DNA from: Pleionea litopenaei | Lineage (GTDB): Bacteria; Pseudomonadota; Gammaproteobacteria; Enterobacterales; Kangiellaceae | DNA length: 64,000 nt | NCBI RefSeq assembly: GCF_031198435.1 | Contig: NZ_CP133548.1 | Span: forward strand, 4,002,001-4,066,000 | Direction of reading: 5' to 3' | Part shown: positions 1 to 64,000 of the stretch, one piece after another | Position numbering within the stretch: the first letter of the stretch is position 1 | Layout of the letters: every line of letters starts with the position of its first letter | Notes under the pieces: generated by a model | What the model saw: only the letters and a program-made list of their open reading frames with translations | Database searches by the model: none | Told to the model about the DNA's origin: nothing | Position numbers and translations under genes: made by a program

Positions 1-29
1 AAACCGATTCAATGGATTAAAGCTTAAGC

Positions 30-100
30 GCCGAGAACAGATAGTAAATGCCGAGAAATAGTAATGACCGGTAAACAGTAATGGCCGAGAAACAGTAAGA
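30..100. repeat. Short tandem repeat, four imperfect copies of a ~17-bp unit
   Basis: Units begin at 30, 50, 67 and 84. The last three are exactly 17 bp apart and follow the pattern GCCGAGAAACAGTAATG with a few changes. The first is 20 bp long because of a 3-base insertion. The repeats lie just beyond the 3' end of the minus-strand tRNA-Gln gene. I see no ORF in them. Function unknown. Confidence 0.75.
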
Positions 101-126
101 TTGAGAATAAAATAGAAAGAAGAAGA

Positions 127-201
127 TGGCAGGGGTAGCTGGATTCGAACCAACGAATGACGGGATCAAAACCCGTTGCCTTACCGCTTGGCGATACCCC
201 T
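127..201 (-). tRNA. tRNA-Gln (anticodon TTG)
   Basis: Read on the minus strand, the gene starts with AGGGGTATCGCCAAGCGG and ends with an encoded CCA. The 7-bp acceptor stem pairs AGGGGTA with TACCCCT. The anticodon loop TTTTGAT is closed by CGGG/CCCG, giving anticodon TTG. The T-arm contains GGTTCGAATCC. Length is 75 nt. It lies 33 bp downstream of ispE, the usual lolB-ispE-tRNA-Gln order of gammaproteobacteria. Confidence 0.97.
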
Positions 202-234
202 GTATTGGGTGAATAACCTAAGTTATTCGGGACT

Positions 235-1098
235 TCAAGATATAAGCGGTGAGGTGTTTATGCCTCGTGCCACAAAGTGGGGCCACTTACATCGGAGCGC
301 TATTTTACGCGCTTCTCGCTCATTGTCAAAGGGTGCAAACAAACAACTTCCACTTCCAGTCATTCTTGCATCTGGACAAAACTGGATCAGCCAGTCCAAC
401 GCCTCTTTCACTTTGGGATAGTGTTCCAAAACAACGGGTTGCATAACGTTCAAACCGCGCTTGGGACCACCCTGTGCGAGAAAGTCGCGTATTTTGCTGA
501 TTTCGCAGTCCCGTGTCAACGCTTTATCTGAAAAAATTTTCGCAGTGGATACAAAACAGTCAGGATGCACCACTAAGTACCATAATTCGGGGAGTTCATA
601 GGGCGAAATTTGCTCACCGATGCCTTCTGCCCAACCGGTTTTGCCATGAATAAACACCGGAACATCAGCGCCGAGGCTCACGCCGATGGTCGCCAGTTGC
701 TCTGTCGTTAAACCGCATTCCCATAACTGGTTCAGCGCAATTAATGTGGTGGCACAATCAGAGCTACCGCCGCCAACACCGCCACCCATAGGAAGGCGTT
801 TATCTAAATGGATATGCCAGCCGGTTACATTCGATGCCTGTCCGTTTAACGCTGCGGCTTTTTCAGCATAAGGTCGCAGTTGCTCAACCGCTTTAAGAAT
901 GAGGTTGTCATCGGTTTCTAGCTCGGGATTATTGCAGGTCAACTTGATGCCCTGAGGGATGGGGGTAAAAGTTAACTGATCGCCGAAGTCGAGTATTTGA
1001 AAGACGGTTTGCAATTGGTGGTAGCCGTCGTCGGTTCGTCCGGTAATATGCAGCATTAAATTAAGCTTAGCCGGTGCGGGCCAAGTCTGTTCAGTCAT
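235..1098 (-). CDS. ispE: 4-diphosphocytidyl-2-C-methyl-D-erythritol kinase
   Basis: A GHMP-family kinase of the non-mevalonate (MEP) isoprenoid pathway. It phosphorylates the 2-OH of CDP-methylerythritol with ATP in the cytoplasm. The 287 residues match the family length. The N-terminal PAPAKLNL motif carries Lys11, the glycine-rich ATP loop LPMGGGVGGGSSD spans residues 102-114, and the GADVPVF motif has the catalytic Asp145. The C-terminal GSGSC motif is present. Its ATG overlaps the last 8 bases of lolB, so the two are very likely cotranscribed and translationally coupled. tRNA-Gln follows directly. Confidence 0.97.
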   Translation of the reverse strand: MTEQTWPAPAKLNLMLHITGRTDDGYHQLQTVFQILDFGDQLTFTPIPQGIKLTCNNPELETDDNLILKAVEQLRPYAEKAAALNGQASNVTGWHIHLDKRLPMGGGVGGGSSDCATTLIALNQLWECGLTTEQLATIGVSLGADVPVFIHGKTGWAEGIGEQISPYELPELWYLVVHPDCFVSTAKIFSDKALTRDCEISKIRDFLAQGGPKRGLNVMQPVVLEHYPKVKEALDWLIQFCPDARMTGSGSCLFAPFDNEREARKIALRCKWPHFVARGINTSPLIS

Positions 1099-1735
1099 CG
1101 GGATTCATCTCCCAAGTTCGAACAGAAAACTTCAAGGTAATGTCTGGGTGGGTAATTTTGATCTTTTTCGGCATGGTTAGCCCAGAAAAAGACTCATATT
1201 TTTGAAAGTTCATCAGCCAGTCATCGAAAGCCAGTTGATTCACCAACCCGGAATTATCAAAGCTAACACTCGGCGCATTGTCTGGTAGCCCGAGGATCCA
1301 TTGAGTTAATGCATTGACGGGAATTTGCCAACCGGTCGTTTGCCATAGTAATTGCTCAGGATCGGTGCCGTAGTAGACTTCATCGTCTGATAATGAAATT
1401 TTTGATTGGGTGGGAGTGGTCGTGAGCAGCGCGTAGGTATTTCCCACGAAGCCGTAAATTCTTAATTCAGATTCGCTGCCTTTTCGGTGCCATTCAATGT
1501 TCGCCGTGTTGGATTCTTTTGGTGTGATAATGCCAATACGGCCGACCATACGCCAATGATCGGTGCGTTTTAAGTAGGCCGCTCGTTGTTCGACGGTTAA
1601 ATCTTGTGGAACCGAGTTGTTCGATTGAAACAAGCTACATCCCGTCAGTATGAGACTCACACCAATCATCCAACACAAACGGCGCACGACTCGAGTCAAC
1701 GCGAAATGCGTGAAGTAAGATACAGGCTCGCTCAT
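1091..1735 (-). CDS. lolB: Outer membrane lipoprotein LolB
   Basis: LolB accepts lipoproteins from the periplasmic carrier LolA and inserts them into the outer membrane. The 214-residue protein has an unusually long N-terminal stretch before the hydrophobic core and a lipobox LTGC with the lipidated Cys33. The mature part has the LolB pattern: WRMVGRIGI near residue 61, then GFVGNTYALL, the GWQIPVNALTQWILG segment, and a C-terminal LPKKIKITHPD-like strand (here MPKKIKITHPD). Its ATG overlaps the stop of the upstream TPR lipoprotein (ATGA), and its end overlaps ispE. A three-gene operon is likely. Confidence 0.95.
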   Translation of the reverse strand: MSEPVSYFTHFALTRVVRRLCWMIGVSLILTGCSLFQSNNSVPQDLTVEQRAAYLKRTDHWRMVGRIGIITPKESNTANIEWHRKGSESELRIYGFVGNTYALLTTTPTQSKISLSDDEVYYGTDPEQLLWQTTGWQIPVNALTQWILGLPDNAPSVSFDNSGLVNQLAFDDWLMNFQKYESFSGLTMPKKIKITHPDITLKFSVRTWEMNPDD

Positions 1736-3723
1736 GGTTGGGGTACCAAGATTTTGTACTTGTCCACTAAACGTAAAATATAGCGATTGTCTTTCAGTTC
1801 ATCCCAAGCTTTGAGAAGCATGGATTCGGCTTCATCGCGTTTGCTGTTTTCAATCAGCACTTCTAAATAATGTGCGAACACTTCTGCAGAACTCTCGATG
1901 GTTAAAGCAACTTTTAACGCGCTTTCTGCTTGCTGTAGTTTTCCTAAGCGATAGTAAACCCAGCCTAAGCTATCTAACACGGCACCACTATTCGGTAATT
2001 GCTCACGCGCTTTCTGAATGAGGTCGAGCGCCAAATCTAATTGCTGATTTTGATCCGCTAAGGTGTAGCCTAATGCATTTTGTATGTGCGGATTATCTTG
2101 ATCATCTTGGTATAGCGCATTCAACTCTTTAAGCATAATTTTCGGCTGATTGGTTCGTTCACGCATTAAAGCCCGACTGTAGCGCAAATCTAAATTATCG
2201 GCACTGCGCTCGATCTGCGTGGTTAGTAAAGCAACCGCAAGTTGCGATTGGTCGCGATCACTTAACTCGTTGGCGAGTTGTAAATACCAAGCGTCGACTA
2301 ATTCAGGATTCAATCGTTCACCGATCATTTCAGCGTAAGCTGACCAATCGTTTTCAGGATTCATCTTATAGATAATTTTAAAATGCTGAATGGGTACTTC
2401 AACCGTGATGCGCTCATGATTAATAAAACGCGCGACCCATTCCACCGCTTCGAGCTCTCGGTTTAGCTCTTGCAGAACCTGTGCCTTGAGCACAACACTC
2501 TGTTCGATTTGCTCGGCGTTTCCGTCAAAGGCATAAGTGGTCAAGCGCTTGAGCAGTTGCTCTTGCTCGTCGTCGTTTAGCATGAGTTGCGCTAGGCGTT
2601 GTTGTGACGAGTACCAATATTTACTCTCACCAACATTTAAGTAGCATGCTTTTGCTTGGTTGAATTTTTCAATTCTTTCTGCGGTATCGCCACAATAATA
2701 ACGAACTAAGTCTGGCCGATAATCGGTATTCAATAATTTGACGAAGTCTTCATGGGCGGTTTTAAAATCGCGAAGTCCATAATGACTGGCAGCTTGAAGG
2801 TATAAAATATCGACGGAGTCATTGTCGGCATGCTTCTGCCAATATTCCGTTGCTCGAAGTGCCTTAGTGTATTCTCGGTTTTGATAAAACCATTCTGCTA
2901 AAGCTTGATGAGCAGCAGTATTCGAAAGGTCATCGAGGAGCAATGACTGTAAAAACGGCGTGACCTTTTCGGCTTGGTTGTCTTCACGTAAAAACTCGAC
3001 TTTTAAGTCAATGGCAGGGGCAAATTTAGGATTGCGCTGGAGGGCGACATTAATGGCTTGCTCAGCTTTGGTCGGAAAGCTTTGATCTTGACTGATTCGA
3101 GATGCTTTTAAATAGGCATCGCCAAGCAGTGTCCAAGGTAACGGATTGTCTGGGTACTCCCGCAGAAGCTGCTGCCACAGCACCAGAGTCGAGCTGTTCA
3201 AATATAAATTGTTGAGTGCCGCAAGAGCATGGTAGCTCTCTTTTTCATCTTGATAGAGTTCAATCAATTCTTTGGTCGCGACGAGCGCATCGGTCAAGGC
3301 TGGCTCTTGTAAGGTTTGCATTTGGTCGAACAGCATTAAGTTTCCGAGAATATAGGCTTCTCGTGCCTGACGATTGGTTGGTTCAACTTTTAACCAGGTT
3401 TTGGCCGCTTGAACTAAGGCGACGCTGTCATTGGATTTTTGCGCTAATACGATGGCTTCGACCGCAATTTCTTTTTGCGGAAGAATCGAAAGGGCAAATA
3501 AATATTGCGTTAACGCGGTTTTTACATCACCTTCACCAGCGGCCAGTTCGGCGGCTAAAATTGCTTGATAGAGTTCACTGCGCTCGCGGCTGCTGAGCTG
3601 TTCTGCGGTAACGGTCGGTTGCGACTGCGCCGATGTTAGCAGTTGAGTGGTGCTGCGGTTGCTTTGGCAGGCACTGAGTAGAGCGGCCATCGAGGCGGCG
3701 ATAAGAATCTGTTTAAAAGCCAA
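1732..3723 (-). CDS. TPR-repeat lipoprotein upstream of lolB
   Basis: A 663-residue predicted lipoprotein with signal sequence and lipobox LSAC (Cys19), built almost entirely of tetratricopeptide-like helix pairs. The clearest TPRs are in the C-terminal third, for example the segment ending in AVLDSLGWVYYRLGKLQQAE. Similar TPR lipoproteins precede lolB in Pseudomonas and relatives; no specific role is established that I can name. The start is TTG: an in-frame TAA lies 6 bases upstream, so no longer form is possible, and an ATG start at residue 12 would remove most of the signal peptide. Its stop overlaps the lolB start. Confidence 0.85.
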   Translation of the reverse strand: MAFKQILIAASMAALLSACQSNRSTTQLLTSAQSQPTVTAEQLSSRERSELYQAILAAELAAGEGDVKTALTQYLFALSILPQKEIAVEAIVLAQKSNDSVALVQAAKTWLKVEPTNRQAREAYILGNLMLFDQMQTLQEPALTDALVATKELIELYQDEKESYHALAALNNLYLNSSTLVLWQQLLREYPDNPLPWTLLGDAYLKASRISQDQSFPTKAEQAINVALQRNPKFAPAIDLKVEFLREDNQAEKVTPFLQSLLLDDLSNTAAHQALAEWFYQNREYTKALRATEYWQKHADNDSVDILYLQAASHYGLRDFKTAHEDFVKLLNTDYRPDLVRYYCGDTAERIEKFNQAKACYLNVGESKYWYSSQQRLAQLMLNDDEQEQLLKRLTTYAFDGNAEQIEQSVVLKAQVLQELNRELEAVEWVARFINHERITVEVPIQHFKIIYKMNPENDWSAYAEMIGERLNPELVDAWYLQLANELSDRDQSQLAVALLTTQIERSADNLDLRYSRALMRERTNQPKIMLKELNALYQDDQDNPHIQNALGYTLADQNQQLDLALDLIQKAREQLPNSGAVLDSLGWVYYRLGKLQQAESALKVALTIESSAEVFAHYLEVLIENSKRDEAESMLLKAWDELKDNRYILRLVDKYKILVPQP

Positions 3724-4085
3724 AAGTTAGTCTCGCATTGCGTTAGTTTTACATCTTGAATCAACGCATTATGGGGCTTTTGCGGTAAAATTCCAATGCA
3801 ACCAAGAGATTGCACCATAGATACGCGATTATTCGTGAGCTTTAGGACCGGCAGAGAGCAAGATGGTTCCGAACGCGGGCGTGGTTTTGGGGCTGGCATT
3901 CGTTGTAATCGATTAATATGAACGATATTTGGTGGTTACCCAATGCCGGGCGCAATGCTATACTAGGCGCAATTTTTAGAACGACTCAACCGAGCAACAG
4001 CATGGGCCAAACGCCGTTTAGTTTTCAATCAGCAGAGCTTCACTCTTCACGCCTTACTTGCTTGGGTTAGGTGAGGGCGTTTTCT
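3724..4085. other. Divergent intergenic region between TPR-lolB-ispE and hemA
   Basis: Holds the divergent promoters of the two operons. A short reading frame on the minus strand through the first half has no ribosome site or recognisable product. One hemA promoter candidate is listed separately. I see no other structure. Confidence 0.6.
3936..3964 (+). promoter_or_regulatory. Candidate hemA promoter
   Basis: A good -10 element TATACT at 3959-3964 is preceded at 17 bp by a weak -35, TTACCC. It lies about 120 bp before the hemA start. The -35 is poor, so this is only a candidate. Confidence 0.35.
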
Positions 4086-5354
4086 TTGGCAGTTACAGCG
4101 TTAGGCATTAATCACAAAACAGCTCCGGTCGACATTCGAGAGCGGGTCGCTTTTGATCCTGCATCGCTGCTCGAAGCATTGAAAGTCTTGAAACAAGAAG
4201 TGCAACTTGAAGAAGTCGCCGTCTTGTCCACCTGCAATCGCATGGAAGTTTATTTTCGCGGAGATGACGACGCTCATCAGCGGTTAACCAATTGGTTGAT
4301 TGAACACCACACGCTTGAGCCCGATGCTCTACAACAGTGCCTGTATGTTCATCAAGGCGAGCAAGCTGTGCAGCATGTAATGCGAGTGGCCTGTGGTTTA
4401 GACTCAATGGTTTTGGGCGAGCCGCAAATATTGGGGCAAATGAAAGACGCCTTTCAGTTTGCACGTGACGCTGGGACGCTAGGGCAATTGCTTGACCGAT
4501 TATTCCAGCACACCTTTACTGTCGCTAAAAAGGTTCGAACCGATACCGAGATTGGCAGCAGCGCGGTGTCTGTGGCTTACGCGGCGGTGTCGCTAGCGAA
4601 AAAGATTTTCTCAGACTTGAGCAGTATGACAGCATTATACATCGGTGCTGGCGAAACCATTGAATTAGCCGCGCGACATTTACACAATCAAGGCGTGAGT
4701 AACATTATTGTTGCCAATCGTACGCTTGAGCGTGGTGAAAGTTTAACTCGGCAATTTGGGGGTAAGGCGATTACCTTGACGCAATTGGCCGAGCAAATGC
4801 CGGCGGCAGACATCGTCATATCATCCACGGCAAGTCCGCTACCCATCGTTGGAAAAGGCTTGATCGAAGAGAGTATTAAGAAGCGCCGTCATCGACCCAT
4901 GTTTATGGTTGATTTGGCGGTGCCGAGAGACATAGAGCCTGAAGTTGGCCAGTTGCGTGATGTTTACTTGTATAGCGTTGATGACCTAAAAGATGTTATT
5001 GATGAAAATTTAAAGGCTCGCTCGCAAGCGGCCGAAGAAGCGGAAGATATCGTCGCCAATCAAAGCGAGCATTATATTGATTGGGTAAATTCTTTGGCCA
5101 GTGTCGACTTAGTTAAAGAGTATCGGCATACCATTGAAGATATTAAACAGCAAGAGTTAAACAAGGCGTTGGCTTTACTGGAGTCAGGAGAGTCCGCTGA
5201 AAAAGTGTTGCAACAGTATGCTCATAGATTTGCGAATAAAGTGATGCACTCACCGACTCAATACCTGCGCAACCTAAGAGATCAAGAACATTCAAAAGAA
5301 GCCATCGCAGTCAGAGAAGTACTTGGGCTGGATGACTTAGATAAATCGTCTTAA
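4086..5354 (+). CDS. hemA: Glutamyl-tRNA reductase
   Basis: Reduces Glu-tRNA to glutamate-1-semialdehyde with NADPH, the first step of tetrapyrrole synthesis by the C5 route. Visible motifs are [15 protein letters not shown], the nucleophile motif [18 protein letters not shown], and the NADPH-binding GAGE(T)I region. I chose TTG at 4086 (422 residues). It aligns the N-terminus with E. coli HemA (LGINH at residues 6-10), places the catalytic Cys at residue 50 as in E. coli, and has GAGGG 8 bases upstream. A GTG at 4071 would add five residues and has a weaker ribosome site. prfA follows 11 bp later in the classical hemA-prfA order. Confidence 0.97.
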
Positions 5355-5365
5355 TTGGAATAAAT

Positions 5366-6454
5366 ATGAAAGCGTCGATACGTACAAAATTAGAAACCTT
5401 GGTAGAGCGCCACGAAGAAATAGCGGCTTTGTTGGGGGATCCCGATGTTATTGGCGATCAGAATAAGTTTCGTGACTTATCAAAAGAATACGCCCAGCTA
5501 GAGGATGTTGTTAAGACATTTAAAGAGTATCAAGGTGCTCTTGAGGCCATTGAGTCAGCCGAAGAAATGATGAAAGACTCCGATCCGGATATGCGCGAAA
5601 TGGCGCAAGAAGAATTTAAGCAAGGCAAAGACGACAAAGAGCGCTTAGAGCTAGAGCTGCAAAAATTATTGTTGCCGAAAGATCCGAATGACGAGAAGAA
5701 TATCTATCTAGAAATTCGTGCGGGAACCGGCGGCGATGAAGCGGCTATTTTTGCTGGCGACTTGTTTCGAATGTATTCAAAGTATGCCGAACGCAATCGT
5801 TGGCAATTAGAAGTGCTCAGTGAAAATGCAGGTGAACACGGCGGTTACAAAGAAATTATTTGTCGCATCGCGGGTGACGCGGTTTATTCACGATTAAAGT
5901 TTGAATCTGGCGCTCATCGTGTGCAACGTGTACCAGAAACTGAGTCACAGGGGCGAGTGCATACGTCGGCTTGTACTGTTGCGATTCTACCGGAAGCCGA
6001 TGAAATGGACGCCATTGATATCAATCCATCGGATCTGCGAGTCGATACTTATCGAGCCTCGGGAGCTGGTGGACAGCACGTTAACAAAACCGACTCGGCG
6101 ATTCGAATTACTCACTTGCCAACCGGTGTGGTGGTTGAGTGCCAAGAAGAGCGTTCACAGCATAAAAACCGCGCGAAAGCGATGTCGATGTTGCAGTCTC
6201 GATTGTTAGCGGCGCAACAAGAGGCGGCTAAAACCGAAGAGACCGAAGCTCGTAGAAGTTTGGTCGGTAGTGGCGATCGCAGTGAACGTATTCGCACCTA
6301 CAATTACCCACAAGGCCGAATGACCGATCATCGAATTAATTTAACCCTGTATAAGTTAGATGAAATTATGGAGGGGGATTTGGCACAAGTGGTGGACCCT
6401 CTGATCAATGAATATCAAGCGGATCAGCTAGCGGCGATGTCAGGGGAATCGTAA
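5366..6454 (+). CDS. prfA: Peptide chain release factor 1
   Basis: RF1 reads UAA and UAG in the ribosomal A site and triggers peptide release. The 362 residues match the family. The GGQ catalytic motif is at residues 235-237 ([13 protein letters not shown]). The codon-recognition tripeptide position holds PET (190-192) within [10 protein letters not shown], where E. coli has PAT. The glutamine of GGQ is methylated by PrmC, normally encoded immediately downstream. Here prmC lies 5.1 kb away, with three unrelated genes between. Confidence 0.98.
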
Positions 6455-6496
6455 TTGAACTGATGGTGGGAATAAGCTCGAATTCAAGGAGACAGT

Positions 6497-7387
6497 ATGA
6501 GTGAGCCAGTCATTAAGAAAGTACTCATTGTCGGTGGAACACATGGCAATGAGTCAACCGGGGTATTCTTAATCAACAAATGGCGTCAATTCCCAAAGTC
6601 GTTACAACGAGCAAGTTTTCAAGTCGATACTTTGTTGGCGAATCCAAAAGCCATAGCTGCCAATGTTCGTTATCTCGATAAAGATCTAAACCGGTGCTTC
6701 AGCCAAGCAGTCCTTCAAGATGAAACACTCATCGGGCACGAAATTGAACGCGCCCATCAGTTGGTCGACCAACTTGGTGGCAAGGGGGCTTGTCAATACG
6801 ATTTAATTATTGACTTGCACACCTCTACCGCCAACATGGGCGTTAACTTAGTATTAACCAAACACGATGCATTTCATCATTCGATGATGGGCTACATGTC
6901 AACACAGCGTGACGATGTGGTGGTTACATCAGAAGCCGAAATGATACCGGACCATCACTTTTTATGTGCTTTAGCCGAGCGAAATGTGATTGTTGAAGTT
7001 GGGCCGGTTGCACAAGGTTTGTTGCATCATGAAACCATCGAAAAGACAGAGCAAGCCACTTATCAGTTGCTTGATTTTGTCGAACGTTATAATGCTCAAC
7101 AACTTCCAGAACTACCTGAGTCGATTACCGTGTTTGAGTACACGGGTAAAATATCGTTTCCACGCAATGAAAATAATGAACCCTTAGGCATAGTTCATAA
7201 AGATATTCAGTATAGAGATTTTTCATTGCTCAATACGGGCGATCCAATTTTTCTAATGCAAGATGGATCGGTCATAACATATAGAGATAAACCGACCTAC
7301 ATCAGCTTTGTTAATGAGGCTGCATACTACGATCAAGGCTTTGCTTTCTGCACTTTAGATAAAAAACTCATTCCGTTGTGTAAATAA
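6497..7387 (+). CDS. Aspartoacylase (zinc deacylase, M14-like)
   Basis: Likely hydrolyses an N-acyl-aspartate to aspartate and a carboxylate. The family includes human ASPA. Visible motifs: GGTHGNES with zinc ligands His16 and Glu19, DKDLNRCF (substrate arginine), DLHTSTANMG (third zinc ligand His) and VEVGPV with the expected catalytic Glu. The length of 296 is close to ASPA. AAGGAG lies 6 bases before ATG. It sits between prfA and an outer membrane protein; no N-acylaspartate pathway gene is nearby, so the physiological substrate is not deducible from context. Confidence 0.88.
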   Translation: MSEPVIKKVLIVGGTHGNESTGVFLINKWRQFPKSLQRASFQVDTLLANPKAIAANVRYLDKDLNRCFSQAVLQDETLIGHEIERAHQLVDQLGGKGACQYDLIIDLHTSTANMGVNLVLTKHDAFHHSMMGYMSTQRDDVVVTSEAEMIPDHHFLCALAERNVIVEVGPVAQGLLHHETIEKTEQATYQLLDFVERYNAQQLPELPESITVFEYTGKISFPRNENNEPLGIVHKDIQYRDFSLLNTGDPIFLMQDGSVITYRDKPTYISFVNEAAYYDQGFAFCTLDKKLIPLCK

Positions 7388-7410
7388 TACCGCAGCATTT
7401 CGATTGTATT

Positions 7411-7436
7411 GTGCTAGTGCACTAGTGTAATTTTTT
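7411..7436 (+). terminator. Palindrome plus T-run after the aspartoacylase gene
   Basis: A perfect 12-bp palindrome, CTAGTGCACTAG (7414-7425), is followed by TGTAA and six T residues (7431-7436). It could be a weak intrinsic terminator of the upstream gene or a binding site for a dimeric regulator of the next gene. The stem is short and has essentially no loop, so the call is uncertain. Confidence 0.35.
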
Positions 7437-7473
7437 CCTTGGGTGTGTGTTACATATTAACAAGGAGAAATAA

Positions 7474-7989
7474 GTGAAAGTAAAAGTATGCGCCTCGCTG
7501 TTGGCGTTCTCGTGTCTGCCGTTGTTTGCAGACTCTAACCTCGCGGTAGAAATCAATAAGACTTCGTTTGAAGACAACTTGATTGAAGCGCAATCAAATG
7601 CAATATCTGTCACCTACCAACATTCATTAAATGAAAACTTCTCGCTTAATGGGCGTTTTGGTATCAGCTTGTATGACGACGAAATTGACGGTTTATCACC
7701 AAGAAGCCGTTTTTCAGTCGATTCATTAGCGAGTGCTTATGTGCGTTTTGATGCGTTTCCTGAGCAAGCATTCAATGTGTTTGCGACGCTTGGTTACAAC
7801 TACGTTAATCTTAACGTGAACTCGTCTGCAGGCGATTTTGGGGAAACGGAAAGTGATTTGGGCTATGGGATTGGCGTCTCATATAAGATAACAGAAGATT
7901 ATTCTGTGTACTTATCTGGCGAAACACTTATCGATGATACCGATGTAGAAATGCAAAGCTATAACTTAGGTTTCGCATTTAAGTTCTAA
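7474..7989 (+). CDS. Small outer membrane beta-barrel protein
   Basis: A 171-residue exported protein: a 20-residue signal peptide ending near LFADS, then alternating polar/aromatic strands and a C-terminal strand ending in the outer-membrane signature Phe (GFAFKF). It resembles the OmpA-like or opacity-type eight-stranded barrel class. Motifs such as GYNYVNLNVN and GYGIGVSYKI are typical strands. The start is GTG with AAGGAG 6 bases upstream. It is 19 bp before the M4 protease gene, so the two may be cotranscribed. No specific function can be assigned. Confidence 0.75.
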   Translation: MKVKVCASLLAFSCLPLFADSNLAVEINKTSFEDNLIEAQSNAISVTYQHSLNENFSLNGRFGISLYDDEIDGLSPRSRFSVDSLASAYVRFDAFPEQAFNVFATLGYNYVNLNVNSSAGDFGETESDLGYGIGVSYKITEDYSVYLSGETLIDDTDVEMQSYNLGFAFKF

Positions 7990-8008
7990 ATTAATAGGGG
8001 TTATCAGT

Positions 8009-11000
8009 ATGAAAAAATCATTACTTTGGACCAGTGTGATTTCAGCGATGGCAGTAGGAATGACCGCCAACGCTGCTGAGCGAGTAGCGTTAAGCAACGT
8101 TAACATCGAGCTTGACCAACTAGCAAAAAATGGCACTGTGGGAACGCAATCGTTAAAGAAGCATTTTAAATTATCAAAAGATCACAGCTTCTCTAAAATC
8201 AGTGAAAAATCTGACTTCAAAGGCAACCAACATAAGCGCATTCAGCAAAGCTATAAAGGCGTTCGCGTATTTGGTCAGCAAGTGACTCAACACAGTAAAG
8301 TAAAACTTGGTAAAGATTACTTCGCAGGTCACGTGATTACTGACATCGACAAAGATTTGAAAGGTAACGTCACGCCAAAATTATCAACGACGGATGTTAT
8401 CGCTAGCTTGAAGTCGAAAGTTGAGAGCAAATTTGGTAAGTGGACTAACTACGAGCGTGAAAATACCGAGCTTGTCGTTTACTTTGATGAGCGTTTCAAT
8501 AAAGCTTTTTTGGCTTATCATGTAGAATTAATGGCGCAAGATGAGAAAGGTCATGTTGTGCGTCGTATGTTCATTGTTGATGCAAATTCTGACCGCATCA
8601 TTAAGCACTGGAATGCGCTTCAACACTTTGACATTACTGGTCCTGGTGGAAATGAGAAAACTGGTCAATACCAATACGGTACTGATTACCCAGCACTTGA
8701 CGGTACTGACGATGGCAACGGTGGAACCTGTTACTTAGAGAACGCAAACGTTCGTGCCGTTGACTTAGCGAATACGACCAACACGTCTAACAACACTCCG
8801 TACGAGTTCGCTTGTTCAGAAAATACTTACAAAGCGATTAACGGTGCATACTCACCAATCAACGATGCATTTTACTTTGGTAATGTTGCTTTCGATATGT
8901 TTGATGAGTGGTATCAAACCGCACCGCTTCCATTCCAGTTATCGATGAAAGTGCATTATGGCAATGGCTATGAAAATGCTTTTTGGGATGGTCAAGCAAT
9001 GACCTTTGGTGATGGTGCAAGCACCTTCTACCCATTGGTGGATATCAACGTTTCGGTTCATGAAATCAGCCATGGTTTCACCGACTTTAACTCAGATCTT
9101 ATCTACTCTGGCGAGTCTGGCGGAATGAACGAAGCTTTCTCAGATATCGCAGGCGAAGCCGGTGAGTACTTCTGGAAAGGGTCGGTTGACTGGTTTATTG
9201 GTGGCGACATCATGAAAAACGGTGATGGCTTACGTTTCTTCGAAACGCCTTCACTCGATGGCCGCTCAATTGATCATTTTGACGATTACTACAGTGGCAT
9301 GGATGTTCACTACAGCAGTGGTGTTTACAACCGTGGTTACTATTTATTGTCGAATATGGAAGGTTGGGATCCACGTAAAGCTTTCGATATTTTTGTGCAT
9401 GCAAACCAAAACTACTGGACTCCAAGTTCAACCATGGCAGAAGGTGCGTGTGGTTTGATCGAGTCTGCTACTGATCTTGAGTACGATTGGATTTCAGTTT
9501 ATGTAGCTATGTCTGCGGTTGGTGCCGTTTGTGAAAATTCTTCAACAGATACTGACAACGACACAATGTCAGATATTTCTGAAATCATCATCGGTTTCGA
9601 TTTCGAAGATCCTGCCGATGCTAACGCTGACTTTGATGGCGATGGCATTATCAACAAAGTTGAAATGTTGAAAGGCTTCGATCCAAAAGACACCGATTCT
9701 GATGACGATGGTCTTTCAGACGATGAAGAATACAACCTTTACGCAACTGATGTTATCAATGCTGATACCGATGCAGATGGCATGCCTGATGGTTACGAAG
9801 TTGCGAATGGCTTCAATCCTTTGAATGATAACGATGCGATGCAAGATGCCGATAGCGATGGTGTTAGCAACGTTGGTGAGTACTTAGACGGTACTGATCC
9901 GAACGATGCCAACAGTGTTCGCATGCCTCCAGCATACTCATTGTATGACTTCGAAGATCAAAGCGTTGCTGACTTCCCAATCTCTATTTATGCTGATTAT
10001 CCGCTAGAGATTTCTAGTACTTACGCAGCAAGCGGAATGTACAGTCTAGCTAGCCCTGATATGACTCATAACGAGTGGGGCGGTAGCGATATCACTTTCG
10101 TTTCTGAAGAAGGAACCATGTCATTTGACCTGAAAATTTCAACAGAGTCTGGATGGGATTACTTCTACTTAGCGATTGATGGTGCGTTAGCATTTGAATT
10201 ATCAGGCGAGTACGATTGGGTAACCATTAGCGGTCCTATCGCTGCGGGTCAACACACCATTTCATTCATCTATGCGAAAGATGGAAGCGTCAGTTCTGGC
10301 GAAGACAAAATCTGGGTAGATAACTTCTACTATCCTGGTTACGTTCGTGATGACGATGCCGATGGTATGGACGATGCTTGGGAAACCAACAATGGCCTTA
10401 ACCCTGCTGACAACGCCGATGCTGCACTGGATGCTGATAACGACGGTTTAACGAACCTTGAAGAATACCAAGCTGGTTCAAACCCGAACGTTGCTGATAC
10501 AGACAACGATGGCTTAACCGACAGTGAAGAAGTTGATACGCACATGACCAATCCTGCTGCGTGGGATACTGACGGTGACGGTGTAAGCGATAAAGACGAA
10601 GTCGACAATGGCTTAGATCCTTTAGTGGCTGGAACCGATGGCGAAGACGATTTAGATAACGATGGTTTCATCAATCGTACTGAGTCTAAGTATGGTAGCG
10701 ACTTAAATGACGCAAGCAGCATGCCTGCGGCAGTAGCTTACTTAGTTGAAAGCTTCAACGACGGTAACACGCAAGCAGAGTGGACTTCGAGCACACCAGA
10801 AAGCTTTAGCATTCAAAATGGCCGCTTGTACTCAGAGCCACTATCGAATGACAAAGTTGCTTCTATCGAAGTCACCGATGTCTTCATGGCTGGTGAGTTA
10901 AGCTTCAAAGCGAATGTTGATACGGAAGAAAACGTCGACAAAATGCGCTTGTTGATTGACGGAGTTGTGGTCAGTGAATTGACCGGTCAATTGAACGATC

Positions 11001-11404
11001 AAACCGTAACGGCTGCACTGACGCAAGGTGAACACACCATTCGTTTAGAGTATGTCAAAAATGCGTTCATGAGTTCTAAAGTTGACCGTGTTTCTATCGA
11101 CAACTTAATGTACCTAGCGCCGGATGTAGATTCTGATGGCGATGGCTTGAGCAATGGTGAAGAGGTGAATACCTACGGTACTGATCCAATGAGCACTGAC
11201 TCAGATGGTGACGGTATTGCTGACGGCGCAGAAGTCGCAGCGGGTACTAACCCAGCTAAGCGTGACACTGATAACGATGGCGTAGCGGATGGTGACGATT
11301 TGTTCCCAACTGACGCAAGCCGTTGGTCAAACAGTGACAGCGGTAGTGCATACTTCTTGTTATTGATGATGGCTGCCTTTGCAGGACTTCGTCGTCGCAA
11401 ATAG
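8009..11404 (+). CDS. Secreted M4-family (thermolysin-like) zinc metalloprotease with TSP3 repeats and C-terminal sorting-like tail
   Basis: An exported endopeptidase of 1131 residues. Order: signal peptide (1-22, cleavage after ANA), FTP/PepSY-type propeptide (~50-205), M4 catalytic domain (~215-510), then two units each made of acidic calcium-binding TSP3-type repeats (DxDxDGxxD) and a ~110-residue beta-sandwich domain (about 640-775 and 905-1035), and further TSP3 repeats. The HEISH zinc motif is at 351-355, the third zinc ligand Glu375 is in GGMNEAFSD, and the catalytic His434 is in DVHYSSGVYN. The extreme C-terminus is a Ser/Gly stretch, a hydrophobic helix and LRRRK, resembling GlyGly-CTERM tails processed by rhombosortase. 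That last point is inference. Confidence 0.93.
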   Translation: MKKSLLWTSVISAMAVGMTANAAERVALSNVNIELDQLAKNGTVGTQSLKKHFKLSKDHSFSKISEKSDFKGNQHKRIQQSYKGVRVFGQQVTQHSKVKLGKDYFAGHVITDIDKDLKGNVTPKLSTTDVIASLKSKVESKFGKWTNYERENTELVVYFDERFNKAFLAYHVELMAQDEKGHVVRRMFIVDANSDRIIKHWNALQHFDITGPGGNEKTGQYQYGTDYPALDGTDDGNGGTCYLENANVRAVDLANTTNTSNNTPYEFACSENTYKAINGAYSPINDAFYFGNVAFDMFDEWYQTAPLPFQLSMKVHYGNGYENAFWDGQAMTFGDGASTFYPLVDINVSVHEISHGFTDFNSDLIYSGESGGMNEAFSDIAGEAGEYFWKGSVDWFIGGDIMKNGDGLRFFETPSLDGRSIDHFDDYYSGMDVHYSSGVYNRGYYLLSNMEGWDPRKAFDIFVHANQNYWTPSSTMAEGACGLIESATDLEYDWISVYVAMSAVGAVCENSSTDTDNDTMSDISEIIIGFDFEDPADANADFDGDGIINKVEMLKGFDPKDTDSDDDGLSDDEEYNLYATDVINADTDADGMPDGYEVANGFNPLNDNDAMQDADSDGVSNVGEYLDGTDPNDANSVRMPPAYSLYDFEDQSVADFPISIYADYPLEISSTYAASGMYSLASPDMTHNEWGGSDITFVSEEGTMSFDLKISTESGWDYFYLAIDGALAFELSGEYDWVTISGPIAAGQHTISFIYAKDGSVSSGEDKIWVDNFYYPGYVRDDDADGMDDAWETNNGLNPADNADAALDADNDGLTNLEEYQAGSNPNVADTDNDGLTDSEEVDTHMTNPAAWDTDGDGVSDKDEVDNGLDPLVAGTDGEDDLDNDGFINRTESKYGSDLNDASSMPAAVAYLVESFNDGNTQAEWTSSTPESFSIQNGRLYSEPLSNDKVASIEVTDVFMAGELSFKANVDTEENVDKMRLLIDGVVVSELTGQLNDQTVTAALTQGEHTIRLEYVKNAFMSSKVDRVSIDNLMYLAPDVDSDGDGLSNGEEVNTYGTDPMSTDSDGDGIADGAEVAAGTNPAKRDTDNDGVADGDDLFPTDASRWSNSDSGSAYFLLLMMAAFAGLRRRK

Positions 11405-11425
11405 AAGCTTGTTGCAATGAAAGAG

Positions 11426-11452
11426 AAGGGCATCGTAAGATGCCCTTTTTTT
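11426..11452 (+). terminator. Rho-independent terminator of the M4 protease gene
   Basis: A 9-bp perfect stem AAGGGCATC / GATGCCCTT with loop GTAA is followed by an uninterrupted T-run to 11452. It begins 21 bp after the protease stop codon. Confidence 0.92.
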
Positions 11453-11556
11453 ATGGCAGATCATTAAGTGACGAGCGTATACCGTTAACGTTTTTTACCT
11501 GAAAAGCGTTTGCGGCCGTTAACTTAATTATTTATTGGAACGGGTTTGTTTAGGGC

Positions 11557-12396
11557 ATGAGTATGAATGCTGAAGAATTAATTAAAAGCGCAGTGTCAAC
11601 ATTTCCTGATCCCGATACCGCCAAGTTAGACGCTGAAATTCTAGTGTGTCATAGTTTGAAAAAACCACGCAGTTGGTTGAGAGCGTTTGCACGAGATGAG
11701 CTAACCCGTGAACAAGTCGCTGACATTCAGCAAGTATTTAAACGACGAATTCAAGGCGAACCCGTGGCCTATATTTTAGGTGAATGGGAATTTTTCTCGC
11801 TGCCGTTAAAAGTGACACCGGCCACTTTAATTCCAAGGCCAGAAACGGAGAGTTTGGTCGAAAAAGCGATTGCTTTGTTGGTTGATCGTCCAGTCGTCAA
11901 TATTATTGATTTAGGCACCGGCACTGGCGCTATTGCACTCGCATTGGCGAGTAATTTACCACAAGCCTCCGTTAGCGCTACGGACTTTAGTAAAGAAGCA
12001 TTAAGCGTTGCTCAATTGAATGCACAATCTTTAGGTTTACCAGTGACCTTTTATCAAGGAAGTTGGTTTCAGGCAGTACCAAGCAATGCAACTTTTGATT
12101 TGATAATTAGCAACCCACCCTATGTTGCAAATGATGACCCTCATATGACTCAAGGCGACCTTCCTTTTGAGCCGGTTACCGCGTTAACTGCAGGCGACGA
12201 TGAGTTTGCCGATTTAGACGAAATCATTCGTGATGCAGCTAACTTTTTGAATCGACAAGGGTGGTTAATGGTTGAGCATGGTTACTATCAAGGCGCTCGT
12301 GTCGTCGAGCTATTTAAAGCAGCAGGCTTTACTAAAGTTCAGACCGAGAAAGATTTATCGGGTAATGATCGGTTTACTTTAGGACAGTTCAATTAA
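11557..12396 (+). CDS. prmC: Release factor glutamine N5-methyltransferase
   Basis: Methylates the GGQ glutamine of RF1/RF2 using S-adenosylmethionine, which speeds peptide release. The 279-residue protein has the N-terminal helical domain with the RIQGEPVAYILG motif, the SAM loop DLGTGTGAIAL near residue 119, and the substrate-glutamine motif NPPY at 186-189. In most gammaproteobacteria it follows prfA directly. Here it has its own upstream region after the protease terminator. The mosaic repeat array begins 45 bp after its stop. Confidence 0.97.
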   Translation: MSMNAEELIKSAVSTFPDPDTAKLDAEILVCHSLKKPRSWLRAFARDELTREQVADIQQVFKRRIQGEPVAYILGEWEFFSLPLKVTPATLIPRPETESLVEKAIALLVDRPVVNIIDLGTGTGAIALALASNLPQASVSATDFSKEALSVAQLNAQSLGLPVTFYQGSWFQAVPSNATFDLIISNPPYVANDDPHMTQGDLPFEPVTALTAGDDEFADLDEIIRDAANFLNRQGWLMVEHGYYQGARVVELFKAAGFTKVQTEKDLSGNDRFTLGQFN

Positions 12397-12440
12397 GCTT
12401 TTCTCATCTGCTTAATAGATCAGTGAATAGAAACTAACGT

Positions 12441-12879
12441 GTTAATGCTTAATTGCAGGTTTCGCCTGCTGGCGACGGACTTTTGTCAATCGATGAACTT
12501 TTCTCTATCAAGTCATAGTCCGGAAAAAATCTATTGCTCAGAGATTATTTGTCCCGCCATCCCTGGCGAGCCATCACCTCGATCACAAGGCTGTTCGGGC
12601 ATCATCAAGTCGCGAAAGAATGCGTGCGATGTTGAGGTTGAGTGAAGCGACTGTGACGCAGTGAGTGACGATAGGCCTCACGGTCATGAAACAACAGGGA
12701 CGTTGCTTCAAGTTCACTCGGCTCAGGAAGAGCCTAGTGAACGGTGACCGAAAGAGGGCTGTTGACACTCGGTACCCGAAGGGCCAGTCACTGGAGCGGA
12801 GGGCACTTTGCCTTCTTTGGTGCTCCTGCCAAAGAAGGTCGCCGTCGGGCGAAACGCGATTTGAAACTTAAATGAAAGC
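12441..12879. repeat. Repeat unit 1 (head h1, middle A, tail X)
   Basis: First unit, 439 bp. It lacks the left arm of the unit-junction inverted repeat because it abuts prmC's flank. Head h1 pairs CGGACT (12476-12481) with AGTCCG (12517-12522). Middle A includes GCCATCCCTGGC. Tail X contains the near-perfect GTTCACT..AGTGAAC stem and the CCTTCTTTGG/CCAAAGAAGG hairpin. Confidence 0.85.
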
Positions 12880-12915
12880 GTTAATCCTCAATTGCAGGTT
12901 TCGCCTGCTGGCGAC
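12838..12915. repeat. Inverted repeat at a unit junction (example; recurs at every junction)
   Basis: Left arm GTCGCC-GTC-GGGCGAAAC (12838-12855) and right arm GTTTCGCCT-GCT-GGCGAC (12898-12915) are reverse complements apart from the central triplet and one G-T pair. They flank a 42-bp AT-rich spacer. The same structure spans each boundary between consecutive units. Confidence 0.85.
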
Positions 12916-13374
12916 GGCCTTTTGTCAGACGATACAAAAGCCCGGAAAAAATCTGTGCTCCTGTGACTCAGCCCTTGCGGGTACTCTGTGTCTTCTCATC
13001 TCTTGTTGCGCCATCGTCTACGCTCGTCCTGAGCGGAGCCGATTGACGCCGGCATCCATGCCGCCGTCCGCAGTCGAGTTGTTCATTCACAGGCTGACTC
13101 AAAGTCGCGAAAGAATGCGTGCGATGTTGAGGTTGAGTAAAGCGACTGTGACGCAGCGAGTGACGATAGACCTCGCGGTAATGAAGCAACAGGGAAGTTG
13201 CTTCAAGTTCGCTCGGCTCAGGAAGAGCCTAGTGAACGGTGACCGAAAGAGGGCTGTTGGCACTCGGTACCCGAAGGGCCAGTCACTGGAGCGGAGGGCA
13301 TTTTGCCTTCTTTGGTGCTCATGCCAAAGAAGGTCGCCGTCGGGCGAAACGCGATTTGAAACTTAAATGAAAGC
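12880..13374. repeat. Repeat unit 2 (head h2, middle B, tail X)
   Basis: A 495-bp unit. Middle B has the small hairpins CGCTCgtcctGAGCG and CGGCATccATGCCG. Positions 12872-13366 are identical to 14876-15370 in unit 6. Confidence 0.88.
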
Positions 13375-13871
13375 GTTAATCCTCAATTGCAGGTTTCGCC
13401 TGCTGGCGACGGCCTTTTGTCAGACGATACAAAAGCCCAGAAAAAATCTGTGCTCCTGTGAGTCAGCCCTTGCGGGTACCCTGTGACTTCTCATCTCTTG
13501 TTGCGCCATCGTCTACGCTCGTCCTGAGCGGAGACGATTGAGGCCGGCATCCATGCCGCCGTCCGCAGTCGAGTTGTTCATTCACAGGCTGACTCAAAGT
13601 CGCGGAAAACCCTTGCGTTTAGTCTTCTCTTTTTGGAATGTTCCCGAGAGCGGTTAGCAGAAAGCGGTATCAACAAACCTTGCAGAACTGATCCACTTTA
13701 GTAGGAAAGATTGTCGAGTCAATTGAGAGCTTGAGCTTTCATTTAAAGCGGAAACTCATACGAAACCCTGCTCCCGCGGCTAGCGGAAAGGGCGTTTTTG
13801 CTTACTTTTATCGCTCGAGATAAAAGTGAGTCGCCGTTGGGCGAAACGCGATTTGAAACTTAAATGTAAGC
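13375..13871. repeat. Repeat unit 3 (head h2, middle B, tail Y)
   Basis: A 497-bp unit. Middle B is bounded by the inverted pair TGAGTCAGCC / GGCTGACTCA. Tail Y replaces X and ends in a different hairpin, ACTTTTATC/GATAAAAGT, directly before the shared TCGCCGT..GGGCGAAAC end. Confidence 0.88.
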
Positions 13872-14369
13872 GCTAATCCTCAATTGCAGGTTTCGCCTGC
13901 TGGCGACGGACTTTTGTCAGACGATACAAAAGTCCGGAAAAAATCTGTTGCTCCGAGATGAAGGCCTACGGCTTCCCCGAACACCCTTGAGCCCCAAAGG
14001 GTGAACATAATCTATTCGCTCCAGCTCAGAGATTATTTGTCCCGCCATCCCTGGCGAGCCATCACCTCGGTCACAAGGCTATTCGGGCATCATCAAGTCG
14101 CGGAAAACCCTTGCGTTTAGTCTTTTCTTTTTGGAATGTTTCCGAGAGCGGTTAGCAGAAAGCTGTATCAACAAACCTTGCAAAACTGATCCGCTTTAGT
14201 GGGAAAGATTGTCGAGTCAATGGAGAGCTTGAGTTTTAATTTAAAGCGGAAACTCATACGAAACCCTGCCCCCGCGGCTAGCGGAAAGGGCGTTTTTGCT
14301 TACTTTTATCGCTCGAGATAAAAGTGAGTCGCCGTCGGGCGAAACGCGATTTGAAACTTAAATGAAAGC
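13872..14369. repeat. Repeat unit 4 (head h2, longer middle A, tail Y)
   Basis: A 498-bp unit. The head forms a perfect 11-bp stem, CGGACTTTTGT (13907-13917) with ACAAAAGTCCG (13926-13936). Middle A is extended by about 80 bp that include the hairpin CACCCTT..AAGGGTG. Confidence 0.85.
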
Positions 14370-14883
14370 GCTAATCCTTAATTGCAGGTTTCGCCTGCTG
14401 GCGACAGTCTTTTGTCAGGCGATGGACTTTTTTCTATCAAATCATAGACTGAAAAAAAAATCTGTGCTCCTGTGAGTCAGCCCTTGCGGGTACCCTGTGA
14501 CTTCTTAACTCTTGTTGCGCCATCGTCTACGCTCGTCCTGAGCGGAGCCGATTGACGCCGGCATCCATGCCGCCGTCCGCAGTCGAGTTGTTCAGTCACA
14601 GGCTGACTCAAAGTCGCGAAAGAATGGGTTCGAAGTTGAGGTTGAGTAAAGCGACTGTGACGCAGCGAGTGACGATAGGCCTCGCGGTGATGAAGCAACA
14701 GGGACGTTGCTTCAAGTTCACTCGGCTCAGGAAGAGCCTAGTGAACGGTGACCGAAAGAGGGCTGTTGGCACTCGGTACCCGAAGGGCTAGTCACTGGAG
14801 CGGAGGGCACTTTGCCTTCTTTGGTGCTCCTGCCAAAGAAGGTCGCCGTCGGGCGAAACGCGATTTGAAACTTAAATGAAAGC
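14370..14883. repeat. Repeat unit 5 (head h1, middle B, tail X)
   Basis: A 514-bp unit. Head h1 pairs CAGTCT (14405-14410) with AGACTG (14446-14451), a different sequence from unit 1 but the same pairing. Tail X keeps the GTTCACT..AGTGAAC stem. Confidence 0.85.
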
Positions 14884-15378
14884 GTTAATCCTCAATTGCA
14901 GGTTTCGCCTGCTGGCGACGGCCTTTTGTCAGACGATACAAAAGCCCGGAAAAAATCTGTGCTCCTGTGACTCAGCCCTTGCGGGTACTCTGTGTCTTCT
15001 CATCTCTTGTTGCGCCATCGTCTACGCTCGTCCTGAGCGGAGCCGATTGACGCCGGCATCCATGCCGCCGTCCGCAGTCGAGTTGTTCATTCACAGGCTG
15101 ACTCAAAGTCGCGAAAGAATGCGTGCGATGTTGAGGTTGAGTAAAGCGACTGTGACGCAGCGAGTGACGATAGACCTCGCGGTAATGAAGCAACAGGGAA
15201 GTTGCTTCAAGTTCGCTCGGCTCAGGAAGAGCCTAGTGAACGGTGACCGAAAGAGGGCTGTTGGCACTCGGTACCCGAAGGGCCAGTCACTGGAGCGGAG
15301 GGCATTTTGCCTTCTTTGGTGCTCATGCCAAAGAAGGTCGCCGTCGGGCGAAACGCGATTTGAAACTTAAACGTAAGC
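14884..15378. repeat. Repeat unit 6 (head h2, middle B, tail X), twin of unit 2
   Basis: A 495-bp unit identical to unit 2 except in the last few bases (AAACGTAAGC in place of AAATGAAAGC). The distance to unit 2 is 2004 bp. Confidence 0.88.
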
Positions 15379-15421
15379 GTTAATGCTTAATTGCTGGATT
15401 TGTATTCTAAGATTCATTCAT

Positions 15422-15503
15422 AAGGCCAGTCACTGGAGCGGAGGGCACTTTGCCTTCTTTGGAGCTCCTGGCAAAGAAGGTCGCCGTCGGGCGAAATGCG
15501 AAT
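15422..15503. repeat. Partial tail-X fragment closing the array
   Basis: An isolated copy of the last ~80 bp of tail X: AGGCCAGTCACTGGAGCGG, the CTTCTTTGG/CCAAAGAAG-type hairpin (slightly eroded) and the GTCGCCGTCGGGCGAAA end. It is separated from unit 6 by about 45 bp containing a degenerate unit start (TTAATGCTTAATTGCTGG). Confidence 0.8.
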
Positions 15504-15522
15504 TTAAATCTAAGGTTCCTGC

Positions 15523-15551
15523 TTGACATCTTTAAGCAGATAAAATATAAA
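15523..15551 (+). promoter_or_regulatory. Strong sigma-70-type promoter
   Basis: A perfect -35 TTGACA (15523-15528), a 17-bp spacer and -10 TATAAA (15546-15551). It immediately abuts the Fur palindrome and drives the gene at 15596. Confidence 0.85.
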
Positions 15552-15567
15552 TGATAATCATTATCAT
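15551..15567 (+). promoter_or_regulatory. Fur box (iron-responsive operator)
   Basis: ATGATAATCATTATCAT is a perfect 8-bp-arm palindrome around a central C and matches the core of the classical Fur consensus. It starts on the last base of the -10 element and covers the expected transcription start, so iron-loaded Fur should block transcription of the gene at 15596. Confidence 0.9.
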
Positions 15568-15595
15568 CTGTATCTTAAGAACTCAAGGAGCCGAA

Positions 15596-16135
15596 ATGCC
15601 ACGATGCGGCCTAAATGATTCAGCAATCGAAGGTGCAACCGACGAAGCACTGGTGTGTTGGGAACGGCTTACATTGCAGGCAGATGCTGCCTATCAAAAA
15701 AAGCTGCTTAAGCCAGCGTTTGATTATTTTTTACAGTCGCAGACAGTCATTGCTGACCGACTCAACGGACGAGGAAAAGTCTCCGCTGAGCACATACGGT
15801 GTTTTGTATTGGCTTGTCAAAACACTGCTTTTGTTGCTCAAAAATTACATCGGCGTCATTTGTGCGAATACTATTATCGGCAGAGTTATCGGCGACTCGA
15901 AGCGTTTTTAGAAAGTGATGCCCGAGGTCTTCGATTGCGCCAAGTCTTGTGTTTTGAAATTAACTTAGCGCAACGAAAGTACGCTGAATATTTGTACCGC
16001 CGCGACCGAAATGGTGAAACATCATTAAGTAAAGAGTTTCACCGAATAGTCAGGCGAATGTTTCAAAGTCGATGGCGAGAGAGTTCGGCGGCAGCCAATA
16101 ACTCTTGGATACCGCAAGCAAAACAGAGCGGCTAA
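15596..16135 (+). CDS. Hypothetical helical protein, Fur-regulated
   Basis: A 179-residue cytoplasmic protein with no signal peptide that I do not recognise. It is mostly alpha-helical, with a TPR-like rhythm (WERLTLQADAAYQKKLLKPAFDYFLQS, then HLCEYYYRQSYRRLE). It is rich in Arg, Tyr and Cys and ends in a basic, Ser/Ala-rich tail. The start is ATG at 15596 with AAGGAG 5 bases before it. A longer frame would begin inside the Fur box and is not credible. The gene stands alone: the repeat array is upstream and a convergent methyltransferase lies 3 bp downstream. The promoter implies expression during iron limitation. Its role is unknown; it may be an intracellular partner protein rather than a transporter. 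Confidence 0.75.
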   Translation: MPRCGLNDSAIEGATDEALVCWERLTLQADAAYQKKLLKPAFDYFLQSQTVIADRLNGRGKVSAEHIRCFVLACQNTAFVAQKLHRRHLCEYYYRQSYRRLEAFLESDARGLRLRQVLCFEINLAQRKYAEYLYRRDRNGETSLSKEFHRIVRRMFQSRWRESSAAANNSWIPQAKQSG

Positions 16136-16138
16136 AAA

Positions 16139-16789
16139 TTAGTTGGCCTTTTTACTTGTTTTTGGTTTTAGGTCGAGCACGTAACCATCGAAGTACTCAG
16201 GATCACAGACATACCACTCTCTTAAATCAACTTTCGCGAAATTTTGACATCGCTCAGCCAAATCCAAAAAAGGTTGCCGACCGGGATCGGCTAATAAAAT
16301 TCGCTTAACCCCAGCCCCGAGTGCGCGCTTAAACAGTTTTTCTAGCTTAACGGCTAAGTCGTCCCAGAAACAAATGTCAGCACCAATCATTAAGTTGTAT
16401 TGCGCAAGGTGGCGTGCAGTGAGCTTTTCGTAGCTTCGTCGAGACTCTTTGATGGTAACGTCGTTGAGCGCTGCTTGAACTTCGAGGTAGGGGAACACGT
16501 TGTCATCGATATCTAATCCGGTGACTGACTTGGCGCCATTTTTTTTGCAGTATATTGACGCGGCTCCCCAGCCACATCCAAGCTCGATGACGTCCGATGA
16601 ACGCTTAATAATATTATGAGTTTGAAAGTAATCCATTAATAAGAAGCTAGAGGACCAAGTCTTGTGGCCATGTACATTTGGCTCATAACACTTTTTTAAT
16701 TGCTTAACGAGACGATGTTTGTTTTCTAATAATAAAATATTAAATACATTAAACAGGTTTTCTTCAGGTAACTCGAAAACTTCTGGCAC
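16139..16789 (-). CDS. Class I SAM-dependent methyltransferase
   Basis: A 216-residue Rossmann-fold methyltransferase. Motif I is ELGCGWGAASIYC near residue 69, followed by the acidic loop TGLDIDDN. The next conserved region, LMIGADICFWDDL, places it near the METTL/Methyltransf_16 and PrmA-like protein methyltransferases. The preceding KTWSSSFLLMDYF segment fits that group (substrate-side helix). The substrate is unknown. The start is GTG with AAGGAG 7 bases upstream. It is convergent with the Fur-regulated gene, separated by 3 bp. Confidence 0.82.
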   Translation of the reverse strand: MPEVFELPEENLFNVFNILLLENKHRLVKQLKKCYEPNVHGHKTWSSSFLLMDYFQTHNIIKRSSDVIELGCGWGAASIYCKKNGAKSVTGLDIDDNVFPYLEVQAALNDVTIKESRRSYEKLTARHLAQYNLMIGADICFWDDLAVKLEKLFKRALGAGVKRILLADPGRQPFLDLAERCQNFAKVDLREWYVCDPEYFDGYVLDLKPKTSKKAN

Positions 16790-17179
16790 GTCTTGCTCCT
16801 TACATGATGTTTTTCAGATCAATATGTTTGTCAGATCAATTTAGCTTAAAGTAAGTCTTATTTTTAGACGATAACACTGTCGCTTTTGGTCGTTATCTTA
16901 CTGTAGCTCACCAAAGACAGAATGAGTTTAACCCACATATGTTCCAAATAACCACTCACTGGCTAAAGTCAATATCGACTCCATAGTAAAGATATAATAA
17001 AGTGTTTGTGGATCGCTGCCAATCGGTAATTGCCCGATCGAGCCTCTGTGAGGTTTTAGCGATTATTTAAAATAATCGGTCGTGACGAATAATGAGTAGT
17101 GATCCTTTCTCATGCCGAGTGAATTTAACGATGAGAGTGTTTTTTCGAATGTGGTTAACAATGGAGCAAACCTAATAGA
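16790..17179. other. Intergenic region upstream of the LacI gene
   Basis: About 390 bp between two divergent genes. It contains a 10-bp direct repeat CAGATCAAT-type (around 16816 and 16832) near the methyltransferase start and the palindrome at 17060-17078. No coding frame or RNA gene is recognised. Confidence 0.6.
17060..17078. promoter_or_regulatory. Palindrome upstream of lacI-type regulator, candidate operator
   Basis: CGATTATTT-A-AAATAATCG has perfect 9-bp arms around one base and sits about 100 bp before the regulator gene. Its left half plus TAA (CGATTATTTAA) recurs just upstream of the GPH transporter start (around 19547). It may be an autoregulatory site or the site of another regulator; it differs from the GAAAGCGCTTTC operators of this locus. 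Confidence 0.45.
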
Positions 17180-18190
17180 ATGGCAACGATCAAAGATGTT
17201 TCAGAGTTAGCTGGCGTATCACAAGCGACAGTCTCTCGTGTGTTAAACGGGACCACACGTGTCGACGATGATAAAAAGCGACGGGTGATGGATGCCATTA
17301 AGACATTGGGATACCGACCTAATGCGCACGCAAAGTCACTCGCATCGAACCGCTCGAACAGCATCGGCATGGTGGTTTCGGAGTTAGCTGGCCCCTATTT
17401 CGGAGAAATGATGGCGGGTGCTGAAGCGGTTATTCGTCGCAATGACAAGCAAATGTTAATAGCCAGTAGCCATGCCAGTGAAGCAGAAGAAAAAGACGTC
17501 ATCGATTTTCTGGTTTCATGTCGTTGTGACGCATTAATACTGCATGCAGAAACCATCAGCGACGATGATTTGTTAAAAGTTCAAGAGCAAGGAATTGATT
17601 TGGTGCTGCTGAATCGTTTTATTCCTCAGATTGCCGATCAATGTTTTGTACTCGACAACGAACTAGGTGGTTTCTTAGCAACGGAACATATGATTCAGCA
17701 ACAGCGGAGACGAGTTGCTTGCATTCTCGGACCACAATGGAAGCACGACGCGAAAGAGCGCTTTGACGGCTACATGCGAGCTTTAAAGCAATATCAAGTT
17801 CCTTTTGATCCTGAATTAATTGTGGAAGGAGACTTTCAAGAGGCAGGAGGACGAAGTGGTGTTGAGAAGCTGCTACAAAAAGGCGTTCAGTTTGATGCCT
17901 TAGTCTGCGCTAATGATGAAATGGCGCTCGGCGCGATGGAGTTATTAACACAACGTGACATTGCGATTCCGGAGCAGGTTGCTGTGATAGGTTTCGATGA
18001 CATCGCATATGCCCGTTATGTCACACCAAAATTGTCATCGATTCACTTTCCTGTTCGGCAAATTGCCGCTGATGCCGCTTGGCTAGTCATGCAACGTGCC
18101 TACAAAATTGAGCCGCCGCAACCAGTTGCGCAAAAAATTACGCCAATACTGGTCCCTCGACAGTCTTCATTGTGCAGCAGTGTTGGTTAA
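17180..18190 (+). CDS. LacI-family transcriptional regulator
   Basis: A 336-residue sugar-responsive repressor. The N-terminal helix-turn-helix (KDVSELAGVSQATVSRVLNG, residues 4-23) and hinge (GYRPNAHAKSLAS) are followed by a periplasmic-binding-like effector domain ending with the typical VIGFDDIAYARYVTPKLSSI motif. It is encoded next to two sugar transporters, a GH3 glucosidase and a TonB receptor, so it probably senses a glucose-containing saccharide and acts at the palindromes at 20931 and 23777. Its last 24 bases overlap the 3' end of the convergent GPH transporter. Confidence 0.92.
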   Translation: MATIKDVSELAGVSQATVSRVLNGTTRVDDDKKRRVMDAIKTLGYRPNAHAKSLASNRSNSIGMVVSELAGPYFGEMMAGAEAVIRRNDKQMLIASSHASEAEEKDVIDFLVSCRCDALILHAETISDDDLLKVQEQGIDLVLLNRFIPQIADQCFVLDNELGGFLATEHMIQQQRRRVACILGPQWKHDAKERFDGYMRALKQYQVPFDPELIVEGDFQEAGGRSGVEKLLQKGVQFDALVCANDEMALGAMELLTQRDIAIPEQVAVIGFDDIAYARYVTPKLSSIHFPVRQIAADAAWLVMQRAYKIEPPQPVAQKITPILVPRQSSLCSSVG

Positions 18191-19537
18191 TTCTGGTGAT
18201 ACGTTCGACTGTTTAGCGGCAAGCTTAATGTTTTCCATGGCCGAGCGGTCGAGTCGATAAAAAATAAGTACTGCAGCACTGGCAATTAAAATAACGCCGG
18301 GAATTGCGGTGAACAACAAGTTGATTCCGAGTAACGTTTCACCCGACTGCGGTTGTCCCGCTTGGTAGTTTACAAAGGCTAGACTCCAAGCTGCGAAAGC
18401 ACCGCCAATGGCCATTCCGAGTTTAAGAAAGAATAAGTTCGCAGAGTAGATCAACCCGGTAATGCGTTTTCCAGATTGGTATTCGCCATAGTCAACCACG
18501 TCGGCCATCATGCTCCAAAGCAATGGCGTTGCGACTTGCAATAAAAAGCTTACAGAAAAATGAGCCACAATGGCCGTTACCCAGTCATTAGTAGAAATAA
18601 AAAACGAACCGATGCAAACGCATCCTGCCAATGCATTGGCAATCATGTAACAGCGAATTTTGCACCAACGTAAACATAAATATTGTGCAATAAAACTGCC
18701 TGCAATAGCGCCAATCATTCCAAGGGTTATAAATTGAGTCGCGAGTGAGGGTAGCTGCAAATAATAGTTAACGTAATACAGAGCGACCGTGTTACGAATA
18801 ACCATCGCAATTAATACAACAAAACATAAAATACTGATAACACGCCATTGATCGTTTCTCCACAAGGCACCTAATGATTGAGACAGTTTAAGTTGTTGAT
18901 TCCGTGGCGGGTGAATTCTTTCTCGTGTCAGTTTAAAGCAGGCAAAAAATAGTAAGCAACCGATCAGTCCCATAGTGAGCATGGTTAATTGGTAGCCCTG
19001 TTTGGGTTCGCCCGCACCGAAGAACTCAACCATAGGAAGGGTGCAAGAGGTGACGAGCAATCCACCTATCATAGCAAGCGTAAAACGGTAAGATTGCAGA
19101 GAAATACGTTGTTGTGGATCTTGAGTGATGACACCTCCGAGTGCGCAATAAGGAATATTGATGGCGGTGTAAATAAGCATTAATAGTGCATACGTTAGGT
19201 AGGCATAGACAAGCTTTTGCCAAGGTAGCCAATTCGGAGTGGTGAAGGTCAGCCAGCAGGCAATCACAAAGGGAATGGCCATCCAAACTAAATAGGGCCG
19301 AAACTTACCGTGGACTGAGTTTAACTTATCGGTGAGGTAACCCATTAACGGATCGGTGATGCCATCAAATAGACGCACCACCAGAAACATCGTTCCTACG
19401 GCAGCAGCAGATAGCCCAAACACATCGGTATAAAAGTACGATAAAAACAACATGACCGTTTGAAAAATTAAATTGCTGGCCGTGTCACCTAGGCCATATC
19501 CAATTTTTTCTGTGATGCTAATGTTGTTTGGTTTCAT
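18167..19537 (-). CDS. GPH-family sugar:cation symporter (MFS)
   Basis: A 456-residue inner membrane carrier with about 12 transmembrane segments. The N-terminal KIGYGLGDTASNLIFQ and the loop VRLFDGITDPLMGYLTDK are signatures of the glycoside-pentoside-hexuronide family (MelB, XynB-like). It would import a sugar or disaccharide with H+ or Na+. It lies downstream of the FucP-type carrier with a 29-bp gap, so both probably form one operon divergent from the GH3 gene. Substrate inferred from context: a beta-glucoside or its products. Confidence 0.88.
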   Translation of the reverse strand: MKPNNISITEKIGYGLGDTASNLIFQTVMLFLSYFYTDVFGLSAAAVGTMFLVVRLFDGITDPLMGYLTDKLNSVHGKFRPYLVWMAIPFVIACWLTFTTPNWLPWQKLVYAYLTYALLMLIYTAINIPYCALGGVITQDPQQRISLQSYRFTLAMIGGLLVTSCTLPMVEFFGAGEPKQGYQLTMLTMGLIGCLLFFACFKLTRERIHPPRNQQLKLSQSLGALWRNDQWRVISILCFVVLIAMVIRNTVALYYVNYYLQLPSLATQFITLGMIGAIAGSFIAQYLCLRWCKIRCYMIANALAGCVCIGSFFISTNDWVTAIVAHFSVSFLLQVATPLLWSMMADVVDYGEYQSGKRITGLIYSANLFFLKLGMAIGGAFAAWSLAFVNYQAGQPQSGETLLGINLLFTAIPGVILIASAAVLIFYRLDRSAMENIKLAAKQSNVSPELTNTAAQ

Positions 19538-19566
19538 AATTTAAATCGATTATTTAAGGCAGTGTT

Positions 19567-20823
19567 TTAACTAGGCTCATGCACAACATGGGTTGGTACT
19601 CGATGTCCTCGCCAGCCGTAGTAAGCAATGTATAAGTAACAAATAACTGGAACCCAAAATGCTTGTTGCAGCGAAAAGGTATCGGCAATTGAACCTTGAA
19701 TCAATGGCACTATTGCCCCTCCGACAATTGCCACGCACAGTAAGCCAGAGCCTTGACTGGTCAAGGTGCCAAGACGATGAATGGCGAGGCTAAAAATGGT
19801 AGGAAACATAATCGAATTGAATAGTCCGATAGCAAGCACCGCCCATACTGCCAGCATACCGTCACTGAAGATTGTGACAATGAGAAGCAGGCCGGATATT
19901 AATGCATTGCTGGTTAGTAGGTAAAAAGGTTTTATTTTTAACATAAGAAAAGCGCCAACAAAGCGACCGATCATCGCGCCTCCCCAATAGTAAGAAACAT
20001 AATGCGCTGCTTGATGCTCCGCTAGATTTCCAATGTGGGGTAGATTTAAGAAGTTGACGAGAAAACTACCGATGGCGACCTCGGCTCCGACATACATAAA
20101 AATAGCAACGACTCCGAGCATTAAGTGACGTTGATGCAACAGTTTTGGACTAACTAAGGATTCATGCTCATGTTGATGCGTTGCTGCGATCTTTGGTAAT
20201 GGAATCAGAAAAAAGGCGATTGCCAGCGCGATGAGTGTTGCGAAAATTATTAGATAAGGAAACTGAATGGCATCGGCGGTTGAGTGACTCGACTTGAGCC
20301 CTGCGGAGAGTATCAGTATGCCTCCGAAAATTGGTGCGAGCGTCGTGCCTAGTGAGTTGAATGCTTGAGTTAAATTCAGTCGAAACGATGCGTGCTCAGG
20401 TGAACCCAGACGTGTCACAAATGGATTGGCTGCAACTTGAAGCAAAGTGATTCCTGCCGCTAATACGAATAAAGCGAATAAAAATAATCCATAAACTTCA
20501 AAGTGCGCGGCGGGTAAAAATAATAAACAGCCGCACCCTGCGGTAATCAGCCCAATTATGATACCCGATTGAAAACTGGTGCGGCGCACTAAAAAACCGG
20601 CGGGATAAGAGATCACGGCGTAAGCACCAAAAAAGCATAAGTTCACGGCTTGAGCTTGAAAGTAACTGAGGTCGAATAGCCCTTTTAAATAGGGAATTAA
20701 AATGTCGTTTAAACTGGTAATAAACCCCCATAAAAAAAACAGCGAGGTCAAGACGAACAAAGCCGCACGATAACTGGTGTTTTGGCTGATGGTTGGGGCT
20801 GAATCACTCACTATTTCATTCAT
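19567..20823 (-). CDS. FucP/GluP-type sugar:H+ symporter (MFS)
   Basis: A 418-residue carrier with about 12 membrane segments. FFLWGFITSLNDILIPYLK near residue 29 and LQVAANPFVTRLG near 131 are hallmarks of the fucose/glucose-galactose permease branch. It probably imports the monosaccharide released by the GH3 enzyme. Its start faces the GH3 gene across a 192-bp region with a 26-bp palindromic operator, which suggests joint control by the LacI regulator. Confidence 0.88.
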   Translation of the reverse strand: MNEIVSDSAPTISQNTSYRAALFVLTSLFFLWGFITSLNDILIPYLKGLFDLSYFQAQAVNLCFFGAYAVISYPAGFLVRRTSFQSGIIIGLITAGCGCLLFLPAAHFEVYGLFLFALFVLAAGITLLQVAANPFVTRLGSPEHASFRLNLTQAFNSLGTTLAPIFGGILILSAGLKSSHSTADAIQFPYLIIFATLIALAIAFFLIPLPKIAATHQHEHESLVSPKLLHQRHLMLGVVAIFMYVGAEVAIGSFLVNFLNLPHIGNLAEHQAAHYVSYYWGGAMIGRFVGAFLMLKIKPFYLLTSNALISGLLLIVTIFSDGMLAVWAVLAIGLFNSIMFPTIFSLAIHRLGTLTSQGSGLLCVAIVGGAIVPLIQGSIADTFSLQQAFWVPVICYLYIAYYGWRGHRVPTHVVHEPS

Positions 20824-20930
20824 CCTTTTAACGTTCCCTTAGTGGTTATTTTCTTTTGATTATGCGAGCTATTTTGGTGCGTTGCGGCATTCAAATTAGT
20901 GCATCGAGTTTCAATGTACCGGAAATAAAA

Positions 20931-20956
20931 ACTTTATGAAAGCGCTTTCATAAAGT
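20931..20956. promoter_or_regulatory. Perfect 26-bp palindrome, LacI-type operator
   Basis: The palindrome is centred on GAAAGCGCTTTC, with arms extending to ACTTTAT/ATAAAGT, and is perfect over 26 bp. The central CG dyad is typical of LacI-family operators. It lies between the divergent FucP-type carrier and GH3 genes, 60 bp before the GH3 ATG, so it can control both. Confidence 0.85.
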
Positions 20957-21015
20957 TTTTTTATCGGCTAGACTGCGCAAAATTCAAGTCAACAATCGCC
21001 AGCGAAGGAGCCTGG

Positions 21016-23760
21016 ATGAAGCAGTTTCGATGGAGTCACCGGTTGCCCCAGAAAAGAGCGGCTAAACAATTGGGTGACGTTAAAAAGTTTCAGTCGATGC
21101 AAAAAATAACGTGGGCGATCAAATCGTCTTTATCCACAAATTTATTAACTGTCCCATTAACGACCGGGATAAAAAAATTGAAAAGTAAACGAGTAAAACA
21201 AGCATTAATGGGAGTCATTATGACAGTCGTTGGGATCACTGGGTGTCAGAAGCCATCGGACGCATCAGCCGACCGTGCTGGTGAAGAGATGAAAAATACC
21301 CCGTCCACTGACCAAAGAGGTCAACCGTCACTTTCAAGTGCCGCCGCTATTTGGCCCAAAGTCGATGCGGCTTTGCCACCGCAGCCAGACATTGAAGCTC
21401 AAGTTGCCGCGTTGCTTAATAAAATGAGCCTCGAGCAAAAAGTCGCTCAAATGATTCAACCTGAAATTCGCGACTTCACTCCCGATGATATGCGAGAGTA
21501 CGGTTTTGGATCCTATTTGAACGGTGGTGGCTCTTTTCCCAATCAAAATAAGCACGCGGCGATCGAAGACTGGATTCAACTTGCCGATGATATGTATGTC
21601 GCGTCAATGGATGCGTCAAAAGATGGTATTGCCATTCCTGCTCTTTGGGGGACGGATGCCGTGCACGGACATACCAACGTTATTGGCGCGACGATTTTTC
21701 CTCACAATATCGGTTTGGGCGCTGCCAATAACCCTGAGTTGGTAAAGCAGATCGCTCAGCTCACGGCGCAAGAAGTAGCGGCGACAGGCATTGATTGGGT
21801 CTTTGCTCCAACGGTTGCCGTTGCCAGAGACGATCGTTGGGGACGATCGTATGAGAGTTACAGTGAAGATCCGACACGGGTCGCTGACTACGCCGAAGCC
21901 TTTGTAAAGGGGATGCAAGGTGAGCCAGAAAAAGATTTTTTAAGCCCCGGTAAAACCCTAGCGACCTTAAAGCATTTTATCGGTGATGGCGGAACAGAGC
22001 AAGGCGACGATCAAGGTGACACCATCGTCGAAGAAGATGCACTTTTCCAAATTCATGGCCAAGGTTATGCACGTGGCATTGGCGCCGGCGCACAGTTTGT
22101 GATGGCGAGCTTTAACAGTTGGCAAGGACGTAAATTGCATGGTCACCATTACCTTCTACAGCAAGTACTTAAAGATCGAATGGGCTTTGATGGCGTGGTC
22201 GTTGGAGACTGGAACGGGCACGGTCAAGTCGCTGGGTGCAGCAACGAAAGTTGCCCGCAAGCGATCAATGCGGGCGTTGATATTTTAATGGCGCCAGGAC
22301 AGTCATGGAAGGCCTTGTATTACAACACCATCGAGCAGGTACAGCGCGGCGATATTTCAATGCAACGAATCGATGATGCGGTAAGTCGAATTCTGCGAGT
22401 GAAATTTCGCGCGGGTTTATTTCAACGAGGAAAACCCAGTGAAGCACTAACGCGGTATCAACTGAATTCGCTGGGTGATGCTAAACATCGAGCCGTTGCT
22501 CGCGATGCCGTTCGTCAGTCGTTAGTGTTACTGAAAAATAATCGAAAAATTTTACCATTACATCCGAAGCAAACCTTTTTATTAACCGGTGCGGCGGCTG
22601 ACAATATCGGACAGCAAAGTGGCGGCTGGACCATTACTTGGCAGGGAACCGGCAACAATAATCAAGACTTTCCTGGTGCGACCTCGATTTACCAAGGGCT
22701 TAGAACACAAATTGAACAAGCGGGTGGCAAGATTTTCTTGAGTGACGATGGCTCTTTTCAACATCGACCCGACGTCGCCATTGTCGTGTTTGGAGAGCAA
22801 CCCTACGCAGAAGGCAATGGGGATATCAGTAACCTAGAGTTCGAACGTGGAAACAAACGCAGTTGGCGGTTATTGAAAAAATTTAAAGCGGAAGGCATTC
22901 CCACGGTGTCCGTATTTTTATCGGGACGTCCAATGTGGGTAAATCCTGAATTAAATCAATCCGATGCCTTTGTTGCTGCTTGGTTGCCCGGTAGTGAGGG
23001 GGAAGGTATTGCCGATGTATTGCTGCAAAGTTCGCAAGGAGAAGTGCAGTTTGATTTTGTTGGCAAGCTGCCATTTTCATGGCCAAGAGCGGCGGATCAA
23101 GCGCCATTGAATGCCCCTTATATTGGGCAGCAGCCTTTATTTCCGCTGGGTTTCGGATTGAGCTATCAACAAGAGCCAAAGCCGCTCGCGGTGTTATCCG
23201 AACAGCGTCCAGATTTGCCGCAACAGCCGCCAAGCAAACCCATCTTTCAACGCTCAGTACAACCGCCGTTTCGAACCATGCTGGCTAATGATAAAGAGAT
23301 TGTCGAGTTGGTGAGCAACAGTCAATCGATTGCTGGGTTACAAGTTAGAACGGTAGACCGACTCGTGCAAGAAGATGCATTGGCGGTCGCGTGGACAGGA
23401 ACACAAAGTGCTGGGATCGAGTTTAGCAGTCCTTTCACCGAAGATTTGCGTGATTGGTCGAGCAGTGCAGCCATTATGAGTTTTGATTTGCGGCTGTTGA
23501 GCAGTGCCGATGGTCCTTTGTGGTTGAATGACCACGCTTTGGATTTGCGCCAGCTTGTGCAGCTCGACCACTCGCAATGGCAAACGATCGCGGTGCCTTT
23601 GGGTTGTCTTTTTGTGCCGGATCATTTGTCGGCGGTGGCCAAGGTTTTTTCCATTAGGGCTGAACACCCATGGCAAGTTCAATTGGCCAATGTGGTTATT
23701 CAATCACAGCCTTTACCTGAACAACGCGTGGTGTCGTGCGAATCAATAAAAGATGAATAA
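21016..23760 (+). CDS. GH3 beta-glucosidase / exo-beta-glucanase, lipoprotein
   Basis: A 914-residue glycoside hydrolase removing glucose from the non-reducing end of beta-glucans or cello-/laminari-oligosaccharides. Layout: basic N-terminal extension (1-60), signal core with lipobox ITGC (Cys77), GH3 (alpha/beta)8 domain (~125-480) with nucleophile Asp398 in VVVGDWNGHG, GH3 C-terminal domain (~505-720), and a beta-sandwich domain (~750-910) as in marine ExoP-type enzymes. KHFIGDGGTEQGDDQG is the family substrate-binding region. The ATG at 21016 has AAGGAG at 5 bases, so the long N-terminus seems real, though an internal start near the signal core is possible. Expression is probably under the operator at 20931. 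Confidence 0.93.
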   Translation: MKQFRWSHRLPQKRAAKQLGDVKKFQSMQKITWAIKSSLSTNLLTVPLTTGIKKLKSKRVKQALMGVIMTVVGITGCQKPSDASADRAGEEMKNTPSTDQRGQPSLSSAAAIWPKVDAALPPQPDIEAQVAALLNKMSLEQKVAQMIQPEIRDFTPDDMREYGFGSYLNGGGSFPNQNKHAAIEDWIQLADDMYVASMDASKDGIAIPALWGTDAVHGHTNVIGATIFPHNIGLGAANNPELVKQIAQLTAQEVAATGIDWVFAPTVAVARDDRWGRSYESYSEDPTRVADYAEAFVKGMQGEPEKDFLSPGKTLATLKHFIGDGGTEQGDDQGDTIVEEDALFQIHGQGYARGIGAGAQFVMASFNSWQGRKLHGHHYLLQQVLKDRMGFDGVVVGDWNGHGQVAGCSNESCPQAINAGVDILMAPGQSWKALYYNTIEQVQRGDISMQRIDDAVSRILRVKFRAGLFQRGKPSEALTRYQLNSLGDAKHRAVARDAVRQSLVLLKNNRKILPLHPKQTFLLTGAAADNIGQQSGGWTITWQGTGNNNQDFPGATSIYQGLRTQIEQAGGKIFLSDDGSFQHRPDVAIVVFGEQPYAEGNGDISNLEFERGNKRSWRLLKKFKAEGIPTVSVFLSGRPMWVNPELNQSDAFVAAWLPGSEGEGIADVLLQSSQGEVQFDFVGKLPFSWPRAADQAPLNAPYIGQQPLFPLGFGLSYQQEPKPLAVLSEQRPDLPQQPPSKPIFQRSVQPPFRTMLANDKEIVELVSNSQSIAGLQVRTVDRLVQEDALAVAWTGTQSAGIEFSSPFTEDLRDWSSSAAIMSFDLRLLSSADGPLWLNDHALDLRQLVQLDHSQWQTIAVPLGCLFVPDHLSAVAKVFSIRAEHPWQVQLANVVIQSQPLPEQRVVSCESIKDE

Positions 23761-23776
23761 AAATTTTTTACAAGGA

Positions 23777-23794
23777 TATGAAAGCGATTTCATA
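23777..23794. promoter_or_regulatory. LacI-type operator before the TonB receptor
   Basis: TATGAAAGCGATTTCATA is the core of the 20931 palindrome with one half-site base changed. It lies 49 bp before the TonB receptor start and 17 bp after the GH3 stop. It links this receptor to the same regulator. Confidence 0.78.
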
Positions 23795-23842
23795 GAAAGA
23801 TAAATCGGTTAGATTAAGTATGATGAAACAGTAGGGGGATCT

Positions 23843-26398
23843 ATGTGGAGTAAATCGATGAAGCCACTGGCGTATTTTGTGGCCGCCGCAATCGGGAGTT
23901 TATACGCTGCTGATGAAGGTGAACAAAAACAAAAAAAGAAAAATCAGTTGGATGATGAAGTGCTGGTGATCACCGCAACTAAAGTGAAAACAGAACTGAT
24001 GGAAACACCCATTGCAGTGACCGCTTTGAGTCAATCGCAATTGAATCGGTCTGGGGTCTCTGATGCTCGTGATATTGGCAATTTAGTGCCTAATATGGAC
24101 ATCAGTTTTTCACCATCAGACAGTGGTGTCCAAATGACCATGCGAGGAGTTTCCAGCAACAACTTTACTGAGCTGGGTGATCCGAGTGTTGGATTTCATG
24201 TTGATGGCGTTTACTCGCCACGTCCTCAAGGTGCAATGGCATTGATGTATGATTTAGAGCGGCTTGAAGTTTTGCGTGGTCCACAAGGCACGCTGTATGG
24301 ACGAAATGCAACCGCGGGTAGTGTTAATCTAATTACCAAAGATCCGGATTTTAATGAGTTCACGACGGATGTTTTGTTTGAGCTTGGCAACTACAATCAA
24401 CGACAACTTCGCACCACGGTCAACATTCCATTAACCAATACCTTTGCATTGCGAGCAAATTATTTTGTTGAGCAACGCGACGGTTATATTGATCAATTTA
24501 TGGATGTTCGTGACCGTGACAATGACGGTATTCCCGATGTCGATCAGCGACGAAACTACGCGGTCAATGACAGTGATGAATACACCAACTCTGACCGATA
24601 TGGAATGCGCATTACGAGTCTTTGGGATGTGACCGAAAAGTTGACCGCGCGTTTTGCTCTGGAGCGTTTTCAAGACAACAGTGCCGGCGGTTATGTCGCG
24701 CCCGATTGTAAACAAAGTCCGGCGGCCTGTGCCTACTACGGCGGTGATGAGCGAACGGTTTGGGTCAATGTTCCGGGCGAACTCGACATGACCATCGATA
24801 GTTTTCGAGCAAAGTTAAGCTACTTTATATCTGACGATGTGCAGTTAGTTTACAACGCTGGGTGGGCCTATCAAGAGCGCAGCCAGCAGTGGGATGCCGA
24901 CATGGGTTGGTTTCCAACTCCTGGTCCAGACACTGGGTGGGGATGGTCAGGTTATTTGTACACGCCATGGGGCGATGATCAATATTTAGCAACGCGTTGG
25001 TCTGATTACAAATCGATTTCGCATGAACTGCAGTTGCAAGGCACTTACGAAGACAAAGTCAGTTGGATTGTCGGTTACTTTAACTTTACCGAAGACAATG
25101 CCATTCACTTTGATGTCGAAAGCCCATTTTGCTGTGGCGCTCCAACGCCAGGCGCAGGCTCATTTATTCAACCTGAGCGACTGCTCGACTCAGAAGCTTT
25201 ATTTTCACAAGCGACGTTTCATTGGAGCGAAGACTTACACTTTACTTTTGGCTATCGCACAACCACCGATCGTAAACGTGATATTGGTGGTGTCAACTGG
25301 GGCGCATGGGGGCCGTGGAGTTATGATGCAAACGGTAATCGTGGTAGCTTTTCCGGTGGCGCATTTGGACCAGACGAAGGCATTGATTGGGGAATCGTTA
25401 ATGATCCAGGCGCGATACCAACCTACACCAGTGATGATTTATTGCCGGGTATGGGAACGCAGGATTACGCCAATAATCTAGTGATTGTGGGTTACAACGA
25501 TACGGATCATAAGTGGACGAAAGGCACTTGGCGGGTTGGCGTAGATTACGATTTAGACGCCGATAATTTTCTCTACAGTTATGTCGCGACCGGCTATAAA
25601 GCAGGGGGCTTTGGTGACGGCGTTGATATCGACGGGTTAGGCACTATTCAATTTTTTGGTTACAAGCCCGAAGAATTAATCAATTACGAAGTTGGTTACA
25701 AAGGTGTGCTTCTCGACGATAAATTAAACTTCGCCGTTTCCGCGTTTGTCAGTGATTATGATGACAAACAAGTCACGACTTTCCGTAAAGTTGGAGAGCA
25801 TGCGGTTACCGATCAAGACATCTCAACCTTGCTCACTGAAAACGCCGCACAAGCATCGATTTCAGGACTCGAAGTTGAATTTAGCTGGCGCTTATCGGAG
25901 CAAGATAAATTGAGCGGTCATTTCGCCTACCTAGATGCAACCTATGATGAGTGGACCGGCTATTCTGATGGTTGGTACTGCGCCGAGAGAGAGGCGGCTG
26001 GTGCGAGCTTATGTGGTGAACAGGGTGAAGGCGACGTCAGTGGCAATCGTTTACCTTATACGCCAGAATTTTCTTGGACATTGAATTATGAACGGGTTTT
26101 CGAGCTAGCGGGTGATGGCGCAATTACGACTTGGTTGTCTGTGCACTGGGAAGATGATTCACACTTAACCGATCGCAATTTTGATGAGCTGCCAGCTTAC
26201 AGTGATGTGCGTGATGCTTGGCATAACATCAATGCCAGTGTTCGTTACGATACCGGACAAGATTGGTACCTTGAAGCCTATGTCTATAATGCGACCGATG
26301 AGTTAGTTAAGACCTGGTCAAACGGTGGCGCTCAATACCCGAAATGGGGATGGAACTCACCTCGTATGTTGGGTATTCGCTACAGCAATCAATTTTAA
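23843..26398 (+). CDS. TonB-dependent receptor of the sugar locus
   Basis: An 851-residue outer membrane transporter with an N-terminal signal peptide (residues 6-23 if started at the second Met), a TonB-box-like stretch EVLVITATK near residue 45, a plug domain (IAVTALSQSQLNRSG .. RLEVLRGPQGTLYGRNATAGSVNLIT) and a 22-strand barrel ending in Phe (RYSNQF). It probably imports oligosaccharides. An acidic loop, RDRDNDGIPDVDQ near residue 230, resembles a TSP3 calcium loop, unusual inside a barrel. AGGGGG precedes the ATG. The gene has its own operator and is the last of the locus. Confidence 0.93.
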   Translation: MWSKSMKPLAYFVAAAIGSLYAADEGEQKQKKKNQLDDEVLVITATKVKTELMETPIAVTALSQSQLNRSGVSDARDIGNLVPNMDISFSPSDSGVQMTMRGVSSNNFTELGDPSVGFHVDGVYSPRPQGAMALMYDLERLEVLRGPQGTLYGRNATAGSVNLITKDPDFNEFTTDVLFELGNYNQRQLRTTVNIPLTNTFALRANYFVEQRDGYIDQFMDVRDRDNDGIPDVDQRRNYAVNDSDEYTNSDRYGMRITSLWDVTEKLTARFALERFQDNSAGGYVAPDCKQSPAACAYYGGDERTVWVNVPGELDMTIDSFRAKLSYFISDDVQLVYNAGWAYQERSQQWDADMGWFPTPGPDTGWGWSGYLYTPWGDDQYLATRWSDYKSISHELQLQGTYEDKVSWIVGYFNFTEDNAIHFDVESPFCCGAPTPGAGSFIQPERLLDSEALFSQATFHWSEDLHFTFGYRTTTDRKRDIGGVNWGAWGPWSYDANGNRGSFSGGAFGPDEGIDWGIVNDPGAIPTYTSDDLLPGMGTQDYANNLVIVGYNDTDHKWTKGTWRVGVDYDLDADNFLYSYVATGYKAGGFGDGVDIDGLGTIQFFGYKPEELINYEVGYKGVLLDDKLNFAVSAFVSDYDDKQVTTFRKVGEHAVTDQDISTLLTENAAQASISGLEVEFSWRLSEQDKLSGHFAYLDATYDEWTGYSDGWYCAEREAAGASLCGEQGEGDVSGNRLPYTPEFSWTLNYERVFELAGDGAITTWLSVHWEDDSHLTDRNFDELPAYSDVRDAWHNINASVRYDTGQDWYLEAYVYNATDELVKTWSNGGAQYPKWGWNSPRMLGIRYSNQF

Positions 26399-26404
26399 AA
26401 AACG

Positions 26405-26430
26405 AACCGCAGCTATCGATGGCTGCGGTT
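26405..26430. terminator. Bidirectional terminator hairpin between the TonB receptor and gltD
   Basis: A 9-bp stem AACCGCAGC / GCTGCGGTT with an 8-base loop. On the minus strand it is followed by CGTTTTTT, giving a good gltD terminator. On the plus strand a weaker GCTTAATTTTT follows. Confidence 0.75.
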
Positions 26431-26464
26431 GCTTAATTTTTGCAGATCATTTCTCCCAAAGGGG

Positions 26465-26499
26465 CGTTTGTGTAAATGGAATTGCACAAACGTTTTTTT
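26465..26499 (+). terminator. Second plus-strand terminator after the TonB receptor gene
   Basis: Stem CGTTTGTG / CACAAACG (26465-26472, 26485-26492) followed by seven T residues. It reads only on the plus strand and ends 10 bp before the gltD stop. Confidence 0.8.
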
Positions 26500-26508
26500 A
26501 GAGCCTTA

Positions 26509-27885
26509 TCAAACTAATACGCCTAGATCTCGACAAATAGATTCGGCAGCTTGACGTCCTTCTGCGATGGCGGTAACGACAAGATCAGCTCCGCGAACCA
26601 TATCACCGCCGGCGTAAATATTCTTATCTTGCGTGCGATACCCTTGATGCTCACTTGTTTCGACTAACTGCCACTGGTTAAAGGTGACGTTTGATGTCTT
26701 TAACCATTCTGGTTGTTCACCACGAAAACCGTAGGCGACAATGACTGCATCGCACTCAAGAGTGGCTTTGGAATTATCGGCGGTGTTATGACAGTGAAGT
26801 CCGGTTAATGCGCCACTTTCATCACGCAGACATGACTCCGCTTGGTGATGCCAAACAAACTCAACACCTTCTTCTGTGGCATGCTTGAACTCTTTTCTCG
26901 AACCCGGCATCGCCTCTTGATCTTTTCGGTAAACGCATCTTACACGTTTTGCGCCTTGTCGAATGGCCGTGCGAACACAGTCCATGGCGGTATCTCCACC
27001 TCCTAGCACAATAACGTCTTGATCTTTAAAGTCGATGTAGTTAGCCGTTTCGACCGGGTAATCGTGCAAGTGGCAAGTATTGGCAATTAAATAGTCGAGG
27101 GCTTTATGCACGCCTTGGTCGACACCTTCACCTAAATTGGCAGCGACGGTTTTGTAAGTGCCAAGACCCAGAAAAACTTTGTCATAATCTTGATTAAGTG
27201 TTTCAAACGAAAGATCACGACCAATCTCAACACCAAGTTTAAACTCAATACCCATGCTCTCAAAAATCTCTCGACGTTTAGTCATGACCTGTTTTTCTAA
27301 TTTAAATTCCGGAATACCAAACGTCAGCAGTCCGCCAATTTCGGGGTAACGATCAAACACCGTGACTTGCACGCCGTTTCTAATTAGTACATCGGCACAT
27401 GCGAGTCCTGCTGGCCCGGCACCAACCACGGCAACTTTGTAAGGTTGTGGTTTGGCTTTACTGACGTCAGGACGCCAACCTTGAGCAAAGGCATTGTCGG
27501 TAATAAATTTCTCCACCTGACCAATCGTTACCGCGCCAAAGTCATTGTTTAATGTACAGGCCTGTTCACACAACCGATCTTGCGGACACACTCGACCACA
27601 CACTTCGGGTAAGCTATTCGTTTGATGGGAAAGTTCGGCGGCTTCGATGTATTTGCCTTCGGCGGCGAGCGATAACCAATCAGGAATGTAATTGTGCACC
27701 GGGCATTTCCATTGGCAATATGGGTTTCCACAGGCAATGCAGCGCGAAGATTGTTCTTTTATGCCTGGTTGTTTAAATGAGCGATAAATTTCTGCAAACT
27801 CATGCTTTCGAACCTCAATAACTTGTTTCTCTGGTTCTTCACGTTGTAAATCGACAAACTCAAATAAAGGACGATGTTCACCCAT
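26509..27885 (-). CDS. gltD: Glutamate synthase (NADPH) small subunit
   Basis: Supplies electrons from NADPH to GltB for glutamate synthesis from glutamine and 2-oxoglutarate. The 458 residues include N-terminal iron-sulfur cysteine clusters (CIACGNPYCQWKCP and CGRVCPQDRLCEQAC), an FAD-binding motif VAVVGAGPAGLACAD near residue 152, an NADPH-binding motif VIVLGGGDTAMDC near 293, and the GGDMVRGADLVVTAIAEGR FAD-contact motif near the C-terminus. AGGAG precedes the ATG. It follows gltB by 36 bp in the same operon. Confidence 0.97.
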   Translation of the reverse strand: MGEHRPLFEFVDLQREEPEKQVIEVRKHEFAEIYRSFKQPGIKEQSSRCIACGNPYCQWKCPVHNYIPDWLSLAAEGKYIEAAELSHQTNSLPEVCGRVCPQDRLCEQACTLNNDFGAVTIGQVEKFITDNAFAQGWRPDVSKAKPQPYKVAVVGAGPAGLACADVLIRNGVQVTVFDRYPEIGGLLTFGIPEFKLEKQVMTKRREIFESMGIEFKLGVEIGRDLSFETLNQDYDKVFLGLGTYKTVAANLGEGVDQGVHKALDYLIANTCHLHDYPVETANYIDFKDQDVIVLGGGDTAMDCVRTAIRQGAKRVRCVYRKDQEAMPGSRKEFKHATEEGVEFVWHHQAESCLRDESGALTGLHCHNTADNSKATLECDAVIVAYGFRGEQPEWLKTSNVTFNQWQLVETSEHQGYRTQDKNIYAGGDMVRGADLVVTAIAEGRQAAESICRDLGVLV

Positions 27886-27921
27886 AATGTTTGCTCCTAT
27901 GATTAGTCTGATGAGCCACGT

Positions 27922-30900
27922 TTAACCTGCCTTAACCAAAGATATTAATTTGGCTTTGGGTCGCGGTTCTTTCGCCACAACTTTTACTTTCGGAGAAACA
28001 TATTTAAAGGCTCCTAAGTAATGCTCAAAGCTTTCGAGAATTTGTTGTGCCCACTCACTTTGAGTGTACTGTGCATGTTGTTCGATAAGTTCGCGTAATC
28101 TTTGCACGGTATTTGGATTGTTAACCTCTGAGAGGCGTTCAATGCTGACAAATTCTTGGTTGCAATACTCATGAAATAAATTTGATTGGTCGAGAATAAA
28201 AGCTTCACCACCGGTCATGCCTGCTGCGAAATTCCAACCAACATTGCCAAGCACGACCACACATCCACCGGTCATGTATTCACACCCATGAGCGCCGAGA
28301 CCTTCGACCACCGCACTCGCGCCGGAATTTCTCACAGCGAAGCGCTCGCCCGCACGTCCCGCGGCGAAGAGTTCTCCGCCGGTTGCACCGTACAAACAGG
28401 TGTTACCGATAATGCTGTTGCGACGTGAAACTAACGACGAAACACGTGCAGGACGCAAAACAATACGACCGCCAGACATGCCTTTGCCGACATAGTCGTT
28501 GGCGTCACCTTCGACCGTTAGTTGCATGCCTGGTGAATTCCAAACGCCAAAGCTTTGTCCGGCCGTCCCTGAAAAATTCAGTTGAACAGGATGCTCAGTA
28601 ACTCCTTGAGCGCCGTAAGTTTCGGCGATAAAGCCACTGAGTCGAGCGCCAATGGAACGTTGGTAATTTTTAATCCGATAACTGAGCGCAATGGCTTGTT
28701 GTGACTCGACCGCTAACTTGGCATCAGCCAAAATTTGCTCATTCAATAAACCTTTATCAAACGATGGGTTTGATTGTTCGACGCAGTAGTTGGGAAATTG
28801 ATTGACCACAGAAGCACTGCTTAATATGGCATCAAGATTAATTTGCTTATGTTTATCAATGCTGCTTTCTATGCGCTTTAATAAATGCGTTTGACCGATA
28901 ATGTCTTCGAGTTTACTAATGCCTAAATAAGCGAGCCATTGGCGAACTTCTTGTGCAATAAATTGAAAATAGTTTTCAACTTTTTCGGGTAAACCATGAA
29001 AGTATTTTTGTCGCAATTGTTCGTCTTGAGTCGCGACACCGGTTGCACAATTATTTAAATGGCAAATGCGTAGATATTTGCAACCCAAAGCGACCATTGG
29101 TCCTGTGCCAAAACCAAAACTCTCGGCACCTAAAATAGCCCCTTTAATAACATCCAATCCCGTTTTAAGGCCGCCATCAACTTGTACCGTTACTTTATGA
29201 CGGAGCCCATTTTCAACTAACGCTTGTTGCACTTCTGCGAGACCGAGTTCCCACGGAGAACCGGCGTATTTAATTGAGCTGAGAGGGCTGGCACCAGTGC
29301 CTCCATCATAGCCAGAAATGGTGATCATGTCGGCGTAAGCTTTGGCAACACCCGCTGCGATAGTGCCAACGCCGGGTTCAGCGACGAGTTTCACCGACAC
29401 TCTTGCCGTTGGGTTAACTTGTTTGAGATCAAAAATTAACTGTGCAAGATCTTCAATGGAGTAAATATCATGATGCGGCGGCGGCGAAATAAGTGTGACG
29501 CCGGGTACTGAGTGGCGTAACTGAGCAATTAACGCAGTGACTTTGTGACCGGGAAGTTGACCGCCTTCTCCTGGTTTGGCTCCTTGGGCAACTTTAATTT
29601 GCAGAACCTTAGCATTCACTAGGTAGTGCGCAGTAACACCAAATCGTCCGGAGGCTATTTGCTTGATGTTGGAATTTTTAAGCGTGCCGAAACGAGCCGC
29701 ATCTTCACCACCTTCACCTGAGTTCGAATTACCTCCCAGTCGGTTCATTGCGATCGCTAATGACTCATGCGCCTCTGGAGAAAGCGCACCAATTGACATG
29801 GCCGCACTATCGAAGCGAGTAAATATGGATGCTGACGATTCTACTTGCTCTAGCGCTAACGGATTCTTTGAGGGTGCCAATCTAAGTAAGTCTCTGAGTG
29901 CTAAAGGCGAGCGTTGATTCACGGTATCGGCAAATTGTTGATAGTCGTCGTATTGTCCTGTGGTGACCGCGGTTTGTAGTTGTTGAACAACATCGGGGTT
30001 ATAAGCATGTAACTCGCCATTGAATTGGTATTTCAAAAGTCCACCTTGAGGGAGCGGCTGCTGCTGTTGTTTTGCTCGTTGATGTTGCTCTCGAGCGTGT
30101 TGTTCTAGCCATTCAAAATTAACACCTTCGATACGCGACGCCATGCCAGGAAAACAGCGACGAATGACTTCTGAGTGAAGACCTAACCCTTCAAACAACT
30201 GGGCTCCGCGATAGCTGGCCATTGTCGAAATACCCATTTTTGAAAGGATTTTTCGTAATCCATACTCAATGCCTTGTCGGTAATTTAATATGGCCTCGGA
30301 GAGTGCGGCGGCCGTTTGATCTTCAATTAACGCCGCGATGCTTTGATAGGCCAAATACGGATAAACCGCGGTCGCGCCTAATCCGCACAACACCGCAAAA
30401 TGATGTGGGTCGCGAACATACCCACTGCACACAATAATGTTGCAGTCACAACGCAAGCCTTGTTCAATCATGGCATTGTGAATAGCGCCCGTTGCTAATG
30501 CGGCATGAATAGGCACTTCTTCGGCGTTGAGTTCACGATCGGATAAACACAGTAGCACCACACCGTCTCGAACGACCGATAAAGCCTCTTCAACCATTCT
30601 TTCCATCGCCTCTGCGAGTGTTTCATTAGGTTGTAAGGCTAAGCGAACCGTGTAATGACGATAGTGTTTTCCTTTTAACTGGGCGAGTTGTTGGTATTCG
30701 CTATGCGTGAGCACCGGCGACTCAAGAACCACACGATAAGCATGTCCGGTGGTTTCTTGGAATACATTGTATTCAACACCGATACAGGTTTCTAAGCTCA
30801 TACTGGCTTTTTCTCGCAAGGAGTCGATGGGAGGGTTAGTCACCTGCGCAAATTGTTGTCGAAAATAATCAAATAGATTTCTTGGTTGAGCCGACAACAC

Positions 30901-32379
30901 TGCGACGGGAGTGTCATCACCCATGGAGCCAGTGGCTTCAACGCCTTGGTTAGCTAATGGCAATAAAATGCTGCGTTTTTCTTCTTCAGAAATGGTGAAG
31001 CGCTTTTGTTGCTCAAGCAATTGCTCAGACGAAATTGGATCGATGGTCTCTTGCGAATAACGAGACAAAGTTAAGTGATTTTCTTCTAACCATTCACGAT
31101 AAGGATGGCGCGTTTTTAACTCATCATCAATTTCTCTACTTTTCCAAATTTTGCCCATCGCAGTATCTACCGCCAGTAGTTCACCTGGACCCACTCGACC
31201 TTTTTCAAGGACATCCGCTTCATCGTAATCCCAGACGCCTACTTCAGAAGCGAGGGTGATTAGGTTGTCTTTGGTAATGACATAACGAGCCGGACGCAAT
31301 CCATTTCGATCAAGCGTGCAGGCGACGTGTTGTCCATTGGTCATCACAATGCCCGCTGGGCCATCCCAAGGCTCGATATGCATTGAGTTGAATTCATAAA
31401 ATGCGCGAAGATCAGGATCCATACCGGGCAAATTTTGCCATGCAGGTGGAATTAACAGTCGTAACGCTCGAAAGATATCCATACCCCCAGCAAGAAACAC
31501 TTCAAGCATATTGTCGAGAGACGAGGAGTCGGAACCGGTTTGATTGACCAAGGGTTCAATTTCTTTTAGATCGGGTAATAACGGCGTGACAAACTTACTG
31601 GTTCGAGCCTTCGACCAGTTTCGATTACCGGTGATGGTGTTGATTTCGCCATTGTGGGCAAGAAAGCGAAACGGTTGCGCGTACTTCCATTGAGGAAGCG
31701 TATTGGTCGAAAAACGCTGGTGGAATAAACAAATGGCACTGGTGAAATCTGACGCTTGTAAGTCAGGATAAAATTGCGCGAGATGTCGCGGCATGACCAA
31801 TGCTTTATACACCATAACCATGCACGACAAAGAGGATACGTAATAATCTGGGCAGTTTATTTCGCGAAGTAATCGCCAAGCAGCCCGTCGTCGAGCAATG
31901 AACAGTCGGCGCTCCATATCGTGCTTGCTCCAGCCAGGCATTCCTTGAACGAAAATTTGTTCAATCTGGGGCAGTGAGTTGAGAGCGACTTCACCGCAAA
32001 TGGAGGTGTCTTTGGGGACTTTACGCCATCCAATGACCGACAAGGTTTCTCGTCGAATCTCTTGTTCTAGAACTTCTCGACAGGTTGCCGCTAAGCTTTC
32101 ATTTTGACTCAGAAACACCATACCCACGGCAAAGTCTTTGCCGAGTTTAAAGCCCTCATCAGCGGCTACTCGGCGTAAAAAAGCTTCTGGCTTTTGAATC
32201 AGTAAGCCGCAACCATCACCAGATAAACCATCACTAGCAACTGCCCCTCGGTGGGTCATTCGATTGAGCGCCTGCAACGATGTCTCAACGAGTTGATGAC
32301 TTGCTTCACCTTCAATGTGAGCAATCATTCCAAAGCCGCAGTTATCTTTTGCCTGACTGTGATGGTACAGAGAACTCAT
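27922..32379 (-). CDS. gltB: Glutamate synthase (NADPH) large subunit
   Basis: The 1485-residue catalytic subunit. It starts with a 13-residue propeptide ending before the nucleophile Cys (DN-CGFGMIAH), which becomes the N-terminus of the class II glutaminase domain. Then come the central domain, the FMN-binding synthase domain with GEGGEDAARFG, AQGAKPGEGGQLPG and SGYDGGTGASPLSS, a 3Fe-4S cysteine region (CKYLRICHLNNCATGVAT), and the C-terminal glutamate synthase beta-helix (GGGRIVLRP-like GMSGGRIVLRP, GATGGELFAAG). The ATG lies 8 bases after AAGG. A two-codon frame ATGGCATGA overlaps the start, as noted in the findings. A long, structured leader precedes it. Confidence 0.97.
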   Translation of the reverse strand: MSSLYHHSQAKDNCGFGMIAHIEGEASHQLVETSLQALNRMTHRGAVASDGLSGDGCGLLIQKPEAFLRRVAADEGFKLGKDFAVGMVFLSQNESLAATCREVLEQEIRRETLSVIGWRKVPKDTSICGEVALNSLPQIEQIFVQGMPGWSKHDMERRLFIARRRAAWRLLREINCPDYYVSSLSCMVMVYKALVMPRHLAQFYPDLQASDFTSAICLFHQRFSTNTLPQWKYAQPFRFLAHNGEINTITGNRNWSKARTSKFVTPLLPDLKEIEPLVNQTGSDSSSLDNMLEVFLAGGMDIFRALRLLIPPAWQNLPGMDPDLRAFYEFNSMHIEPWDGPAGIVMTNGQHVACTLDRNGLRPARYVITKDNLITLASEVGVWDYDEADVLEKGRVGPGELLAVDTAMGKIWKSREIDDELKTRHPYREWLEENHLTLSRYSQETIDPISSEQLLEQQKRFTISEEEKRSILLPLANQGVEATGSMGDDTPVAVLSAQPRNLFDYFRQQFAQVTNPPIDSLREKASMSLETCIGVEYNVFQETTGHAYRVVLESPVLTHSEYQQLAQLKGKHYRHYTVRLALQPNETLAEAMERMVEEALSVVRDGVVLLCLSDRELNAEEVPIHAALATGAIHNAMIEQGLRCDCNIIVCSGYVRDPHHFAVLCGLGATAVYPYLAYQSIAALIEDQTAAALSEAILNYRQGIEYGLRKILSKMGISTMASYRGAQLFEGLGLHSEVIRRCFPGMASRIEGVNFEWLEQHAREQHQRAKQQQQPLPQGGLLKYQFNGELHAYNPDVVQQLQTAVTTGQYDDYQQFADTVNQRSPLALRDLLRLAPSKNPLALEQVESSASIFTRFDSAAMSIGALSPEAHESLAIAMNRLGGNSNSGEGGEDAARFGTLKNSNIKQIASGRFGVTAHYLVNAKVLQIKVAQGAKPGEGGQLPGHKVTALIAQLRHSVPGVTLISPPPHHDIYSIEDLAQLIFDLKQVNPTARVSVKLVAEPGVGTIAAGVAKAYADMITISGYDGGTGASPLSSIKYAGSPWELGLAEVQQALVENGLRHKVTVQVDGGLKTGLDVIKGAILGAESFGFGTGPMVALGCKYLRICHLNNCATGVATQDEQLRQKYFHGLPEKVENYFQFIAQEVRQWLAYLGISKLEDIIGQTHLLKRIESSIDKHKQINLDAILSSASVVNQFPNYCVEQSNPSFDKGLLNEQILADAKLAVESQQAIALSYRIKNYQRSIGARLSGFIAETYGAQGVTEHPVQLNFSGTAGQSFGVWNSPGMQLTVEGDANDYVGKGMSGGRIVLRPARVSSLVSRRNSIIGNTCLYGATGGELFAAGRAGERFAVRNSGASAVVEGLGAHGCEYMTGGCVVVLGNVGWNFAAGMTGGEAFILDQSNLFHEYCNQEFVSIERLSEVNNPNTVQRLRELIEQHAQYTQSEWAQQILESFEHYLGAFKYVSPKVKVVAKEPRPKAKLISLVKAG

Positions 32380-32472
32380 GCCATGGTCCTTATATGTTTT
32401 GGCACAGGCGATAAGGAATGAAAACTCGATTCCAAAGGACTGTGCTTTGGTTATACAACCCAGTATTTGCCC

Positions 32473-32512
32473 GGTACCCGTCCCTAGAATTTAGAGGGAG
32501 TTACTCCGTACC
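32473..32512 (-). promoter_or_regulatory. Nested stem in the gltB leader
   Basis: An outer stem GGTAC (32473-32477) / GTACC (32508-32512) encloses TCCCT / AGGGA (32481-32485, 32495-32499). An alternative small hairpin GGAG-TTA-CTCC (32497-32507) uses some of the same bases. It lies about 95 nt upstream of the gltB start. No T-run follows, so it is not a simple terminator. Confidence 0.4.
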
Positions 32513-32572
32513 ATTGTTTCTTGTTTTTGATGGGATGGTTACAGAGAGCGTCCGGCATAGCTGCTTAAATGT

Positions 32573-32627
32573 TGCCGAAAGTGCGGGCTCGGTCCTATCG
32601 TTTTTGGAGCACTGTGTTGTTTCGGCA
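32573..32627 (-). promoter_or_regulatory. Second structured element in the gltB leader
   Basis: TGCCGAAA (32573-32580) pairs perfectly with TTTCGGCA (32620-32627), and GTGC / GCAC pair inside it. The element lies roughly 195-250 nt upstream of gltB on the minus strand. It may be a cis-acting RNA element or an unrelated small RNA. I do not recognise a known family. Confidence 0.35.
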
Positions 32628-33079
32628 TCCGATTTAGTGTTCGGAGCCTTCGTTATTTATTATTCGTTATTCGATTATTTTTCTTATGCTGCATGGCAGC
32701 AGTTGTTCAGTCTATAACGAATATTTAAGCAATGTCTAGTGCTTGTTGTGTAATAAAATTACATAAAATAAATGATTTTGGAAATAACTTTTACGATTTA
32801 ACCGTCTTTGCTTTACTTGGCAAATAAAGGCGAGGAGGTTATCTTTTTGTTTTTATTGGTTATTGTTTTGTTTTCGTTGATAGGCGGAGTTTAGCAGCTT
32901 TTTAGGAAGTTTTTTGTAATTATATTTCAAAAATAGATTTTTTATGCGCTTTATGCCTTTTAATTATTCATGTGTCTAAAATGCCTGTAACTCTAAACTT
33001 ACCCTATGTCTTGGCCGATAACGCTAGTAAATGTATGAACTGCATCTAATCATCAGCGAATGAGTAGAAGAGGCGCCCG

Positions 33080-34138
33080 ATGGACTATATTCGAAACAAA
33101 CTCATGCGAAGTAGCAAGCGCGGTAAGGTTAATTGGCACTGCGTGAACCTTTTGGTGCTGGCGCTCGTTTCTTTCAGTGCTTATGCCAGTAAAGTTGTAC
33201 AACTGCCCTATTTAAAGGGTAGTGAAACTCGACAATATGCGTATGTGCTGTGGCAAACCAATCCCGGTGCCGCAACGAGCATTCAATTATTGCCCACGGT
33301 CAATGCGACGGGGAGAACCGAATATGCGTCGAGCCAGTACTCGGGATTGGCCAAGCATAGTGAAGTTCGAAACCTGCCATCAGCATTGCATAATGCGGTG
33401 GCGCATTTGGTGAGTCATGCTGGGTTTCAGGTTTCTCAAAAAGAAGCCCCTTGGAAACTCCAATTTGTGCTTTATGATTACCAAACTCTGTACGCTTTGG
33501 ACGATCGCGATCATGCGGCTAGTTTGGGTCTTGGTCAACTTGACCGGGTTTGGAGTCAGTGGGCCGGTGATAATAAAGCGTCTCGAGTGAAGTTGGCCTT
33601 AGTGCTTTACGATCATCTGGGGCATCAACAGCTTACCGTACCCGTCGCCGCTAGTATGATGCCATGTGAGCGTGGAGCGACCCCGATGGTTTATGGCCCT
33701 GGGCCAGAGCAACAATTTCTTAACGGTTTTGCCACCACGACAACCGGACAAACTTTTGCCGCTGCGGTCAATCGGTCGATGGTTGAATTAGTTCAATTTT
33801 TTGCCGATCAACCCATTCGCGGCTCAGTGTTAAAAGTTGATCGTAATGAAGTTTATGTTTCGCTTGGTAAAGGCACTGTGTACCCAAAAGAAGTACTGCA
33901 GTTGCAATATCAGCAAGATGCGGCGCTGCCTCCTTACACGGTCGGTCATTTAGCGGTCGAAGAAGTCGTTGATGACATTGCGATTACGCATCCTATCGAT
34001 GTCTTTGCGGCGAATATCGTGTCTGGTGACCAGGTATCGATTTACAAAAAGTTGTCTCACCCGATCGCTTTACCGGTATCGAAAAGGGCCGTTGAATGCC
34101 AAGCGAGTGACTCCCGACAGGAGCAAACTGCTGAATAG
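33080..34138 (+). CDS. Hypothetical exported protein, FlgT/CsgG-like C-terminus
   Basis: 352 residues with a long basic N-terminus and a signal core (VNLLVLALVSFSAYA, cleavage near residue 37), so it is periplasmic or surface-associated. The middle (about 100-200) has LPSALHNAVAHLVSHAGFQV and a strand FVLYDYQTLY, compatible with a CsgG/FlgT-like alpha-beta fold. Residues ~255-290 (GSVLKVDRNEVYVSLGKGTVYPKE) resemble the beta-barrel domain of flagellar FlgT and related proteins. I cannot name it. No flagellar genes are nearby, and the LOG-family gene 65 bp downstream may be cotranscribed. Confidence 0.65.
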   Translation: MDYIRNKLMRSSKRGKVNWHCVNLLVLALVSFSAYASKVVQLPYLKGSETRQYAYVLWQTNPGAATSIQLLPTVNATGRTEYASSQYSGLAKHSEVRNLPSALHNAVAHLVSHAGFQVSQKEAPWKLQFVLYDYQTLYALDDRDHAASLGLGQLDRVWSQWAGDNKASRVKLALVLYDHLGHQQLTVPVAASMMPCERGATPMVYGPGPEQQFLNGFATTTTGQTFAAAVNRSMVELVQFFADQPIRGSVLKVDRNEVYVSLGKGTVYPKEVLQLQYQQDAALPPYTVGHLAVEEVVDDIAITHPIDVFAANIVSGDQVSIYKKLSHPIALPVSKRAVECQASDSRQEQTAE

Positions 34139-34203
34139 TTGATTGTGTTAACGTCTATGAAACTTTAAGATAACCCGTTGTAGTCAGTAGGGATACTCAA
34201 AGC

Positions 34204-35157
34204 ATGGCGAGTAAGAAAATTGTAAAGCACAACCATCTTAAGAAAGCGACGAGAATGATTCGTCCTCCCTTTAGAGCGCATTCCTCTTTACCACGCTCAA
34301 GAGATATGATCTTAGAAGCGAAGAAATGCGATGATTCGCCACAGACCTTGTCTCCATCTTATCGATTAGCATTCGATGATCCAGAATTCTTATTACAAGA
34401 TGAGCAGCGTGCCGTTCGACTATTGTTAGAGTGGCAAAAACCCGATCAAATATTAAATGCACATGAGATAAAAGCGACTTGGCCAATTTTCGGCAGTGCG
34501 AGAATTCATGACGAAGAGCAGTCACTGCAAAAGATCCAACAGCTAGAGCGAAAGCAACAACAAAATCCAAACAATGAGTTATTACAACAGCAACTGCATG
34601 CCGCTATTCAATTGCATCAGAAGTCATCGTATTACCAAGAATGTGTTCGTTTAGCGCAACAGCTATCTGATCCTGATAACACAGGCATAGATGCGACCGT
34701 TGTAACGGGTGGTGGTCCCGGCATTATGGAAGCCGCAAATAAAGGGGCTTCCTTAGCCGGAAAGAAAAGTATTGGTCTCAATATTGTCTTACCAACGGAA
34801 CAAGAGCCAAACGCCTATATCAGTCCAGAGTATTGTTTTCAGTTCCATTATTTTGCGATTCGAAAAATGCATTTTCTTGCGCGCGCAAAAGCCTTGTTCG
34901 CTTTTCCAGGAGGATTCGGCACCCTCGACGAAGTGATGGAAACCTTGACCTTGATTCAAACACGACGACTGAATTTGATGCCGATTTTTTTATTTGGCGC
35001 GGAGTTTTGGAATAAAGTGATCAACTTTGACGCTTTGGTTGAAGAGGGCGTTATTAGCGCAAGAGACAAGGAACTGTTTCAATTTGTCGAAACCGCTGAA
35101 GAAGCGATCGCGGGTGTGAATGCATTTTATCAAAAACATCCAGAGCAGACAGAGTAA
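34204..35157 (+). CDS. LOG-family nucleoside 5'-monophosphate phosphoribohydrolase-like protein
   Basis: A 317-residue cytoplasmic protein. The LOG signatures GGGPGIMEA (169-177) and PGGFGTLDE (235-243) form the nucleotide-binding and catalytic site; in the family they release the base from a nucleoside monophosphate (cytokinin activation in plants, nucleotide salvage in bacteria). An N-terminal 90-residue basic extension and a helical insert (~105-150, Gln/Leu rich) distinguish it from the ~190-residue short LOG proteins. The fold begins at TWPIFGSARI. Physiological substrate unknown. Confidence 0.88.
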   Translation: MASKKIVKHNHLKKATRMIRPPFRAHSSLPRSRDMILEAKKCDDSPQTLSPSYRLAFDDPEFLLQDEQRAVRLLLEWQKPDQILNAHEIKATWPIFGSARIHDEEQSLQKIQQLERKQQQNPNNELLQQQLHAAIQLHQKSSYYQECVRLAQQLSDPDNTGIDATVVTGGGPGIMEAANKGASLAGKKSIGLNIVLPTEQEPNAYISPEYCFQFHYFAIRKMHFLARAKALFAFPGGFGTLDEVMETLTLIQTRRLNLMPIFLFGAEFWNKVINFDALVEEGVISARDKELFQFVETAEEAIAGVNAFYQKHPEQTE

Positions 35158-35220
35158 CGATATTTCTTGCGACTTTTCCATTTCTTTTAAAGAGCCAATC
35201 GGTTGAGATAATACGGTGCT

Positions 35221-35332
35221 GCCATCCTTGGTCTCAAGGTTGTTTGGGCATCATCAAGTCGCGAATAGAGTTTGAACTTGAGATTGATAATAGCGACGGT
35301 TGGCACTCGGAACACGAAGTGCTAGGCATTGG
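35221..35332. repeat. Decayed solitary copy of the array repeat (middle A plus tail X)
   Basis: GCCATCCTTGG, then a variant of TCACAAGGCTGTTCGGGC followed by an intact ATCATCAAGTCGCGAA, then a degenerate GTTGAG..AGCGAC, and after an internal deletion GTTGGCACTCGG..CGAAG..GC. The order matches unit 1 (12550-12800). It shows the family is dispersed in the genome, not confined to the array. Confidence 0.8.
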
Positions 35333-35453
35333 GCGTTAGAAACGCTTCTAATCCCATCGAAGAGAAAAGCAAAGAGTGTACATACCGAGACATGCTAGAC
35401 GATTATAGTGAATCGATCTGAACGAAACGTTTTAAAGAGAAAATAAAGAGAAT

Positions 35454-35481
35454 AAAAAAAGGGGAAGCTAAGCTTCCCCTT
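35454..35481 (-). terminator. Rho-independent terminator of the subtilase gene
   Basis: An 11-bp palindromic stem AAGGGGAAGCT / AGCTTCCCCTT (35459-35469, 35471-35481), followed on the minus strand by seven T residues. It lies 25 bp after the subtilase stop. Confidence 0.92.
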
Positions 35482-35506
35482 AAACTAAGGTGAGTGTTAC
35501 CTAATC

Positions 35507-37360
35507 TTAGTTTGCTTGAAGACGCAAAGTCACACCTGCTGCTGCACTGTATCCATACAAGTCCAGATACCAACGGCCACCTTGTGGGTTTTGGAAGGTA
35601 CAGGTTTCATTGTTACCACTCTTATACGGACGGCAATCATACTGGGAAAGGGTAGATTGAGCACCGAAGCGTACATAGAGATCCGCGTCACCAGAGCCAC
35701 CAGAAGTCGACACAGTAAGCGTTGAGTAGCCTTCTGGTAAATCGTAGTAGTAACGAGCCCAAGAGCCGTAGTTTACAACGATATTGCTAGCAGTTACGTC
35801 AATTGGATCGTTACCACCGGGAGGAGGGGTACCACCACCGTCGTAACTACCGACTAAGGTTACGCCTGAGAAAGTGCTGTAAGCTTTAAGGCGAACATAG
35901 TAGGTTCCACCAGTTTGACTTCCAGTACAACTCTCGTTGTTACCGTTACGGTAAGGACGACAATCGTAGCTGCTGTCAGTTGGGGCTGAACCAAATTTAA
36001 CGTACATATCAGCATCACCAGAACCACCACTGATTTGGAAGCTGATGTTGCTAGCACCTTGAGGTACTTCTAGTGTGTAAACAATATCGTTACCAGTAGA
36101 AGCACCCAAGTTACTGACTGGCTCTCCGTTAGTTAATTGATTGTCACCTGGAGGAGGTGGCGGAGGTGGGGTTGTTCCACCATCAAATAGAGAGTAAGCC
36201 AATAGGTTTGGCGAGCCGTTCACGCCACTGATGGCATTAGGCGTTGCATTGTCTTCAAGCGCTTGCTCAACCTGTGAAGGAGTTGCATTCGGGTTGTTAG
36301 CCAAGTACAGCGCCGCAACACCAGCAACGTGAGGACTCGCCATCGACGTTCCACTCATCGTTTGAGAACCACCATTCATACTAGTAGAAGTGATGTTTGA
36401 ACCAGGAGCAAAAATGTCAACACAACTTCCATAGTTCGAAAAAGAGGAACGCGAATCGCTACTGGTCGTCGACCCAACAGTGATTGCATTGGTCACACGA
36501 GCAGGAGAGTAATTACAAGCGTCGCTGTTGTCGTTACCAGCGGCAACAACCGTGACAACACCTGCAGACACTAAGTTATTGGTAGCGTTATCAACCGAAG
36601 ATGAAGCGCCGCCACCAAGACTCATATTGGCAACCGCTGGTTTAACGTGGTTTTGAGCCACCCAGTCGATACCAGAAATTATGCCAGAGTAAGATCCAGA
36701 ACCTTGGCAATCAAGAACTCGAACACCGATAACATCAGCGCCTTTAGCAACACCGTAAGTCGCACTGGCAACAGTACCGGCAACGTGAGTTCCATGACCT
36801 TGACAGTCACTGGTGTTGTTATCATTGTCAATAAAGTCGTAGCCACTTGAAACACGGCCACCGAAATCTGAATGATTGTTTACACCAGTATCTAAAATGT
36901 AAACATTAACGTTTGAAGCGGTCGTGTTGTAAGTGTATTGGCTATCGAGAGAGCCACTGCGTTGGTCAACTCGGTCAAGTCCCCAAGTTGCGTTGTTTTG
37001 AGTGGCGTTTAAGGTGACTCGTTGATCCGGCTCGATAAAATCAACGAGAGGGTGTTTCGCCATTTTAGCCGCGGTTTTTTCGTCCATTTCAAAAACGGCG
37101 CCACGCAGTGCAGCTGAGAATTTCTTTTGCACACTGACGTTCATTGATTTAGCCAGTTGCGCTGATGCGTTATCAACGGCTGACTTCATGGCATTTGCGT
37201 TTAATGCCATGCCGCCTTTGGCTAGTGCTGCGTCTTTATAGACTACAATGTACTGGTCTTGGATAACATTGTCAGGGTTGGCTGCTTTTTTCAGTTCACC
37301 GGCTTGGATGAACGGGGCGCTGACTAGGCCCATAGCGAGCGCGAGTTTGTTTAGTTTCAT
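35507..37360 (-). CDS. Secreted subtilisin-like serine protease (S8) with two PPC domains
   Basis: A 617-residue extracellular protease. Order: signal peptide (cleavage after IQAG-E region, ~20), I9 inhibitor propeptide (~35-115), S8 catalytic domain with Asp157 (VYILDTGV), His189 (GHGTHVAGT), oxyanion Asn276 (VVAAGN) and Ser339 ([12 protein letters not shown]), a proline linker ([10 protein letters not shown]), then two bacterial pre-peptidase C-terminal domains (~415-500, 525-617), each with SGGSGDAD(M/L)YV. I chose ATG at 37360 because GGAGG lies 6 bases before it; an ATG 12 bases upstream would overlap that site. Similar to proteases of marine Alteromonas-like bacteria. It ends in the terminator at 35454. 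Confidence 0.95.
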
Positions 37361-37658
37361 GGTTTCCTCCATACCCCGCCTGGAATCAGGCTTGGTCGTA
37401 TTTTCGTTATAGTTTTAACAGTATTGGGAACTGCATATACTGACACATCATACTGCGGAGATTGATTTAGAATATATCTCAGATGTGATTTGGATGCTAT
37501 TTCAGGTTGCGCTTAAATGCAACTAGGATTTGTTATTCTGTTATGCGAGGGAGTAATATACGGCAGTGAGATTTACATTAACTGTATGATTTATAAGCAA
37601 AGCTTGGTGCTGGTCTGATCAGTCACGCGAGCTCTACCTAAGTGAAAGAGAGCTTATT

Positions 37659-38891
37659 ATGGCGTTAAATGAATCTGAAGTGGCGCAGATACAACGAGCC
37701 GGCGATCACTTCAAGAAAGTGTTGAATGAAACCTTCGATGTGCTACCGCGTTCGGCTCGTACCATTGCGGGTTTGGCCCGATGGAGCGGCGTTAATAAGT
37801 CGACTTGTCAAAGGTTGGTGCAGGCATTCACGAAAACTCAAAGTGGTTTGGACGTCATTGTAACCCTACCGGGTATTCATGGCTTGCATCAGCTATACGA
37901 CAGTTTTTTGGAGCGATTAAGTAACCCGCAAAATTTAGAGCGGTTTCAACAAATGACCGGTCAATACGAAGACTTGATTTTGAAGTTTGCGACCAGTCAG
38001 TCGGACCTAAAGCGCCAACTAGAAAAATACCAGAATCAAACATCGGGTTCGCTGCAAAGTTATTCGCGAGTAATGCGTAAAAATGCTTATGAGACTAACC
38101 GTGAGTTAACCGGAGAGTCGGTTGACTTGTATTTAAGCCTGGTATTTACTCGAGTCAATCCGCGCAATAATGCCTTTATCGATGAGTTTATTATTGCCAA
38201 TAAAACAGGCGTTGAGTTGGCTCACTCTGCACGCCCATTCGTACAAAATTTTGGCGGCAACCTTGCCGAGCTAACTGTCAGTCATCCACTGATCCTCAGC
38301 TCTGCTGCTGAACACAGGGTCGATGACTCTAAGTCACAAGAGTTTTTACTTTCTGAATACTCAACACCGGGGATTGAGCAAACTTACGCCGGTGTTGCTA
38401 ATCTAAAAAATGCGTTGGTGTATGATCAAACTTTGCCGCCCATCAACGGTGGGCGCTTCAACATAACCACCGCTCATTTCGATGCTCGTACCCAACCTAA
38501 CCCGCTGATGGATGATTACAAAGTGGTGTGTCAAAGTCTAATGCAGCGCAGTCCAGCGAAGAAAATTGCATTGGTTACTTTTATGGAACGTGAACTCGGC
38601 CAGCAAGCCAGAGTGCAGGGCGGGTGTTATCCATCGAGTATTAAAGTTCACGAGAAGCTGCATCAACCCGAAGACTTATGGTGCGAAAGGTTCAGTGAGT
38701 CGCCAGAAATTCAGCTCATTAATCCAGACGATCCTATGTTGAATAGTAAGTTGAATGTTGATTTTGCCGATGAGTTATTGGCGAATGGCTTTGCGATGTT
38801 GGGTGCGAATCCGAAAGACTATATGGGGTATATGATGTGTGTTGATTACCCGGTTTGGTTAACCAGTCATCGCTTCTATTTTGTACTTTAA
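37659..38891 (+). CDS. Hypothetical protein with N-terminal helix-turn-helix
   Basis: 410 residues, no signal peptide or membrane segment. Residues ~38-58 (ARTIAGLARWSGVNKSTCQRLVQAF) look like a helix-turn-helix of the kind used for DNA binding in IclR/GntR-like regulators. A helical stretch follows (~95-150), then a mixed domain of ~250 residues that I do not recognise, with conserved-looking motifs LYLSLVFTRVNPRNN and the C-terminal YMMCVDYPVWLTSHRFYFVL. It may be a one-component regulator with a ligand-binding C-terminus. It faces away from the subtilase gene (298 bp between starts) and converges with the DUF1631-like gene. Confidence 0.65.
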   Translation: MALNESEVAQIQRAGDHFKKVLNETFDVLPRSARTIAGLARWSGVNKSTCQRLVQAFTKTQSGLDVIVTLPGIHGLHQLYDSFLERLSNPQNLERFQQMTGQYEDLILKFATSQSDLKRQLEKYQNQTSGSLQSYSRVMRKNAYETNRELTGESVDLYLSLVFTRVNPRNNAFIDEFIIANKTGVELAHSARPFVQNFGGNLAELTVSHPLILSSAAEHRVDDSKSQEFLLSEYSTPGIEQTYAGVANLKNALVYDQTLPPINGGRFNITTAHFDARTQPNPLMDDYKVVCQSLMQRSPAKKIALVTFMERELGQQARVQGGCYPSSIKVHEKLHQPEDLWCERFSESPEIQLINPDDPMLNSKLNVDFADELLANGFAMLGANPKDYMGYMMCVDYPVWLTSHRFYFVL

Positions 38892-38908
38892 AGTGAACGG
38901 GAAGGGGC

Positions 38909-40774
38909 TTATTGATCTTTAAGCGCTTCTCGTTGACCGGCAACCAGCGACTTTAAGGTGTCTTCAAATTCTTTGCCTTGTTCGAGTAAGATCACTCGCT
39001 CTGCAGCAAAAAGGTCAACCAGTTGCGGCTCTTTTGGGTCAAGCACTCGTTGTCCATGAGAGTCAGTAAAAATATATTTACTGGTCGTCGTAGAGATGAT
39101 GCTGAGGGTTAAGTTCTGTGGTTTTGCGCCTTCAGGCGTGTACTTAATAATCGCTCCGGTCATCAATTCATCAACCGTTTTCTGAGCGTTACGTCGTTTA
39201 CTTTCTAACAATGCCTCTTCTTCTTTTGCCTTAGCGATGGCTCTCGCACGGTCTTCTTCTAAGCGGCGTTTTTTATCTTGCTGTTGTTTAAGTTCTTCTT
39301 CAATTTTTTGTCGAATGACTTTTCTGGCTTCTTCTTCAGCGGCTTGTTTTCTCGCTTTATCGGCAAGAATCTCTTGTTTAACTTTGTTGGCTTGTTCTTC
39401 GAGTACTTGCACTCGTCGAGTCATAATTCGTTCTAAGTAATCCGTTAATTCTTCCCAATAATTATGCGTTTCAATGGTGACCAAAGGAAGATGAGACGGA
39501 TGAAAACTCGCTGACGTGATATCAAAGTCAGCGATCATTGCGCCCGACAAGTTTACAAACACCAGCCATTTTCCGGTATAGTCTCGAGGAACGAGCTGAC
39601 AGCGAAAACGTTTGCCTTTTTGAATGAGATAATACCAGTCATCATCATTCAAAATGGAGTCGAGCTCGCTACTATAGTCGACCACTGGCTGAGTTGGTTC
39701 TTGGTCGTCGAAGTCTTCAAAAATTGGACTGGTGATAATGGTGTAAAAGTCAGTGCGTTCGCCATTAAGTTTTTTGATGTGAATACCTTCAAGCTCATAA
39801 AAGAACTCACCTAAACTTTCCGAACCATGAAATAACTTGTCGATTCCCTCGTAAAGGCGCTTTAATGCTGCCGGAACTTTTTCATGATAAAAATCAGTGT
39901 AGTCAGCATTAAAAGGAGCGGTAATACTCCAAATTAGGGTTTCTGCATCATCAATAGCGGTATGCCATTTTTGGCCAACGGGTCCTGTTTCCATAAAAAT
40001 GCTTTTAAGGTAAGGACTTAAATAGTTTTCTAAGAACTCCAGCAAAAAGACCGGAAATTCATCGCCTGACGTTTTCTCTTGAATAAACTCTGCGACGAAA
40101 GCGTCCGCTTTCACTTCTCGCTCGGCTTTACGCTTGGTTTCTACAATCTTTTTGAGACGATCGGTGCGGTACTCGTTAAACGCCGACTCGAGTGACATAA
40201 TTCGATTGGCTGCTTGCTCATAAATACGCGGGTTAGCACCTTTTTGATTCAGCTGAGTGAGCACCAAGCGAATGCCATCTAGTAGCTTTTTCGCCAAAGC
40301 GCCGCTGCGTTGATCCCAGCACTCTCCAAGCATTAATAACTTTGACAATACTTTTTTCGCCGGATGTTGAGTAACCTGCAAAAACTCAGGAGAATGTATT
40401 GCAAGTTGAGCCCAACTTAACGCTAAGAGCTGCATTAAGCGTTTAATTTCACTGTGCTCTTCGGTGATACCATTGAGATACTGAAAGGTTAACTCCGTCA
40501 GATGCAAGCTGCTTTTTATTTCACCGGGAATGTGGAACTCACGATCTTGAGTGAGCTTTTGGTAGATGGCACTGACAATTTCATAATAGGCTAAAGGCGA
40601 TTCTTCCGGAGACGTGGCTTTCACAACATCACGAAAAATCTGCTGTAAAACGCCGAGAAGCTCTTGAGATGATAATTGTTTATAACTGGCACTGGTCTTT
40701 TTATCTTTTTCGCGAAATAACAGGTGCTCGAGCTCCCTGTTTTTTCGGCTTAATGCAAAGATAGTTTTATTCAT
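38909..40774 (-). CDS. DUF1631-like protein with C-terminal coiled coil
   Basis: A 621-residue cytoplasmic protein, all-helical in the first 380 residues. FLLEFLENYLSPYLKSIFMETG near 255 followed by WHTAIDDAETLIWSITAP resembles the conserved core of the DUF1631 family, large proteins of unknown function in gammaproteobacteria. Residues ~455-545 are a highly charged coiled coil rich in Glu, Lys, Arg and Ala. A small C-terminal domain (~545-610) with LTLSIISTTTSKYIFTDSHGQRVL may be PilZ-like, but the c-di-GMP motif is not evident. Function unknown. Family assignment moderate. Confidence 0.6.
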   Translation of the reverse strand: MNKTIFALSRKNRELEHLLFREKDKKTSASYKQLSSQELLGVLQQIFRDVVKATSPEESPLAYYEIVSAIYQKLTQDREFHIPGEIKSSLHLTELTFQYLNGITEEHSEIKRLMQLLALSWAQLAIHSPEFLQVTQHPAKKVLSKLLMLGECWDQRSGALAKKLLDGIRLVLTQLNQKGANPRIYEQAANRIMSLESAFNEYRTDRLKKIVETKRKAEREVKADAFVAEFIQEKTSGDEFPVFLLEFLENYLSPYLKSIFMETGPVGQKWHTAIDDAETLIWSITAPFNADYTDFYHEKVPAALKRLYEGIDKLFHGSESLGEFFYELEGIHIKKLNGERTDFYTIITSPIFEDFDDQEPTQPVVDYSSELDSILNDDDWYYLIQKGKRFRCQLVPRDYTGKWLVFVNLSGAMIADFDITSASFHPSHLPLVTIETHNYWEELTDYLERIMTRRVQVLEEQANKVKQEILADKARKQAAEEEARKVIRQKIEEELKQQQDKKRRLEEDRARAIAKAKEEEALLESKRRNAQKTVDELMTGAIIKYTPEGAKPQNLTLSIISTTTSKYIFTDSHGQRVLDPKEPQLVDLFAAERVILLEQGKEFEDTLKSLVAGQREALKDQ

Positions 40775-40931
40775 AAGACTCAGTCGTTCGTAGTTTTATT
40801 AGCCAGTGATTGGTGGCGCGATATTACCGTAATTAATCCAATTGAACACTTTTTTAATGTTAAGTAGCTCGCAATTTTGTACATCGATTAAATTACATAC
40901 AAATATCTCGCTTTGGTAAATAGAGGTTAAA

Positions 40932-41672
40932 TTAGTTAGAAGCAATAGCAACACCGACCTCAAGTTGTTCAAACCAGTCAAGAAACTTGTGTACCATGCT
41001 GCCTTTGAATATAGCACCATGCTGCGGTGCCATATACTCAATGTCGAGTTGTCTGACGCGCTTAATCCAATCATTTTTGGCGGCATTGGAGGGCATCCAA
41101 CGCTGATGGAAATACTCCATTTTAGGTATGTGTTGCTCAAAGTCTTCAACAAAGATTGGCGCGCTGGTGTCATCAAGAGCGGCTCCAATATCGCCACTCA
41201 TCAGAATTTTCGCTGTGGCATCATACACATGAAAGTTACCTGAAGAATGTAAGTAGTGTGCCGGTATGAATTGCAAAGTGATACCGTTTAAATCGAGTTG
41301 ACCACCTTCGTCTGGAAGCGGGTTGTATTTAATGCTGTTCATTCCAAAGTGACGTATAAAACCCTCCCAAAGCCAAGGGGCATGTAATGTTGCGTTTTCT
41401 AAGCACTGATCCCACAAACCCAACGATGAGATAATGTCAGGATCTTGATGAGAGGCGAATAAATCCGTGAGTTGAGGCAAATCAATGTGCTGTAGTACGG
41501 CCGTGAGCATTTGTGAGAATAGCTCAATACCACCTGGATCGAGTAATACAGCGCGCTTTGGCGTCGTTATCAGATATTGATTAGTATCGATAATATTATT
41601 TTTCTTGTCGGGATCACGACCAAAAAATAGCCATCGATGGGTACCACTGTGATAAAGATGATGCGTTTTCAT
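40932..41672 (-). CDS. ODP-type metallo-beta-lactamase-fold diiron protein
   Basis: A 246-residue protein related to the oxygen-binding diiron (ODP) domain of flavodiiron proteins, without the flavodoxin part. Metal-site motifs appear in family order: SHQDPDI (the HxExDH site, altered), AHYLHSSGNFHVYD, SGDIGAA, and PQHGAIF near the C-terminus. In the family such domains bind O2 or reduce O2/NO, and ODP proteins act as oxygen sensors in chemotaxis. Its gene starts 10 bp after the MCP-like gene at 41683-42279, so the two probably form a functional pair. Confidence 0.82.
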   Translation of the reverse strand: MKTHHLYHSGTHRWLFFGRDPDKKNNIIDTNQYLITTPKRAVLLDPGGIELFSQMLTAVLQHIDLPQLTDLFASHQDPDIISSLGLWDQCLENATLHAPWLWEGFIRHFGMNSIKYNPLPDEGGQLDLNGITLQFIPAHYLHSSGNFHVYDATAKILMSGDIGAALDDTSAPIFVEDFEQHIPKMEYFHQRWMPSNAAKNDWIKRVRQLDIEYMAPQHGAIFKGSMVHKFLDWFEQLEVGVAIASN

Positions 41673-41682
41673 AAGGTTGCCG

Positions 41683-42279
41683 CTACTCCTTATCTAAATG
41701 AGTTTGTGCTTGTCGTAGGTGTTTGGCGATTGCTTGGCTTGAACGCTCGACATTGTCGGCGACCGATTGTAAAGAGTCTTGTAACGATGGATCGGCTCGA
41801 GTTGATTCGATTCGGGCGACGACTGTTACAATTTTTGCCGAACGTAAATCGTTTTGCGTTTGCGCAATCTGCTTGGCCAACAGTGTTATATCGGAAAAAG
41901 TCGTTTGCTCGTTAAGGGCAATTTTCCCTCGAGTTTGTTCCAATAAAGGACGGATCTTGTTTTTGACTGAATCATCAGCTTGTTGATAAGACTTTTGCAA
42001 TTGAGACAAAAGACCATTGTCGCGAAATAATCTTGCTGAATCGTGTACCAGAGCGACTGCCCGTTTGTTGACTTGATTAGCGGTCGCGATGGTCAAAATG
42101 GCCAAGCTCTCAATAAAGCCGGTAATTTCATTGAACCCAGCCGCAGATGTACCAGCTCTTGCCGCAAGAGCCCGCGCATTTTTCGAGGTGATAGATAGCT
42201 CAATAGCAATCGATTTCGCATGATAAAGTTCCGATGCTATTTTGGCTATTGAGATAAATTGTCGGGCACTTTCTGCCAT
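41683..42279 (-). CDS. Methyl-accepting-chemotaxis-like helical protein
   Basis: A 198-residue soluble all-helical protein. SKNARALAARAGTSAAGFNEITGFIESLA (about 27-55) looks like a shortened version of the MCP signalling-tip pattern (NA..LA..AARAG..G.GF..I..E...LA), but the full hairpin tip and methylation helices are missing and there is no sensor or membrane segment. It may be a soluble chemoreceptor-like adaptor. It is the upstream gene of a pair with the ODP-type protein. Similar pairings exist in other marine gammaproteobacteria from memory, unverified. Confidence 0.6.
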   Translation of the reverse strand: MAESARQFISIAKIASELYHAKSIAIELSITSKNARALAARAGTSAAGFNEITGFIESLAILTIATANQVNKRAVALVHDSARLFRDNGLLSQLQKSYQQADDSVKNKIRPLLEQTRGKIALNEQTTFSDITLLAKQIAQTQNDLRSAKIVTVVARIESTRADPSLQDSLQSVADNVERSSQAIAKHLRQAQTHLDKE

Positions 42280-42368
42280 ACCTTTCCAAGCTAAGCGATG
42301 TTTACTCTAAAGCTTAGTCGCTGCCAACTATCCTGCAAATATTTTAATAAAAACAGTAAGATAGTTTT

Positions 42369-42935
42369 TCACTCGGTTTTCTTAAACAAAAGCGCTTCTC
42401 GGTGTTGCTGGTCAATATTTGGAAGAACCCGTTCGGTGTAGCAAAAAGAATGAACGGGTGTGAACTGGCACTTTTTTAATACGCTTTGCGATGCTTGGTT
42501 AGAGGCCAGAGTGTGCGCATAAAGCTCAACTCGCGACGACGGCTCGAAAATCTCTGTGTACCACTGTTTAAGAGCGCTGGAAGCTAAATTCTTGCCCCAA
42601 AATGTTGGCAGTAAGCGATAACCAATGGTTACAGCGAAAGGGTTCTTGGGGTGTAACCAAGACCGTTGCAGCTGTAGCCAGCCACAGGGTGTTGATTGGC
42701 TATAGATGATCCATATGGCCATTGGACAATGTTTTGCTTGTTGAGGTGGGTGGGCGTGAAAGAAATCGTTAACGGGCGATTGGCGTTTCAGTAACTTGGG
42801 CCAAATGTGTTGCTCTATCTCGCTTTTCGAGTGAGCCTTGCCAGTGATGGATGCCATCACCTGTTGATTACTCAACAGCTTGATAATAAAGGAATCATGA
42901 TGACGACTAAGACGCTCTAAAGTAATAGATGACAT
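42369..42935 (-). CDS. GNAT-family N-acetyltransferase
   Basis: A 188-residue GNAT of the RimJ/RimL type (Acetyltransf_3): an N-terminal RLSRHHDSFIIKLLSN region, central strands GWLQLQRSW and VTIGYRLLPTFWGKNLASSALKQW (acetyl-CoA site in the QG-x-G position), and the C-terminal ASNQASQSVLKKCQF motif. The acceptor (protein N-terminus or small molecule) is not deducible. The ATG overlaps the 3' end of the gene remnant at 42917-43102. The stop is 89 bp before the MCP-like gene. Confidence 0.85.
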   Translation of the reverse strand: MSSITLERLSRHHDSFIIKLLSNQQVMASITGKAHSKSEIEQHIWPKLLKRQSPVNDFFHAHPPQQAKHCPMAIWIIYSQSTPCGWLQLQRSWLHPKNPFAVTIGYRLLPTFWGKNLASSALKQWYTEIFEPSSRVELYAHTLASNQASQSVLKKCQFTPVHSFCYTERVLPNIDQQHREALLFKKTE

Positions 42936-44442
<1,507 letters not shown>

Positions 44443-44471
44443 TCATCGTTTCAATTTCTATCTATAATCAA

Positions 44472-44502
44472 AGACTTAGCTTGATTAAGACACGCTAAGT
44501 CT
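44472..44502 (+). terminator. Hairpin between mreB and mreC, possible attenuator
   Basis: A 9-bp perfect stem AGACTTAGC / GCTAAGTCT (44472-44480, 44494-44502) with a 13-base loop, followed by AATTTTA. A partial terminator here would give more MreB than MreC/MreD from one transcript, as required for filament stoichiometry. Inference. Confidence 0.55.
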
Positions 44503-44525
44503 AATTTTATGGGTGGAGAGCCACT

Positions 44526-45407
44526 ATTAAGCACATTTTCGTAGACGAAACGTCCCATTTTACTCGCCTACTGACCGTTATGGTTCTGTCGGGCGTGTTT
44601 ATGTTCGCCGATCACCGCGGGCAGCACCTTAGCGCGTTGCGTAACTTCCTATCGACGTTCTTAACACCTTTAGTTTACATCGCAGACTTACCTGGAGAGG
44701 TTGCCCTTTGGAGCGGTGACCGAATCCGTAGTCGAGACGAGCTTTTCAAAGAAAATCAATCGCTTAAAGATGAAGTCTTTATTCTGCGAACGCAATTGCA
44801 GAAGTTGGTTGCGCTGAAGGCTGAAAACGCTCAATTGCGCAATTTATTGGGGACAGAGAAGAAAGTTGAAGGCCGGCGACTGGTCGCTGAGATTATTAAT
44901 GTTGCCCCAGATGCTGCAACTCATGAGATTATTATCAACAAAGGCCAGCTCGATGATGTTTATCTTGGGCAAGCAGTGCTCGATGCGAATGGCATGATGG
45001 GACAGGTCACGGAGGTTAGAACGTTAACCAGTCAGGTCCTTATCATTACCGATCCGCGCCATGCGATTCCGGTGCGTGTTGAGCGGAGTGGTGAACGGAG
45101 TATTGCACTAGGGACCGGCAAAGATTATTTAAACTTGCAATATGTTCGGAATACGGCGGACATTCGAGTCGGTGACTTGTTATTAAGTTCAGGTATCGGG
45201 GAGCGTTTTCCGGATGGTTATCCGGTCGCGACGGTGGTTAATATTATTCGCGATCCCGGTGCTCCCTACGCCATGATTGAAGCCTCCCCAGAAGCGCATT
45301 TAGCGAGAACTGGCCAGGTCTTGTTGATTTGGCCTGATCGAGATCCGCAACAAATTTCCAGTGACCTGACGCCGTCTGAACCGGTCATTGAAGAGGGCTC
45401 GCACTGA
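44526..45407 (+). CDS. mreC: Rod shape-determining protein MreC
   Basis: An inner-membrane, mostly periplasmic scaffold linking MreB to PBP2/RodA. From ATT at 44526 it has 293 residues: IKHIFVDETSHFTRLL then the transmembrane helix (~18-36, ending MFADHR), a coiled coil (~70-105, KENQSLKDEVFILRTQLQKL) and the beta domains with GMMGQVTEVR and SSGIGERFPDGYPVA. I chose ATT because the N-terminus from there aligns with the family pattern (MKxIF..GPS..xRL), GGTGGAG lies 7 bases before it, and no ATG, GTG or TTG exists in frame between the upstream stop (44502) and ATG 44580. Starting at 44580 would cut into the membrane helix. Confidence 0.93.
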   Translation: MKHIFVDETSHFTRLLTVMVLSGVFMFADHRGQHLSALRNFLSTFLTPLVYIADLPGEVALWSGDRIRSRDELFKENQSLKDEVFILRTQLQKLVALKAENAQLRNLLGTEKKVEGRRLVAEIINVAPDAATHEIIINKGQLDDVYLGQAVLDANGMMGQVTEVRTLTSQVLIITDPRHAIPVRVERSGERSIALGTGKDYLNLQYVRNTADIRVGDLLLSSGIGERFPDGYPVATVVNIIRDPGAPYAMIEASPEAHLARTGQVLLIWPDRDPQQISSDLTPSEPVIEEGSH

Positions 45408-45892
45408 TGAGTACCCACCGTCATAATTATTGGGTTATTTGGGCCTCATTTGCGGTTGCTTTGCTGCTTGATATTTTACCTTTGCCAAAGCTCTTAATGC
45501 CTTATTGGCCAGAATGGTTACCCATGGTCATGCTGTACTGGACCATTGCCTTGCCCCATCGAGTGGGAATCTTTACCGCATTCATCGCCGGAATTTTTGT
45601 TGATGCAGTTCAAGGATCCGTGCTCGGACTTCACGCAATGAGTTTGTCTGTGATGGCCTATTTTTCGTTGCTTCTGTATCAGAGAATACGCTTATTTCCA
45701 CGCTGGAAACAGTCATTAGTTATTGCGATGTTAGTGGGCATTTACATGCTTTTAGTGCTTGGATTAAAGAGCCTATTTATCCCATTTAACACTCATTTCT
45801 CGTACTGGATACCAATGTTCAGCAGTGGCTTGGTTTGGTCGTGGTTGTTTTTATTGTTGCGTGATGTTCGTCGTCAGTTAAGGGTGAGTTAA
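45407..45892 (+). CDS. mreD: Rod shape-determining protein MreD
   Basis: A 161-residue inner membrane protein with about five transmembrane helices, part of the elongasome. Typical MreD features: LPLPKLLMPYWPEWLPMVMLYW near residue 24, the loop IAGIFVDAVQGSVLGLHAMSL, and a basic C-terminus. Its ATG overlaps the mreC TGA by one base, so translation is coupled. Confidence 0.95.
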   Translation: MSTHRHNYWVIWASFAVALLLDILPLPKLLMPYWPEWLPMVMLYWTIALPHRVGIFTAFIAGIFVDAVQGSVLGLHAMSLSVMAYFSLLLYQRIRLFPRWKQSLVIAMLVGIYMLLVLGLKSLFIPFNTHFSYWIPMFSSGLVWSWLFLLLRDVRRQLRVS

Positions 45893-45894
45893 GC

Positions 45895-46524
45895 ATGACT
45901 GAGTCAAACTTAAATAAAGCGATTGTCTATTTTCGAGTTTGTTTGGCCTCGCAGTCACCGCGTCGCCGCGAGCTTCTCAAACAAATCGGTGTTGATTTTG
46001 AGGTTCGTCCAGCCAATATCGATGAGCAACGTTGGAACAATGAAAAGCCCTACGATTATGTCCGTCGTATTACCTTAACAAAAGCGTCTACCGTCTGGCA
46101 GCAGCCCGGGTTTCCTCAAGATATGCCAGTTCTTGCTTCTGATACGGCCGTGGTAGTCGACGATGACGTGTTAGGAAAGCCAGAGAATGAGCAAGAGTCA
46201 GTGGCCATGCTTTCTCGTTTGTCCGGCCGAACGCACCAAGTACTCACTGGAGTAGGCATTATGTTTGCTAACAAGCGCGAGTTTGTATCGGTCGAGTCAG
46301 AGGTTACGTTTCGCGAGATCAGTGAAGCGGAAATGCGGCACTACTGGAAAACCGGAGAGGGCCGAGACAAAGCGGGTGGTTATGCTGTGCAGGGGCTTGC
46401 TGCGAGTTTTGTGGCCAATATTAACGGTAGTTTTTCTGGGGTGATGGGGCTTCCATTGTTCGAAACCTCAGCATTATTGCAACAATGGCGGGTAGCAATG
46501 TGGCTGTCTCGACCGCACTCTTAA
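45895..46524 (+). CDS. maf: Maf-like nucleoside triphosphate pyrophosphatase
   Basis: Hydrolyses dTTP/UTP and related nucleotides to monophosphates (YhdE type). The 209-residue protein has the Maf signature LASQSPRRRELLKQIGVDF near residue 17, SDTAVVVDDDVLGKPENEQE (substrate loop with the catalytic Asp) and GRDKAGGYAVQGLAASFV. A 12-residue extension precedes the usual start. It begins 2 bp after mreD and continues the mre operon. Confidence 0.95.
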   Translation: MTESNLNKAIVYFRVCLASQSPRRRELLKQIGVDFEVRPANIDEQRWNNEKPYDYVRRITLTKASTVWQQPGFPQDMPVLASDTAVVVDDDVLGKPENEQESVAMLSRLSGRTHQVLTGVGIMFANKREFVSVESEVTFREISEAEMRHYWKTGEGRDKAGGYAVQGLAASFVANINGSFSGVMGLPLFETSALLQQWRVAMWLSRPHS

Positions 46525-46540
46525 ACACGGATTCAAATGA

Positions 46541-47995
46541 ATGAGCGAAGAGATTTTAATTAATGTAACACCACAAGAAACCCGTGTAGCCGTGGTTGAA
46601 AATGGTATGTTACAAGAGCTGCTAATTGAGCGGAGTCAGAGTCGCGGACTGGTCGGGAATATTTATAAAGGAAAAGTGAAACGCGTATTACCCGGAATGC
46701 AGGCTGCGTTCGTTGATATTGGGCTAGAGCGCAGTGCTTTCTTACATGTTTCTGAAGTGATTTCGCAACATGACAGCCAACAAGAGAATCATAATGAAGA
46801 TATCACTCGTTTACTGCGCGAGGGACAAGACATCATTGTGCAAGTGATTAAAGACGAGTTAGGAAGCAAAGGAGCTCGCTTAACAACGCATACAACGGTG
46901 CCCAGTCGTTATCTAGTGTTGATGCCTGAGAATTCTCATGTTGGTGTTTCGCAACGCATAGAAGATGAAAATGAAAGAAACCGATTACGAGATATTTTGA
47001 ATGAAAAAGAACATCCTGATGAAGGTTATATCATTCGAACCGCAGCCGAAGGGGCGGGAGAGATCGAATTACGACGCGATGTTTCATTTCTAAAAAAATT
47101 ATGGGATCGAATTAAAACACGAATTGGGAGCGCTAAAGCTCCGGCGCTTATTTATGAAGACTTAAGTCTCGAACTGCGAATAGTAAGAGACATGGTGGCA
47201 AGTAAAGTTGAAAAAATTCGCATTGATAGTCAAGGCGTTTTTGATAAGACTCGTCAGTTTGTGAATGAGTTTGTGCCTGAGCTAGAGCCTCGGCTTGAGA
47301 TGTATCGTGGCGGCCGTCCACTATTCGATGTTTATAATGTAGAAGATGAAATTCAGAAAGCATTGCATCGCCACGTTCCTTTAAAATCTGGCGGCTATCT
47401 AATCATTGATCAAACGGAAGCCATGACCACCATCGATATTAATACCGGGGCGTTTGTTGGCCATAGAAACCTTGAAGAAACCATCTTTCGCACTAATTTA
47501 GAAGCAGCGTCTGCATTGGCTAGACAGTTACGACTGAGGAACCTCGGCGGAATTATAATCATCGACTTTATTGACATGAAAGAAGAGGATCATAAACGGC
47601 AAGTTTTGCGTACGCTCGAGAAGTCTTTAGAACATGATCACGCGAAAACCCATGTGACGGAGGTTTCCTCTCTTGGTTTGGTTGAGATGACTCGTAAAAG
47701 AACTCGTGAAAGTTTAGAGCGAATTCTTTGCGAAACTTGCCCTACCTGTGATGGGCGCGGAACCATTAAAACTGCGCAAACCGTATGCTACGAAATTTTT
47801 CGTGAAATCACTCGAGCCGCCCGCGCCTATGAGGCTCAGAAACTTTTGGTACTGGCCAGTCAAGATGTCGTCGATTGCTTGTTAGACGAAGAAGCCAGCA
47901 GCGTTGCTGAGCTTGAAGCCTTTATAAAAATTCCAATACGATTTCAAGTAGAGTCATTGTATCCGCAAGAACAATTTGACGTTGTCTTAATGTGA
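46541..47995 (+). CDS. rng: Ribonuclease G
   Basis: An endoribonuclease that matures the 5' end of 16S rRNA and degrades some mRNAs. 484 residues. It has the S1 domain with NIYKGKVKRVLPGMQAAFVDIG, the catalytic Asp residues in TIDINTGAF and IIIIDFIDM, and the zinc-link motif CPTC. It lacks the long C-terminal scaffold of RNase E. It follows maf by 16 bp and precedes yhdP by 13 bp, the conserved maf-rng-yhdP order. Confidence 0.97.
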   Translation: MSEEILINVTPQETRVAVVENGMLQELLIERSQSRGLVGNIYKGKVKRVLPGMQAAFVDIGLERSAFLHVSEVISQHDSQQENHNEDITRLLREGQDIIVQVIKDELGSKGARLTTHTTVPSRYLVLMPENSHVGVSQRIEDENERNRLRDILNEKEHPDEGYIIRTAAEGAGEIELRRDVSFLKKLWDRIKTRIGSAKAPALIYEDLSLELRIVRDMVASKVEKIRIDSQGVFDKTRQFVNEFVPELEPRLEMYRGGRPLFDVYNVEDEIQKALHRHVPLKSGGYLIIDQTEAMTTIDINTGAFVGHRNLEETIFRTNLEAASALARQLRLRNLGGIIIIDFIDMKEEDHKRQVLRTLEKSLEHDHAKTHVTEVSSLGLVEMTRKRTRESLERILCETCPTCDGRGTIKTAQTVCYEIFREITRAARAYEAQKLLVLASQDVVDCLLDEEASSVAELEAFIKIPIRFQVESLYPQEQFDVVLM

Positions 47996-48008
47996 GTTAA
48001 TACCTAAG

Positions 48009-51000
48009 ATGGCGTGGTCAAGAATATTTGCTCGTTGGTTGAATCGCTTGTGGTTAATTTTTGCTGCAGTCGTGATCACTACCGCAGTATTGTTGAGTCT
48101 CGCGCGTGCATTCTTACCTTTCATTGACGTCATTCGACCTGATATTGAATCTTTTCTGTCGCAAAAAACGGGTGCGAGAATCTCGATTGGGCAACTGTCC
48201 GCTGAGTGGTTATCGCACGGACCGAAAATCATTATCACTGATCTAGAAATTGAACAAAATCCATGGTTACTTGCAGAAGTTAAAGATCTCTCTATTGCAG
48301 TTAATCTTTGGCAAACCATGTTGAACCTAGGTTTAGCAACTGACGAAATAAAAATAAATAAAAGCACCTTACGAGGAGATCTTACCGCTCTTTTAGCCAA
48401 AGGAAAAAATAGTAGAAGTTCCAATGATTATACTAGCTTCGACTTTTTGGTTGAAAGCTTACTTGGCCAAAACGATGTATTGCTTACCGACATTGTGGTT
48501 AATGTTTCTCGAAAAGGTTTTCAATATTCTCCACTGACGATTGATAGATTATCGATCAATGTTTTTGATGAGATTCATCAAATAACCGGAGATATCGCTC
48601 AGCAAAATGGAGGTCAGCTGAAATTAGTCGCTGAACTTTATGGTGATCCTCGATATCCTGAATCGAGACTACAAGTTTATGCTGAAAGTGACTCAGTCGA
48701 TTTATCACGATTACCTTTGTTCGAGTCGGTGATCAGTGGACTCGTCAAACAAGGTGACTTGTCTGGCGAACTTTGGGCAAGCTGGCGATTCAATCAATGG
48801 GAATCGGTTGTGATGGACTTGACCTTGGAGCCGGTGATTTTTGAAATTAATCGACGTGCTTTTGAGTATGAGAAAATATCGGCGCAAGTGTTATGGAATG
48901 AAAATAGCAGTCAACAGCGGCAATTTTATTTAAAGCAACTTAAAGCGATCGATAGTACAGGCAGTATTATTGATTTAGCGGGACTAAAAGTCGATTTCGC
49001 TCGAGAACCAGAGACCTTGCTGACTTTTGAGTACAGTAATGTTAAACCAGGAAAGTTGAATAATGTATGGGCGTTGCTTATCGATGAATCAGAGTTGCAA
49101 GATTGGTTCTTAGCTGCCAACCCACAATTAACGGTCGATAACTTTTCCTTAACTTTGACAGAAGAAGACGGAGACTGGGATATTCACCATGGGCAAATGA
49201 ATTTATCAGAAGTTCATCTTAGCCGCACACGAGTGTCACCTGAAATGCCTGTTTTTACAGGTAAAATAAATCTAGAAAAAGATAAAGTTAATTTTGCGTT
49301 TAAATCGGTTCCTGGCCAAATAGATTACCGACCACTGTTTAGGTGGCCAATCGGAGCTGAAAATATTCAGGTTGCTGGTGAGTTTTTTAGTTTTGACGAA
49401 GGCAGTTATTTGGTGTTTGAGCAGTTTGATATGGTGCTGGATGGTGCAACCGTTGCTGCACAAGGCAACTTGTATTTTCAGTCGGGTAGCGCCCCCGAAA
49501 TCAGCTTACAGGCTGAATTATTAAATGCCGATATCAAAAAGAAATCCTTGTATTTTCCCGTTGAAGAAATGGGGCAAGAGCTTGTTGATTATTTGGATGA
49601 GAGCGTTCATGGAGGAACCATAGATTATGCGCGCTTTAACCTTCAAGGCAAACTGGTTGCTGGGTTTTTAAATCAAAGTGATCTGACGTTCGATATTATG
49701 GCGCACGCGAAAGGTTTAGATTATCAGTACCAACCAGATTTCCCAAAGCTTGACACGCTTGATGCCAACTTGTTTTTCACTCAAGACTCTATGTTTATCT
49801 CAGCGACAAAGGCAACCTATGAATCGATTGATGTTCAAAGAGCCAATGCTTTCATCGCTGACTTTTCTGCAAAAGATCCAAAGTTGGTTATCGATATTCG
49901 GGCTAGCTCCGATCATAAAAGCGCAAAGACATTCATTGAGAATTCAAGTTTGAAAGAGAATCTCGGGAGTTTGCTTGATGACTTACAACCACAGGAATAT
50001 TTTTCAGTAGCGCTTCAATTAAGCGTACCACTCGAGAGCTCAGGTGAAACGGGTATTGCAGGGCAAGTAAATTTAAATAAAACTCCAATAAACATTCCTC
50101 CTTTAGATTTATCGCTCGGTCAAGTGACCGGAAAACTAAACTTTACTACCTCAAAGATTTGGTCAGATGGCTTGTCTGTGGCTGCTCTTAATGGGACAAC
50201 TCAAGTAACTTTGAATACGACCGATGCGGATGGTGCTCGGCATCTGCAAATGACTGCAAAAGGAGATGTTGACTCTGAACAAGCCGTGACTTGGCTACTG
50301 GGAGGTAAGTCACTCCCTGTTCAAGGGAAAACACCAGTATCGCTCTCCGGATGGATTTGTTTAGACAACTGTACGGCGGGACTTTCTCGAGTCGAGGTTG
50401 AATCGAACCTAAAAGGTGTGGCGATTGAGTTATCGGAACCTTTAACTAAAAGAGCCGATGAAACTCAGTCATTACGAGTTGCTATTGACCAGCTAAGCCA
50501 ATCTCAACATATTGAGTTTACCGTTGGTCAGACACTCAATGGTGCTTTAAATTATCGGCGAGACGGTGAGCGGCTGAACCTAGTACAAGGAAATATTTCA
50601 GTTGGAGAGGGAAATTCAGCGGTTAGTTTGGTCAACAACACTTTGTCAGTTTCCGTTCGTCTTGGAGCCATTCAGCTAGAGCAATTACTGAATGAAATTA
50701 ATCGAGTGTCCGATGCTTTTTCTAGTGACTCAAAGTCGAGTAGCACTAGCTTACCGTTATTGGTGTCGATAACAATAGATTCTCTGGAAATTCACGGCAT
50801 ACAACTGAACAATATTTCAGGCTCGATGGAGTCAATCGATAATGACCAATATAAAGTCACCTTTGAAAGTGCTGAAAGCGCAGGCGTTTTACTGGTTAAT
50901 AATGATAAGTCGATTGACATTCAGTTAAGCCAGTTAATCTTGCAGGATGAAAACTTTATTGAATCGAAGGAAGAAGCCGATCCGAAAGAGCGAGTCGCTG

Positions 51001-51956
51001 CTATTCAGCAACTTCCAAACATCAATTTTAAATGTGATAGTTGCGTTATTAAAAGTGTTGACCTAGGTACAGTTACCTCAAGTGTTAAGGTTGAAAATGA
51101 TTTACTTTTTATGTCTGGTCAATTGTTCAGAGAAGGCTTGCTTGATGCCACCTATGAAACGGAGTGGAATCTTAGCGAGCAACAAACTAAGTCCGATATT
51201 ACCTTAAGTAGCCGACGAATTGGCCGGTTATTAAGAGACTGGGGTGTGGCAATTGGTATTCGAGACAGTGCCGCAACGTCGGAGCTCAGTTTAAATTGGC
51301 AAGGAGCACCCTACGATTTTGCACTAGAACGTTTAAACGGAAGTGCATCGTTGAGTATTGGAAGTGGATACTTAGAAGAAGTATCCGATGCAAAAGCACG
51401 AATCTTTTCTTTATTTTCAATGCAGTCTGTTTTCAGGCGTTTGGCGTTAGACTTTAAGGATATTTATAAGAAAGGATTTTTTTATGACAGCATCAAAAGT
51501 CAGTTTGTAATCGATACCGGTGTTTTGAAAACAACGCGTATGGAAATAGATGGTGCGGCGGCGAACGTATCAATAACCGGTGATGTTAATCTTGTCGCAA
51601 AAACCGTTGATCAACTTGCTGTCGTTTCTCCGAAAGTGACCTCTAGCTTACCCGTCTTGGCAGGGTGGGCGGTTGAACCAACGACGGGAGTCATTGTATG
51701 GTTACTGAGTAAAATGTTTGAACCGGCGATTGATGTTATTACTAAAATTGAATATCGCATGGTTGGGTCTTGGGATAACCCTCAGGTCATTGAGTTAAGT
51801 AAATCAACCAAAGAAGTGGAGTTAACCGAAGAGCAGCTGGAAGCTATACGAAAGGTGCAAGAGGGTAATCAAAATGGCGACGATAAACCGCAATCCGATT
51901 CGCCTAGTGAAGCGCTGCCACCACAGCAACCGGAGTCACAATCTGGCGATCAATAG
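48009..51956 (+). CDS. yhdP: YhdP, large AsmA-like inner membrane/periplasmic protein
   Basis: 1315 residues. An N-terminal transmembrane helix (~15-37, LWLIFAAVVITTAVLLSLARAF) is followed by a long beta-rich periplasmic chain of the AsmA/DUF3971 bridge type. E. coli YhdP, with TamB and YdbH, carries phospholipids to the outer membrane. Near the N-terminus SIGQLSAEWLSHGPKIIITDLEI and near the C-terminus GAANVSITGDVNLVAKTVDQLAVVSPKV match the family pattern. The C-terminal ~45 residues are a charged Gln/Ser/Pro-rich tail. Two Cys-rich spots (CLDNC-like WICLDNC and FKCDSCVIK) stand out. Confidence 0.93.
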   Translation: MAWSRIFARWLNRLWLIFAAVVITTAVLLSLARAFLPFIDVIRPDIESFLSQKTGARISIGQLSAEWLSHGPKIIITDLEIEQNPWLLAEVKDLSIAVNLWQTMLNLGLATDEIKINKSTLRGDLTALLAKGKNSRSSNDYTSFDFLVESLLGQNDVLLTDIVVNVSRKGFQYSPLTIDRLSINVFDEIHQITGDIAQQNGGQLKLVAELYGDPRYPESRLQVYAESDSVDLSRLPLFESVISGLVKQGDLSGELWASWRFNQWESVVMDLTLEPVIFEINRRAFEYEKISAQVLWNENSSQQRQFYLKQLKAIDSTGSIIDLAGLKVDFAREPETLLTFEYSNVKPGKLNNVWALLIDESELQDWFLAANPQLTVDNFSLTLTEEDGDWDIHHGQMNLSEVHLSRTRVSPEMPVFTGKINLEKDKVNFAFKSVPGQIDYRPLFRWPIGAENIQVAGEFFSFDEGSYLVFEQFDMVLDGATVAAQGNLYFQSGSAPEISLQAELLNADIKKKSLYFPVEEMGQELVDYLDESVHGGTIDYARFNLQGKLVAGFLNQSDLTFDIMAHAKGLDYQYQPDFPKLDTLDANLFFTQDSMFISATKATYESIDVQRANAFIADFSAKDPKLVIDIRASSDHKSAKTFIENSSLKENLGSLLDDLQPQEYFSVALQLSVPLESSGETGIAGQVNLNKTPINIPPLDLSLGQVTGKLNFTTSKIWSDGLSVAALNGTTQVTLNTTDADGARHLQMTAKGDVDSEQAVTWLLGGKSLPVQGKTPVSLSGWICLDNCTAGLSRVEVESNLKGVAIELSEPLTKRADETQSLRVAIDQLSQSQHIEFTVGQTLNGALNYRRDGERLNLVQGNISVGEGNSAVSLVNNTLSVSVRLGAIQLEQLLNEINRVSDAFSSDSKSSSTSLPLLVSITIDSLEIHGIQLNNISGSMESIDNDQYKVTFESAESAGVLLVNNDKSIDIQLSQLILQDENFIESKEEADPKERVAAIQQLPNINFKCDSCVIKSVDLGTVTSSVKVENDLLFMSGQLFREGLLDATYETEWNLSEQQTKSDITLSSRRIGRLLRDWGVAIGIRDSAATSELSLNWQGAPYDFALERLNGSASLSIGSGYLEEVSDAKARIFSLFSMQSVFRRLALDFKDIYKKGFFYDSIKSQFVIDTGVLKTTRMEIDGAAANVSITGDVNLVAKTVDQLAVVSPKVTSSLPVLAGWAVEPTTGVIVWLLSKMFEPAIDVITKIEYRMVGSWDNPQVIELSKSTKEVELTEEQLEAIRKVQEGNQNGDDKPQSDSPSEALPPQQPESQSGDQ

Positions 51957-51992
51957 CATTATCGTTAAATCCTTAGGAAGGGAGTGCAGGTA

Positions 51993-52835
51993 ATGAGCGT
52001 TCTTAATGTCGGCTTGATACAAATGTGTTCTAGTACTCAGATTGAGAAGAACTTAAAGGATGCTGAACGCCTGATTCAGTGCGCCGTGACGGATGGGGCT
52101 GAGCTAATTGTCTTACCCGAGTATTTTCCATTGTTTGCTCAGTCGCAACGCCAGCGGCAAGGAGCGCAAGAGCCAATGGGGCCAGAGCATCCTATCCAGA
52201 AGGCGATAGCTAACTGGTCAAAGAGTCATAAGGTTTGGATAGTTGCCGGAACTTTACCAGTACAATCATCTCACTCAAGTCGCCCTTACGCCCGTTCGTT
52301 GGTTTATTCCAGTGAGGGGGAATGTGTCGCCCACTACGACAAAATTCACCTTTTCGACGTTGAAGTCAGTGATCAAACTCGTCAATACCGTGAATCTGAG
52401 TTTACCCACGCTGGAGCCGAGCCAAGGGTTGTGACTACGCCTTGGGGTAATCTTGGGTTATCGGTGTGCTATGACATTCGGTTTGCCGAGCTTTATCAAC
52501 ATTATCATGCCGAAAATTGCACCATCATCGCCGTCCCTTCAGCGTTCACTTGCCCGACAGGGCGAGCTCATTGGGAGGTTTTATTGAGAGCGAGAGCAAT
52601 TGAGACGCAAAGTTATGTGCTTGCGGCGGCGCAAACAGGGCAGCATGAAAATGGTCGAATGACTTGGGGTCATTCGATGGTGGTGGATCCTTGGGGGGAG
52701 ATCGTGGGACAATTGAATCAACAAGAAGGCTATCTTGTGTCGCAGATTGATTTGGCCAAGTGCGCTCAAATTGCGCGCCGCATGCCTACTCGAGAACATC
52801 GTGTGTTAATACCAACTAAAAGTAGACCTGAATGA
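51993..52835 (+). CDS. Nitrilase-superfamily amidase (Nit1/deaminated-glutathione-amidase-like)
   Basis: A C-N hydrolase of 280 residues with the Glu43-Lys117-Cys159 catalytic triad in [19 protein letters not shown] and LSVCYDIRF. This branch includes the deaminated glutathione amidase, a metabolite-repair enzyme. The place between yhdP and tldD is conserved in gammaproteobacteria. I chose ATG at 51993 because GGGAG lies 8 bases upstream; a GTG at 51984 would add three residues and overlap that site. The stop overlaps tldD (ATGA). Confidence 0.92.
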
Positions 52836-54271
52836 CTCAACAACTGGACAGTGTAAAAGACTATTTTTTTGACTCTGCGGAGCTCGACGATAATAAAGTG
52901 ACCAGCGTATTAGAAAATATGCTAGGACATGAAGTCGACCACGGTGAGCTGTACTTTCAAAGTACACGTCAAGAATCTTGGGGGCTCGAAGATGGTATTG
53001 TCAAAGAGGCTCATTACAGTGCCGATCGAGGTGTTGGCGTGCGTGCTTTGGCCGGAGAAAAGACCGGTTTTGCCTATTCTGAAGACCTTATCTTGCCTGC
53101 GCTATTGCAAGCTTCTGGAGCCGCTCGAAGTATCGCTAGAGAAGGATCAAATACCAAGATAAAAGCATGGGATTCTCCTCGTGTGGTTAGTTTATATGAA
53201 CCACTTGATCCTATAGCCTCATTGACCGAAGAACAGAAAGTCGCTCTATTACAAGAATTAGACGCGGTTGCCCGCGCAGAAGATCCAAGGGTTTCTCAGG
53301 TAATGGCGTCGTTAGCAGCGTCCTTTGAGAAGGTGCTAGTCATGGCAACCGATGGCACCCTAGCGGCTGACATACGTCCTTTAATTCGTGTGAATGTCGT
53401 GGTCATCGCAGAGCAAGGCGGGCGTCGTGAGCGAGGCGCAGCTGGAGGGGGTGGTCGAATGGACTTTGGAAGTTTCATGTCTCGAAATGACTTAAAAGGC
53501 ATTGCCAAAGAAGCCGTTCGTCAAGCCTTAGTTAATTTAGATGCCATTGATGCACCGGCAGGTGTCATGCCCGTTGTGTTGGGGGCCGGCTGGCCAGGCG
53601 TGTTATTACATGAAGCAGTAGGGCATGGTCTTGAGGGCGATTTTAATCGAAAAGGATCGTCGGCATTTTCTGGAAAAATAGGGCAACAGGTTGCATCTTC
53701 AAAGGTGACGATTGTAGACGATGGCACGATGGCTCAATGTCGAGGGTCGTTATCGATCGATGATGAAGGTGTCCCAACGCAAAATACTTTGCTGATTGAA
53801 AACGGCATTCTGCGCGGATACATGCAAGATAAACGAAATGCCCGCTTTATGGGGCAATCGTCGACTGGTAACGGGCGTCGAGAATCTTATGCTCATTTAC
53901 CCATGCCGCGAATGACTAATACCTATATGCTGGCGGGTGACGATCTCCCTGAAGACATCATAAAGTCAGTAAAAAAAGGTATTTACGCTCCGAACTTTGG
54001 TGGTGGTCAGGTTGATATAACGTCGGGTAAGTTTGTATTTTCAACCAGTGAAGCCTACTTAATTGAAGACGGTAAAATTACTGCGCCGGTAAAAGGAGCG
54101 ACTTTAATCGGAAATGGTCCAGAAGTAATGAAACGAGTATCCATGGTCGGAAATGACCTGCAACTGGATCCTGGAATTGGTGTTTGTGGCAAGGATGGCC
54201 AAAGTGTGCCTGTCGGTGTTGGCCAACCGACCTTAAAAGTTGATGAGCTCACCGTCGGTGGAACTCAGTAA
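52832..54271 (+). CDS. tldD: Metalloprotease subunit TldD
   Basis: TldD and TldE (PmbA) form a heteromeric zinc protease that trims peptides such as microcin B17 precursors and degrades CcdA. The 479-residue chain carries the HExxxH motif (His260, Glu261, His264) in [21 protein letters not shown], and the C-terminal [17 protein letters not shown] region. It starts within the nitrilase stop. Its partner gene is at 61426. Confidence 0.97.
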
Positions 54272-54280
54272 TATCTATGT

Positions 54281-54304
54281 AGGAGTTTAGACTTCTAGAC
54301 TCCT
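54281..54304 (+). terminator. Terminator hairpin after tldD
   Basis: An 11-bp stem AGGAGTTTAGA / TCTAGACTCCT with one G-T pair and a minimal loop, followed by TTAAATCCCTGTTTTT. It ends the mre-tldD run of genes. Confidence 0.6.
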
Positions 54305-54526
54305 TTAAATCCCTGTTTTTACGACACATTTCTCTATTTTTATCCTTCTGATTACCTTATTCCCCGGCATTTATCGGTCTTGCTGCGGTGCTTGCTTAAT
54401 TTTATTTTGTGGAAGTGGCTTTTTAGCTGAATAAAACTAATAATATTAATTAAAATTTTATTATGGCGAAATTAAATATGTATTATCTCGCTAGGTGCTT
54501 TTTATAATTAATTAAAGGAGCGGTTA

Positions 54527-55003
54527 ATGGTAAAGTGGAATGACGAACTGGATGCTGCTGACACGGCAATTTTGACGGTGTTGCAACAAGAAGGGCGAAT
54601 CAGCAATGTTGCCTTGGCTGAAAGAGTGAAACTTTCACCTCCGGCTACACTCACTCGGCTCAAAAGGCTAGAACGTGACGGATACATTGATCGCTTTGTT
54701 GCGGTTTTAGACCGGCATAAAACAGGACACGATACGCTGAGTTTTATTCAGTTGACCTTGTCTTTACATCAGCATCAACAGATTCACGATATTTTAGAGC
54801 GTATTGTGGCTATGCCCGAAGTCTTGGAGTGCCACAACGTAACCGGCGAGTATGACTATTTGCTGAAGGTTGCGTTACGCAATACACAGGCGCTCGAATT
54901 ATTTATTTCGAAAAAATTGATTCCTATGCCAGGAATCGCGCGGCTTCATACCAGTTTGGTATTAAAAGAGTACAAGGCGAGCATGGCATTGGATTTGAAC
55001 TAA
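54527..55003 (+). CDS. Lrp/AsnC-family transcriptional regulator
   Basis: A 158-residue regulator with an N-terminal helix-turn-helix (ILTVLQQEGRISNVALAERVKLSPPATLTRLKRLERDG) and a RAM/AsnC effector domain (VLECHNVTGEYDYLLKV). AAGGAG lies 6 bases before the ATG. The 200 bp upstream is very AT-rich, as expected for Lrp sites. It precedes methionine gamma-lyase by 22 bp, so it probably senses methionine or another amino acid and controls that enzyme, like MdeR in Pseudomonas putida. Confidence 0.93.
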   Translation: MVKWNDELDAADTAILTVLQQEGRISNVALAERVKLSPPATLTRLKRLERDGYIDRFVAVLDRHKTGHDTLSFIQLTLSLHQHQQIHDILERIVAMPEVLECHNVTGEYDYLLKVALRNTQALELFISKKLIPMPGIARLHTSLVLKEYKASMALDLN

Positions 55004-55025
55004 CTTTCAATTCAATAGGTGCAGT

Positions 55026-56228
55026 ATGAAGTTTGATCACATTGAAACCAATACCATTCACGCAGGTAAGCTGATTGATACCCGTTTTGGGGCTTTGAGC
55101 ACGCCGATTTACCAAACTTCAACCTACACCTTCGAATCGACCGCTCAAGGTGGCGCTCGGTTTAGTGGTGACGAGCAAGGCTATATTTACGGTCGATTGG
55201 GTAATCCTACCGTGCGTGAACTTGAGCAACGCATGGCAGCCCTCGAAGGCACCGAAGATGCCGCTGCTATGGGATCCGGCATGGGAGCCGTTTCAGCGAC
55301 TCTATTTGCGTTGCTCAAAGCAGGTGATCACATTGTTGCTTCGGACGCATTGTATGGCTGTACCTTCGCTCTGTTAGAACACAAGTGTCGTGACTTTGGT
55401 ATCGAAGTAACCTTTGTTGATGGCCGCAATGAAATGGCGATTCGTAGTGCGATTCAACCGAACACAAAAGTCATTTACGCAGAAACGCCAATCAATCCAA
55501 ACATGGTCTGTATCGATCTCGATATGATCGCTCGAGTAGGTCAATCGAAAGGGATAACCACGGTTATTGACAATACTTTTATGTCGCCAGTTTTACAACA
55601 ACCGGCAAAACACGGCATCGACTTGATCATTCATAGTGCGACCAAGTACCTTAATGGTCATGGTGATGTGATCGCTGGAATTGTGTGTGGCTCTCAAGAA
55701 ATGATTGAACATATAAAGCTGACCACGTTGAAAGATATTGGCGCGGTCATGAGTCCACACGATGCTTGGTTAATTATTCGTGGATTGAAAACCTTGCATA
55801 TTCGAGTGGAACGTCATTGCCAAAACGCTGAAGTGGTCAGTGAGTTTTTGGAGAAACACCCAGATGTCGGCACCGTATTCTACCCTGGACTGAAAAGCCA
55901 TGAAGGTCATCGATTAATCGGTACTCAAATGAAAGCAGCGGGTGGAGTTATTGCTTTTGAAATGAAAGGCAGTTTCGAAAATGCAGTGGCGTTTATGGAC
56001 CAATTAAAAATGTGCAAGCGCGCAGTTAGTTTAGGTGATGCAGAAACTTTGATTCAACATCCAGCGTCAATGACACATTCGCCTTATGAACCTGAACAAC
56101 GACGTGCCGCAGGCATCAGCGATACCTTGATTCGTTTATCGGTTGGTTTGGAACATGTCGACGATATTATCGCCGACTTAGAACAAGCGTTGAATGCAGC
56201 CTACAGCGGTATTGCGCGCGTCGGTTAA
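55026..56228 (+). CDS. megL: Methionine gamma-lyase
   Basis: A PLP enzyme cleaving L-methionine to methanethiol, 2-oxobutyrate and ammonia. 400 residues of the Cys/Met metabolism family. PLP lysine Lys207 is in SATKYLNGH, Tyr55 and Arg57 in YGRLGNPT bind the phosphate of the neighbouring subunit, and Cys112 in LYGCTFALL corresponds to the active-site Cys typical of true methionine gamma-lyases (Cys116 in P. putida). That Cys makes cystathionine lyase or synthase less likely. It is in the same operon as the Lrp regulator. Confidence 0.92.
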   Translation: MKFDHIETNTIHAGKLIDTRFGALSTPIYQTSTYTFESTAQGGARFSGDEQGYIYGRLGNPTVRELEQRMAALEGTEDAAAMGSGMGAVSATLFALLKAGDHIVASDALYGCTFALLEHKCRDFGIEVTFVDGRNEMAIRSAIQPNTKVIYAETPINPNMVCIDLDMIARVGQSKGITTVIDNTFMSPVLQQPAKHGIDLIIHSATKYLNGHGDVIAGIVCGSQEMIEHIKLTTLKDIGAVMSPHDAWLIIRGLKTLHIRVERHCQNAEVVSEFLEKHPDVGTVFYPGLKSHEGHRLIGTQMKAAGGVIAFEMKGSFENAVAFMDQLKMCKRAVSLGDAETLIQHPASMTHSPYEPEQRRAAGISDTLIRLSVGLEHVDDIIADLEQALNAAYSGIARVG

Positions 56229-56244
56229 ACAAGCTGCTGTCATT

Positions 56245-56278
56245 AAGGACTGGTAAACAGAATCGTTTATCAGTCCTT
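56245..56278. terminator. Long hairpin after methionine gamma-lyase
   Basis: A 14-bp stem, AAGGACTGGTAAAC with GTTTATCAGTCCTT (one G-T pair), and a 6-base loop, 16 bp after the stop. No T-run on either strand, so it may stabilise mRNA or act with Rho. Confidence 0.5.
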
Positions 56279-56399
56279 CAATATCAACGTCCACTATTCA
56301 TTTCTTTCAGTGCTTTTTCTAACACTTGCCTAGCGATCGAACGAAAAGACTGCCATCACTAACATTATTGAGCCTCTGTTCTAAGTAGACTGCCATGCC

Positions 56400-58568
56400 T
56401 TAGGGGACAAGGTTCAAATAACTGAGGTAACGTTGGTGAATATTGCGAACGTAATTAACGGGTTCACTTCCTCGGCAGTATCCAAAGCGTGCATTCTTAT
56501 AATATTTTGGCTGCTGTAATAAAAGCATCGCTTTCTCAACATGGTTAAACCAGCGATCATCACGAAGGTTGAGTTGTTTTGCTAGCTTTTGCGCATCGCG
56601 GACATGCCCAAAGCCTGTATTATAAGCGGCCAAAGCAAAATATAAGCGCTCTTGCGGCGGAAGCTTTGTGTCGAATCGATCGCGCGTCCAATCAAGATAG
56701 GTGACACCTGCCAAAATACCTTCTTGTGGCTGAGTAAGTTGCTCGAAGCCAAATTCACTGGCCGTTTTAGGTAGAACTTGCATCAACCCTCTAGCACCGG
56801 CGAAAGATTGAGCCGTTGGATCAAACTTACTCTCTTGGTACATTTGAGACGTTATCAGTCGCCAATCAAAATTAAACGCTTGAGCCGCAGGTTTAACCAA
56901 ATCGTCATAAGGTGAAAGTTGGTTACCCAATAACAAACGCTCTTCTCTTAATTTCTTTTTTTGTGATTCGTCAGAAAAGTATTTCTGCTTAGTTACATTG
57001 TAAAAAACTTGACGGTATTCTTTGGCGATGAAGGCATTTAATTCAGTTAATAGTTTTGGATTATTTTCTCTTACCACGTAAGCGATTGGAATCGACTCTT
57101 TGAGGACTAAGGGCGAGACGATATCGTCGCGAAACGTCTGCTCTATCGCGAGAAGGTTGCTGTCGGCAACCGTGAGGTCGATTTGACGGTTGTCGACTTG
57201 ATCAATTAACATTTCTGTCGATAACGACTCGTCTGCTGCGACCAGGTTGAACGAATATTTTTTTTGAAGAGACGTTAACGTCATCCAAAAAGCGCTCGAG
57301 CGTCGCACATGTATTGTGCGGTTATTTAAGTCATTTAAGCTAGTTATCGGAGCGGCATCGCGATGAGCTATCAGGTGTTCATTCACTCGATTATAGCGAA
57401 TGCTGAACTGACTGTTCTTCTGGCGTTTTTCCGTTCGACTGATACCCGCAGCAATAACATCGCCCGAACCATCGTTTAGTAAATCTTGCATTTGTTGGTA
57501 GCTATCTGCCACGATCACTTGCAAAGGAACACCTTGTCGTTTAGCAAATTCTTTAAGCAAATCATAATCAAAACCCATTAACTCTCCGCGCCATAGAAAA
57601 TAGGTTTCTGGGCTATTGCGCGTAATCATTCTTAACGGTCGCTTTTGTTTTTTGATGTTATCTAAGTCTGCTGTGCGTTTTGCTTCCGTCGGACTTGAAA
57701 GATGATGGGCGTTGATAAAGTTATTTAATTGTTGCAGCAGAGCGGGGGCGTTTGGATGGATGGCCCATGCTTGCTTTTTAATAGCCGGTAGTGTCTTGAT
57801 AACGCGGATGTCTTGACGGTAGTCCAACAATGTATTCACCGTCGATTCATCAAGTAAGGTGAGCTCAACTTTTCTTTCAGAGAGTAAGTTAGCAATATCA
57901 TCGCTAGATACGCCACCATTAAAGGTTTCAATTTGCCAATTCGGAAAATTTTCCTTTACGGTTTCAATAAACGAACTGCCGGGTAATAAGGTGATTGATT
58001 GCGATTGCTCGAGATTCGGTTTTGGCGCATGGCTTGCGATGATTAATTGCTCACGGCTGCTGCTCACAGGCAAAGTAAATTGAATTTTCGAGGCCCGTGA
58101 TTCGGTCACTGTTAAGTGCCGTGCAATAATGTCGGCTTGAAAGGTATTGAGTTTTTCGAGCATATCATTTAACGAACCTGCACTGACCCATTTTATGGTG
58201 AGTTGATGTTCAAGTGCAAAATTCTCAAGTAGTGACTGATGATAGGCGGCAGCCGAATAAGAACGAGGCAACGCTTCTTCTAACTCAAAATTTAATTTGA
58301 GCGCGCGTATATAGCCTGTCCTTTTTATGTCGTCCCAGCTTCTTGCGGCGGTAAGCTGTTCTTTATGTTTTTGCTCGCCCTTTGTATTTAATTGTGCGGT
58401 ATTAGCATCGGATGTTGGGGCATTGGATTCGCTCTTTTTGCCATCGACAACAGACGCGTTGTTGTCGATAGTATCTCGCCTTTGTTGCTCATTACTTGAT
58501 TGATCACATCCTAACAATGGCAACAATATCAGTGCGCTAAGAAGAGATAGGGCTATTTTTTTATTCAT
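56400..58568 (-). CDS. MltF-like lytic transglycosylase with two solute-binding domains
   Basis: A 722-residue lipoprotein (lipobox LLGC, Cys21) of the outer membrane periplasmic face. After a Ser/Asn-rich linker there are two family-3 solute-binding-like domains: ~90-300 (RSYSAAAYHQ.., ADIIARHLTVTESRASKIQFT) and ~310-545 (LMGFDYDLLKEFAKRQG, DVIAAGISRTEKRQ). The SLT transglycosylase domain (~570-700) has the catalytic Glu in SQMYQESKFDP, then GARGLMQVLPKTA and AAYNTGFGHVRDA. E. coli MltF has one binding domain and about 518 residues. Its start overlaps the darP stop (ATGA), so the two are translationally coupled. Confidence 0.88.
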   Translation of the reverse strand: MNKKIALSLLSALILLPLLGCDQSSNEQQRRDTIDNNASVVDGKKSESNAPTSDANTAQLNTKGEQKHKEQLTAARSWDDIKRTGYIRALKLNFELEEALPRSYSAAAYHQSLLENFALEHQLTIKWVSAGSLNDMLEKLNTFQADIIARHLTVTESRASKIQFTLPVSSSREQLIIASHAPKPNLEQSQSITLLPGSSFIETVKENFPNWQIETFNGGVSSDDIANLLSERKVELTLLDESTVNTLLDYRQDIRVIKTLPAIKKQAWAIHPNAPALLQQLNNFINAHHLSSPTEAKRTADLDNIKKQKRPLRMITRNSPETYFLWRGELMGFDYDLLKEFAKRQGVPLQVIVADSYQQMQDLLNDGSGDVIAAGISRTEKRQKNSQFSIRYNRVNEHLIAHRDAAPITSLNDLNNRTIHVRRSSAFWMTLTSLQKKYSFNLVAADESLSTEMLIDQVDNRQIDLTVADSNLLAIEQTFRDDIVSPLVLKESIPIAYVVRENNPKLLTELNAFIAKEYRQVFYNVTKQKYFSDESQKKKLREERLLLGNQLSPYDDLVKPAAQAFNFDWRLITSQMYQESKFDPTAQSFAGARGLMQVLPKTASEFGFEQLTQPQEGILAGVTYLDWTRDRFDTKLPPQERLYFALAAYNTGFGHVRDAQKLAKQLNLRDDRWFNHVEKAMLLLQQPKYYKNARFGYCRGSEPVNYVRNIHQRYLSYLNLVP

Positions 58569-59086
58569 TGTACAGATGAAATATATTGCTTGAGTTTACC
58601 GGCGTGTTTGCTGGGATCTTTCTTGGCATTTCTAATTAATTGGCGCAGTTTCTGCCGATCGCTATTAGGGAAGGCGCTAATGAAAGCTTCTGGATTTTCA
58701 TTTTGATTAATCAGCTTATCAAACCAAAGATCACGAAGAGATGGCTCTGCAGAAGTAGAGAGTGGCTTACCCAGTTTAATTCGCTCGAGCGCAATTCTAA
58801 CATCATCGAGTTCTCGCTCTCTGAGTAGTTTTCCTATACGTTTAAAGTGACGCTTTTTTGCTTCGTTGCCTTTAACGGTGTCAATTTCTTCAAAAGCTTC
58901 TACAATTTCTTCGTCTAGCGGCAATTTCTTGATGATCGACAAGCCCATACTTGCCAGTTCAACACCAAACTCAGTGATTTCTTTCAGTTCATTTTTTATT
59001 TGCGTTTTACTTCTTACATCATCAGTGTTCGCGCTTTGGTTGGCTTGTTCTGATGGGTTTTGATCTAGATCGTAGGGATCATTCAT
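58565..59086 (-). CDS. darP: DarP (YjgA), 50S ribosome assembly factor
   Basis: A 173-residue helical protein of the DUF615 family that binds late 50S precursors. Typical motifs: SKTQIKNELKEI near residue 26, KKLPLDEEIVEAF, KKRHFKRIGKLLRE, and the C-terminal RDLWFDKLI..FPNSDRQKLRQLIRNAKKD. The N-terminus is acidic and Gln/Asn-rich. In most gammaproteobacteria it lies beside pmbA in divergent orientation. Here a 2.2-kb TonB receptor gene sits between the two. Confidence 0.94.
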   Translation of the reverse strand: MNDPYDLDQNPSEQANQSANTDDVRSKTQIKNELKEITEFGVELASMGLSIIKKLPLDEEIVEAFEEIDTVKGNEAKKRHFKRIGKLLRERELDDVRIALERIKLGKPLSTSAEPSLRDLWFDKLINQNENPEAFISAFPNSDRQKLRQLIRNAKKDPSKHAGKLKQYISSVQ

Positions 59087-59104
59087 TTGCGATTCTCATC
59101 GGGT

Positions 59105-61297
59105 TTAAAATTCGAGTCTTATAGTAGCAAAAATCTTATCAGGATTAGAGTAGATACTGCGTAAATCGAGTAAGTGATTATCATCGAAGCGATGTTGATA
59201 GGTAAGGGCGGCTGTTAACTGATAGTCTTTCATAGGAAATTCATACTGTAGACTGGTATCGTATCGTTGGAAATCGACATTAAACCAGTCGTTATACTGC
59301 TGATATCCATTGTACCAAGACCATTGCTCATTAAGCGAATAAAAGGCGTTCAGACTTAATGTGTTGGTTGCGACACTTCTACGGTAGTAAGAAATGGAGT
59401 TATCATAGATATCGGTTTTAGAAGCGCTTAGCCATAATCGAAAATTGGTATTAATATTCCAATCAACTTGGGCTTCTATCCCTTTTAGGTTCATCTTACC
59501 AGTATTCACTAAGTTGAACTCGTCAACTTGAGTATCTCCTTCTAACAAATTACACAAAGCATCATTGAATATTTTAACATCCAGCTCAATACCATTTTCG
59601 ATGTTGTGATAGAACCAACCGAGCTCCCAAGTACGAATTTCTTCATACTCCAAACCACCACTCGATTGGACATGTTGGTAAAAATAGGCAAAATCGTCGT
59701 TTCCGTTAACGGTAATGGGTGAGCCATTGGTGTCGGTTAAGTTTCTTAGCCGGTAACTGCGAATATTGGCTTCCTCGAACAAGTCAGGGCTGCGACTTGC
59801 CTGACTGTAGATCAGCCGAAAGCTTTGATTTTCGTCATACAACCAGTTTATTGCCGCTCGTGGAGACGTTGATTTACCGATCATGCTATCGTCTTCAAAC
59901 ATGGTTCCGGCATTGATGTGTATATCAGCCGTGGGCTTGTACTCGGCGTGCACAAATAAGCGAACAATTGATTTGCTTGCGCCACCATTAAAGTAGCTTT
60001 CTGACACGGCGGTGTCTTCTCTGAAGTTTACGCCCGACACCAACCTGAATTGTTCGCTGAGCGTTGATACGTATTGAGCTTCTGCGTCAACACGCTTTTC
60101 TGTTAAGTTTTGATTGGCATAGCCACAGGCTATGTCGGCGCCATTTTGAAATAGTCGCAAATAAGCGAGTTGAGCTTGGTTATCTGTGATGGTATCGCCA
60201 GAAGACGGTGGAACATTGGGCAAAGCAGGAATAAAGACATTATCCGTATAGTCGGCATCCAATGTATAAAGATCAAATAATTCATTCGATAAAAAGAGCT
60301 GGGGAGCACACGTCTGCCAACTTTCTAGTGACTTGGTATAGGTACTAAAAAGTTGCAAGGCTAACTCTTGGTCGGTGCTTAAGAAGTGTTTCGAAGTGGC
60401 ATGAATGAAGCTATTTTGGATATCTGAAATATGATAAGGAGTTACTTCGTTAGGCTCTAGGTCATCGATTTGTTTATTACTATTGCTGTGTCCAAATTGC
60501 AGTCGAAAATAGTCATTATCATTTTGGTGCCAAACTAGATCGGATGATAAAGATGTGGCATTGAATCCGTCAAAACGCGGACGGTTTAAGTTGTCTTTCT
60601 CGAAACCAGAGTCTTGTTGCGCTTTTAAATTCACTTCAAATGCGAGTTTATCGAGGTTTTTCGCAAACCGTAACTCACTGTCTCGTATGCCATGATTGCC
60701 TTCGTTATGAGACAGGCTGACGCCCAACTGGTCTTCGGGATGAAAGGTGATGATATTGATGATCGCTAAATAACTATTGGCACCATAAAGCGCAGAGTTT
60801 GGGCCTCGAATAACTTCAATACGGGAAATTTTATCAATCGGTAACGGTAAGTCAGTCCAGATTATTCTCGCGAGCGCGGCCTGATAAATTGAGCGTCCAT
60901 CAACCAGCACTTGTAAATGACGACTGTTCTCACCTCCGAGTGCATGGTAACCCACCTCAGGAGTATGCCCTCGCTCATATCCGACGGTCATACCTGGTAC
61001 TAAACGAAAGACTTCGGCTAATGAGCGAACGCCAAGTTGCTTAATGGTTTTGTGATCGATCACCGTGACGGCAGCAGGCGCTTCTGATTTAGGTTGTTTT
61101 AAACGAGTAGCACTGAGTACGACCGGCAAGTCTTGTTCAAAAAGCGGCTCTAACGTCAACTCGTCTTCGGCCGCAAACAGTGGCAAAGAAAGCGCTGTGG
61201 TCAATAAGGCTACCTGAGAAATTACCTGTCTCAACATGGAGTTTTGATCTACTCTTTTTGTCTGTTGCGTGTTTGTTATGGTTTTTACCATACCCAC
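59105..61297 (-). CDS. TonB-dependent outer membrane receptor (FepA/CirA-like architecture)
   Basis: 730 residues: a signal peptide core at VISQVALLTTALSLPLFAA, a plug domain (VLSATRLKQPKSEAPAAVTVIDHKTIKQLG, then RGPNSALYGANSYLAIINIIT), and a barrel ending in Phe (ATIRLEF). The plug lacks the sugar-locus receptor's OAR-like features and resembles siderophore/vitamin-type receptors. The ligand is unknown. The GTG at 61297 gives a 20-residue extension before the signal peptide; ATG at 61237 (MLRQVIS) is a plausible alternative start. It occupies the usual darP-pmbA gap. Confidence 0.9.
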   Translation of the reverse strand: MGMVKTITNTQQTKRVDQNSMLRQVISQVALLTTALSLPLFAAEDELTLEPLFEQDLPVVLSATRLKQPKSEAPAAVTVIDHKTIKQLGVRSLAEVFRLVPGMTVGYERGHTPEVGYHALGGENSRHLQVLVDGRSIYQAALARIIWTDLPLPIDKISRIEVIRGPNSALYGANSYLAIINIITFHPEDQLGVSLSHNEGNHGIRDSELRFAKNLDKLAFEVNLKAQQDSGFEKDNLNRPRFDGFNATSLSSDLVWHQNDNDYFRLQFGHSNSNKQIDDLEPNEVTPYHISDIQNSFIHATSKHFLSTDQELALQLFSTYTKSLESWQTCAPQLFLSNELFDLYTLDADYTDNVFIPALPNVPPSSGDTITDNQAQLAYLRLFQNGADIACGYANQNLTEKRVDAEAQYVSTLSEQFRLVSGVNFREDTAVSESYFNGGASKSIVRLFVHAEYKPTADIHINAGTMFEDDSMIGKSTSPRAAINWLYDENQSFRLIYSQASRSPDLFEEANIRSYRLRNLTDTNGSPITVNGNDDFAYFYQHVQSSGGLEYEEIRTWELGWFYHNIENGIELDVKIFNDALCNLLEGDTQVDEFNLVNTGKMNLKGIEAQVDWNINTNFRLWLSASKTDIYDNSISYYRRSVATNTLSLNAFYSLNEQWSWYNGYQQYNDWFNVDFQRYDTSLQYEFPMKDYQLTAALTYQHRFDDNHLLDLRSIYSNPDKIFATIRLEF

Positions 61298-61425
61298 TCA
61301 CTCGTGCTGCTTTGTCATCTTATTTGTCGTTAGTGACGAACGAAGGAGCATGGTATTATGCAGACTATTGGTTAAGTTTAGTGACTTGATTTGAAAATTT
61401 CACTATTTTTTCATTGGGAGATTCT

Positions 61426-62787
61426 GTGCAAGATACCGACAACACCGCCTTGAGCGTGATCGACATGGACGAGAAACTGGTCAATATGCGTGAAGTATGC
61501 GAACAGATCCTCGCTCTTGCTGCCAGTAAAGGCGCCTCCTCAGCAGAAGTTGGCGTCAGTCAAGATACAGGAATCACCGTGCAAGCGCGGGCTCGAGATA
61601 TTGAAACCGTTGAGTTTAATCAAGATGGCAGCTTTGGAATCAGTGTTTACTTTGGCCAAAAAAAGGGCACTGCATCAACGACTGACACCAGCCAACGGGC
61701 GATTGAACAAGCGGTTGAGGCGGCCTGCAATTTTGCCAAATATACCTCAGCCGATCCATTTGCTGGACTGGCCGATGCCGAGTTGATGGCCACCAAAATT
61801 GAAGACCTGTCATTGGACCATCCTAGCGATGTCAGCGTCGATGTTATGAAACAAATGGTGCTCGACTGTGAAGCGGCCGGTCTCGATGTCGCGGGTATTT
61901 ATCAATCGGACAGCACCTCCATTTCAGCCCACAGAAATGCGCGCGTATACGCCAATTCCCATGGTTTCATTGGCGATAGTAGTAGTACCCGTTACAGTTT
62001 GAGCAGTGTACTTATCGCGCAAGATGAACAAGGAATGAAACGCGACTATTGGTACACATTAGGGCGAAAGTTTGAACAGCTAGAGAGTGCTCAGGTGGTA
62101 GGGACGAAAGCTGCTGAGCGAGTGTTGAGCCATTTAAACGGACGGGTATTAAAAACCCAAAAAGCCCCAATTATGTTTACTCCAGAAATGGCTCGTGGCG
62201 TGATCGGACATTTTCTTAACGCAATTCGTGGCAGTGCTCTTTACAACAAAGCGAGCTTTTTAGTGGACGCAAAAGGCCAGCAATTGTTTCCTGATTTCGT
62301 TCAAATTGATGAACGTCCGCATTTAATCGGTGGTTTAGCCTCAAGCTATTTTGATAATGAGGGCGTTGCGACAAATCCTCGACATATCGTTCAAGACGGC
62401 GTGTTACAAGGCTATGTTTTGAATAGCTATGCTGCGCGAAAAATGCAGACTCAAACAACAGCGAACGCGGGTGGTTTACATAATGTATTCATCAGCCATC
62501 AAGATTTAGATTTTAATGCCATGCTGCAAGAGCTGGGCACGGGATTTTTGGTGACTGACCTAATGGGCCAAGGCGTCAATGTAGTGACCGGTGACTATTC
62601 GCGTGGCGCATCGGGTTTCTGGGTCGAGAAGGGCGTTATACAGTTTCCAGTGCATGAAGTAACGATTGCCGGCAACTTAAAGCAAATGCTTCAGAACATT
62701 CGCTGCATTGGCAAGGATCAAGATCTCCGCTCGGCCATTGTTAGTGGTTCAATGATTATTGACGGTATGACGGTTGCCGGACAATAG
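61426..62787 (+). CDS. pmbA: Metalloprotease partner subunit PmbA (TldE)
   Basis: The non-catalytic partner of TldD in the TldD/TldE protease, required for maturation of peptides such as microcin B17. About 453 residues with FNQDGSFGISVYFGQKKG, RDIETVEF, SSVLIAQDEQGMKRDYWYT and the C-terminal GASGFWVEKGVIQFPVHEVTIAGNL. It lacks the HExxxH motif, as expected. I chose GTG at 61426 because TGGGAG lies 5 bases upstream; a TTG at 61414 would overlap this ribosome site. Confidence 0.94.
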   Translation: MQDTDNTALSVIDMDEKLVNMREVCEQILALAASKGASSAEVGVSQDTGITVQARARDIETVEFNQDGSFGISVYFGQKKGTASTTDTSQRAIEQAVEAACNFAKYTSADPFAGLADAELMATKIEDLSLDHPSDVSVDVMKQMVLDCEAAGLDVAGIYQSDSTSISAHRNARVYANSHGFIGDSSSTRYSLSSVLIAQDEQGMKRDYWYTLGRKFEQLESAQVVGTKAAERVLSHLNGRVLKTQKAPIMFTPEMARGVIGHFLNAIRGSALYNKASFLVDAKGQQLFPDFVQIDERPHLIGGLASSYFDNEGVATNPRHIVQDGVLQGYVLNSYAARKMQTQTTANAGGLHNVFISHQDLDFNAMLQELGTGFLVTDLMGQGVNVVTGDYSRGASGFWVEKGVIQFPVHEVTIAGNLKQMLQNIRCIGKDQDLRSAIVSGSMIIDGMTVAGQ

Positions 62788-62841
62788 TCAGCATTGAAAA
62801 AATCTACTCTCAAAAAAATCTATTCTCAAAGCATCGACTCT

Positions 62842-62870
62842 AAAAAAGGAAACTAGCGCCGCTGGTTTCC
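62842..62870 (-). terminator. Terminator of mgtE
   Basis: An 11-bp stem GGAAACTAGCG / CGCTGGTTTCC (one G-T pair) around a single C, so effectively a 9-bp stem with a small loop. On the minus strand it is followed by six T residues. Confidence 0.82.
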
Positions 62871-62938
62871 TCACTTAATAGCCTTCATTTTCTGAGCTTA
62901 TCATTGAGCCACTTTTGGTGGTGTGCATACGTGCCAGA

Positions 62939-64000
62939 TTAGGCAAAAAATAACGTTGCGAACCCAAGAAGTGTGAAAAATCCTACGACGTCCGTGATGG
63001 TAGTCAGTATCACACCACCAGACAGCGCCGGATCGATATTAAACTTTTTGAGGGTCATTGGTAGAGTGGCACCTGCGAAAACCCCAACGACGAGGTTGAC
63101 CACCATTGCGCCTGCGATGGCAATGGCAAGTAGCAGAGATTGTCCGGTATAGCTGAACCAGAAGTAAGTTAAGGTGCCGACACAAAGAGCCCATAGCAGG
63201 CCATTGATTAAACTAACGCCGAGCTCTTTCATAATCAGCCAGCGACTGTTTCCGGCGACAACATGGCCAAGAGACATACCGCGGATGACCAGTGTCAGGG
63301 TTTGTGTGCCAGCGACTCCGCCCATGCTCGGAACAATCGGTTGAAGAATCGCCAGCGCCGTGACAATTTTAATGGTCTCTTCAAATAACCCGATGACTTG
63401 TGCGGCAACCAATACCGTCAGTAAATTAATACCTAACCAAATGGCACGGCGTTTAGCCGACGACCACACAGGAGCGAAGGTGTCATCGGTTTCGTCAAGG
63501 CCGGCCATGCTCATTAATGAATGCTCGGCTTCTTCTCGAATAACATCGACCACGTCATCGATGGTGATTCGGCCAAGTAGCCGGTTCTCATCGTCGGTAA
63601 CGGGGGCCGATAATAGGTCTCGTCGTTCGAATATCTGTGCGACTTCATTGGCGGGTGTTGAAGCATTGATGGTTTCAACTTCGCCATTCAGTACGTCCTC
63701 AACAATGGATTCAGGACGACTGGTGATCAGGGTGGCGAGACTGACAGCCCCTAACAGACGATCGCGCGTGTCAACGACATAGATGCTGTCGGTTGAATCA
63801 GGAAGACCCTTCATGCGTAAGTAACGTAACACCACATCAATGGTGACTTTGGGGCGAACCGTGATGGTGTCGATGTTCATCAAGCCGCCAGCGGTGTCTT
63901 CAGGGAAGACTAAGGCGGCCTCTATGCGATGGCGATCTTGATCGCTCATCGATGCCATAACTTCTAAATAGACGCTTTCTGGTAATTCGCCGAGAATATC
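62939..64000 (-). CDS. mgtE: Magnesium transporter MgtE (5' end outside the window)
   Basis: A Mg2+ channel gated by cytoplasmic Mg2+. About 353 C-terminal residues are visible; the frame runs open to the window edge, so the first ~100 residues (MgtE N domain) are missing. Visible are the end of the N domain (ELPESVYLEVMASM..EDTAGGLMNID), two CBS domains (~30-150 of the visible part), and five transmembrane helices with the pore region PIVPSMGGVAGTQTLTLVIRGM. An internal Met in the MASMSDQD segment should not be taken as the start. A terminator follows its stop. Confidence 0.95.
   Translation of the reverse strand, partial: DILGELPESVYLEVMASMSDQDRHRIEAALVFPEDTAGGLMNIDTITVRPKVTIDVVLRYLRMKGLPDSTDSIYVVDTRDRLLGAVSLATLITSRPESIVEDVLNGEVETINASTPANEVAQIFERRDLLSAPVTDDENRLLGRITIDDVVDVIREEAEHSLMSMAGLDETDDTFAPVWSSAKRRAIWLGINLLTVLVAAQVIGLFEETIKIVTALAILQPIVPSMGGVAGTQTLTLVIRGMSLGHVVAGNSRWLIMKELGVSLINGLLWALCVGTLTYFWFSYTGQSLLLAIAIAGAMVVNLVVGVFAGATLPMTLKKFNIDPALSGGVILTTITDVVGFFTLLGFATLFFA

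Follow-up and report, generated by a model that had tools for sequence, protein, structure and literature searches.

TwoAYGGAY RNA (Rfam RF01731) is modeled as a closing stem that encloses two hairpins with GGA loops, and a role in binding CsrA has been proposed for the family (PMC4333381). Repeated GGA-loop hairpins also occur in CsrB, CsrC, RsmY and RsmZ, described as decoy RNAs in PMC4383904 and PMC9788540. BIMEs and REP/REPIN sequences are described as intergenic palindromic modular mosaics (PMC2817692), with palindromes given as 20-40 bp (PMC3733652). The array analyzed here lies in a window of 64,000 nucleotides (the whole stretch of DNA under analysis) from Pleionea litopenaei, and it resembles each of these systems in part. 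As in TwoAYGGAY RNA, two GGA-loop hairpins share a common stem, and one module type (middle A, minus strand) fits the whole Rfam model, with two others (tail X and middle B) fitting its central part; unlike that family, copies in the window hold two inverted cores, form tandem mosaic arrays and have their cores flanked by terminal modules that the Rfam model does not include. The array shares with BIMEs the mosaic of alternative modules, but its units are ∼450 bp long and no REP-type Y1 transposase was found in the genome (PF01797: 0 matches; controls positive in 5 of 14). Bacterial MITEs are matched in the short, non-coding units with inverted terminal modules, in the dispersed copies in relatives and in the target-site-duplication-like flanks of copies in a congener (G002), although the terminal modules here are covarying structured hairpins rather than plain inverted repeats. 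Like the CsrB-type RNAs, the array carries several GGA motifs in hairpin loops and would be decoy-like if transcribed, whereas the repeat is multicopy and mosaic and has inverted halves. The bacterial family to which it belongs is widespread and, apparently, without a name. A literature search with strings of the repeat sequence returned no paper on these repeats in the portions of text that it covered. Through this family TwoAYGGAY, an orphan motif in Rfam, is tied to multicopy, mosaic and apparently mobile repeats with conserved terminal structure.

Layout and mosaic composition of the array

The array (12458-15353) comprises six units with common joints and differing heads, middles and tails, separated by near-identical 42-nt spacers, and is followed by a truncated seventh unit preceded by a spacer and then ∼35 nt of other sequence (Table 1). 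Modular units with alternative parts at common joints had been proposed in a preliminary description of this DNA, and this organization was recovered; with its labels A and B exchanged, as they are here, the order is h1-B-X, h2-A-X, h2-A-Y, h2-B-Y, h1-A-X, h2-A-X. The same description gave every unit the same ending, but this ending varies (the W3 loop has a T, and the seventh copy terminates in GAAATG). Middle B measures 81 nt in W1, where it is shortened, versus 155 nt in W4. A coding role for the array was rejected, as a 164-aa open reading frame occurs only in the identical W2 and W6 and its W2 copy had no Pfam match.

Table 1. Positions in the window of repeat units, cores, terminal modules and a solo relic
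Feature	Position	Strand	Details
Unit W1	12458-12854	+	h1 12458-12525, B (shortened) 12526-12606, X 12607-12854
Unit W2	12897-13349	+	h2 12897-12947, A 12948-13101, X 13102-13349
Unit W3	13392-13846	+	h2 13392-13442, A 13443-13596, Y 13597-13846
Unit W4	13889-14344	+	h2 13889-13939, B (full) 13940-14094, Y 14095-14344
Unit W5	14387-14858	+	h1 14387-14456, A 14457-14610, X 14611-14858
Unit W6	14901-15353	+	h2 14901-14951, A 14952-15105, X 15106-15353; exactly W2
Truncated seventh unit	15424-15500	+	End part of X tail only; terminal module 15441-15496; 50.3 bits, model R1
TwoAYGGAY-like core, middle A of W5	14459-14624	-	42.0 bits (Rfam TwoAYGGAY cut-off 43)
TwoAYGGAY-like core, middle A of W2	12950-13115	-	
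TwoAYGGAY-like core, middle A of W3	13445-13608	-	
TwoAYGGAY-like core, middle A of W6	14954-15119	-	
Partial TwoAYGGAY match, middle B of W4	14001-14065	-	38.6 bits
Partial TwoAYGGAY match, tail X of W5	14687-14752	+	GGA-loop hairpin pair; 38.4 bits
Partial TwoAYGGAY match, tail X of W1	12683-12748	+	37.3 bits
Right terminal module, W1	12799-12854	+	Conserved stem-loop, then TCGCC-loop-GGCGAAA
Right terminal modules, other units	13294-13349, 13789-13846, 14287-14344, 14803-14858, 15298-15353	+	
Left terminal module (head), W4	13891-13948	-	45.6 bits, model R1; right-module family, opposite strand
Decayed solo relic	35221-35332	+	Pieces of middle B then tail X; 85% over 47 nt and also over 34 nt

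Aligned segment by segment, the middles and tails of the six units form a mosaic. Middles A and B are 37-55% alike and full-length tails X and Y 48-58%, versus 94-100% for middles of the same kind and full-length tails of the same kind. Stretches of 81-250 nt return in different combinations at 94-100% identity, which rules out chance for these two parts. All four middle-tail pairs are present, and likewise all four head-middle pairs, so that exchange or convergence is required; head-tail pairs number three. The mixing noted in the preliminary description was thus confirmed, but its “nearly all combinations” overstated the case, with five of the eight possible head-middle-tail combinations observed and W6, as a copy of W2, providing no independent instance of its own. 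The heads make a weaker case. What sets h1 (W1 and W5) apart from h2 is chiefly a loop extended by ∼17-19 nt, likeness between the h1 heads reaches only 85%, and the type of head stem (GGAC, AGTC or GGCC) varies independently of loop length. Judged by these alignments, the module combinations are incompatible with simple tandem duplication, as had been argued before. Units may have multiplied by unequal crossing-over in the common tail-end, spacer and head-start sequence, for which W6 repeating W2 can be cited, and exchange at the joints that units have in common, through homology or short homology, would have reassorted middles and tails, as in dispersed copies elsewhere. Joint 2, at only about 8-11 nt, is short for RecA-type exchange.

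Terminal modules and GGA-hairpin cores

Read from left to right, an A-X unit opens on the minus strand with a terminal hairpin module and then a core of two GGA hairpins, and continues on the plus strand with a core and a terminal module, an inverted pair that the preliminary description had missed. The standard unit is taken to be an inverted pair of terminal module plus core, with tail Y, in which no core was recognized, as an alternative right half. On the minus strand, middle A of W5 folds well relative to shuffled sequences, the comparison used for all fold scores (z = -5.76), with both GGA-loop hairpins inside one long closing stem, as in TwoAYGGAY; its score is the best in the window and falls 1 bit short of the Rfam gathering cut-off. 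Middle B (W4) did not surpass shuffles in local folding (z = -0.04); tail X did so only modestly (z = -2.00 in W5; -0.52 for a differently cut stretch), with TwoAYGGAY matches to tail X listed for W5 and W1 and not for W2 and W6.

Covariation in the stem of the terminal module is strong. Over 57 sequences this stem is 99.3% paired, 7 of 10 pairs are changed on both sides, and double-change cells number 120 versus 37 in shuffles, with slid structures collapsing; head stems across both arrays of the genome also change on both sides (GGAC/GTCC, AGTC/GACT). Like MITEs, the units have inverted terminal sequences, the tails on the plus strand and the heads on the minus strand, where those of the five units other than W4 also match model R1 (W1 and W5 weakly, at 22-23 bits). 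Rfam 15 gave no family for the terminal module in the loci scanned. A putative pseudoknot between the loop and an upstream strand is supported in relatives by permutation. Under a first parse, pairing scored 4.39 in genus g5 (permuted mean 3.49, maximum 4.00, 200 permutations) and 4.34 in a wide set (3.53, maximum 3.83), and neither tails (3.50, maximum 3.50) nor heads of the host genome exceeded permutation. A second parse, whose upstream stretch was too short, was unclear in g5 (3.52; mean 3.28, maximum 3.65 of 300) and above permutation in the wide set (4.36 against a mean of 3.57 and a maximum of 3.93). Under the third, none of 500 permutations scored as high in either g5 (7.00 versus 5.51, maximum 6.12) or the wide set (6.26 versus 5.50, maximum 5.91); in the host genome, with only 7 distinct sequences, the score equaled that of permutation (6.71 versus 6.71; 280 of 500 as high).

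Copies in the host genome and in relatives

Besides the solo relic, the genome contains a second array ∼222 kb away, also missed earlier, which has modules h2, A, X and Y, some tails being shortened, and reaches 41.7 bits against the TwoAYGGAY cut-off of 43. The reported lack of an integrase, transposase or reverse transcriptase nearby held for the 14 neighboring proteins scanned (4071-27885), one of which (194 aa) matched nothing. A phage or plasmid origin was rejected, unit W2 being unmatched in both collections in distant mode.

Across the host's class, sampled at one genome per genus, the terminal module is present in 36 of 143 genomes, often as inverted pairs; this family, widespread in the class and with module-swapping dispersed copies, was likewise absent from the preliminary description. 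TwoAYGGAY matches exceed the cut-off 17 times in a congener, reach 63.5 bits in the congener G002 and number up to 21 in genomes of genus g5. Relatives also exchange modules at fixed joints, dispersed copies included, and swap at further joints in and beside the terminal hairpin. Element ends could be defined by regular expression in G146 only, where the inverted-pair anatomy of the window unit recurs with GGA hairpins on both halves; elements of G172 were read by eye (3 of 9 loci). By eye, a pair of GGA hairpins is not obvious in some elements of Haemophilus, Methylophilus, Thiobacillus and G172, so the core is optional. Orthologous sites carry the element in opposite orientation in 4 of 10 cases. 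Pairs L081/L148, L083/L141, L086/L100 and L087/L156 differ in modules and are oppositely oriented, and module change in place was rejected because the opposite orientation is not what clean gene conversion would leave. R178 and R200, two families described in Pseudomonas fluorescens (PMC2718517), could be related.

Target-site-duplication-like flanks were scored in G002 with copy ends set by alignment; of 16 copies, 12 were accepted and 4 set aside because their ends were poor. Flanks agreed at ≥6 of 7 letters in 8 of the 12 accepted copies, versus 8.3% of 132 swapped pairs; one accepted copy, L065a, has an impossible length, and the count without it is 8 of 11. G146 gave no consistent duplication.

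Possible activity and competing explanations

Triplets in apical loops upstream of the terminal module were counted, with TCC as the comparison for GGA. GGA exceeded TCC by 56 to 9 in 86 elements and by 48 to 4 in 44, being the top triplet in both sets; in 12 further elements the counts were 8 and 0, GGA ranking second to TGG (9), and in 11 elements of the host genome 5 and 0, GGA tying for first. Transcription of an A-X unit from either strand would yield an RNA whose GGA-loop hairpins look like CsrA/RsmA sites, which makes a CsrA decoy (sponge) the most likely activity if the array is transcribed. In favor of this reading, the genome has a single csrA gene; against it, the array region has no promoter-like site on the plus strand and five on the minus strand (2.0 over both strands in shuffles of the region). 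On balance, we read the array as a tandem, ∼450-bp, non-coding, MITE-like structured repeat reassorted by recombination, which would offer CsrA a multi-site decoy if transcribed and might in that way benefit its host. Of the earlier guesses, both the non-autonomous element and the family of structured RNAs fit this reading. More speculative, and rather doubtful, is the proposal of a widespread but undescribed mobile structured-repeat family in which CsrA/RsmA decoy hairpins are interchangeable cargo: its elements, with inverted terminal modules, would multiply and swap GGA-hairpin modules at fixed joints, so that a genome's CsrA-titrating capacity shifts by copy number and shuffling, and the window would present a tandem array of them. 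Should the hairpins bind CsrA, global post-transcriptional regulation would have a mobile source in a repeat element, and TwoAYGGAY function would become testable in common hosts such as non-pathogenic Pseudomonas.

Other explanations address the mosaic or the hairpins. Tandem duplication followed by independent, parallel gain and loss of modules, with no exchange between copies, could draw on the deletions seen (the short B of W1, the short tails of the second array, the truncated seventh unit) and on the h1/h2 difference, mainly one loop-length change that could arise twice; we judge it very improbable, because copies of A, of B, and of X and Y at full length, stay 94-100% alike whatever their combination, which makes repeated independent origin of middles and tails unlikely. 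Exchange of modules at fixed joints by a site-specific recombinase, as in integrons, corresponds to the “recombination cassette system” once suggested and is harder still to credit: the joints are fixed and two integron integrases exceed the model cut-off in the genome, but the array has 0 attC-like sites (0.16 in shuffles) and does not resemble either integrase region, both integrases lie >1 Mb from it, also when the contig is treated as circular, and exchange in relatives extends to other joints, within and next to the terminal hairpin. An unlikely role as bidirectional terminator or insulator, in which the inward-read terminal hairpin and following T-rich stretch would stop entering transcription, could account for the 13 terminator-like sites in 12300-15700 (shuffles: 4.6, sd 2.0), of which eight are terminal hairpins read inward, and for the opposite orientations at orthologous sites, as if presence alone mattered. 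Yet the T-run is interrupted (CTTCTTTGG, CTCACTTTTA), flanking genes are not clearly convergent (6 of 21 determined in g5, of 54 with 33 undetermined; 4 of 7 determined in G146, of 8), and the two-hairpin GGA cores are left unexplained.

A purely selfish MITE-like repeat, whose hairpins serve replication, excision or transposase recognition and whose GGA loops do nothing for the host, is possible if somewhat unlikely. Inverted terminal modules, dispersed copies, the flanks in G002 and the groups without an obvious GGA hairpin pair are all consistent with it. Against this, GGA loops recur on differing stems and with a one-strand bias relative to the terminal module, which is odd for recognition of double-stranded DNA, and no autonomous partner was identified, the search covering PF01797 in the host genome. 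Even if purely selfish, the array is a natural archive in which the exchange of modules among repeats can be read cleanly.

Mosaic modules in two arrays

The array comprises six complete units of 397 to 472 bp (W1 to W6), separated by 42-nt spacers, and a truncated seventh; W6 is identical to W2. Units were segmented into head (h1 or h2), middle (A or B) and tail (X or Y) at cuts placed at AAAATCT and AAGTCGCG. The preliminary description held that the units mix alternative modules, and middles and tails clearly behave as such: pairwise identity was 94 to 100% among A and 96% among B middles versus 37 to 55% between the two kinds, and, for full-length tails, 94 to 100% among X and 96% among Y versus 48 to 58% between them. 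The genome also contains a second array (S1 to S4) with h2, A, X and Y, and a B/X relic. The units of the second array read h2-A-X, h2-A with a shortened X whose start differs, h2-A-X, and h2-A with a shortened Y; neither B nor h1 was found in it. Across the ten units of both arrays, all four possible middle-tail pairings (AX, AY, BX, BY) and all four head-middle pairings occur, as do three of the four head-tail pairings.

The evidence from heads is weaker than that from middles and tails. The h1 heads (W1, W5) have a loop ~17 to 19 nt longer than h2 heads, but these two share just 85% identity, and the W5 head shares 94% with the short-loop heads of S1, S2 and S4. Inside heads, stem type and loop length assort freely, a GGAC stem occurring with the long loop in W1 and the short loop in W4, and an AGTC stem with the long loop in W5 and the short loop in S1. 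Overall, the combinations require exchange between copies or else repeated parallel change; that middles and tails of one kind are so nearly identical favors exchange.

Coordinates of the arrays and associated features (window positions unless a contig or fetched locus, L, is named; G000, own genome)
Feature	Position	Remark
prmC	11557-12396	left neighbor of array
10-bp inverted repeat, ATCTGCTTAA / TTAAGCAGAT	12406-12415 and 15532-15541	brackets the entire array
164-aa ORFs	12872-13366 and 14876-15370	cover identical 495-bp repeats W2 and W6
Small ORF preceded by Fur-box-like site	site ~15540-15567	right neighbor of array
194-aa ORF, uncharacterized	15551-16135	called start overlaps Fur-box-like palindrome
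Decayed relic	35221-35332	pieces of B and X
Second array	G000:C1 4239407-4241036 (= L018 3408-5037)	four units, then partial head
58-nt direct repeat	L018 3122-3179 and 3290-3347	directly ahead of second array
Integron integrases	G000:C1 1007984 (L338) and 1999013 (L339)	above TIGR02249 cut-off
TwoAYGGAY pair in G046	L078 1266-1426 and 1675-1836	direct tandem, 409 bp apart
G002 copies with extra modules	L062, L063, L064, L070, L072, L074	
Opposite-orientation g5 sites	L081/L148, L083/L141, L086/L100/L132, L087/L156	

The two 164-aa ORFs are probably an artefact of a repeat length divisible by three; the W2 copy matched no Pfam family. The inverted repeat bracketing the array may represent an old hairpin that the array has split. 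The palindrome on the right resembles a Fur box. The 194-aa ORF, whose true start is probably near 15596, had no match in Pfam; it is located near prmC in four congeners (~2 kb away in G001). A tRNA-Val gene lies 275 bp ahead of the second array, and the copies of the direct repeat there, which holds the tRNA-Val 3' end and the sequence after it, are 168 bp apart.

Folding of the unit and the terminal module

Unit W2 folds much better than its shuffles (z −9.11). The TwoAYGGAY model (Rfam RF01731, two GGA-loop hairpins in one closing stem) fitted A middles end to end on the minus strand at 42.0, 37.7, 37.7 and 37.1 bits (Rfam cut-off 43), the B of W4 partially on the minus strand (38.6 bits, same cut-off), and X partially on the plus strand (38.4 and 37.3 bits; two of four X tails listed). 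Folded alone, the A of W5 forms two GGA-loop hairpins within one stem (z −5.76); X folds more weakly (z −2.00 in W5; −0.52 for a W1 stretch with other boundaries), and B does not differ from its shuffles (z −0.04). Matches of the terminal-module model, R1, show one and the same module in heads and tails, in opposite orientations; those folded had z of −3.98 (Y of W3), −3.38 (head of W4) and −1.37 (X of W1). Because the TwoAYGGAY fits are minus in A and plus in X and the terminal modules are opposed, an A-X unit is an inverted pair, in which a terminal module and a core read leftward and are followed by a core and a terminal module that read rightward. The middle joint AAGTCGCGAAA resembles the terminal motif TCGCC-loop-GGCGAAA minus its loop, from which it may derive. 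A whole-genome search with R1 (E up to 0.1) yielded 23 matches: 11 tails (plus strand) and 10 heads (minus strand) in the two arrays, the partial head closing the second array (weak, E 0.036), and a single weak partial match outside the arrays (E 0.024).

A terminal-module pattern run over one genome per species (84,980 species) matched at least 120 stretches, those listed including Pseudomonas, Xanthomonas, Lysobacter, Haemophilus, Methylophilus, Thiobacillus, and Oscillospiraceae and Cystobacterineae bins. Among the matches listed, five contigs (L180, L185, L197, L204, L238) carry same-type modules putatively beyond Gammaproteobacteria; their titles name Oscillospiraceae, Cystobacterineae, an uncultured bacterium and Verrucomicrobia, and bins may carry contamination. 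We examined 80 loci from these matches (L165 to L244; the wide set), holding 86 pattern matches. Because the terminal hairpin and a portion of the stem's 3' strand are specified in the pattern, they are conserved by construction, whereas the 5' strand is free to vary; an exact 7-nt partner lay upstream in 35 of the 86. Allowing G-T pairs, one mismatch and a broader end pattern also gave 86 hairpins from the same loci, the two lists not being identical in every case.

For covariation, 61 of 155 hairpins were picked by group limits and four dropped, leaving 57 aligned sequences. The stem was 99.3% paired, with seven of ten pairs changed on both sides, and the terminal hairpin 93.7% paired (eight rows off by one column); slid structures dropped to 40 to 61%. 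Double-change cells over both helices numbered 120 versus 37.0 in shuffles (sd 4.7; 0 of 500 as high). A pseudoknot is predicted in which the loop pairs with sequence ahead of the stem; this pairing exceeded that of permuted partners in g5, a related genus (7.00 versus 5.51, maximum 6.12 in 500; 28 distinct sequences, kinship uncorrected), and in the wide set (6.26 versus 5.50, maximum 5.91; 74 distinct, kinship uncorrected). The paired strands change, for example, from GTGGTC/GACCAC to GTGGCC/GGCCAC, GTGGAC/GTCCAC and GCGTGC/GCACGC. In the own genome, with seven distinct sequences only, 280 of 500 permutations were as high. For the terminal module, Rfam returned no family at E up to 1 in window positions 11400-16800 or in 13 loci drawn from the own genome and from relatives, one of which (L030) has a TwoAYGGAY match overlapping the module's edge. 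Nor did a gathering-level scan of 18 loci out of the 80 in the wide set, in which TwoAYGGAY turned up once. The family may be in print under some other name (our literature search covered open access); the Pseudomonas fluorescens repeat families R178 and R200 (PMC2718517) are candidate counterparts.

Distribution and mosaicism in relatives

The class was sampled with one genome per genus (143 genomes); R1 matched 36 of them at E up to 1e-4, own genome counted, with up to 36 copies per genome. Among the best 150 rows, read by eye, 20 minus-then-plus pairs <1.5 kb apart occurred in 14 other genomes and no plus-then-minus pairs; four of the 20 belong to one relative, G146 (482 to 483 bp start to start). 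Elements there, with both ends present in eight of 11 fetched loci, are inverted pairs of 551 to 672 bp whose two halves both carry GGA hairpins. A search of 61 genomes for TwoAYGGAY itself gave matches in 20 (16 over the cut-off), with 17 copies in the congener G002 and up to 21 in g5; none occurred in the three other congeners searched or in 14 control genomes. The tandem pair in G046, from another family of the order, forms a small array elsewhere.

Modules are also swapped in relatives, making exchange at fixed joints a property of the family. Six of 15 aligned G002 copies have extra hairpin-bearing modules inside the loop of the terminal hairpin and next to it. In g5 (54 of 60 fetched loci parsed), core type I is combined with the terminal types TGGTC (9), TGTC (9), TGGCC (6), CGCG (4), TGGAC (1) and unclassified (1), and type II with TGGTC (8), TGTC (5) and TGGCT (1). 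An extra GGA-hairpin module occupies one and the same left-hand joint in three G146 elements (shortened in one of them) and is inverted on the right in one. Of ten orthologous intergenic sites at which two g5 species both have an element, four have it in opposite orientations and with different modules, pointing to inversion, replacement, or reinsertion in the same place.

Probable routes of exchange and possible function

From the prmC stop to the common Fur-box-like site there are 29 bp in the congener G004 and 3152 bp in the window, so that the array is an insertion or expansion relative to G004; searched with this part of the window, the other three congeners likewise gave no array match in the interval between the flanking genes. 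Downstream of prmC in G002 (L112), a CCACTCG heptamer run occupies the site of the array. Dispersed G002 elements end in TGTAAAA.../...TTATRCA, and their flanks resemble target-site duplications, being alike at ≥6 of 7 letters in eight of 12 accepted copies versus 8.3% of 132 swapped pairs (16 copies tried, four rejected; offsets up to 2 permitted; one accepted copy mis-measured). Plasmid and phage collections gave no match to W2, and the regions of the two integron integrases showed no similarity to the array. Unequal crossing-over in the ~100 bp common to tail end, spacer and head start would account for copy number and the W2/W6 identity. Middle-tail reassortment would need exchange inside the short joint, and we therefore favor recombination over short homologies, or a template switch within hairpins, as its probable route.

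Because an A-X unit transcribed from either strand would yield RNA with predicted GGA hairpins, we hypothesize that it could act as a decoy titrating CsrA. CsrA binds GGA hairpins, usually in pairs (PMC4383904), and a CsrA role for TwoAYGGAY has been put forward (PMC4333381). That the units are instead a selfish repeat is possible, if doubtful, and that they terminate transcription is improbable. The own genome has one csrA copy. Loop triplets were counted in four sets over the 300 nt that precede the terminal module; GGA ranked top in the wide set (56; TCC 9) and g5 (48; TCC 4), second in G002 (8; TGG 9, TCC 0) and tied first in the own genome (5; TCC 0). At the strict setting, two or more GGA hairpins occurred in 0 of 12 G002 and 0 of 11 own-genome elements, and in 20 of 86 wide and five of 44 g5 elements. 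In the wide set C and A were preferred before GGA and G after it, and the CsrA selection consensus, ACANGGANGT, was matched exactly by eight of 55 distinct hairpins there and one of 25 in g5.
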